This document shows, piece by piece, positions 1-28,757 of a stretch of DNA of 28,757 bases. Below the pieces are notes generated by a model, which saw only the letters and a list, made by a program, of their open reading frames with translations, did no database searches and was not told the DNA's origin. The DNA is taken from positions 1-28,757 of IMG/VR virus record IMGVR_UViG_3300046816_000538, one strand, 5' to 3'. Within the stretch, counting starts at the first letter, position 1. Each line of letters begins with the position of its first letter. This DNA is from a virus. A program made the position numbers and the translations under genes.

Positions 1-73
1 CGACATGTACGGCAACGTGGCCTACAACCCCAAGTTCTTCGTGGCCTGGAAGCAGCTCACGGCGCTCACTTGA
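1..73 (+). CDS. 3' end of an unidentified gene
   Basis: Only the last 23 codons are inside the window, in frame from base 2 and ending at TGA 71-73. The visible C-terminus contains YGNVAYNPKFF followed by VAWKQLTALT. Its position ahead of small virion-type genes on the same strand suggests a structural protein, possibly a capsid or other head protein. The fragment is too short to assign a family. The reading frame is inferred from the stop position and from the palindrome and ribosome binding site of the next gene that follow directly. Confidence 0.55.
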   Translation, partial: DMYGNVAYNPKFFVAWKQLTALT

Positions 74-97
74 GACCGATTGCAGGTCGGCCCGGAG

Positions 98-126
98 GTA
101 TGTCGTGCCAATTTGGCACGACATAC
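98..126. repeat. Dispersed palindrome copy 1
   Basis: Perfect inverted repeat with two 14-base arms around a single central T. Both half-sites are the GTCGTG variant (ATGTCGTGCCAA). It fills the gap between the stop at 73 and the gene starting at 144. The right arm is followed at once by an AAGGAG ribosome binding site (130-135), so a transcript would carry a stable hairpin just 5' of the start region. Confidence 0.93.
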
Positions 127-143
127 AAAAAGGAGCTACTCGC

Positions 144-323
144 GTGCCCTACAAGATCGCCAAGACCGGCGGTGGTTTCAAGGTTACCAGCCCGAACCAT
201 CCGCATGGCTTCAGCAAGAAGCCGCAGTCCAAGGAGCAGGCCATCAAGCAGGTGGTCGCCATCAAGATCAACTCCGGCGAGGACGAGGTCGGCAAGAAGA
301 TTGGCGTCAAGAAGAAGGGCTGA
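144..323 (+). CDS. Small basic protein, 59 aa
   Basis: I do not recognise a family. The start is GTG at 144, chosen because AAGGAG (130-135) lies 8 bases upstream; an upstream in-frame GTG at 105 lies inside the palindrome and has no ribosome binding site. The product is lysine-rich, with PNHPHGFSKKPQSKEQAIKQ in the middle and a strongly basic end (GKKIGVKKKG). The middle resembles short phage proteins whose sequence keeps a conserved SKKPLSKEKAxxQ-like pattern, but I cannot name a function. The next gene starts 6 bases after the stop, which suggests co-translation. Confidence 0.75.
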   Translation: MPYKIAKTGGGFKVTSPNHPHGFSKKPQSKEQAIKQVVAIKINSGEDEVGKKIGVKKKG

Positions 324-329
324 TCTCGC

Positions 330-683
330 ATGGCCAAGACGATCGGCATCTCCAAGGCCAAGGGCTGTTGCGCAGGGGCGAACATCCCCGACCTAGACGG
401 CCTGGCCGCGAAGATCGGCGGGAGTGCCGAAGGCGATTCCTATTGCACCATGTGCGGCGAGCGGGGCCACAAGGCCACGGCCCACGCGGGCGGCAAAGCC
501 TACGTCCGCGACTGTACCACGGCCGGCGAGCCGGAGGAGGGCGAGTCCGGCCCTTCTGGCGAGGCCCTCAAGGGCGATCGGGATTCCCAGAATGGGTGGC
601 CCGACAACGCCGCCAACGTGACCGGCAGCGAGAAGTACGAGCGGCCCGGCGGGATCGAGATCCGCGTGGCCAAGACGAAGTGA
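330..683 (+). CDS. Zinc-knuckle-like small protein, 117 aa
   Basis: The N-terminal half has a possible zinc knuckle: C39-x2-C42-x4-H47-x4-H52, the retroviral CCHC spacing with His in place of the last Cys. A further Cys lies at 62. The remainder is acidic and Gly-rich and probably disordered, with a basic end. A nucleic-acid-binding role is possible from the motif alone but unproven. It lies between a small basic protein and a putative structural protein on the same strand. The ribosome binding site is weak (GAAGAAGGGC upstream), so translation may depend on coupling to the previous gene. Confidence 0.72.
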   Translation: MAKTIGISKAKGCCAGANIPDLDGLAAKIGGSAEGDSYCTMCGERGHKATAHAGGKAYVRDCTTAGEPEEGESGPSGEALKGDRDSQNGWPDNAANVTGSEKYERPGGIEIRVAKTK

Positions 684-711
684 CCCCGTTTTCATCCCGG
701 AGATTTGACCT

Positions 712-1344
712 ATGCCTCGCATGGAATCTCCCCCGTTCGTTCGCGGGGGCACCTTCTACAGCGGCGGGACCATCAGCACCCCGGTGTCCGGCGACTACCT
801 CGGCGGCTACAACTACGAGGGCATGGAGTTCGAGTACGAAGACTCGCAGCTCCCCAACGGCGGCTACGGCACCGGGCTCAACGTCCGCGTCCGCGTGGTC
901 CGCAACTCCACCGGCGGCCCGGTCCTGCCCGGCCAGCTCGTCACGCTCAACGCGGTGCAGCGGGTATTGGACCTGGCCACGGTGCTGCCCGGCACCAACG
1001 CCGACTCGATCGCCAGGACCACGGCCAGCCACGCCTTCCCGGCGGACGAATTTTTGCCCACGGCCGGCGTGCCCAACGGCGATCTCTTCTACGTGGTGGT
1101 CGCCGGCCCATGCCTGGTGAAGTCGGCCGCCACCGGCACCCCCACCGTGTCCGTGGACGGCAAGATGGTCGGCGGCACCATGGCCGGCACCACCTCGGTG
1201 GACGCTGGAGGCGTCGTGGTGCAGGACACCAGCGGTGCCACCACGGCCCTGGCCAACCAGATCCAGAATGCCATCGGCCGGGCCATGTCCGCCCTCACCT
1301 CCGGCCAGACCAGCACCCCGGTCCTGGTCAACATCGGCGCCTGA
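712..1344 (+). CDS. Putative virion structural protein, 210 aa
   Basis: ATG 712 follows a GGAG at about 700. The protein is rich in Gly, Thr, Val and Ala and has few Cys or Lys. It looks like an all-beta capsid-decoration or head-associated protein. Notable segments are FVRGGTFYSGGTISTPVSGD near the N-terminus and an Ala/Gln-rich stretch (TTALANQIQNAIGRAMSAL) near the C-terminus. No enzymatic motif is visible. It is the last gene before a strong intrinsic terminator (1373-1411), so it probably closes a transcription unit. The structural call rests on composition and context, not on a recognised family. Confidence 0.65.
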   Translation: MPRMESPPFVRGGTFYSGGTISTPVSGDYLGGYNYEGMEFEYEDSQLPNGGYGTGLNVRVRVVRNSTGGPVLPGQLVTLNAVQRVLDLATVLPGTNADSIARTTASHAFPADEFLPTAGVPNGDLFYVVVAGPCLVKSAATGTPTVSVDGKMVGGTMAGTTSVDAGGVVVQDTSGATTALANQIQNAIGRAMSALTSGQTSTPVLVNIGA

Positions 1345-1372
1345 GCTACACTTGAGCAATCAAGCTACCTTC

Positions 1373-1411
1373 GCCCCGTCCGTCACCATCAATGACGGGC
1401 GGGGCTTTTTT
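1373..1411 (+). terminator. Intrinsic terminator after the 712-1344 gene
   Basis: A 13-bp GC-rich stem (1373-1385 with 1393-1405, one G-T wobble) with a 7-base loop is followed directly by six Ts (1406-1411). This is a classic rho-independent terminator and ends the transcription unit containing the upstream structural genes. Confidence 0.92.
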
Positions 1412-1430
1412 CATTTCAAGGAGGTCATGA

Positions 1431-1874
1431 ATGCTCACGATTCTCATCGCCGCAGCCATCGTCTGCCAGGACCAGGAATGGACGCCGAAGACGGAGCCCC
1501 TGCCCGACGAGCTGCCCAGGATCGACCTGGAGTTCGCCCTGGCCGTGGAGGATTCGATCGGCCGCAGGGCCATTACGCCCGAGCCCTACAGGACGCTCAT
1601 AAAGCTCCAGGGAGGCCGCTGCTGGCGCTGCCGGCAGGTTTTCACCGGGAAGCTGGAGCGGCTCGTCAGGGACGATCCTGGGGCTTCCAGGTGGCTCATG
1701 CGGGGGCGATGGGATGGGGACCTGGAGATTGCGGTGCGGTGCAACACGATCCTGCGAAATCTGAACACGTGCACCTTGTGCAAGGGTACGGGCGTGCTCA
1801 GCAAGTACTACGATCAAGTGTGTTGGGCGTGCAAGGGCCACGGCACAATGTGGCACTTCTGGATCGACGACTGA
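1431..1874 (+). CDS. DnaJ-type zinc-motif protein, 147 aa
   Basis: The start at 1431 is supported by AAGGAGG (1418-1424) 6 bases upstream. The first dozen residues are hydrophobic (LTILIAAAIV) and could be a signal or membrane segment. Three Cys pairs follow: C64-x2-C67, then CTLCKGTG (C114, C117) and CWACKGHG (C131, C134). The latter two match the CxxCxGxG zinc-binding repeat of DnaJ, but there is no J domain. A zinc-binding scaffold or protein-binding role is likely; the exact function is unknown. The ParB-like protein at 12148-13362 ends in a similar motif. The gene lies directly downstream of a terminator, so it needs its own promoter or read-through. Confidence 0.75.
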   Translation: MLTILIAAAIVCQDQEWTPKTEPLPDELPRIDLEFALAVEDSIGRRAITPEPYRTLIKLQGGRCWRCRQVFTGKLERLVRDDPGASRWLMRGRWDGDLEIAVRCNTILRNLNTCTLCKGTGVLSKYYDQVCWACKGHGTMWHFWIDD

Positions 1875-1887
1875 GGACATCTCGACA

Positions 1888-2778
1888 ATGGCCGAACGTT
1901 CATATTCGCTGGCCGTGCTCCGGTTCCCCGGCATGAACCAGGAGCATCCCGCGTCCTCCGGCTGGGTGATCGAGCACATGCGGAAGTGGCTGACCGACCC
2001 CCGCATCTCGCGGGTGTTCCACCTCCGCAAGTCGGACACCCCGATCACCATGGTGAGGAACCTCCTGGTGCAGAAGGCGCTGGAGGAGAATGCCGACTAC
2101 ATCCTCATGATCGACGCCGACATGCAGCCCGACGTGGAGCCCGACGGCAAGCCCTTCTGGGATACGGCCTGGGAGTTCATGATGGAGCGGCGGGAGCGCG
2201 AGGAGATGGCCAGGGGGATGATGCCTATCTCCGAGGAGGACTTCTTCCGGCTCAACCCCCCCGCCACCATTGCCGCCCCCTACTGCGGGCCTCCGGCCGA
2301 CGAATTGCCCTACGTGGCCCGCTGGCTCCAGAAGGAGGGCAATGCCGCCCAGCACCCCAGGCCCTATACGTTGCAGCTCTACGATCGTGACCACGCCTCG
2401 GAATTTTCCGGCATCTTCGAGGTGGCGGCGCTGCCCACGGGCCTGATCCTCTACGACGCCAGGGTCTTCAAGCGCCTGCCCAGGCCGTGGTTCGAGTACG
2501 AATGGACCGACGAATCGCGGTCGCAGAAGGGCTCGACCGAGGACATCTTCCAGACCCGCAACGCCTCGCTCCTGGGCATGCCCCAGTTCTGCGCCTGGGA
2601 CTGCTGGGCGGGCCACATCAAGACCAAGGTGGTCCGCAAGCCCAGGTCGCTCAATGCCGTGGACGTTCCCAACGTCCTGGCCGATGCCATCCGGAAGGGA
2701 GGACGGGGCGGCTACAAGTTCACGATCATGGGCTCGCCCGAGGACGTGCCGGGCAGGCCGTCACAGGCTGGACATTGA
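1888..2778 (+). CDS. GT-A-type glycosyltransferase-like protein, 296 aa
   Basis: The segment DYILMIDADMQPD (DxD at residues 76-78) after a hydrophobic strand is the metal/nucleotide-sugar binding signature of GT-A glycosyltransferases. The preceding PITMVRNLLVQKALEENA matches the helix normally before that strand. The C-terminal half is rich in Trp, Tyr and Arg (RPWFEYEWTDE, CAWDCWAGHIK) and would form the acceptor side. No membrane segment is visible, so it is likely cytoplasmic. In phages such enzymes modify DNA, virion proteins or host glycans; which applies here is unknown. AGGA lies 9-10 bases before ATG 1888. A strong terminator follows at 2816. Confidence 0.8.
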   Translation: MAERSYSLAVLRFPGMNQEHPASSGWVIEHMRKWLTDPRISRVFHLRKSDTPITMVRNLLVQKALEENADYILMIDADMQPDVEPDGKPFWDTAWEFMMERREREEMARGMMPISEEDFFRLNPPATIAAPYCGPPADELPYVARWLQKEGNAAQHPRPYTLQLYDRDHASEFSGIFEVAALPTGLILYDARVFKRLPRPWFEYEWTDESRSQKGSTEDIFQTRNASLLGMPQFCAWDCWAGHIKTKVVRKPRSLNAVDVPNVLADAIRKGGRGGYKFTIMGSPEDVPGRPSQAGH

Positions 2779-2815
2779 CTAATCGTTTTCCGAGATTATC
2801 GAAATACGATGCGAC

Positions 2816-2850
2816 AAAAGCGGGGTTTTTGGCCCCGCTTTCTTTTTTTT
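2816..2850 (+). terminator. Intrinsic terminator after the glycosyltransferase gene
   Basis: The 9-bp stem AAAGCGGGG / CCCCGCTTT (2817-2825 with 2833-2841) has a TTTTTGG loop and is followed by C and eight Ts (2843-2850). It is a textbook rho-independent terminator closing the left-end plus-strand unit. Confidence 0.94.
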
Positions 2851-2861
2851 CGTCGTTAATC

Positions 2862-2890
2862 TTGACAATGGAAAATACGGCGTTTATAGG
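2862..2890 (+). promoter_or_regulatory. Sigma70-type promoter for the 3050 gene
   Basis: TTGACA (2862-2867, perfect -35) is followed after exactly 17 bases by TATAGG (2885-2890, 4 of 6 to TATAAT). It lies just downstream of a terminator and reads toward the gene at 3050, leaving a leader of about 150 bases. It is the clearest host-type promoter in the window. Confidence 0.75.
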
Positions 2891-2935
2891 TATTAACAGG
2901 CACATTGAATTGGACGCAATCAGTTCAGCATGCCC

Positions 2936-3027
2936 GAGTCCCCGGAGTGGACTCCCGCCAGCAGCTCCGAGAAGAGTCCTGCTAGTCTCGCCGTCCACAC
3001 AACGCCGAGAAGAGTCTTTCTAGTCTC
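2936..3027. repeat. Leader repeats: GAGTCC hairpin and a 23-base direct repeat
   Basis: A perfect inverted repeat GAGTCC / GGACTC (2936-2941 with 2949-2954) is followed by two near-identical copies of CCGAGAAGAGTC-N4-CTAGTCTC-type sequence, 2967-2989 and 3005-3027, 38 bases apart. The GAGTC core recurs in both. The repeats lie between the promoter at 2862 and the start at 3050, so they may be operator sites or a structured leader. There is no gene in 2779-3049. Confidence 0.7.
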
Positions 3028-3049
3028 ATGACACGGAGATTTCCCCGCA

Positions 3050-3367
3050 ATGGAGCGCATCAAGCCGGTCACGGCGCCGGGCGTTGCTGTCTGTCGCCAT
3101 CACTGCACCTCTGAACACCAGTTCTCCAGCGACGAAGTGGAGTTCCTGGCCGCAATCGAGGAGTTCAAAAAGACTTCGGGCAAGAAGTTCCCCACCTGGA
3201 CCGATACGCTGAAGGTCATCCTGTCCCTCGGCTACCTCAAGATGGATCGTGCCACCCCGGCGCACAGCGACGTGCCCGAGCCCTTCCACGAAGACGAACT
3301 GGTGGACCTCTACGGCGAGATCCCCAGCAGTTGGTTCGACCTGCCGACCGGCCTGGCCGGCGCCTGA
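3050..3367 (+). CDS. Small planctomycete-type hypothetical protein, 105 aa
   Basis: The central segment EFLAAIEEFKKTSGKKFP followed by TWTDTLKVILSLGY resembles a pattern I associate with many short planctomycete proteins (FxxAIExYKRxxxRxFPTWSEVLEVLxxLGY). That is recall, not a search. The N-terminus holds CRHHCTSEHQF, a possible metal site. The C-terminus is acidic. It is a single-gene unit with its own promoter (2862) and a repeat-bearing leader, and it ends at the palindromic terminator at 3398. GGAG lies 11 bases before the ATG. Isolation on its own promoter is typical of a regulator or host-derived accessory gene; the function is unknown. Confidence 0.72.
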   Translation: MERIKPVTAPGVAVCRHHCTSEHQFSSDEVEFLAAIEEFKKTSGKKFPTWTDTLKVILSLGYLKMDRATPAHSDVPEPFHEDELVDLYGEIPSSWFDLPTGLAGA

Positions 3368-3397
3368 ACCCGTCCCTACGATTAATCCCGAAGCAGC

Positions 3398-3436
3398 AAA
3401 AGGTATGTGGTGCCAAATTGGCACCACATACCTTTT
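3398..3436. terminator. Dispersed palindrome copy 2, extended into a bidirectional terminator
   Basis: This copy has perfect 19-base arms around a central A (3417). The outer arms are AAAAGG and CCTTTT, so each strand reads a stable hairpin ending in four Ts. It lies between the convergent genes ending at 3367 (plus) and 3442 (minus), where a bidirectional terminator is expected. Both half-sites are the GTGGTG variant. Confidence 0.88.
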
Positions 3437-3441
3437 AAGCG

Positions 3442-3726
3442 TCAGTCCTTCTCGGTAAGACTAGGCCCGGATCCAGGTTGCGTCGCATCAGCATCAAAGC
3501 CTACGCCTGGACGTGGCCGCTCCGCCATGCAGTGCTGGCACACCCAGCCCTCGTGGGTGTACTCGTACCAATCATCGGGGCGGTTCTTGCGGCATTCCAC
3601 GCAAATCCGGACCTTGGGCTCCCACTCCTGAAACCCGCTCGGCTCGTACTGGGTAAGTCGTCTCTGTGTGCCGTAGAGCGGGATCTTCTTGACGGGCTTC
3701 GCTGGCTTCTTCTCCGGCTTGCTCAA
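3442..3726 (-). CDS. Zinc-ribbon small protein, 94 aa
   Basis: Two Cys pairs, C42-x2-C45 (ICVECRKNR) and C63-x2-C66 (WVCQHC), form a zinc ribbon. A Lys/Pro-rich N-terminal arm and an acidic disordered tail flank it. The start is taken as TTG at 3726, which overlaps the stop of the upstream SLOG gene (3723-3725) and is preceded by AGGGA. An extended open frame up to 3927 lacks conserved features and lies under the SLOG gene. It is the last gene of the leftward operon before the palindromic terminator. The role is unknown; DNA or protein binding is possible. Confidence 0.7.
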   Translation of the reverse strand: MSKPEKKPAKPVKKIPLYGTQRRLTQYEPSGFQEWEPKVRICVECRKNRPDDWYEYTHEGWVCQHCMAERPRPGVGFDADATQPGSGPSLTEKD

Positions 3727-4058
3727 GCATCCCTCCAGTCGAAGATCTTCAGGCCCCTGGCAACGGCCGCCATAGCCATGTCGTTCGTGCCTCGGCCGCC
3801 GGGGAACAGGGCCACGGCGTCGGCATAGGACGCCATCTGTCGGTTGCGGATCGGGCCTGCCGAGCGCCCGTAAGCCGTCCAATCGGCGTGAAACAGCTTG
3901 ATCGGAATGCCATGCTTTTTGGCCCAACGCTCGCCGCCTGCGTCGGCACCCATGGCTCCGCCCGAGACAACCTCGGTCACGCCTTCAATCGAAGACAGCC
4001 TCCCGAAGTCGTCTTCGGTGAGGCTGTAGTCCCTTCCTCCGGCGACGATCAGCTTCAT
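3723..4058 (-). CDS. SLOG-fold (DUF2493/YspA-like) protein, 111 aa
   Basis: MKLIVAGGRDY at the N-terminus, VVSGGAMGADAGGERWAKK (residues 30-48) and the GGRGTND segment (87-93) form the Rossmann-like nucleotide-binding pattern of the small SLOG family (DUF2493, related to DprA/Smf and LOG proteins). These proteins bind nucleotides or nucleotide-derived ligands. Members occur in phages and in defence-associated loci, with poorly known functions. ATG 4058 is chosen over an upstream TTG because AGGAG lies 5 bases before it. The preceding glycosyltransferase gene ends 8 bases upstream, and the following zinc-ribbon gene overlaps its stop. Confidence 0.85.
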   Translation of the reverse strand: MKLIVAGGRDYSLTEDDFGRLSSIEGVTEVVSGGAMGADAGGERWAKKHGIPIKLFHADWTAYGRSAGPIRNRQMASYADAVALFPGGRGTNDMAMAAVARGLKIFDWRDA

Positions 4059-4066
4059 TGCCTCTC

Positions 4067-4945
4067 CTAGCAAGACGGGTGGTCGTGGTCGTGATGATGG
4101 TGGTGGTGTCGGTCGTGGTGGTGATGGTGATCATGGTGGTGCCGGGGGCCATGATGCGGACCCCGACTATCGGCTGGCGACTTCGCCCCTAGCCACCTGG
4201 CGTTGTCCTGGGCCTTCGGTTCGGGGCCGAACCGCTTGGTGGTCCGTCCGCACCAGTTGGCCCCGTGCGTGCCCTTCTCCGACTCCAGGTGGAGCACGAT
4301 GACTTCGGGCAGGAGCTGGCGGTAGCGGCGGTCCCACTGGAGCGAGAACTGATGGTCGGTTCTGGCGGCGTCCTGGTGGCTCGTGGGATACTGCCGCACG
4401 TGCATGTTGTGCTGGATCAGCTCCGAGCCGTGGAACAACTGGAAGAAGCCGATCGGGGTGTAGCCGTGGAGCGAGCTGACCAGCCTGGACATGGGCTTGT
4501 AGTTGGGGTGCCACCAGTAGCCCAGCTCATGGGTGTGGTTGTCCCAGCGGTCCACGTACTGCTTGAACGCCTTCCATTCGTCCCAACCCACGATGGACTG
4601 GCGATCGCAGCCGTAGATGCAGCGCTCGTCCAGGTCGGCCCAGCCGAGCATCTGCTTGAACTGGCGGGGCAGCACGACGTCGGCGTCCAGGTGGAGAATC
4701 CACTCGTTGGCGCTCAACTGGTCGAAGCCCCGATTGATCAGCCGGGCCTTGTTGAAGGGGCCGCCCCGCTTGTGGTCTTCGGAGAGGACGTGCCGGACGT
4801 TGTGCTTGCGGCACACGGCCCGCGTCTCCTCGTCCGAAGGGTCGGTCACGACGATCATGTCGTCGATCACCGGGAGGTTTTCCGGGAGCGTGGCAGCCAG
4901 GAAGTCGGCGTAGCCCACGCAGACGGTCACGACTTCAACCTTCAT
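4067..4945 (-). CDS. Family 2-like glycosyltransferase with His-rich tail, 292 aa
   Basis: Residues 1-120 form a GT-A core: strand MKVEVVTVCVGY, nucleotide-side segment IVVTDPSDEETRAVCRKH and EWILHLDADVVLPRQF with DxD at 87-89. The aromatic C-terminal half (WDEWKAFKQYVDRWDN, YWWHPNY) would bind the acceptor. The last 32 residues (261-292) contain 18 His with Asp and Arg, a tail unusual for the family that is likely to bind divalent metal. ATG 4945 overlaps the upstream stop (ATGA), giving translational coupling. It is unrelated in detail to the glycosyltransferase at 1888-2778. The target (DNA, virion or host surface) is unknown. Confidence 0.83.
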   Translation of the reverse strand: MKVEVVTVCVGYADFLAATLPENLPVIDDMIVVTDPSDEETRAVCRKHNVRHVLSEDHKRGGPFNKARLINRGFDQLSANEWILHLDADVVLPRQFKQMLGWADLDERCIYGCDRQSIVGWDEWKAFKQYVDRWDNHTHELGYWWHPNYKPMSRLVSSLHGYTPIGFFQLFHGSELIQHNMHVRQYPTSHQDAARTDHQFSLQWDRRYRQLLPEVIVLHLESEKGTHGANWCGRTTKRFGPEPKAQDNARWLGAKSPADSRGPHHGPRHHHDHHHHHDRHHHHHHDHDHPSC

Positions 4946-5337
4946 TTCCCGTCGTCCTTGTCGTCGTCGGCGTCGGGCAGGAAGTCCGGGAACGGCACCG
5001 GCCTGCCCTCGTCGATCGCCAGGTCGTTGGCCTTGTGGATTTTCTTGAGAGTGCGATGGGCGAGGTTGCGCTGCTCGGCAAGCAGCTTGTCTTCCTCGGC
5101 CGCACGCTGGCTCTTGCGCCATTCGTTCCAAGCGTAGATCGTGCCGCCGATGAGCAGCGCGCCCCACGTCTGGATTACGTTGGGATCGGGGAGCCATTCG
5201 GCGGGCGGCGGGCCGGCGGCGAACAAAGCCTGGTGCCTCCATGGTATGGACGCAATTCCTGCCTTCCATGCGGCGACGACGACGAACCCCGCACTGGCCA
5301 CTTTGGCGACGAGATCTTCCATTATTGTGGTGTTCAC
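4942..5337 (-). CDS. Two-helix membrane protein of the lysis region, 131 aa
   Basis: Hydrophobic segments at about residues 12-32 and 54-71 are followed by a charged, helix-prone region (RKSQRAAEEDKLLAEQRN) and an acidic end (DADDDKDDGK). The start is taken as GTG 5337, which overlaps the stop of the holin-like gene (GTGA); ATG 5322 is the alternative, and neither has a clear ribosome binding site. The position after a peptidase and a holin-like gene suggests a second holin, an antiholin or a spanin-like component. Membrane location is well supported; the exact role is inferred from context. Confidence 0.68.
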   Translation of the reverse strand: MNTTIMEDLVAKVASAGFVVVAAWKAGIASIPWRHQALFAAGPPPAEWLPDPNVIQTWGALLIGGTIYAWNEWRKSQRAAEEDKLLAEQRNLAHRTLKKIHKANDLAIDEGRPVPFPDFLPDADDDKDDGK

Positions 5338-5564
5338 GGCTTGCTCGGGAAGAATCGCCGGTAGGCAAACGCCCCGGCCACGAAGGCGGCCGGCATGCCC
5401 ACTAAGATGACCGGCCGCTCCCACTTCGGAGAAGCCACGACCACCAGGGCGAACACGAGGAGCACGGCTGCGAACAGGAGTTCCGTTGCGTAGTTGGCCG
5501 CAGCGGACAACACCGGCCCGAGGAACGCCTTGATGATGGCGAGCACAGCCATTAACTGCACCAT
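5334..5564 (-). CDS. Holin-like small membrane protein, 76 aa
   Basis: The protein is almost entirely hydrophobic, with three likely membrane helices (about 3-24, 27-45 and 52-70) and a short basic tail (YRRFFPSKP). Size and topology fit class I holins, which form the inner-membrane lesion that releases endolysin. It starts one base after the stop of the cysteine-peptidase gene and overlaps the next membrane-protein gene by 4 bases, so the three are probably co-translated. No specific holin family is recognised; a generic small membrane protein remains possible. Confidence 0.68.
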   Translation of the reverse strand: MVQLMAVLAIIKAFLGPVLSAAANYATELLFAAVLLVFALVVVASPKWERPVILVGMPAAFVAGAFAYRRFFPSKP

Positions 5565-5565
5565 G

Positions 5566-6462
5566 TCAGATTAGCCTTGTTAGCAACTTGGATGACATCG
5601 CCTTCTTGGGGGCGAAGCCGGGTGTGAAAGCCAGGGTGGTCGAATCACCCTCGGCGATAATCTCGGCGAGTGCGTCAAGATCGGCCCAGAACGACCAGCT
5701 CGGCTGATCGAGATCGGTCGGGCCGGTGGGCTGATTCGGCCCCCAGGACTGGAGCACCAGGCCGCCGGGCCTATCCGATCGATATCCGGCGATCCCCATG
5801 CAGTGGCCCCATCGCCCCTGGAGGCGGCAGAAGCCCTGCTTGTCCCGCTCCATGGTGAAGCCACGGGCGGTCGAAATCGTACAAGGATGGCCGGCCTGGA
5901 GCGCGGCGATCATGTCGTCTACTGACGTGATCATGGCGCCCTGGAGCAGCCGGTTCTTGGCGATGGCCTTGAACGTGTCCGGCAGCCCCGTCCTACCCCA
6001 CTGCTTGGCCCGCCGTCCGCTGTAGGTCTGCTGGTCGGGCTGCATGTCGCCGTAGCACAGCACGCCCATGGTCATGGCGGCCTTGAGCATCGCGCTGCCG
6101 TAGCAGCCGTCGCCGAAGCCCAGCATGTTGCCGGCCTCGCGCCCGCAGGCGTAGAAAGCCTCGGTGCAGGTGCGGTGGATGTCCGAGACATCCAGCTCGC
6201 CCGAGAATGCCTGTACCGTCTGGAGCAGGTCGTGGGCGTGGCCGTGGCCGAAACTCTCGCAGTCCCCGATCTGCTGGGCCGGATAGTCGGGGGCGCCGCT
6301 GAAGACTTCCTTCCAGCACTTGTACAGCAGGACCGACTTCGTCCGATCCGCCGTCAGGCCGGGGGCCGCCTGGTAGAGCGTGGGGATGGACGACTGCACC
6401 AGCGGCCGGGACGGCGCATTCGGGGTCCAGCCGCACAACGGAGTCGGGTCGAAATCAGGCAT
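5566..6462 (-). CDS. Papain-like (C1-type) cysteine peptidase, candidate lysin, 298 aa
   Basis: The order of catalytic motifs is that of papain-fold peptidases: QQIGDCESFGHG (oxyanion Gln at 63 or 64, nucleophile Cys68), GRWGHCMGIAGY (His220), then LVLQSWGPN (238-241), where papain has NSWG. The usual Asn is Gln here. No signal peptide is seen. Its place between a Pro-rich membrane protein and a holin-like gene makes it a candidate peptidoglycan-degrading endolysin, but a host-interaction or maturation protease is possible. ATG 6462 overlaps the upstream gene by 8 bases; GGGAG lies 11 bases before it, and an upstream GTG at 6480 is less likely. Confidence 0.78.
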   Translation of the reverse strand: MPDFDPTPLCGWTPNAPSRPLVQSSIPTLYQAAPGLTADRTKSVLLYKCWKEVFSGAPDYPAQQIGDCESFGHGHAHDLLQTVQAFSGELDVSDIHRTCTEAFYACGREAGNMLGFGDGCYGSAMLKAAMTMGVLCYGDMQPDQQTYSGRRAKQWGRTGLPDTFKAIAKNRLLQGAMITSVDDMIAALQAGHPCTISTARGFTMERDKQGFCRLQGRWGHCMGIAGYRSDRPGGLVLQSWGPNQPTGPTDLDQPSWSFWADLDALAEIIAEGDSTTLAFTPGFAPKKAMSSKLLTRLI

Positions 6463-6808
6463 AATCGAACTCGCTCCCACCTACCCAGGACGGCTTCGTG
6501 TAGACCGACGGAAACGGCTTCTTGGCTTCCTTCGTCGAAGGGAACGGCTTGGGCGTCGGCTTGGGCGGCACCGGGGTCGGAGTCGGAGTTGGGGTGGGCT
6601 TGGGTGTGTCCACCCATCGCAGGTGGTCCGAGACGAAGATGTAGCCGAGCACCAGGGCGATGGTGAGGGCCACGGCCACGACCACCGCAACGATGACGTT
6701 GGGCTGCTTGGCCACGGGCGCCGGCGCCGGCACCGGGGTGACGGGGATCGTCACGACGGGCGCCACGGGCGTGACCGGTGGCGTCGGGTTTGAGGGTCCA
6801 GTGGACAT
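6455..6808 (-). CDS. Pro-rich single-pass membrane protein, 117 aa
   Basis: A Pro/Val/Thr-rich N-terminal arm (1-34) precedes one strong membrane helix (about 37-58, VIVAVVVAVALTIALVLGYI). A Thr-Pro/Lys-Pro repeat (TPKPTPTPTPTPVPPKPTPK) follows and ends in an aromatic acidic tail. Extended Pro-rich stalks after a membrane anchor are typical of envelope-spanning proteins, and the next gene encodes a candidate lysin, so a spanin-like role is possible. ATG 6808 is chosen because GGGAG lies 7 bases upstream; the open frame extends to 6862 without support. Confidence 0.68.
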   Translation of the reverse strand: MSTGPSNPTPPVTPVAPVVTIPVTPVPAPAPVAKQPNVIVAVVVAVALTIALVLGYIFVSDHLRWVDTPKPTPTPTPTPVPPKPTPKPFPSTKEAKKPFPSVYTKPSWVGGSEFDYA

Positions 6809-6862
6809 GGAATGGCTCCCGGTAGAGTAAGGATGAACATCCAAAGATACTCCGGTCGCCAC

Positions 6863-7594
6863 TCAATCCGGCTCGCGTTCGCGCCTCAGCTTGAGCTTCA
6901 CCTTGGCCGAATTAAGGGCGATCCTCAGCGTCCTGGGCGCATAGCCGTACTCTTCGGCCGCATCGGCGATCGTGCGTTTCTCCGACGAAACGCGCAACAC
7001 CAGGCATTCCAGGACCGTCATCTCCTCCATCGCCTCGGCCACCTCGCCGAGCAGCTCATCCCTCTCTTCCATCTCGATCAGGGCGTCGATCGGCGACGGC
7101 TGCAAGTCCTGGACGAGCAGGCTGCCCAGGTCGGCGTGGTCCTTGGCGGTGTTGACGAGGCGCTCGGCGTCCATCCGGCTGGCCTGGTCGATGTCCCGGA
7201 ACAGGCCGGCCGAGTTGGCAGGAAGCCGGACGCACCGCGTGCGCTCCAGGACGCCCAGGAAGGTGTTTCGGATGATCCGGGCGGCGAACGTGCGGTAGTT
7301 GCCGCGATCCGGATCGTACTTGTCGTTGCGCTTCTTCAGCTCGGCCCAGCATTCGAGGAGGAGATCCTCGGGGTCGTAGCTGCTGCGCCCCTCCGGGGAG
7401 AGGGAGCGATAGAAGGCCACCACCTCCTTGACGAGGAGCTGTCCTATGGAGTTGATGCGGCGCTCGCAGTCGGCGGCGGCGGCCTCCTGGCGGTCCAGGC
7501 GCTCGCAGAGCTTGCCGTAGTGGACCAACAGCGGGTAGTCGGCGAGCCTGAAGTCTTTTACGGGGCTCCACCCGTGGCGGTGGTCTGTGGGCAA
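6863..7594 (-). CDS. Phage RNA polymerase sigma factor, 243 aa
   Basis: Residues 55-120 match sigma region 2 (YDPEDLLLECWAELKKRNDK, then RTFAARIIRNTFLGVLER). Residues about 185-238 match region 4, with a helix-turn-helix at RTIADAAEEYGYAPRTLRIA. Regions 1.1 and 3 are absent or reduced, as in small alternative sigma factors. It would redirect host RNA polymerase to phage promoters. The gene starts with TTG directly after the stop of the RusA-like gene, with GAGG 5 bases upstream. It lies at the border between recombination and lysis genes, a natural switch point for late transcription. Its promoter motif is not identified. Confidence 0.87.
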   Translation of the reverse strand: MPTDHRHGWSPVKDFRLADYPLLVHYGKLCERLDRQEAAAADCERRINSIGQLLVKEVVAFYRSLSPEGRSSYDPEDLLLECWAELKKRNDKYDPDRGNYRTFAARIIRNTFLGVLERTRCVRLPANSAGLFRDIDQASRMDAERLVNTAKDHADLGSLLVQDLQPSPIDALIEMEERDELLGEVAEAMEEMTVLECLVLRVSSEKRTIADAAEEYGYAPRTLRIALNSAKVKLKLRREREPD

Positions 7595-8095
7595 TTACGC
7601 CTCGGCGAACGGATTCTCCTCGTCTATCAATCCTACGAAGATATTCACTCCTGCGAGGTCCACATGGGACCACAGGCAGACATCTTGACCGGCCCGGACC
7701 TGAGTGTCATCCAAGAATAGTACACCCTGGATGCCGTCTTCCACCGCTTTTATCAGGTTTGTGCGATCCGCCAACTGCCTGCCCATCTTCTTCACCCGAT
7801 CCTGGGACTCGACATCCTCGAATCTGGGGATCACCAGCTTGCCGTGGAGCGATTCGTCCTTGGTGGGCAGCCCGAAACACAGTTCCAGGTAGATCGGCCC
7901 CCTGTGGGGCTCCAGGGGGCCGTATGCGGCCCTGGCCACGGCCTTCAACTCCGCCTGCCAGGCGGTCAGCTTGGGGTTCTTGCGGGCGAAGCGGCGGCCG
8001 TTCTTGGCCAGGCCGACATCCGGCGCCGACCAGGGCACCGGCCTGCCGGGCACGAAGAATTCGTAGCTCTTGGTCACGTTGATATCGATCGGCAA
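7595..8095 (-). CDS. RusA-like Holliday junction resolvase, 166 aa
   Basis: The C-terminal half has the RusA signature: DRTNLIKAVEDGIQGVLFLD followed by DTQV, holding the clustered Asp residues that bind metal. The N-terminal FFVPGRPVPWSAPDVG is also typical of RusA. RusA dimers cut four-way junctions and help resolve branched phage DNA before packaging, which fits a genome with a Rad52-like annealing protein. Length is slightly above the usual 120-150 aa. The start is TTG 8095, preceded by GGGAGG at 5 bases; open frame above it runs into palindrome copy 3. Confidence 0.88.
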   Translation of the reverse strand: MPIDINVTKSYEFFVPGRPVPWSAPDVGLAKNGRRFARKNPKLTAWQAELKAVARAAYGPLEPHRGPIYLELCFGLPTKDESLHGKLVIPRFEDVESQDRVKKMGRQLADRTNLIKAVEDGIQGVLFLDDTQVRAGQDVCLWSHVDLAGVNIFVGLIDEENPFAEA

Positions 8096-8120
8096 GGAAT
8101 CCTCCCACTGATCCGAAAGG

Positions 8121-8149
8121 TATGTGGTGCCAATTTGGCACCACATACA
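8121..8149. repeat. Dispersed palindrome copy 3
   Basis: Perfect 14-base arms around one central base, both half-sites of the GTGGTG variant. It lies between the MazG-like gene (stop at 8166) and the RusA-like gene (start 8095), 25 bases upstream of the latter. Confidence 0.93.
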
Positions 8150-8165
8150 AAACACACGCCCCCGG

Positions 8166-9128
8166 TCAGCGTGACGCCGTCGCCGGATGCCACCTATTCG
8201 GGAACTTTTTGTTGATCTTCTGCATATTCTTGCGCATCACCCCTTCCAGGGTGAAGCCGCTGAGCAGGCAGAGGGCCTGGGTCGCCTCCATGGCGACGGC
8301 CACGAGGTCGGCCATGTCCTGGCCGGAGGCGGTCTTGCCGTGCCAGCGGATCTTCTTGAAGTGGTTGCAGAGCAGACCGGCCTTGATCATGGCGGAACGG
8401 AGGATCTCGCCGGTTTCGGTCACCCAGTCCATGATGGCGGACTGGAGTTCCTGCGGCGCCATCCCGACCATCTGGAGCTTGGTCAGCCTCACGGCGTCGA
8501 TGGCCTTGGCGCCGATGTCGGCCAGGATGGCGATGTGGTTGCGGGGGATGAAGCCCTCGCTTACGGCCCCCCTCTGGCCCAGCGCGGCCTTGTCCAGCAG
8601 GTCCATCACCCACGAGGCGGTGAAGATCACGTCGCCCAGCTCGCTCTCGGCGTGGTCGCGGTTGGCCGAACGCGGGACCAGGATCGTCGGTCCCTCTTCC
8701 TCGTAGAGCTGGGCCAGCTCCGCCACCTCGCCGACGAACTCGTGGATGGCCTGGTCCAGCTCGTCGAACAGGATGGCCTTGTGCACCTCCTCAGGCGGGC
8801 ACTTGGCCACCCTCCACTCGCAGTACGCCGGCCACAGCAGGGGCTCGGGGTACACGTCGTCAGGGCTCAAGGAAGTCGCAGGCGGCCGGATCGGGATGGT
8901 AGCCGGCTCCGGAGATGCAGGCGGTTCCGGCGTCTTCGCAGGTTCCGCCGATGCCGGCCCGGAGGAGGGCTGGGGGTTCGCCGGGAGTATAGACATAGAA
9001 CTCGTCGAAACCTCTTCGGTAGGCGGCGGCTCCTGTCTCGCAGGAACCACCTGAATCGGACTCCCCGGCCCCACGCTCACCGCACGGCGCAATCGGATCG
9101 GCCGCGCATCCTTCAGGTTTTCCGGCAT
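8166..9128 (-). CDS. MazG-like nucleotide pyrophosphohydrolase with Pro-rich N-terminus, 320 aa
   Basis: The catalytic pattern is E134-VA-E137, 25 residues, then E163-LG-D166, the ExxE(12-28)ExxD metal site of all-alpha NTP pyrophosphohydrolases. The C-terminal VMRKNMQKINKKFPNRW is the usual MazG end. These enzymes hydrolyse NTPs or dNTPs to monophosphates; phage versions are thought to affect nucleotide pools or (p)ppGpp. Residues 25-97 are a Pro/Ser/Glu-rich linker absent from ordinary MazG. ATG 9128 is supported by GGAG 7 bases upstream. The first 89 codons overlap the HTH gene (8860-9336) in another frame. ATG 8996 would avoid part of the overlap but lacks such support. Confidence 0.82.
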   Translation of the reverse strand: MPENLKDARPIRLRRAVSVGPGSPIQVVPARQEPPPTEEVSTSSMSILPANPQPSSGPASAEPAKTPEPPASPEPATIPIRPPATSLSPDDVYPEPLLWPAYCEWRVAKCPPEEVHKAILFDELDQAIHEFVGEVAELAQLYEEEGPTILVPRSANRDHAESELGDVIFTASWVMDLLDKAALGQRGAVSEGFIPRNHIAILADIGAKAIDAVRLTKLQMVGMAPQELQSAIMDWVTETGEILRSAMIKAGLLCNHFKKIRWHGKTASGQDMADLVAVAMEATQALCLLSGFTLEGVMRKNMQKINKKFPNRWHPATASR

Positions 9129-9336
9129 CGAGCTTCTCCAGGATGGTCTTGTATTCGGGCTTGGCGGACAGCCAGTTGATCAACGATTGCCGGTCCACCC
9201 TGCGGTGGCCGGTGTTGCCGGGGTTGCGATGGCCGGGCAGATGGCCAGAGTCTATCCAGTGGCACACAGCCCTCTGCTGCACGCCGAACAGGTCGGCCAC
9301 ATCCTTTGTCGTCAGGAATGGTTTACTTATCAACAT
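8860..9336 (-). CDS. HTH (MerR/excisionase-type) DNA-binding protein, 158 aa
   Basis: Residues 8-56 (LTTKDVADLFGVQQRAVCHW, then HRRVDRQSLINWL) form a MerR/excisionase-like winged helix that binds DNA. The rest is Gly/Ala/Cys-rich low-complexity sequence that overlaps the MazG-like frame for 269 bases. It could be a functional tail or simply the remnant reading of the overlap. ATG 9336 has GGAGG 6 bases upstream. It overlaps the preceding 59-aa gene by 14 bases. Possible roles are transcription regulator or DNA architectural protein; it is one candidate reader of the dispersed palindromes. Confidence 0.75.
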   Translation of the reverse strand: MLISKPFLTTKDVADLFGVQQRAVCHWIDSGHLPGHRNPGNTGHRRVDRQSLINWLSAKPEYKTILEKLDAGKPEGCAADPIAPCGERGAGESDSGGSCETGAAAYRRGFDEFYVYTPGEPPALLRAGIGGTCEDAGTACISGAGYHPDPAACDFLEP

Positions 9337-9502
9337 TCTTGTCCTCCAGGACGTGATAGTCCCAATCGACCATGGCCAGGACGGCCTCCTTCGCCTGTCT
9401 CAGAACGTATTCGTCATCCACGCATTTCCCGAATGAATTCGTTATCACGACCACCATCGAGTCCTTGGATTCTCCTATCTGTGCCTTCACCAGAATCCTC
9501 AT
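9323..9502 (-). CDS. Small hypothetical protein, 59 aa
   Basis: Not recognised. It begins at ATG 9502, sharing one base with the helicase stop (TGATG), with AAGGAG 10 bases upstream, and ends inside the HTH gene start, so it is part of a translationally coupled chain. The sequence is compact and mixed alpha/beta (MRILVKAQIG, then VVVITNSFGK and YVLRQAKEAVLAMVDWDY). No Cys pairs, membrane segment or signal peptide is present. An open frame running further upstream is a shadow of the helicase gene. Confidence 0.65.
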   Translation of the reverse strand: MRILVKAQIGESKDSMVVVITNSFGKCVDDEYVLRQAKEAVLAMVDWDYHVLEDKNVDK

Positions 9503-12066
9503 CAGAAAAACTCTCCTTGCTTCAAGACGTTCTGCGCGATGATTGACGCCGCGTCCTTCCTCGATACCGTCCTGGCCTGCTCCTCGTTCACGCCCTTGGC
9601 CAGCAGCTCCTTCACCTGCTGGTGCGAGGCAAGCCCCTTCTTCTCCCGCGACTCCAGCTTGCCGAGCAGCCGGCTGGCACCGTAGAGGTTCATCTTCTCG
9701 GCCCCATCCACGCCCAGCTTCTTGAGCCTGGCCACCTGGAATGGCGTGGCCGGGCCGCAGCGATAGGGGTCGAAGTCCTTGCCCTTCCTCACCCCGATGT
9801 CGAGCACCTTCCCCACCCCGAACGGGCTGTTGTCGGTGTGGGCGTAGATCTCCGTGTGCTTGCCCGTGTAGTTGACCGAGATCACTCGGGCCTGGTGGAG
9901 ATCCCACTCGATCTCCCTCAGCTCCCGGAGGATGTCGATGTCCTGATTGCGCTCGTCGGCCTTCCGTTCGCGGTGGACCCTGGTCCGGTCGTTGAGGATG
10001 TCCAGGGCGTCCTTCGAGAAGCCCTCCGAGAACAGCATGGCCGGGATGTCGAGTTCCCTCGACGAATCGTCCTGCTGCCAGTCTAGATCCAAGACGAGGC
10101 AGTTAGAGACTAGAAGTCCTTCGACAGTGAAGCGATGACGGGGTCCGGCGTTGAGAATGTCCCATACACGCCTTTCGGCTTGAACGAAGGGCTGTTGAAT
10201 CTCTCCACGATCTCCTCGTCCGTTAGGCCGCGTCCCACCAGTCGCCTCAGCGTGGAGTCCGAGTACCGAACTTCCGGATGACGGACCCTGAACTCGTGTA
10301 TCTTCGAGTTCACCCTCCTTTTCCTCGTGTTTGAAGTGTTTTGCGATCTGGTCGCGTATCTCAGGTTGCCCGGCTCGTAGTGGCCGTTGTTGTCGATCCG
10401 GTCTATCTCCATGCTCTTGTGCAAACCAAGGGTCGATTGAACCCATAGGCACATCTCCGAGACCGAAGAAAACCGGAATTCTATCCCTCTGCCGCCGTAC
10501 TGCTGGTACGACGATGCGTTCGGATTGCAGCACCTCTGCTGGGCGGACATGGCCCTCCTGTAAAGCCATTTCGGAAACCGTGTCGGGTGGGAGCATTTGG
10601 TGCATCCTGCCTGCCCGTGCTCGATCGAGTGGAGTTGCCTCAGTTTCACCTCCTTGCAGTGGATGCATTCCGTCCAGATCATCGGCTTCGGATTCCTGAC
10701 GATCTCCGTAGAAGCGATTCTCAGATTCCCGAATTGGCGTCCCACCAATCCCGGCAACAGCAATTCCAAGTTCCTTCTCTTGGCACTCACGAAATGTCCT
10801 CCAGCCGTGTCTTGTCCAGACTTTGTGGTCAGGTGTGGCTGTCAATCTAGCATAGGATATTACTTCCTGTTTGCCTTTGCAGATTGCGCCGGAATGGCTG
10901 ACGAATTCGCAGCCATCCCAGACCCTCATCGCCGTTGTCACGTTCTCGATCGGAACGAGACCACGATCCGTGAGGACCCTCTGGCCTTCTGCAATGCAAT
11001 CGGTTTTTCCGGCCGAAGTGCACAATCGGGTGCCGCGCCCCACCATCTGGCAGGCTTTGTAGCGCTTCTTGGTGGGCCGGGCGATCACCACGCAGCTCGT
11101 GGCGGGGTTGTCCCAGCCTTCCACGAGGAGGTCGCAGCTCACGATGACCTGCGTCTCCATCGCCTTGTAGCGTGCGAGCCTCTGCTTGCGGACATCCTTG
11201 GTGATGCCGAACTTGCCGGCGGCGCCAGCAACGTACTCGGCCTTCCTGCCCATCGCCACCAGCATGTCGGCCACCATGTGGGCGGAGCCGACGTCGGGCG
11301 TGAACACCACCGTCTGGCGGTCGCCCACGTTGGCGTGGATCTGGTAGGCCAGCTTCTCTATGGCGGGGCTCAGTCGCTCGGCGAGATCTCCCAGATTGTA
11401 ATCTCCGCCAGTGGTCCGGATGTGTCGCAGATCAACTGGAACCTCGATTCGCCGGATCTTGACAGGAACAAGATGTCCATCTTCGATGGCGCTTCGCAGT
11501 CGCATCTGATAACCGACAGATCCAAAAACCTGAGATAGACTGCCTGTGGCTCCGTCGGGGGTGGCAGTGAGACCAAGAAGGTAGTAATCCTGGAAGTGGC
11601 CGAGGACGGATTTGTAGCTGGCTGCTGCGGCATGATGCGCCTCGTCGATGATGATGAGACCGAACCTGTCCGGCCGGAAACTCCCGGCCAGCCTTTCGTC
11701 GTAGAGCGACTGCACGGAGGCCACCACCACCTCAGGCTCCTTGCCGTGGGACCTCACGAACTCGCGCTCGGATTGCCCGCCCATCTCGATGGCGGTGGAG
11801 AAGCCGAAGGCGTTGACGTAGGTGTTGGTGGCCTGCTCGATCAGCTCGGTACGGTGGGCGATGAACAGCACGCCACGGCCGAACTCCTCGATCATGTACT
11901 TGCTGATCAGCCCGGAGGTGATGGTCTTGCCCGTGCCGGTGGGCAGGCACAGCATCACGCCCTGGCAGCCCGCCTCCCACTTCTTGGCCACGCCGCACAG
12001 GGCGTCGATCTGATAGTCCTTTCGCTCGATGCTGGGCGGTAGCTCGATCTCCCTTGGGTCCTTCAC
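9502..12066 (-). CDS. SF2 (UvsW/DEAD-like) helicase precursor with intein, 854 aa
   Basis: Helicase motifs in order: Walker A GTGKT (44-48), DEAH (141-144), TATP (167-170) and QMVGRGTR (340-347, motif VI). These define an SF2 DNA/RNA helicase of the UvsW/RecG-like repair and recombination type. A 299-residue intein (Cys357-Asn655) interrupts it just after motif VI; splicing would give a protein of about 555 aa with Cys656 as the +1 residue. The GTG start at 12066 is chosen because GGAG lies 7 bases upstream; frames above it enter palindrome copy 4. The gene heads a coupled chain with the 59-aa, HTH and MazG-like genes. A separate HNH gene lies inside the intein in another frame. Confidence 0.88.
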   Translation of the reverse strand: MKDPREIELPPSIERKDYQIDALCGVAKKWEAGCQGVMLCLPTGTGKTITSGLISKYMIEEFGRGVLFIAHRTELIEQATNTYVNAFGFSTAIEMGGQSEREFVRSHGKEPEVVVASVQSLYDERLAGSFRPDRFGLIIIDEAHHAAAASYKSVLGHFQDYYLLGLTATPDGATGSLSQVFGSVGYQMRLRSAIEDGHLVPVKIRRIEVPVDLRHIRTTGGDYNLGDLAERLSPAIEKLAYQIHANVGDRQTVVFTPDVGSAHMVADMLVAMGRKAEYVAGAAGKFGITKDVRKQRLARYKAMETQVIVSCDLLVEGWDNPATSCVVIARPTKKRYKACQMVGRGTRLCTSAGKTDCIAEGQRVLTDRGLVPIENVTTAMRVWDGCEFVSHSGAICKGKQEVISYARLTATPDHKVWTRHGWRTFRECQEKELGIAVAGIGGTPIRESENRFYGDRQESEADDLDGMHPLQGGETEATPLDRARAGRMHQMLPPDTVSEMALQEGHVRPAEVLQSERIVVPAVRRQRDRIPVFFGLGDVPMGSIDPWFAQEHGDRPDRQQRPLRAGQPEIRDQIAKHFKHEEKEGELEDTRVQGPSSGSSVLGLHAEATGGTRPNGRGDRGEIQQPFVQAERRVWDILNAGPRHRFTVEGLLVSNCLVLDLDWQQDDSSRELDIPAMLFSEGFSKDALDILNDRTRVHRERKADERNQDIDILRELREIEWDLHQARVISVNYTGKHTEIYAHTDNSPFGVGKVLDIGVRKGKDFDPYRCGPATPFQVARLKKLGVDGAEKMNLYGASRLLGKLESREKKGLASHQQVKELLAKGVNEEQARTVSRKDAASIIAQNVLKQGEFF
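10110..10790 (-). CDS. HNH homing endonuclease-like gene nested in the intein, 226 aa
   Basis: It is read in the +1 frame relative to the helicase/intein, same strand. It has a zinc-binding pair set (C42, C45, C63, C66) and the phage HNH endonuclease core: RAMSAQQRCCNPNASSYQQY, then GGRGIEF, EIDRIDNNGHYEPGNLRYAT and NTSNTRKR. A helix-turn-helix-like end (YSDSTLRRLVGRGLTDEEIV) probably contacts DNA. GTG 10790 has a perfect GGAGG 7 bases upstream, formed from the intein codons for Trp-Arg of block B. Its stop lies 8 bases before the end of the intein, so it also overlaps blocks F and G. It would cut intein-free alleles and drive homing. Confidence 0.86.
   Translation of the reverse strand: MSAKRRNLELLLPGLVGRQFGNLRIASTEIVRNPKPMIWTECIHCKEVKLRQLHSIEHGQAGCTKCSHPTRFPKWLYRRAMSAQQRCCNPNASSYQQYGGRGIEFRFSSVSEMCLWVQSTLGLHKSMEIDRIDNNGHYEPGNLRYATRSQNTSNTRKRRVNSKIHEFRVRHPEVRYSDSTLRRLVGRGLTDEEIVERFNSPSFKPKGVYGTFSTPDPVIASLSKDF
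10798..10802 (-). promoter_or_regulatory. Embedded ribosome binding site of the nested HNH gene
   Basis: GGAGG on the minus strand, 7 bases before the GTG start of the HNH gene. The same bases encode Trp-Arg (TGG AGG) in intein block B. This site shows the nested frame can be translated on its own. Confidence 0.8.
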
Positions 12067-12088
12067 ATCCCGGCTCCATAGGTGGGAA

Positions 12089-12123
12089 AAGCCATGTGGT
12101 GCCAAATTGGCACCACATGGCTT
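12089..12123. repeat. Dispersed palindrome copy 4, with changed outer arms
   Basis: Perfect 17-base arms around a central A (12106). The core matches the other copies (GTGGTG type), but the outer part is AAGCCATG paired with CATGGCTT instead of GGTATG/CATACC. Both arms changed together, so pairing is preserved. It lies between the ParB-like gene (stop 12148) and the helicase start (12066). Confidence 0.93.
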
Positions 12124-12147
12124 CGTATGAGTCCGATCAATATCCTG

Positions 12148-13362
12148 TTACTTGCTATCCACCTTCAGGCGGTAGCCGCCGCCGACGCAGGCGGTGCAGG
12201 CCACCATGATGTCTTTCCCGTTGGTATCCTGGCCCGGCACCTGGCCGGCGCCCTTGCACTTGAAGCACACCTCCCAGTCGCTGGGATGCTTGGCGTTGAC
12301 CAGGCCGTTGAGCCGGTTGAAGAAGTGGCCGTTGCCGCCGTTAGTGTCCTTGGCCTCGGCCAGCGCCTTCTTCACCGACACCCTCAGCCGGACGATTGCA
12401 TCGGCCGTCCTGCGGTAGAGGATGGCGTCCTTCGAGAACGCGCTACGCTTGCGCCCAGGCCCGCTCAGGAGCTTGAGGATGCCGCCGCAGAACTGGCCGA
12501 GCCACTCCTCGTCGGTCATATCCACTTCGGTGGCCAACTTCTTCCTGGGCGGCTTGACCGTGGAGCCCGGCTTCTTGGCGGCCTTCTCCTTGACCTTGTT
12601 CGCCACCCGCAGCGCCTCTTCGTGATCCGTGCCGCTGACGATCAGCTTGACCGCCGTGTCGATCGCGGCCTTGTCCTCCAGGTCGGCCAGCTTGTCATAG
12701 GTGGCCTCCTTCACGTCGTGCTTGGCCAGGAGGTTGAAGTGGTCGTGGTCCAGGTGGCTGGCCCGCTTCGTCAGCCTCTGGGCGGTACGCAGGCTGATCT
12801 CGCCGTTGCTCATGTCCTGGATCAGCTTCGGGAATGACTTCGGCTTGGGGTTGGCCTCGATCACTTCTTCCCGGATCTGCTCCTTTTCCTGCTCGGACAA
12901 TTCCTTGCCCGACTCCGCCTCGGCCTCCTCCACCTTCCTGCGTACGTCGTACTCGATCGCCACGTTCGTGGCCCGCGTGCCGTCGGGGTTCTTGGAGTCG
13001 TAGATCCGCTTCAGGTCCACGAGGGCCTTCTGGGACTGCACGTCGGTCAGCGGGTTTCGCATCAGGTTTTCGCTGATCTCGACCGCCCTGGCCTCGTCGT
13101 CGGTCATGCTATCGGGGGCGATCTTGCAGTTCATCTCGGGACGCTTCAGGATCTGGAACCACGAATAAACCCTGTGCATGCCGGCGATCAACCTAAACCT
13201 GTCAGGCTGGCCCGGGATGGGCCGCACGATCGGGTCCTGGAGCACGCCCACCTGTTCCATGTTCTCGGCCAGCGACTCGCAGAATGCTCGCGAGAAGGTG
13301 CGATGATCCGGATTCGGCTGATCCATGACGATCTGTTCGCGCCTGAGGCTTTGGACCTTCAT
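12148..13362 (-). CDS. ParB-like protein with C-terminal zinc finger, 404 aa
   Basis: Residues 1-110 are a ParB/sulfiredoxin-like domain: LAENMEQVGVLQDPIVRP, AGMHRVYSWF (the GxHR box, 60-66) and ISENLMRNPLTDVQ. A central region with EISLRTAQRLTKRASHLDHD may be helix-turn-helix. Lys-rich linkers follow. The end has a zinc motif CFKCKGAG...CTACVGGG (C366, C369, C389, C392) like DnaJ repeats. Phage ParB-like proteins may act as CTPase clamps, nucleases or transcription regulators. ATG 13362 has GGAG 6 bases upstream. Palindrome copies 4 and 5 flank the gene, making them candidate binding sites. The leader is long (about 400 bases, with hairpins). Confidence 0.83.
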   Translation of the reverse strand: MKVQSLRREQIVMDQPNPDHRTFSRAFCESLAENMEQVGVLQDPIVRPIPGQPDRFRLIAGMHRVYSWFQILKRPEMNCKIAPDSMTDDEARAVEISENLMRNPLTDVQSQKALVDLKRIYDSKNPDGTRATNVAIEYDVRRKVEEAEAESGKELSEQEKEQIREEVIEANPKPKSFPKLIQDMSNGEISLRTAQRLTKRASHLDHDHFNLLAKHDVKEATYDKLADLEDKAAIDTAVKLIVSGTDHEEALRVANKVKEKAAKKPGSTVKPPRKKLATEVDMTDEEWLGQFCGGILKLLSGPGRKRSAFSKDAILYRRTADAIVRLRVSVKKALAEAKDTNGGNGHFFNRLNGLVNAKHPSDWEVCFKCKGAGQVPGQDTNGKDIMVACTACVGGGYRLKVDSK

Positions 13363-13419
13363 CTGTGTCTCCGGTGTGTTTTTGTACCTGCTGGACTTCC
13401 CAACCGTAGACCCGGTTTT

Positions 13420-13448
13420 GTATGTGGTGCCAAATTGGCACGACATAC
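13420..13448. repeat. Dispersed palindrome copy 5, one arm mismatch
   Basis: Arms of 14 bases around a central A, with one mismatch because one half-site is the GTGGTG and the other the GTCGTG variant. It lies 57 bases upstream of the ParB-like start, in its leader. Confidence 0.92.
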
Positions 13449-13495
13449 CCCAGGCCCTCCCCTGAGTGGTTGCTATGCATGCGTGCGTTTATGCT

Positions 13496-13560
13496 ACGCA
13501 TAAAAATTAACTTTTTTGTCTAACATCTCGCCGGTTCAAATTGTATAATCAATTACAACT
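13496..13560. other. AT-rich tract in a GC-rich genome
   Basis: About 65 bases with roughly 30 percent GC, in a window that is otherwise near 60 percent. It includes a TTATGC-TAC-GCATAA mini-hairpin at its left edge and a TATAAT (13544-13549, plus strand) without a convincing -35. Together with the adjacent hairpin array it could be a DNA unwinding element of an origin. No open reading frame with support crosses it. Confidence 0.6.
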
Positions 13561-13574
13561 AAGGGCGATGAAAA

Positions 13575-13755
13575 GGTGGGTACGATACCCACCACTCAAC
13601 TGCTCTTATCGGTAAGCACGATGCTTACACGGTCGTGAGGAGCACGACTCCGGTGGCCTGTACTCGGGCCACCCAGCTATTCGGAGGTCAGCAAGACCTC
13701 CCACGGTGCACGATGCACCACCAGAGGGTGATGGTGATGGAAGTGGCACCGGTGC
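13575..13755. other. Array of perfect stem-loops, candidate origin or structured RNA
   Basis: Six perfect hairpins lie in 145 bases: 13575-13593 (8 bp, CGA loop), 13612-13628 (7 bp, CGA), 13632-13648 (6 bp, AGGAG), 13652-13673 (7 bp, 8-base loop), 13683-13701 (7 bp, AGCAA) and 13705-13719 (6 bp, CGA). A loopless palindrome GCACCGGTGC (13746-13755) follows. Stem sequences differ, so these are not copies of one repeat. The first one, read on the minus strand, is followed by TTTTC and could terminate the primase transcript weakly. The 405-base gap 13363-13767 holds no credible gene. Confidence 0.75.
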
Positions 13756-13767
13756 GCACACACCTTA

Positions 13768-14745
13768 TCAAGTGACCTTCGCATAATTGCGAAGCACCCG
13801 AAGGGCTTCGGACTTGCTCGGATAAGCACCGATCGCTACCGCCAAGCCGAAAAGACTCAGGCTCCTCGCCGAGCCGAAGTCGTGATACACTCCCGTACGC
13901 GGGTCGAACCCCGCACTCGGGATGGTGTCCTCCCTGTCGATGGCGTGGCACTCCACCCACCCCCTGGCTGCCGTATGTCGGCTCGCCAATTTGAGGCCCC
14001 AGAGCGTGACCAGCCTGAGCTTCTCCTCGGGAGAGATGGCCGTGATCACCTCGTCACAGCCGTCGTCCCTGCCAGACAGTTTGAACCCCATTACCCTCCT
14101 GGTTGCCGGCGCAGCGGGGACCGGCTGGACGGGCAGTTGGAGGCCCTCCATTTCGAGCAGCCATGTGGGGGCGAACTCCGGCAGCGGTATCCGTGCCGGG
14201 GTGAAACGCCCCACCCAGTGGTACTGAATCCCGGTCTTCACGTGCCTGCTCGGCGGGGCAACGACCAGGGCGTTGTCGCCGAGCAGCTTGACTTCGGTGT
14301 GGTTGGTCCAACCTCCGCGACCATCTTGGCCGCCGAACGGGTCGTAGAGACCCCACATGAGGCGGGTCCGGCATTCCTTCACATCCAGGGGAAGGCGATA
14401 GTATACATGCCGACCTCCAGATCCGCTAGCCGCCACCCATACGGACTGCACCCGGTAATCGTGACGTTGACACAATTTCTTCCATGCATCCATCGCCTTA
14501 TCCCCGTCCAGGTCCACGACTACGATCTTGGTGGCCCCCGAGGATTTCGTCCCGGTGATCAACTGCAAGTTCGTCGTCCGCCACTGGTCCGGCGAATAGA
14601 CCACCTTCGGGACACGGATATCCCGATATTGCTTGTAGTCCAGCAGCGTGGGCTGCTTCCTGTCCATCCGGCTGGGCAGTGGCACCAGGCCGATGCTTCG
14701 GAAGAACTGGGCGGCGCTCAGGGCGTGGGCGAATTCGTGCTGCAT
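13768..14745 (-). CDS. Primase-polymerase (prim-pol domain) protein, 325 aa
   Basis: The N-terminal two thirds form a bifunctional primase/polymerase domain of the archaeo-eukaryotic primase type. Catalytic Asp pair VVVDLDGDK (D78, D80), SGSGGRHVYY (His113) and TEVKLLGDNALVVAPPSRH follow in the usual order. It would synthesise primers for phage replication. The C-terminal part (HAIDREDTIPSAGFDPRTGV, then YHDFGSARSLSLF) recalls the zinc-domain region of primases but lacks the Cys ligands. No helicase domain is fused. ATG 14745 is preferred (AGGAG at 8 bases) over ATG 14751 (2 bases). It lies just upstream of the hairpin array. Confidence 0.84.
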   Translation of the reverse strand: MQHEFAHALSAAQFFRSIGLVPLPSRMDRKQPTLLDYKQYRDIRVPKVVYSPDQWRTTNLQLITGTKSSGATKIVVVDLDGDKAMDAWKKLCQRHDYRVQSVWVAASGSGGRHVYYRLPLDVKECRTRLMWGLYDPFGGQDGRGGWTNHTEVKLLGDNALVVAPPSRHVKTGIQYHWVGRFTPARIPLPEFAPTWLLEMEGLQLPVQPVPAAPATRRVMGFKLSGRDDGCDEVITAISPEEKLRLVTLWGLKLASRHTAARGWVECHAIDREDTIPSAGFDPRTGVYHDFGSARSLSLFGLAVAIGAYPSKSEALRVLRNYAKVT

Positions 14746-14760
14746 GTTCATGTCTCCTAT

Positions 14761-14961
14761 TTACTTGTCGGTCCACTTGTCCGTGTCGATGTCGATGTCC
14801 ACCTGGACCAGTTCCATATCTGCGAACGGCTGCGACCTTGTTCCCCCTGGAAACGGCACGACGGATTCATGCCTCCTGATGGATGCGATGAACCCGTCGT
14901 TTTCGAGAGCTAGCCGGAGGTCGGGCGATATGTCCGGGGGCCGGAAGCTCAGAAAGGGCAA
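14761..14961 (-). CDS. Small hypothetical protein, 66 aa
   Basis: Not recognised. It starts at TTG 14961, which overlaps the last codons of the Rad52-like gene (stop 14949-14951), with GAGG 7 bases upstream. It ends 15 bases before the prim-pol start. The C-terminus is acidic (MELVQVDIDIDTDKW), the rest basic and Pro-containing. Tight packing between two replication genes and a good ribosome binding site support it; no function can be assigned. A single-strand-DNA mimic or partner peptide is conceivable but unsupported. Confidence 0.6.
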   Translation of the reverse strand: MPFLSFRPPDISPDLRLALENDGFIASIRRHESVVPFPGGTRSQPFADMELVQVDIDIDTDKWTDK

Positions 14962-16043
14962 TCACTGTCCTCTTCGGCCACATCGCCCGCGTCGTACTGG
15001 GCGGCCTCGCTGATGCGCTTGTTGAGGTCGGCCAGGATGTTCTTGAGCCACACGCCGTCGGTGCAGCCCTTCAGGCTCTGGAGCACCTCGCCACGATGGC
15101 CGGAGCCGTTGACGACCGAGCTGGCCACCTCGCCGATCATCGCCACGATCTCGCTCTCGGTGGGCGGTCGGCCGTGCATCTTGTTCGACAGGGCGACGGT
15201 GGCCGCCACGATCGACGAGATGACGCCCCGGAAGTCGGCCGGCTTGCCCGATGGTGCGGCCTCCGCAACCGGAGCCCCATTGCCGCCGAACTCGCCGTCG
15301 TAGTTGTCCAGGCCCTTGATCCACTCCACGGTCTTGGCCAGGCACTCGTCCAGGAAGCCCTCGTCCCACTGGTCGGTGCGCTCGGGCTTCTTGCGCTTCC
15401 TGGCGTAGTCGATCATCTTGCCGAGCACGTCGATCTTGAAGTGCGTGCCCATGTTCTTGCCCCAGGCGAACGGGGCCTTGGTGCCGGCCCGGCCGTAGGG
15501 CGGCTTGAAGTTGTCGTACTGCGGGCGGGGCGGGTCCACGTGGCCGTCCCCGTTGCCGTAGGACTGGCGTTGGGGCGGCGCCTGCGTCTGAGGCCCCGGC
15601 CCCGCCGAAGGCCCGTCCTGGGGCATCCCAGAGGCCCTGGCGTTGTGCAGGTCGGCGCAGTAGCTCGGCATGCCCACCTGATAGAGATCGCGGCCGATGC
15701 CGAACTTGCTGGCGGTCGCCTTGAACGCATTGGAGAAGCCCGTCTTGTACGACGAGTCCTCGGTCTGCATGTCGTTCTTGAAGCCGCCGCCCCAAGACTT
15801 CGTCACCACCCCGCCGTCGGGCGGGAAGATGGTGAGCTTGCAGATCACCCCTCGGGTGGTCTCCTGGAAATCGGTGGACCACTTGCCCGGCCCGCACACG
15901 TCGTCCAGGCGATTCTCGATCACCTGGGTCTTGATGTAGGTGAACTCCTTGCCGCCCTGGCCCGGCCTCGTGAGGTAGGCTTCGCGGGGAAACGGGGCCG
16001 TGAGAGCCCGCCAGAACGCATGCTGTTCGTCCGTCATGGGCAT
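14949..16043 (-). CDS. Rad52-like single-strand annealing protein, 364 aa
   Basis: Residues 30-122 carry the Rad52/Sak core: FTYIKTQVIENRLDDVCGPG, KWSTDFQE, VICKLTIF, VVTKSWGGGF and the signature SSYKTGFSNAFKATASKFGI followed by GRDLY. Rad52-family recombinases form rings on single-stranded DNA and anneal complementary strands; phage versions support recombination and concatemer formation. The middle is Pro/Gln/Gly-rich and the C-terminus (DVAEEDSDCPF) acidic, like the tails that bind SSB. ATG 16043 has GGAG 7 bases upstream; open frame above it enters palindrome copy 6. It is the first gene of the leftward block, facing the packaging operon. Confidence 0.87.
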   Translation of the reverse strand: MPMTDEQHAFWRALTAPFPREAYLTRPGQGGKEFTYIKTQVIENRLDDVCGPGKWSTDFQETTRGVICKLTIFPPDGGVVTKSWGGGFKNDMQTEDSSYKTGFSNAFKATASKFGIGRDLYQVGMPSYCADLHNARASGMPQDGPSAGPGPQTQAPPQRQSYGNGDGHVDPPRPQYDNFKPPYGRAGTKAPFAWGKNMGTHFKIDVLGKMIDYARKRKKPERTDQWDEGFLDECLAKTVEWIKGLDNYDGEFGGNGAPVAEAAPSGKPADFRGVISSIVAATVALSNKMHGRPPTESEIVAMIGEVASSVVNGSGHRGEVLQSLKGCTDGVWLKNILADLNKRISEAAQYDAGDVAEEDSDCPF

Positions 16044-16064
16044 GAACAAACTCCGACAAAAGGT

Positions 16065-16089
16065 ATGTCGTGCCAATTTGGCACCACAT
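16065..16089. repeat. Dispersed palindrome copy 6, between divergent operons
   Basis: Arms of 12 bases with one C-C mismatch (one half-site GTCGTG, the other GTGGTG). It lies in the 122-base gap between the leftward Rad52-like gene and the rightward terminase genes, where promoters for both directions must lie. I see no convincing -35/-10 pair in this gap. Confidence 0.92.
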
Positions 16090-16165
16090 CAAAAACGGGA
16101 CAGTCTCGGTAGCTTTCCGCTAGGACGCCGAGTACCTTTCGGGGCCGATTCGGGGGTGCGCAGAC

Positions 16166-16570
16166 GTGTCGAAGAAGGGACCTGCGGGGGACTTGGAGAA
16201 GCTCCTCACCCACCGGAGGCTGGGACATGACGCGAACCAGCTCCTCGTGGACATCATGGAGCGCTGGGGCGGGACGAAGCAGTTCGCCGACGATTTGTAC
16301 AACGTGTACAAGGACCCCGACACCTCGCCGTACGGCCGGCAGAACATACTGGAAATGATCCAGAAGTTAGTGGTCAACAACACGAATCATAATATCACCA
16401 AGGTTGCAGATCCTGCCGGCCTCGACGACGAGGACTTGCAGGGTGCCCTCGATGCCATGCTGAAGCGTGGGGCGGAATTCCTCGATGATCGATCCCGAGA
16501 AAATCCCCTACTCGTCAATCCGTCCACCGAAGAGGCGCCGGACAGCTCCTGGGACTGGCCTGACACCTGA
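16166..16570 (+). CDS. Putative terminase small subunit, 134 aa
   Basis: The call rests mainly on position: it directly precedes and overlaps the terminase large subunit gene by 86 bases. The protein is a helical, charged small protein (DLEKLLTHRRLGHDANQLLV, DIMERWGGTKQFADDLYNVY) that ends in an acidic tail. Small terminase subunits bind packaging sites on phage DNA and regulate the large subunit. The GTG start at 16166 has a GGGGG stretch about 9 bases upstream. No clear helix-turn-helix is seen. It could be an unrelated small protein, so the name is an inference. Confidence 0.65.
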   Translation: MSKKGPAGDLEKLLTHRRLGHDANQLLVDIMERWGGTKQFADDLYNVYKDPDTSPYGRQNILEMIQKLVVNNTNHNITKVADPAGLDDEDLQGALDAMLKRGAEFLDDRSRENPLLVNPSTEEAPDSSWDWPDT

Positions 16571-18329
16571 GCAGGTGGAGAAGGTGCTGGCCGAGGTGCA
16601 CGAGCGGGCCGAGGCCCACTACTCCCAGGGCTTCGATCAGCCCCTCCACCCCATGGGCCACCGTCCCAAGCAGGACACGCCCTACACCGAAGCCGAGATC
16701 GCCCAGTTCCACCTCCTCCTTCACGAGCAGGCCAGACGGTCCAAGGAGTCCCTGCGGCTCTACGAGCCCCTGCCTTTCCAGGAAGGCTTCCATACTTCCG
16801 ACGCCCCAGAGCGTTCAATCCGGGGGTCCAATCGAAGTGGCAAAACTCTTAGTGCGGCTGTAGAGTTCGCTCGCGCCGTCACCGGACAAGATCCGTATGG
16901 CAAATACCCCCGTACTGGGCGAGCGATCATAGTCGGCAAGGACGAAAAGCACTGCGGAGAGGTACTCTTCCGCAAGCTTTTCAAGCCAGGCGCTTTTCGC
17001 GTCATCCGGGATGCCGCCAGCAGGCAATGGCGTCCATTCAATCCGACACTCGATGATCATCGGCGTAAAGAGCGCAGGAACGCCCCTCCCCTGATTCCAA
17101 ATCGTTTCTACTCGGACAAGGACATCTCGTGGTCGAAGAAGCGGGAAGAGATCCCCAAGAAGATCGTAGTCAACGCCGGCAAGGACACGGAGTGGGAGAT
17201 CTACTTCTTCTCCAGCTTAGGTGAGGCTCCGCAGGGATGGGATGTGGACGTGGTTTGGTTCGACGAGGAAATCGAGCACCCATCCTGGTACCCCGAGATG
17301 GCGGCCAGGCTGGTGGACCGCTCGGAGTACCACGAGGACCAGGGCCGCTGGATCGGCGGCAAGTTCTTCTGGTCGGCCACGCCCCAGGCCGGCACGATCC
17401 AGCTATTCAAGATCCACCAGCGAGCCGACGACGAACGCGGCTCGCCCACGCCCAGGGTGACGGAGCACACGGCCACGCTGTTCGACAACGACTACCTGTC
17501 GAACAAGGCCAAGCAGGCGTTCGTGGACAAGCTGGGCGACAACGAGGACGAGGCCAGGGTCCGGATCTACGGCGAGTTCGCCCTGCTGGGCATGCGGGTC
17601 TATTCCGACTTCTTCCCCAAGGGCGCCCACGGCTGCGACCCGTTCGAGATCCCCCACGACTGGTGCCGGTACATCTCGATCGATCCCGGCCGCCAGGTGT
17701 GTGCGGTGCTGTTCATGGCCATCCCCCCGCCCGGCACCACCCATTCCCACCACGTGTTCGCCTATGACGAGCTGTACATCAAGCGCTGCTCGGCCGAGCG
17801 GCTGGCGGAACTGCTCTATCACAAGATCAGCGGCATCCCGATCTACGAGGCCCTGATAGACGGCCATGCCGGTCGGATCACGGAGATGGGTTCGGGCCGC
17901 ACGGTGGAGCAGCAGTATCGCGAGGCGATGGAGAAGAAGCACATCCGCTTCGAGAAGTCGAACTCGGTCCAGTTCACCTGGGGCGACGACGACATCATGG
18001 CCGGCATCGAGGCGGTGCGGAGCCTGCTCTCGATCCGCGACGGCCGGGCCAGGCTCCAGGTCTTCCGGGGGCGATGCCCGAATCTGGTGAAGGAGATGGA
18101 GGAGTATGCCTACAAGAAGGACGTGGCCAGCGGGACGGTGACCGACAAGCCTCTGGCTATCAACAACCACCTCTGCGACACGCTCCGCTACGCCGCTTCC
18201 CACGGCCTGCCCTACCGCCGCCCCAAGAACAAGAAGCGACGCGGCAATTATGCGTTCCAGTACCTTGAAGATAAGAAGCGGCGGAAGGCCGGGCGTTCGG
18301 GCCACGGCTCCGCCGTGAGGATTGGATAA
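16485..18329 (+). CDS. Terminase large subunit, 614 aa
   Basis: ATPase: Walker A RGSNRSGKT (113-121), Walker B VDVVWFDEE (254-262), coupling motif SATP (297-300). Nuclease (RNase H fold): ISIDPG (D400), LIDGHAG (D459) and a late acidic motif HLCDTLRYA. This is the motor that packages phage DNA into the prohead and cuts concatemers. Length is slightly above average because of a roughly 95-residue charged N-terminal arm. ATG 16485 is preferred over GTG 16467 for its GGCGGA upstream. The DNA around Walker A (about 16800-17225) has weaker C/G preference at third codon positions than the rest of the gene. Confidence 0.93.
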   Translation: MIDPEKIPYSSIRPPKRRRTAPGTGLTPEQVEKVLAEVHERAEAHYSQGFDQPLHPMGHRPKQDTPYTEAEIAQFHLLLHEQARRSKESLRLYEPLPFQEGFHTSDAPERSIRGSNRSGKTLSAAVEFARAVTGQDPYGKYPRTGRAIIVGKDEKHCGEVLFRKLFKPGAFRVIRDAASRQWRPFNPTLDDHRRKERRNAPPLIPNRFYSDKDISWSKKREEIPKKIVVNAGKDTEWEIYFFSSLGEAPQGWDVDVVWFDEEIEHPSWYPEMAARLVDRSEYHEDQGRWIGGKFFWSATPQAGTIQLFKIHQRADDERGSPTPRVTEHTATLFDNDYLSNKAKQAFVDKLGDNEDEARVRIYGEFALLGMRVYSDFFPKGAHGCDPFEIPHDWCRYISIDPGRQVCAVLFMAIPPPGTTHSHHVFAYDELYIKRCSAERLAELLYHKISGIPIYEALIDGHAGRITEMGSGRTVEQQYREAMEKKHIRFEKSNSVQFTWGDDDIMAGIEAVRSLLSIRDGRARLQVFRGRCPNLVKEMEEYAYKKDVASGTVTDKPLAINNHLCDTLRYAASHGLPYRRPKNKKRRGNYAFQYLEDKKRRKAGRSGHGSAVRIG

Positions 18330-18337
18330 GCCAAACC

Positions 18338-18706
18338 ATGACCCCTTCAGAACGTCTGGCCGCCAAGGCTGCCTACCAGATGCCCCCGGCCGTCCTCGGC
18401 CCCTGCCTCTGGCGAGACAGCCCCCATTCCGATCCCGTGCCCGGAGTGATCACCTCGATCGGCTCGCGCTCGTGCCAGGTGACGGTGTTCGTGCCCGAGA
18501 ACCGTGGGACGTGCCCGATGGACGGCGTGCGGCACATCACGGACCCCGAGATCAACGATCATCCCGACTACACGGGCGGCTGCTGGGACTACACAGACGA
18601 GCAGAAGCGGCTCCAGTTCCTGGTGGTTGCCGTGGAGGACGCGCTGAAGCAGATCGGGGATCTGGACAAAGAACTCCAGGATCTCAAGGCGGTCGTGGCC
18701 AACTGA
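18338..18706 (+). CDS. Hypothetical protein with C-terminal helix, 122 aa
   Basis: Not recognised. It starts 8 bases after the terminase stop. The middle (GVITSIGSRSCQVTVFVPEN) looks like a small beta domain. The last 35 residues (EQKRLQFLVVAVEDALKQIG, DLDKELQDLKAVV) form a probable coiled coil. The ATG has no strong ribosome binding site, so it may be translationally coupled. Its place between terminase and portal-like genes suggests a head or packaging accessory protein. Confidence 0.65.
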   Translation: MTPSERLAAKAAYQMPPAVLGPCLWRDSPHSDPVPGVITSIGSRSCQVTVFVPENRGTCPMDGVRHITDPEINDHPDYTGGCWDYTDEQKRLQFLVVAVEDALKQIGDLDKELQDLKAVVAN

Positions 18707-18707
18707 G

Positions 18708-18738
18708 TTGATGTCGTGCCAAATTGGCACCACATCAA
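18708..18738. repeat. Dispersed palindrome copy 7, with compensated outer bases
   Basis: Arms of 15 bases around a central A with one C-C mismatch. The outer bases are TTG paired with CAA instead of GTA/TAC, so the extension of the stem is kept with different bases. It starts 2 bases after the stop at 18706 and lies 19 bases upstream of the ATG at 18758. Confidence 0.92.
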
Positions 18739-18757
18739 ATATGCGAGGTGATCGGCT

Positions 18758-19180
18758 ATGGGTTACAGCTTCCGCACTCATGCCATCCTGGCGAACGCCA
18801 TCGGCGACGAGCTGGCGGCAACCGACCTCAAGTCGGCGATGGACACCGCGATAGCCGGCGGCGTGGGGACCGACCCCAGCGTGACCACGCTCACGACGAC
18901 CGGCGACATCACGAGCGGCGGCAACGTCAAGCTGGCCTCCGGCAAGGTGCTCAAGGTCAACAACATCCAGGTGGTGGGTGCCCAGCAGTCGGCCCCGTCC
19001 AACGTGACCATCACCTTCACGGCCAACGCCCCGGCCACCTACGCCAGCCCGGCGACGACCAAGACCGTGGCTGACGGTTCCACCCCCACCGTGGCCGAAC
19101 TCCTCGACCTCGTGTGCGACCTGCGGGGCGTGATCGCCAACATCCTGACCGTACTGCATACGCACGGCCTGACAACGTAA
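18758..19180 (+). CDS. Putative virion protein, 140 aa
   Basis: Thr/Ala/Gly/Val-rich protein with a central beta-type segment (TTTGDITSGGNVKLASGKVL) like short tail-fibre or trimeric-fibre repeats. A helical C-terminus (ELLDLVCDLRGVIANILTVL, then HTHGLTT) follows; ends with HTH are also common in phage fibre-associated proteins. AGGTGA lies 6 bases before ATG 18758. It sits just after palindrome copy 7, so it could be the first gene of a sub-operon. The structural role is inferred from composition and position only. Confidence 0.68.
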   Translation: MGYSFRTHAILANAIGDELAATDLKSAMDTAIAGGVGTDPSVTTLTTTGDITSGGNVKLASGKVLKVNNIQVVGAQQSAPSNVTITFTANAPATYASPATTKTVADGSTPTVAELLDLVCDLRGVIANILTVLHTHGLTT

Positions 19181-19248
19181 ACACTTGATTCGCGTGGCGG
19201 AGCGACGGGGAGGCCGGCATTTGCCTTTGCGATACCCGGTCCGCGCGA

Positions 19249-19306
19249 CCCTGCCGTGGTGTGAGTCCAAAGAGCTGTGACATGGCCAGCTACGCCCACG
19301 GCAGGG
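19249..19306 (+). repeat. 11-bp inverted repeat in the portal leader
   Basis: CCCTGCCGTGG (19249-19259) pairs perfectly with CCACGGCAGGG (19296-19306) around a 36-base loop. The 147-base gap 19181-19327 also holds a short ATG-initiated frame (19282-19323, 13 codons) ending 4 bases before the portal start. The stem could be an attenuator-like or translation-control structure. It has no T-run, so it is not a typical terminator. Confidence 0.65.
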
Positions 19307-19327
19307 ACGCTCCTCTGAGGTGAACAG

Positions 19328-21313
19328 ATGGCCGGCTTCGAGAGATACGCCGAGTCCGAAGTCGATCCCATCTTGCGGTCCGTCTGCTACCAGTGGACGC
19401 AGAAGATCCGCCTCGCCGTGAACCACAAGCGCGAGGTCTTTGGCAACTACGCCGAGGAGTGCGCCAACTTCTACAACGGCCCCCGCTCGTGGGACGAGCT
19501 GATGATGGGCGGCCTGCACTACGGCATCGACGGCACGGGCATCGACGGCTCGTTCCCCGAACCAGACTTCAAAGTCTCAGTCAATAAGACGTTCGAGTTT
19601 GTAACGATCTTCGGCCCGGCGCTCTACTACGAGAACCCGGTCCGCACGGTCAAGCCCCGCATGCCGGTCCAGATCCCCTGGGACTTCTTCCCAGATCCCA
19701 TGATCTGGCAGGCATTGATGCAGCAGGAGCAGCTCAGGGTCCGCACCGACGGGCTGCGCTCCGTGCTGCTGGAGACCTATCTCAACTGGACTCCGCTGGA
19801 GTTCCGCCTCGACCGCGAGAGTCGCAAGGCCATCGACGAGGCTCTGATCAAGGGGCGAGGTTGTCTGTGGACGGAACTCTATCAGCCGCCGGGCTCGCCG
19901 TTCAGGGTGGTGAGATCCAAGTGGGAGTCGGTGGACGACCTGATCATCGATCCCGATGCGACTTCGCTGGAGAACGCTACATGGATCGCCCGGAGGCGGT
20001 GTCTGCCATCGTGGCAAGTGGAGCGGGACTATGGTCTGAGACGTGGTTCCATACGCGGGAACCTGGAGAGTCAAGCTACTCAGTCGTTTGCCTTAAACAG
20101 TACAGAGATCCAATACGATCGGAAGCGTGGGCTCACCAACGACCTCCTGATCTTCTATCAAATCTGGTCGAAGATGGGACTCGGGGGGCGGCTCTGGAAT
20201 CAGAGTCCCTCCATTCGCGCCGCGACCGAGCCCTTTGGCGACTACTCGTATCTTGTCGTGGCCGAGACTATACCCTTCCCGCTGAACTGCCCGCCGGACA
20301 TCTATAACGCCCCCGGCTTCACCGACAATCCCCAGGACGTGTTCACCCGCTTCGCGTGGCCCACCCCCTACTGGGTGGACGACAGGTGGCCGGTGGCCGT
20401 GCTCGACTTCCACGTGCAGCACAACTGCCCCTGGCCCATGCCCCACCTCAAGGCGGCGATGGGGGAACTCAAGTTCCTGAACTGGGTGATGTCGTTCCTG
20501 ATCGGCCACATTCGCACCTCCTGCCGCGACTTCATCGCCATCAAGAAGTCGGCCGGCGAGGAGATCAAGACGACGATCCTGGAGGGCAAGGATCTCACCC
20601 TGCTGGAACTCGACGCCACCCACCCCGGCGTGGTGCAGGAGCTGGTCCAGTTCTTGCAACATCCCCAGGTGAATGGCGACATCTGGCTTATGATCGATGC
20701 TGTGGAGAAAAACTTCGACAAGCGGGTGGGGCTGACCGAGCTGATGTACGGCGATTCCGGGGCGACCCAGATCCGCAGTGCGGCCGAGGTCAACGTCCGC
20801 AACCAGAACATGAACATCCGGCCTGCGGACATGAGCAAGCAGGTGGAAGCCTGGATGTCGGAGGCGAGCACCAATGAGGCGCTGGCGGCCCGCTATCATT
20901 TGCGTGGCGATGACGTTAAGCCTCTGCTCGGCGATCCTGGCGCTTTTTGCTGGAATGCTTATGTGGCCACCCTGGACCTCGCTGAAGCATGTCGGCAGCT
21001 TGAGTATCGAATCGAGGCCGGATCGACCCGTCGTCCCAACAAGGAGTTCGAGTCCTCGACCATGACGGAGCTGGCCCAGCTCCTCATGCCGATCCTGGAG
21101 CAGTACGCCGGGGCCACCGGCGATCTCGGTCCGATCAACAACCTCATCGCCGACCTGGCCAAGAGCCGCAGCCTCGACCCCAATCGCTTCATGCTCCGTG
21201 GCATACCGGGCCAGCCGGCCCTACCCGGCGCCAGCAACGAGCCGGAGGCGGGTGGCGTGAACCCGCCCACCGCCGGCCAGCCGGGTGACTCCCAGCCCGC
21301 ACAGGCCCAATGA
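19328..21313 (+). CDS. Portal-like protein, 661 aa
   Basis: Position two genes after the terminase, size, and the segment SVDDLIIDPDATSLENATWI followed by ARRRCLPSW (characteristic of large portal proteins of the P22/podovirus type) support a portal. Twelve copies would form the ring through which DNA is packaged. Helical stem-like regions occur around GELKFLNWVMSFLIGHIRTS and the 500s. The C-terminus is Pro/Gly-rich and disordered. GAGG lies 7 bases before ATG 19328. A stretch near 19960-20290 has weaker third-position GC than its surroundings. The call is not based on a database match. Confidence 0.8.
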   Translation: MAGFERYAESEVDPILRSVCYQWTQKIRLAVNHKREVFGNYAEECANFYNGPRSWDELMMGGLHYGIDGTGIDGSFPEPDFKVSVNKTFEFVTIFGPALYYENPVRTVKPRMPVQIPWDFFPDPMIWQALMQQEQLRVRTDGLRSVLLETYLNWTPLEFRLDRESRKAIDEALIKGRGCLWTELYQPPGSPFRVVRSKWESVDDLIIDPDATSLENATWIARRRCLPSWQVERDYGLRRGSIRGNLESQATQSFALNSTEIQYDRKRGLTNDLLIFYQIWSKMGLGGRLWNQSPSIRAATEPFGDYSYLVVAETIPFPLNCPPDIYNAPGFTDNPQDVFTRFAWPTPYWVDDRWPVAVLDFHVQHNCPWPMPHLKAAMGELKFLNWVMSFLIGHIRTSCRDFIAIKKSAGEEIKTTILEGKDLTLLELDATHPGVVQELVQFLQHPQVNGDIWLMIDAVEKNFDKRVGLTELMYGDSGATQIRSAAEVNVRNQNMNIRPADMSKQVEAWMSEASTNEALAARYHLRGDDVKPLLGDPGAFCWNAYVATLDLAEACRQLEYRIEAGSTRRPNKEFESSTMTELAQLLMPILEQYAGATGDLGPINNLIADLAKSRSLDPNRFMLRGIPGQPALPGASNEPEAGGVNPPTAGQPGDSQPAQAQ

Positions 21314-22020
21314 CGACCACCGAACGGCTCAGCTGCGAAGACGAACAGTTCTGCTTGCGGGCGCTCCGGACGGCCAGGTGCGAGAATATGCGGCCGTTCG
21401 AGGACGGCGACACGATCGCATTCTCGACATTCCGGGTGCAGCCCAGTAGCAAGGTTTCGGACGACTTCGGTGCCCAGGTCCGCTACTGGAAGATGCGGAT
21501 AGCCGGCGAGTCTCACGCCATGGCCGAGATGCTGGCCACCCGCTCATTCCCCGGCATCAAGGGGACCGACTCGTCTTTCATGCGTGGAACCCACCATCAG
21601 GACACGCAGCTCGATCGCATCCGTTACGGCGAGGCCGCCGCCAATGGAATCGACACGAACGGCAAGCGTTATCTGGCTGGCCTGGCTCGTTTTCCTGGTG
21701 ATCCCGAAGCCTGGATTAGCGGCCAGTCTGATGTTCTGCGGATATGCCGGGATCGCGGCTGGAACTGCCATGGGATGGTTGATTACGAGGCTCCGCCGGT
21801 AGAGGCCACCCCCGACATCCCGATCGGCGAGGACATCGTAGACTTCCATGTCAACTCCTGCCTGGAAGCCTTCGACGAGCGCGAGCGTACGCCCCAGCTC
21901 ATCGAGGACATCCGCGAGACCGTGACCCAGGAGTTGACCGGAGAGGTGGACCTGTCCCCCGACCCCAGGGTGTCCGACTATGACGATCCGTGGGCGCTGC
22001 CCGGTATGCAGCCAGATTAA
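21310..22020 (+). CDS. Hypothetical protein, 236 aa
   Basis: Not recognised. It overlaps the portal stop by 4 bases (ATGA). The middle contains SSFMRGTHHQDTQLDRIRYG and GWNCHGMVDYEAPP; the C-terminus is acidic (GEDIVDFHVNSCLEAF, DLSPDPRVSDYDDPW). In tailed phages the gene after the portal often encodes a scaffold, protease or head accessory protein, but no protease motif is visible here. Codon use is somewhat less GC3-rich than the virion genes downstream. Confidence 0.72.
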   Translation: MTTTERLSCEDEQFCLRALRTARCENMRPFEDGDTIAFSTFRVQPSSKVSDDFGAQVRYWKMRIAGESHAMAEMLATRSFPGIKGTDSSFMRGTHHQDTQLDRIRYGEAAANGIDTNGKRYLAGLARFPGDPEAWISGQSDVLRICRDRGWNCHGMVDYEAPPVEATPDIPIGEDIVDFHVNSCLEAFDERERTPQLIEDIRETVTQELTGEVDLSPDPRVSDYDDPWALPGMQPD

Positions 22021-22267
22021 TGACGACGAGCACGACCGGCTCTCGCGAATCGCGGCCGAGTTCACGGCCCGGCATCCCATGGTGGTGATCATCTGCGGGG
22101 TGGACTGTGCCACCCGCGAGCACTGGATGGCGGTCAGCCTGAAGGGCCTGCGGGAGCCGGCCGGCTGGTTCCCGGTGGGGCCTGCCACCCTCAAGGAAGA
22201 CCTCTACGCCCGGTTCTACGAGCTGTCCGGCATCGAGCCCCAGCACAACGAGGCATGGGACTGGTGA
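21980..22267 (+). CDS. Small hypothetical protein with CPVC motif, 95 aa
   Basis: Not recognised. ATG 21980 lies 41 bases inside the previous gene in another frame; no better in-frame start exists before Met at 22079. A single Cys pair (RCPVCSQ) near the N-terminus and Cys in IICGVDCATREHW could hold a metal. The C-terminus is acidic and aromatic (YELSGIEPQHNEAWDW). It ends one base before the next ATG (22269), so it is probably co-translated with the connector-like gene. Confidence 0.62.
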   Translation: MTIRGRCPVCSQINDDEHDRLSRIAAEFTARHPMVVIICGVDCATREHWMAVSLKGLREPAGWFPVGPATLKEDLYARFYELSGIEPQHNEAWDW

Positions 22268-22268
22268 A

Positions 22269-23438
22269 ATGATCCTCACGTTCCAGGATGCGGTGGAGAG
22301 CCTGATCGACTACCTGGGTGCCCAGGTCAGCGATTCGGTCCTGCGTGACGCCAAGAAGGCGTGTATCGACGCCCTTCGGGATCTGGTTCAGGCCCACCCC
22401 TGGACCTATCTCTACGAGCACGGGCGGATCAACATCGTGCAGGCGTACAGCCAGGGCCAGGTGACCTACGCCGTGGAGGGTGTACAGGTCCCCAACCAGG
22501 TGACCTTGACCGGGGGCGTGTGGCCCGCCTGGGCGGCCCTGGGCACCCTCAGGGTGAACGACCTGAACTACGACGTGCTCTACCGGATCAGCGACACGGT
22601 CATCCAGCTCAGTCCCGACCAGGCTTCGCCGTCGGATTGGACCGACCCGCAGGTCTACGGGCTGTTCCAGGACACCTACGACTTCCCCGAGGACTTCCTG
22701 TCGATCGACGTGGCGTTCATCCCCAACAACTTCGGCGGCCTCCAGTATACGCATCCCCGCGAATGGCTCATGAACATCGCCTCCTGTGGCGTGCTGGGCG
22801 ACCCGGTGCTGTTCACCGTCATGGCGTCGAACGACCGTCCTGGCCGCACCTGCGCCAAGCTGGCCCCGTTCCCGACCAATCCCGACGTGATCGAGTACAT
22901 CTACAAGCGTCACGCGAACCCGCTCACGATCTACAAGGTGGCGACCGGAACCGTGTCCACCATGGGTCCGCCCATACCGAACAATCAGGTGGTCGGCAAC
23001 GGCACCAACTTCACCCAGGCCATGGCGGGCAACACGATCCTGCGGATCTCGGCCGACCCCAAGAAGCTGCCCACCTCGACCAACGGCGACAACCCGGCCG
23101 ACTTCGAGAGCAAGGTCACGACGGTGCTGTCGCCCACCAGCCTGTTCACCTGGGACACCATCCCCTCCGCCTACACCAACATGCCCTACACGATCTCCAG
23201 CTACGTGGACATCGAGGTGGGACCGATGGAGCAGGCGTATCACAGGTGCACGGAGAAGCACGTCAGCATCAAGCGGATCATGAAGGACAAGCCCTCGGCC
23301 AACCTCCAGTACAAGGAGGCCCTGGAGATCGCCAAGTGTGCGGACAGTCCTTCGATGTTCCCCCGCACGGCCGGACCACCCGTAAGCGTACGAAGGCGAC
23401 TGAAAGATTACCCCATCGATCTTTCGCGCGAGCAATAG
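22269..23438 (+). CDS. Connector/adaptor-like virion protein, 389 aa
   Basis: The N-terminal helical part (ILTFQDAVESLIDYLGAQVS, then RDAKKACIDALRDLVQAHPW) and the following beta-rich section (VTYAVEGVQVPNQVTLTGGV) match a layout I recall from head-to-tail adaptor proteins in podovirus-like phages. I cannot name the family exactly. Such proteins bind below the portal ring and seal the head. The C-terminal part returns to helices (YKEALEIAKCADSP). It starts 2 bases after the previous stop. Alternative: another neck or tail protein. Confidence 0.7.
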   Translation: MILTFQDAVESLIDYLGAQVSDSVLRDAKKACIDALRDLVQAHPWTYLYEHGRINIVQAYSQGQVTYAVEGVQVPNQVTLTGGVWPAWAALGTLRVNDLNYDVLYRISDTVIQLSPDQASPSDWTDPQVYGLFQDTYDFPEDFLSIDVAFIPNNFGGLQYTHPREWLMNIASCGVLGDPVLFTVMASNDRPGRTCAKLAPFPTNPDVIEYIYKRHANPLTIYKVATGTVSTMGPPIPNNQVVGNGTNFTQAMAGNTILRISADPKKLPTSTNGDNPADFESKVTTVLSPTSLFTWDTIPSAYTNMPYTISSYVDIEVGPMEQAYHRCTEKHVSIKRIMKDKPSANLQYKEALEIAKCADSPSMFPRTAGPPVSVRRRLKDYPIDLSREQ

Positions 23439-23465
23439 TTTATACGTTCTATTCGGAGCAAGATC

Positions 23466-23708
23466 ATGAACTGGCTCAAGACCTTCTTCGCGTTCCTGGT
23501 GTCGCCCATCGACTTCGGCGATGTGCCCGTGGACTACACGCGGTCTCCGTGCTACGTGTCCAAGGATGTGTTCTACATCCGTGGCGACGACGGCAAGACC
23601 TACGTGGAGTCGTCGGCCGGCTACTTGATCCAGGTGAAGGAAGACGACGTGGTCATCCCCGAGGGAAACGGCTACGCCTGGACGGCCCCCAGCGAGCGCC
23701 CTTTTTGA
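23466..23708 (+). CDS. Small hypothetical virion-region protein, 80 aa
   Basis: Not recognised. A hydrophobic N-terminus (WLKTFFAFLV) is followed by a compact beta-rich domain (YIRGDDGKTYVESSAGYLIQ). GGAG lies 7 bases before ATG 23466. The stop codon TGA (23706-23708) shares its last base with palindrome copy 8, so translation ends at the foot of a hairpin. Its neighbours are connector-like and fibre-type genes. Confidence 0.68.
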   Translation: MNWLKTFFAFLVSPIDFGDVPVDYTRSPCYVSKDVFYIRGDDGKTYVESSAGYLIQVKEDDVVIPEGNGYAWTAPSERPF

Positions 23709-23732
23709 TGTGGTGCCAATTTGGCACCACAT
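23708..23732. repeat. Dispersed palindrome copy 8
   Basis: Perfect 12-base arms around a central T, both half-sites GTGGTG. It begins in the stop codon of the previous gene and ends 4 bases before a GGAGG ribosome binding site (23737-23741) of the next gene. Confidence 0.93.
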
Positions 23733-23748
23733 ACCCGGAGGCCCTTGA

Positions 23749-23955
23749 ATGCCGGCCAATACCTACAAAACCAACGCCGATCCCAAGCAGGCCAACGCCC
23801 AGGTGGTGATCGATCAGTGGGGTGGGCTGGCCCCCACTCCAGACCCCCACGCGATGGACCCAAACCTCGCGGCGGTCCAGGTCAACGCCTATTCGCCCAA
23901 CCCCGGCGAGCTGCGCTGCCGCTCCGGGGTGAAGCTGGTGAGGTTCACGACGTAG
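23749..23955 (+). CDS. Small hypothetical virion-region protein, 68 aa
   Basis: Not recognised. GGAGG lies 7 bases before ATG 23749. The sequence is Pro/Asn/Ala-rich (GGLAPTPDPHAMDPNLAAVQ) and ends in a short basic beta-like segment (GELRCRSGVKLVRFTT). The stop TAG is followed directly by an in-frame TAA. It may be a minor virion or tail-completion protein by context alone. Confidence 0.65.
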   Translation: MPANTYKTNADPKQANAQVVIDQWGGLAPTPDPHAMDPNLAAVQVNAYSPNPGELRCRSGVKLVRFTT

Positions 23956-23975
23956 TAACTTCCAGAGGGGGCCGC

Positions 23976-24140
23976 ATGATCGCCCAGTGGTCGTTCAGGC
24001 TGCTAGTAGGATCGGCGACCCTCTTCAACGTCGGCCTGATCGGACCCGCCAGCGTCCTCGGCGGCGTGGGTAGCCTGCTGGCCGGCGTGGTGGTCGCACT
24101 GCTGATCTACCACACGATCAACTCGGGGCGTAGGCAATGA
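23976..24140 (+). CDS. Small two-helix membrane protein, 54 aa
   Basis: Nearly all hydrophobic with two likely membrane helices (about 6-25 and 28-46) and a basic end (NSGRRQ). GAGGGGG lies 4 bases before ATG 23976, and its stop overlaps the next start (ATGA). Size and topology would allow a holin-type role, but it lies among virion genes, far from the lysis-like cassette, so membrane protein of unknown role is the safer name. Confidence 0.7.
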   Translation: MIAQWSFRLLVGSATLFNVGLIGPASVLGGVGSLLAGVVVALLIYHTINSGRRQ

Positions 24141-24691
24141 GCGCCGGCATCTATCTGTTCGCACTAGACACCACGGCCTCGCCCCCCAACGGCAAGACCG
24201 GCGACTCGGCCAACGTCACGGGCCACTATTCGGTGGACGGTGCGGCCGGCGCCTCGTTCGCCACAACGCATCCCACCGAGATCGGCGGCGGCGTCTACTG
24301 GCAGCCCTTGGCGGCTGCGGAGACGGCCGGCTTGCAGCTCGCCTACTACTGGGCCAGCACGACCACGGGCATCGTGATCGATCCGGTGTTCCAGATGACC
24401 ATGCCCTCGAACATCAAGAAGGGCACGGGCGTCAACAACTTCATGTATTACATGGCGTTGTCAATCGACGGCAAGTCCCCGGCCACCGGCCTGTCCCCAT
24501 TGCCCACCGTGCAGCTCAGCCAGGACGGCGGGGCCTTCGCCTCGGGCTCGCTGTCCGGAAACGCGGAAGTGGGCGGCGGCTGGTATTCGATCGACCTGGC
24601 CAACGCCGACATGAACGCCAACGAGATCGTCTTGAGGGCCTCGGCTACGGGCTGCGACACCACGCAGTACACGATCATCACGCAGCCCTGA
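24137..24691 (+). CDS. Beta-rich virion protein with internal duplication, 184 aa
   Basis: Two similar halves are visible: SVDGAAGASFATTHPTEIGG, then GVYWQPLAAAETAGLQLAYY in the first; SQDGGAFASGSLSGNAEVGG, then GWYSIDLANADMNANEIVLR in the second. Each looks like a small beta-sandwich of the kind found in tail or baseplate-associated proteins. The halves follow a D-G-G/A...E-[IV]-G-G-G-x-[YW] pattern. It starts in the stop of the membrane protein gene. The role is probably structural; no enzymatic motif is seen. Confidence 0.72.
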   Translation: MSAGIYLFALDTTASPPNGKTGDSANVTGHYSVDGAAGASFATTHPTEIGGGVYWQPLAAAETAGLQLAYYWASTTTGIVIDPVFQMTMPSNIKKGTGVNNFMYYMALSIDGKSPATGLSPLPTVQLSQDGGAFASGSLSGNAEVGGGWYSIDLANADMNANEIVLRASATGCDTTQYTIITQP

Positions 24692-24707
24692 ACCGGCCGG
24701 AGGCGGC

Positions 24708-26732
24708 ATGTCCAGCTTCCCCAAGTCCGCGTCCTCGTCGGCCACGTTCAGCACCGTCGCCTCGGCCACTCACGATCCCACCCAGGCTGGCCTGCTCCAC
24801 CAGTCCGACCTCACCTACCTGGGCGCCTTCCGCGTGCCCGGCGGGAACATCGGCGCCTCCACGTTCGGCTACGGCGGCACGGCGCTCACCTACAATCCGG
24901 CGAACAACTCCCTGTTCGCGGTGGGCCACCCCTACGACCAGGCCATCGCCGAGATCAAGATCCCGGCCACGATCCACAGCGGCAGCCTGGGCAGCCTCAC
25001 CACGGCCACCGTCCTCCAGCCGTTCGTCAAGGTACTGAACAGGATTCCGACCAATCCGGGGAACATGTCCTCGGGCGGCAATGAGTTCATCGGCGGCCTG
25101 CTGGTCTCCAACGGCCAGTTGATCTGCACGGCGTACAACACCTACGACGCCGACAACGCCGTCACGCTGTCGCACTTCAAGCTCAGCTCGTTGGCCCTGT
25201 CCTCGGCGAGCGTGACGGGCCTGTTCCAGTTGGGCTCGCTGGGCGGCGGCTTCGTGGGCGGCTACATGACGCCCATCCCGCCCGAGTGGCAGACGCTGCT
25301 GGGTGCCCCTGCACTCACCGGCCAGGCAGCCATCAACATCATCACGCGGACCTCCTACGGCCCCGCCGCGTTCGGCTTCAACCCGGCCACGCTGGGCGCC
25401 GGCGTCAATCCGATCATCCCCTACGTCTACTACGATCAGCATCACACGACCCTGGGTGCCTGGGACAGCAACCCTCCCACCACGTTCAACGGCACCTGCG
25501 GCGGTGATAACAACACGGGCTTCGGCGTGGCGTTCGTGCCGGGCACCCGATCGGTGTTGTACTTCGGCGCGATCGGCACGGGGAATTTCTACTACGGCGA
25601 GGCGTCGGGGGCCGGCGACACCAACCGCACCGACAAGGGCGTCCACTCGGTCGGCGGCAACTACATCTGGCAGGTGTGGGCCTACGACGCCAACGACTTC
25701 CTGGCGGCCAAGCAGGGCACCAAGAACCCCTGGCAGCCGGTCCCCTATACCACCTGGAACTTCACGCTGTCGCCCGACAACGGCGACAAGTACATGGGCG
25801 GCTGCGCCTACGACCCCGCAGCGGGCCGGCTGTACTTCTCGGAGCTGGGTGCGGACAATGCCGACGGCTTCTTCAACGGCCCGCTGATCCACGTCTGGCA
25901 GCTCGCGCCCCAGTCCCCTCCCCCCACCCATCAGTTCTTCGCCAACTCCGCCGACACGGCCACGTTCACCGGTGCAGCCACGGCCATCGACCTCCGGTCG
26001 TCCGGCGTGAGGATCGTCCGGCCGTTCTTCGGCTCGCCCGGCGGCGGCGTGGCGAGCCCCGGCCTGCTCACCTTCGGCTCGACCGTCGGCGGTGCCAGCC
26101 TACGGCTGTTCGGGGCCGCCGATTCCTTCACCTTCACCGACGCGGCGTCGGGCGGCAACTCCTCCCGCGCCCGCCCCAAGCAGGCGTCCGACGGCTTCAA
26201 GTTCTCCGACCTGGCCTATCGCAACCGCTCCCTGATCGTGTCGGCCTCGGACTCGGCCGCGTTCTTCGAGAGGGCGAGCGGCCTGGACTCGGCCCAGGCG
26301 TCGGACAGCTTCGTGTTCGGCGACTTCGCCTCGGTGTCGCTCTACCTGGGGAGATACCGGGTGGGCGACTACGTGAGCCTATCGTTCGACACGCCCTCCC
26401 CGCCCGACTTCGCCCCGGTGGTCGTGATCACCGACGCGAACAACGCCCAGATCGCCAGCTTCGCCGTCGCGTCCACGACCCGCGACAAGCTCGAATTCGG
26501 CCTGCCGCTGTTCGTATCCACCGTCTATCACCTCGGTACGTTTCAGGTGTACTTCCACTACACCATCGCGGGCGCGTCGGCCCTGAACCAAGCCACGTTC
26601 GACGTGGTGGCCGGCGGCGACTCGGGGGGTGCGGTGATCTCGCTGCACGGGGTGGACCGCCCCGAAGCCCGCAGCATCATCGCCCAGCTCGCCTCCGGAC
26701 GCCTGGTGTTGGGAAGTAATCCAGCTCTCTAG
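24708..26732 (+). CDS. Large fibre-like protein, beta-propeller-like and repeat domains, 674 aa
   Basis: Residues about 30-400 show spaced blade-like strands (SLFAVGHPYDQAIAEIKI, RSVLYFGAIGTGNFYYG, GRLYFSELGADN), suggestive of a beta-propeller for ligand or glycan binding. Residues 410-545 hold five variants of a short repeat with consensus [AS]-[AS]-D-[ST]-x-x-F-x-[DE]-x-A-S (about 412, 468, 493, 513 and 531). The last part is another beta domain (VVVITDANNAQIASFAVAST). Such proteins usually serve as tail fibres or receptor-binding proteins. GGAGG lies 4 bases before ATG 24708. No collagen-like or chaperone domain is seen. Confidence 0.72.
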   Translation: MSSFPKSASSSATFSTVASATHDPTQAGLLHQSDLTYLGAFRVPGGNIGASTFGYGGTALTYNPANNSLFAVGHPYDQAIAEIKIPATIHSGSLGSLTTATVLQPFVKVLNRIPTNPGNMSSGGNEFIGGLLVSNGQLICTAYNTYDADNAVTLSHFKLSSLALSSASVTGLFQLGSLGGGFVGGYMTPIPPEWQTLLGAPALTGQAAINIITRTSYGPAAFGFNPATLGAGVNPIIPYVYYDQHHTTLGAWDSNPPTTFNGTCGGDNNTGFGVAFVPGTRSVLYFGAIGTGNFYYGEASGAGDTNRTDKGVHSVGGNYIWQVWAYDANDFLAAKQGTKNPWQPVPYTTWNFTLSPDNGDKYMGGCAYDPAAGRLYFSELGADNADGFFNGPLIHVWQLAPQSPPPTHQFFANSADTATFTGAATAIDLRSSGVRIVRPFFGSPGGGVASPGLLTFGSTVGGASLRLFGAADSFTFTDAASGGNSSRARPKQASDGFKFSDLAYRNRSLIVSASDSAAFFERASGLDSAQASDSFVFGDFASVSLYLGRYRVGDYVSLSFDTPSPPDFAPVVVITDANNAQIASFAVASTTRDKLEFGLPLFVSTVYHLGTFQVYFHYTIAGASALNQATFDVVAGGDSGGAVISLHGVDRPEARSIIAQLASGRLVLGSNPAL

Positions 26733-26767
26733 ATCAGAGCCAGATTACCACCTGGGACCAGTAACCG

Positions 26768-27328
26768 ATGAACCGACCAGAGGCCGATGCGACCGTCTTG
26801 CGCCACGTGCCGGGCACCGTGAGGGTGATCGAACAGGCTGGCCTCGGCGGTGTGTTCCACGTCCGCTGCGTGGACAAGGACGGCAACTTGAAGTGGGAGG
26901 ACGAGGCGTACAACCTCGTCACCAACGCCGGGCTGAACAACGTCCTCGACGCCTACATCCGGGCGCAGACCCAGACCACCACGTGGTACATGGGCCTGGT
27001 GGACAACTCGGGCTTCACGGCCTTCGCCGGGGCGGACACCTCCGCTTCCCATACCGGCTGGACCGAGAACCAGAACTACTCCAACGCCAACCGCCCCACC
27101 TGGGCGCCGGGCGCGGCCAGCTCCCAGAGCATCACGAACAGCTCGACCGTCAACTTCAACATGACGAGCACGGTCACCATCAAGGGGCTGTTCATCATCG
27201 CGAACAACACGATCGGCGGCACGACCGGCTTGCTGTTCAGCGAGGCGGCGTTCTCCGGCGGCACCCAGGCTGTCAACAACGGCGACACGCTCCAGTGCAC
27301 CTACACTCTGTCATTGGCGACCAACTGA
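26768..27328 (+). CDS. Tail-associated virion protein, 186 aa
   Basis: The pattern is one I recall from many phage tail-region proteins: HVRCVDKDGNLKWEDEAYNL, VTNAGLNNVLDAYI, WYMGLVDNSGFTAFAGADT, HTGWTENQNYSNANRPTW and a final GDTLQCTYTLSLAT. It is a compact beta-rich protein, often next to tail fibre genes. ATG 26768 has no strong ribosome binding site, so upstream coupling or a weak start is likely. The stop is followed 9 bases later by palindrome copy 9. Confidence 0.74.
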   Translation: MNRPEADATVLRHVPGTVRVIEQAGLGGVFHVRCVDKDGNLKWEDEAYNLVTNAGLNNVLDAYIRAQTQTTTWYMGLVDNSGFTAFAGADTSASHTGWTENQNYSNANRPTWAPGAASSQSITNSSTVNFNMTSTVTIKGLFIIANNTIGGTTGLLFSEAAFSGGTQAVNNGDTLQCTYTLSLATN

Positions 27329-27337
27329 TCCACGTTG

Positions 27338-27362
27338 ATGTCGTGCCAATTTGGCACCACAT
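27338..27362. repeat. Dispersed palindrome copy 9
   Basis: Arms of 12 bases around a central T with one C-C mismatch (GTCGTG left, GTGGTG right). An AAGGAG ribosome binding site (27365-27370) starts 3 bases after it. It lies between the tail protein stop at 27328 and the ATG at 27376. Confidence 0.92.
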
Positions 27363-27375
27363 ACAAGGAGCCCCC

Positions 27376-27654
27376 ATGTCGGTCCCCATTATCGGGCACG
27401 TCCCCTTGTCGGCCGCAGCCTCCAATGTGGTCCATCGCAACGTCACCGTGAAGATCAACGGCGTGGCCACCGTCAAGGACATGATCAGCGATCCCACGTT
27501 CACCTGCAACGAGGGCGATACGTTCTTCGTCCAGGGCGAGGACGTGGATACGGCCGGTTCGGTCTCGGCCGCCTCGAACGCCGTGGCCGGCACCGCCCAG
27601 ACGCCCCCGCCGATCGCGCCCACGATCGGACCCGTTACGTTCACCCTCGCCTGA
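27376..27654 (+). CDS. Small virion-region protein, 92 aa
   Basis: Not recognised. AAGGAG lies 5 bases before ATG 27376, directly downstream of palindrome copy 9; open frame above the ATG is not used. Val/Thr/Ala-rich beta-type sequence (VVHRNVTVKINGVATVKDMI, FFVQGEDVDTAGSVSAASNA) suggests a small Ig-like or decoration protein exposed on the virion. The C-terminus is a Pro-rich stretch (TPPPIAPTIGPVTFTLA). Confidence 0.72.
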   Translation: MSVPIIGHVPLSAAASNVVHRNVTVKINGVATVKDMISDPTFTCNEGDTFFVQGEDVDTAGSVSAASNAVAGTAQTPPPIAPTIGPVTFTLA

Positions 27655-27710
27655 ATGCGGCCTACCCTGACAGAAGTGAACCTCTGGTATTCAGGGAGAG
27701 GGGGTGATCC

Positions 27711-27848
27711 TTGTTCGGGTGGTCCGTCGCGGTGATCTCGATCGGGTTGGGTTGGCTTGTTTTCAGGTGGCACACGAGGGGTCCTGACGACCCCATGGAC
27801 GAGCTGGCCATCCAGCCCGGCGCCAAGAACAGCATCAAGAAGTTCTGA
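27711..27848 (+). CDS. Small single-pass membrane protein, 45 aa
   Basis: A short gene with a TTG start and GAGGGGG 6 bases upstream. One N-terminal membrane helix (FGWSVAVISIGLGWLVF) is followed by a charged tail (RWHTRGPDDPMDELAIQPGA, ending KNSIKKF). It lies between two virion genes on the same strand. The strong ribosome binding site and clean membrane-anchor architecture argue that it is real. The role is unknown; a small membrane protein near tail genes could act in host entry or superinfection control, which is speculation. Confidence 0.62.
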   Translation: MFGWSVAVISIGLGWLVFRWHTRGPDDPMDELAIQPGAKNSIKKF

Positions 27849-27907
27849 GCACGGCCGCTCGCACATTCCCATAACGGTGGTGCGACATCTCCATTTCCAG
27901 TACCACA

Positions 27908-28757
27908 GTGTGGGAGATGAGGACGGCGGGCGCCGACACCAATGGTGGCGGGTTCGATCCCAGCCAGTCGGGTGCCGGCACCGACTTCTCGCAGCAGGAT
28001 TCCGCCCAGTTCACCGGCACCAACCTCACGGTTGACGCCACGACCAACACGCTGGTCACGCCCGACGGCCACAGCCCTTCCTCGGCCGACATCGGCAACT
28101 ACATCCAGATCACTTCGGGGGCCGGCTTCACGACCGGCTTCTACCGCATCACGGCCCAGTCCGGCGGCAAGTGGACTCTCGACCGCTCGCCCGCCGCCAC
28201 CTCCACGGCCGGCGGCTTCTGGGCTCTTGGCGGGGCCTTGCTCACCTGGGCCAAGGCGATCGCCGGCACCCAGGTCACGGCCGGTAATACCATCTGGGTG
28301 AAGTCGGGCACCTACACGATCACCTCCGCCGTCACCCCGACCAACGTGGCCAACATCTCGGTCAAGGGCTACGGCAGCACGCGGGGCGACACCGGCAGCC
28401 GTCCGCTGCTGACCACGGCCACCAACTCCGTCAACCTGATCACCAGCGGCGGCGTGGGCGGCTGGCAGGTCAGCCGCATCTCCTTCTCCAACACGGCCGG
28501 CACGCGGGCCGCCGGGTTCGACGCCACGGGCGGCGGGATGCAGAGCTGGCGGGTCACCGACTGCGTGTTCGACGGCTTCATCTACGCGATCAAGGGCAGC
28601 TTCTCGGCCGACTACACGTTCAGCGGCATCATCGACAACTGCGAGTTCAAGAATCAGTCCGGCACGAGCACCGGCTACGTCTACCTGGGCGGGCCGTGCC
28701 TGATCTACGGGAACTACTTTCACGGCCTGGGCGGGACGGCGATCCTCCAGGACAACG
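27908..28757 (+). CDS. Beta-helix tail-spike-like protein, 5' part (runs off the window)
   Basis: Open from about 27908 to the end with no stop. The N-terminus (VWEMRTAGADTNGGGFDPSQ, then SGAGTDFSQQDSAQFTGTNL) is a pattern I recall from many phage spike-like proteins in environmental data. Downstream, GNTIWVKSGTYTITSAVTP and repeated short strands (ISFSNTAGTRAAGFDA, CVFDGFIYAIKGSF, IIDNCEFKNQSG) are typical of a right-handed parallel beta-helix, often a polysaccharide-binding or degrading tail spike. The start is uncertain: GTG 27908 keeps the conserved VWE; ATG 27917 is the alternative, and neither has a good ribosome binding site. The C-terminal domains are outside the window. Confidence 0.78.
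   Translation, partial: MWEMRTAGADTNGGGFDPSQSGAGTDFSQQDSAQFTGTNLTVDATTNTLVTPDGHSPSSADIGNYIQITSGAGFTTGFYRITAQSGGKWTLDRSPAATSTAGGFWALGGALLTWAKAIAGTQVTAGNTIWVKSGTYTITSAVTPTNVANISVKGYGSTRGDTGSRPLLTTATNSVNLITSGGVGGWQVSRISFSNTAGTRAAGFDATGGGMQSWRVTDCVFDGFIYAIKGSFSADYTFSGIIDNCEFKNQSGTSTGYVYLGGPCLIYGNYFHGLGGTAILQDN

What the first reader, a model, noticed from the sequence alone, without database searches (positions are those of the whole stretch)
10102..10998. HNH homing endonuclease gene nested out of frame inside an intein
Intein blocks A, B, F and G are all in the helicase frame, but the expected in-frame endonuclease is missing. Instead a full 226-aa HNH protein is encoded over the same DNA in the +1 frame (10110-10790), with a GGAGG ribosome binding site 7 bases before its GTG, formed by block B codons. 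It overlaps blocks F and G, so a simple frameshift in a fused endonuclease cannot explain it: the splicing motifs at both ends are in one frame and the whole endonuclease in another. Known inteins usually carry the endonuclease as an in-frame domain, so this dual-coded arrangement seems rare or undescribed. It would let the endonuclease be made without splicing.
Basis: partly seen in the sequence, partly recalled or inferred. Interest (0 to 1): 0.88.

Follow-up and report, generated by a model that had tools for sequence, protein, structure and literature searches.

The report
Homing endonuclease overprinted inside an intein
A virus helicase gene contains a self-splicing protein insert whose middle, read one base out of step, encodes a complete DNA-cutting homing enzyme; the same double use of DNA recurs in dozens of viral polymerase and helicase genes, including over a hundred Salmonella phage records where the enzyme has gone unannotated.

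Summary
A 299-aa class-1-type intein (window 10998-10102, minus strand) splits an SF2 helicase between GKTD and CLVLD. A complete 226-aa HNH gene (10790-10110) is nested inside it in the +1 frame, with GGAGG 7 nt before its GTG. It is no frameshift artefact: 50 unique inteins of this kind (window included) have zero host-frame stops across the overlap, whereas all 121 free-standing HNH relatives have 2-36. The HNH frame is under strong purifying selection (dNN/dNS about 0.10); the intein-frame linker is near-neutral apart from stop avoidance. AlphaFold folds the intein's two ends into a Hint domain and leaves the overprinted middle disordered; the HNH frame folds. Shine-Dalgarno-led internal starts are enriched. 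The HNH tree suggests about three separate nestings, in both alternative frames, including Salmonella Jerseyvirus polymerases (about 160 records). Five related polymerase loci are split inteins bridged by an overlapping HNH gene. So it is not rare, though mostly unannotated. The closest precedent read, the ShiLan hidden HNH (2025), lacks splicing domains; a preprint on non-canonical actinophage inteins could not be read, so priority is uncertain. Splicing and homing are inferred, not shown.

The parts
9502..12105 (-). Host gene: SF2 DEAD/ResIII-type DNA helicase (867-aa precursor including the intein; the true start codon may lie downstream of the TTG at 12105)
   Evidence: Pfam ResIII 1.5e-33, DEAD, Helicase_C; PHROG 16 DNA helicase 8.4e-79
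10102..10998 (-). Intein, 299 aa, in frame with the helicase; C1 ... LVSN | C+1
   Evidence: precise insertion versus intein-less homologues QMVGRGTRLxPGKxx|LLLLDFLW; Hint fold
10780..10998 (-). N-terminal splicing module, blocks A and B (CIAEGQRVLTD..., TATPDHKVWTRHGW)
   Evidence: Invariant C1, T55, H58 across relatives; AlphaFold pLDDT 92-97
10102..10182 (-). C-terminal splicing module, blocks F and G (VWDILNAGPRHRFTVEGLLVSN)
   Evidence: D280, G285, V297, N299 invariant; pLDDT 82-94
10110..10790 (-). HNH homing endonuclease gene, 226 aa, +1 frame, wholly inside the intein; zinc-ribbon Cys 42/45/63/66 and DRIDNNGHYEPGN core
   Evidence: PHROG 374 4.7e-23, PHROG 3377 4.4e-22; alignment A1; pLDDT 83; purifying selection in relatives
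10798..10802 (-). GGAGG ribosome-binding site, 7 nt before the HNH GTG, formed by intein Trp-Arg codons
10110..10112 (-). HNH stop codon TAG embedded in the Leu-Val codons of block G
   Evidence: same position (14 nt before the end of the +1 codon) in 23 of 38 loci
10186..10704 (-). Overprinted linker in the intein frame: stop-free, near-neutral in relatives, predicted disordered

Best explanation
It is a mobile intein whose homing endonuclease is a separate gene overprinted in the +1 frame. The helicase is translated through the intein; blocks A, B, F and G fold into a Hint domain that should splice itself out, the overprinted middle serving only as an open, floppy linker. On the same mRNA, ribosomes start at an internal SD and GTG (just after block B) and make the HNH enzyme, which should cut intein-less helicase genes at or near the insertion site so that repair copies the intein in. 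The HNH stop codon sits in block G. Shown by computation: anatomy, conservation of both frames, purifying selection on the HNH frame in relatives, SD enrichment, exact insertion. Inferred: splicing, internal initiation, cutting and homing.
For: Both frames match the same places in Streptococcus and Gardnerella phage polymerases. 50 unique +1-nested inteins have 0 host-frame stops; 121 free-standing HNH relatives all have 2-36 there. About 292 stops expected, 0 seen. Selection: HNH dNN/dNS 0.10 (0.07-0.13), linker dNN/dSN 0.64 (0.37-1.15); Jerseyvirus 0.11 (0.05-0.22) and 0.39 (0.15-1.09). 40 of 54 loci have a >=5-nt SD before a candidate HNH start, background 6% per start codon. AlphaFold: Hint ends plus disordered middle; the significant Foldseek hits are all inteins. 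Empty helicase sites. The intein is the lowest-GC 897-nt stretch of the window, and the overlap has high GC3 in the HNH frame (0.75), not in the host frame (0.46).
Against: No expression, splicing or cleavage data. Penultimate residue is Ser, not His. 14 of 54 loci lack a >=5-nt SD before a start. The HNH model has no significant solved-structure match (HNH enzyme PacI only Z 5.0). No close relative of the window's own copy exists for a direct test: selection was measured in polymerase-intein relatives, and some pairs come from one clade (smaller subsets agree).
Confidence: 0.92

Rival explanations
1. The HNH enzyme is made by programmed frameshifting from the helicase frame, as an extein-N-intein-HNH fusion, rather than by internal initiation.
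For: The HNH frame is open for 17 codons upstream of the GTG in the window (243 aa stop to stop), so a fusion is geometrically possible.
Against: SD motifs before starts in the HNH frame are strongly enriched and lie at fixed places (ATG at intein nt 145 with AAGGAGG or GAGGTGA at 9 nt in much of the polymerase group). Split-intein relatives carry the HNH as an ORF with its own starts.
Confidence: 0.05
2. The HNH frame is a relic: the element is now a fixed intein that keeps an inactive endonuclease frame after recent loss of function.
For: Decay is seen elsewhere: Javan422 has a truncated HNH, a Ruminococcus phage a mini-intein, PhiSdyV1524 a premature HNH stop.
Against: The window HNH is full length with all invariant residues and is 55% identical to L010, in a family under strong constraint.
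Confidence: 0.1
3. A group I intron carrying an HNH gene.
For: Phage HNH genes often sit in group I introns (general knowledge).
Against: The host frame is open throughout with all splicing blocks; no Rfam intron in 9400-12200; Hint fold.
Confidence: 0.01
4. A non-splicing ShiLan-like insertion: an out-of-frame HNH gene tolerated as a loop in the host protein.
For: Same idea of an HNH hidden in a stop-free host frame (PMC11855218).
Against: ShiLan has no splicing domains; here C1, T55/H58, Asn299 and +1 Cys are present and conserved, and the ends model as a Hint domain.
Confidence: 0.02

Closest known systems
ShiLan domain and Pacc40 hidden HNH (Arsenault, Gosselin, Gogarten 2025, PMC11855218)
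   Same: HNH endonuclease out of frame inside a phage gene, host frame kept open, GTG start in ShiLan, poorly structured host-frame product
   Different: ShiLan and Pacc40 insertions lack intein splicing domains, and the authors find no RBS. Here a real intein surrounds the HNH and an SD is present. Their hosts are methylases, not helicase or polymerase.
Fractured genes: split inteins with free-standing endonucleases (Dassa et al. 2009, known here from citations and memory only)
   Same: Separate endonuclease gene carried within an intein-bearing phage DNA metabolism gene; five relatives found here have a split form with an overlapping HNH gene
   Different: In the window the host gene and intein are unbroken and the endonuclease lies on top of them in another frame.
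Canonical intein with an in-frame endonuclease domain (PI-SceI type; PMC6801210 says HEN domains sit at one conserved insertion site)
   Same: Endonuclease coding placed between blocks B and F of a Hint intein; homing logic
   Different: Endonuclease is in another frame, overlaps blocks F and G, has its own start and stop, and is not part of the precursor.
DNA polymerase inteins of APSE phages and Salmonella Jerseyvirus (SE2, SETP3, Ent3)
   Same: Found here to have nested out-of-frame HNH genes too; APSE-1 P46 is an annotated ORF over part of the nested HNH; Ent3 has its intein annotated
   Different: Their HNH genes belong to other clades; Jerseyvirus uses the other alternative frame.
Gosselin, Arsenault, Gogarten 2025 preprint on actinobacteriophage inteins with non-canonical architecture (title only; not held)
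   Same: May describe out-of-frame endonucleases in inteins
   Different: Not read, so unknown

Membership tests
Class 1 intein | N-terminal nucleophile Cys1 | tested here: met
   C1 in the window and in all 54 unique inteins scored
Class 1 intein | Block B T-x-x-H | tested here: met
   T55 and H58 invariant
Class 1 intein | C-terminal Asn and +1 Cys/Ser/Thr | tested here: met
   Asn299 and +1 Cys
Class 1 intein | Penultimate His (usual, not absolute, so not taken as defining) | tested here: not met
   Ser298; 8 of 54 unique inteins also end in SN
Class 1 intein | Hint fold | tested here: met
   Top Foldseek matches are inteins, E 1.4e-4, prob 1.00
Class 1 intein | Precise insertion at a conserved host site, absent in homologues | tested here: met
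   GKTD|CLVLD versus GKTD|LLLLD and GKTE|LLLLD
Class 1 intein | Protein splicing activity | not testable with these tools
   needs expression
Phage HNH homing endonuclease | HNH-type catalytic core and zinc ribbon | tested here: met
   PHROG HNH families; D130, R131, N142, C42, C45, C63 invariant and C66 nearly so
Phage HNH homing endonuclease | Site-specific cleavage of the empty target | not testable with these tools
   needs purified enzyme
Canonical endonuclease-bearing intein | Endonuclease in frame with the splicing blocks | tested here: not met
   HNH is in the +1 frame
ShiLan-type hidden HNH insertion | No splicing domain in the host frame | tested here: not met
   Splicing blocks and Hint fold present
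Fractured gene / split intein | Host gene broken into two ORFs by split intein halves | tested here: not met
   Host ORF unbroken in the window; met in L036, L037, L041, L119, L139
Group I intron | Intron RNA structure | tested here: not met
   No Rfam intron match

The most novel reading that the evidence does not exclude
Out-of-frame nesting is a general, repeatedly evolved way for an HNH homing gene to colonise an intein (at least three origins, both alternative frames), and it is a stepping stone to split inteins: once the gene inside the intein has its own start and stop, the host frame can break, giving the N-intein / HNH / C-intein overlapping triples seen in five polymerase loci.
Probability: 0.55. 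Interest if true: 0.85.

Novelty: new variant of a known kind. Interest (0 to 1): 0.74.

Why it matters
One stretch of DNA would serve two selfish functions at once, splicing in one frame and homing in another, which frees the endonuclease from splicing and from folding inside the intein. It explains intein middles that look like junk, adds an unannotated gene to well-known Salmonella phages, and offers a concrete, testable path from intact to split inteins. Other annotated inteins 'without an endonuclease' may have one in another frame.

Tried and rejected
Scan of viral contigs with exact peptides of the intein frame found nothing, because that frame is poorly conserved. In-frame fused HNH among relatives: none found. 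Group I intron: no Rfam match. Frameshift or assembly artefact: rejected by conservation of both frames. Foldseek with the HNH model gave no significant match; sequence search of solved structures neither; PacI only at Z 5.0. Gorbalenya 1998 and the 2025 bioRxiv preprint were not held, so an earlier description cannot be excluded.

Full report
What is there. The window is a 28,757-base virus record. On the minus strand, 12105-9502, lies an SF2 helicase gene (Pfam ResIII, DEAD, Helicase_C; PHROG DNA helicase 8.4e-79). It is interrupted by a 299-residue intein, 10998-10102. The overlay of both frames shows block A (CIAEGQRVLTD), block B (TATPDHKVWTRHGW), block F (VWDILNAGPRHRF) and block G (LVSN|C) in the helicase frame. 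In the +1 frame, 10790-10110, is an uninterrupted 226-residue protein matching PHROG HNH endonuclease families (4.7e-23 and 4.4e-22). GGAGG stands 7 nt before its GTG, and its TAG stop is made by the Leu-Val codons of block G.

Insertion site. Intein-less phage helicases read QMVGRGTRLFPGKEN|LLLLDFLW, QMVGRGTRLHPGKTE|LLLLDFLW and QMVGRGTRLSPGKTD|LLLLDFLW; the window reads QMVGRGTRLCTSAGKTD|intein|CLVLDLDW. The element is cleanly inserted at a conserved place, with Cys at +1. It is also the lowest-GC stretch of its length in the window (0.552 versus a median of 0.635), as expected for a newcomer.

Both frames are conserved elsewhere. tblastn with the whole intein frame matched Streptococcus and Gardnerella phage DNA polymerases over its full length (31-34% identity), and the HNH frame matched the same places in another frame (33-40%). 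Scans of viral and genome contigs with the HNH protein and its alignment gave, after removing identical copies and two truncated ones, 50 unique inteins, the window's included, with the HNH in the same +1 frame. Their hosts are helicases, a RecA/DnaB-like ATPase and family A polymerases at several sites (these host names are my reading of the sequences). In all 50 the host frame has no stop across the HNH match, while the third frame has 6-22. In 121 free-standing HNH relatives (duplicates included) the frame that would be the host frame has 2-36 stops, never zero. No relative had the HNH fused in frame with the splicing blocks.

Chance and selection. Resampling synonymous codons of the HNH frame predicts about 292 host-frame stops over 26 distinct loci; none occurs. 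In an overlapping-gene test on polymerase-intein pairs, changes that alter the HNH protein are strongly avoided (dNN/dNS 0.10, 0.07-0.13), while changes that alter the intein-frame linker are close to neutral (dNN/dSN 0.64, 0.37-1.15; dNS/dSS 0.91). Jerseyvirus inteins, which use the other alternative frame, give 0.11 (0.05-0.22) and 0.39 (0.15-1.09). Some pairs share a clade; smaller subsets agree. In the alignments, the linker's few conserved columns (DRQQRPLR) are the shadow of the HNH core DRIDNNGHYEPGN, and the HNH tail KPKGxYGTFSTxDP is the shadow of block F. Base composition agrees: in the overlap GC is high at the third position of the HNH frame (0.75) and not of the host frame (0.46; exteins 0.80-0.91).

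Structure. AlphaFold models the intein's residues 1-95 and 272-300 with high confidence and leaves 100-271 unstructured; the significant Foldseek matches are all inteins. The HNH frame itself folds with mean pLDDT 83. Its model has no significant solved match; the HNH enzyme PacI appears only at Z 5.0.

Translation. 40 of 54 loci have at least 5 nt of Shine-Dalgarno complementarity before a start in the HNH frame, against 6% per start codon in background. In much of the polymerase group the start is an ATG at a fixed place (intein nt 145) with motifs such as AAGGAGG or GAGGTGA. Internal initiation is therefore the favoured mechanism; frameshifting is not excluded by experiment.

Evolution. A quick maximum-likelihood tree of 127 HNH proteins groups the window with other nested HNH genes. 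It places the APSE/Caulobacter/Shewanella nested genes among free-standing ones (SH-aLRT 99) and the Jerseyvirus-type genes, nested in the other frame, in a clade of their own (99). That suggests about three nestings; many deep branches are weak. About 163 phage records at 80% or more identity to the SE2 nested HNH, nearly all Salmonella phages, carry it under labels such as 'DNA polymerase' or 'intein-containing DNA polymerase precursor'; Ent3 has the intein annotated. In APSE-1 the annotated ORF P46 lies over this region. Decay is visible: Javan422 has a truncated HNH, a Ruminococcus phage a mini-intein, PhiSdyV1524 a premature HNH stop.

Split relatives. In L036, L037, L041, L119 and L139 the polymerase is in two ORFs: the N-intein ORF stops inside the HNH gene, and the C-intein ORF starts inside its 3' part, in three of them at an ATG with AGGAG before it. 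This resembles the 'fractured genes' of Dassa et al. 2009 (known to me from citations and memory, not read), but with overlapping genes.

Comparison with the known. The nearest described case I could read is the ShiLan domain and its Pacc40 cousin (PMC11855218): an out-of-frame HNH hidden in a phage methylase, but without intein splicing domains and without a detectable RBS. That paper cites a 2025 preprint on actinobacteriophage inteins with 'non-canonical architecture' and Gorbalenya 1998 on non-canonical inteins in connection with overlapping frames; neither is held. I therefore call this a new variant of a known kind and leave priority open.

Verdict. Splicing, internal initiation and homing remain to be shown at the bench.

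Noticed in passing
window 97, 3402, 8119, 12091, 13419, 16062, 18708, 23705, 27335 (about 30 nt each): Nine near-identical odd-length palindromes GTATGTGGTGCCAA(A/T)TTGGCACCACATAC scattered over the record (0 expected). Two flank a ParB-like gene at 12148-13446 (PHROG 3264, 2.5e-22), so parS-like or operator sites are possible.
   Followed up: partly
L036, L037 (=L114), L041 (=L121), L119, L139: Family A polymerase genes split by an intein whose halves overlap an HNH gene at both ends (frames 0/+1/+2); the C-intein ORF starts inside the HNH gene.
   Followed up: partly
L219, L220, L226-L231 (Salmonella and E. coli phages), L221, L222, L232, L133, L134, L140: DNA polymerase inteins with the HNH nested in the other alternative frame; unannotated in about 163 phage records.
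   Followed up: yes
L009 (APSE-1 AF157835 29132-29554): Annotated ORF P46 lies inside the P45 polymerase gene over the nested HNH of its intein.
   Followed up: partly
L184: The polymerase ORF has the C-terminal half of a second intein (YDILNAGPRNCFMANGRIVSN|S) upstream of the nested one, after a stop: possibly a second, split intein.
   Followed up: no
window 2962-3027: Two near-copies of a 28-nt repeat (CAGCTCCGAGAAGAGTCCTGCTAGTCTC), 38 nt apart.
   Followed up: no
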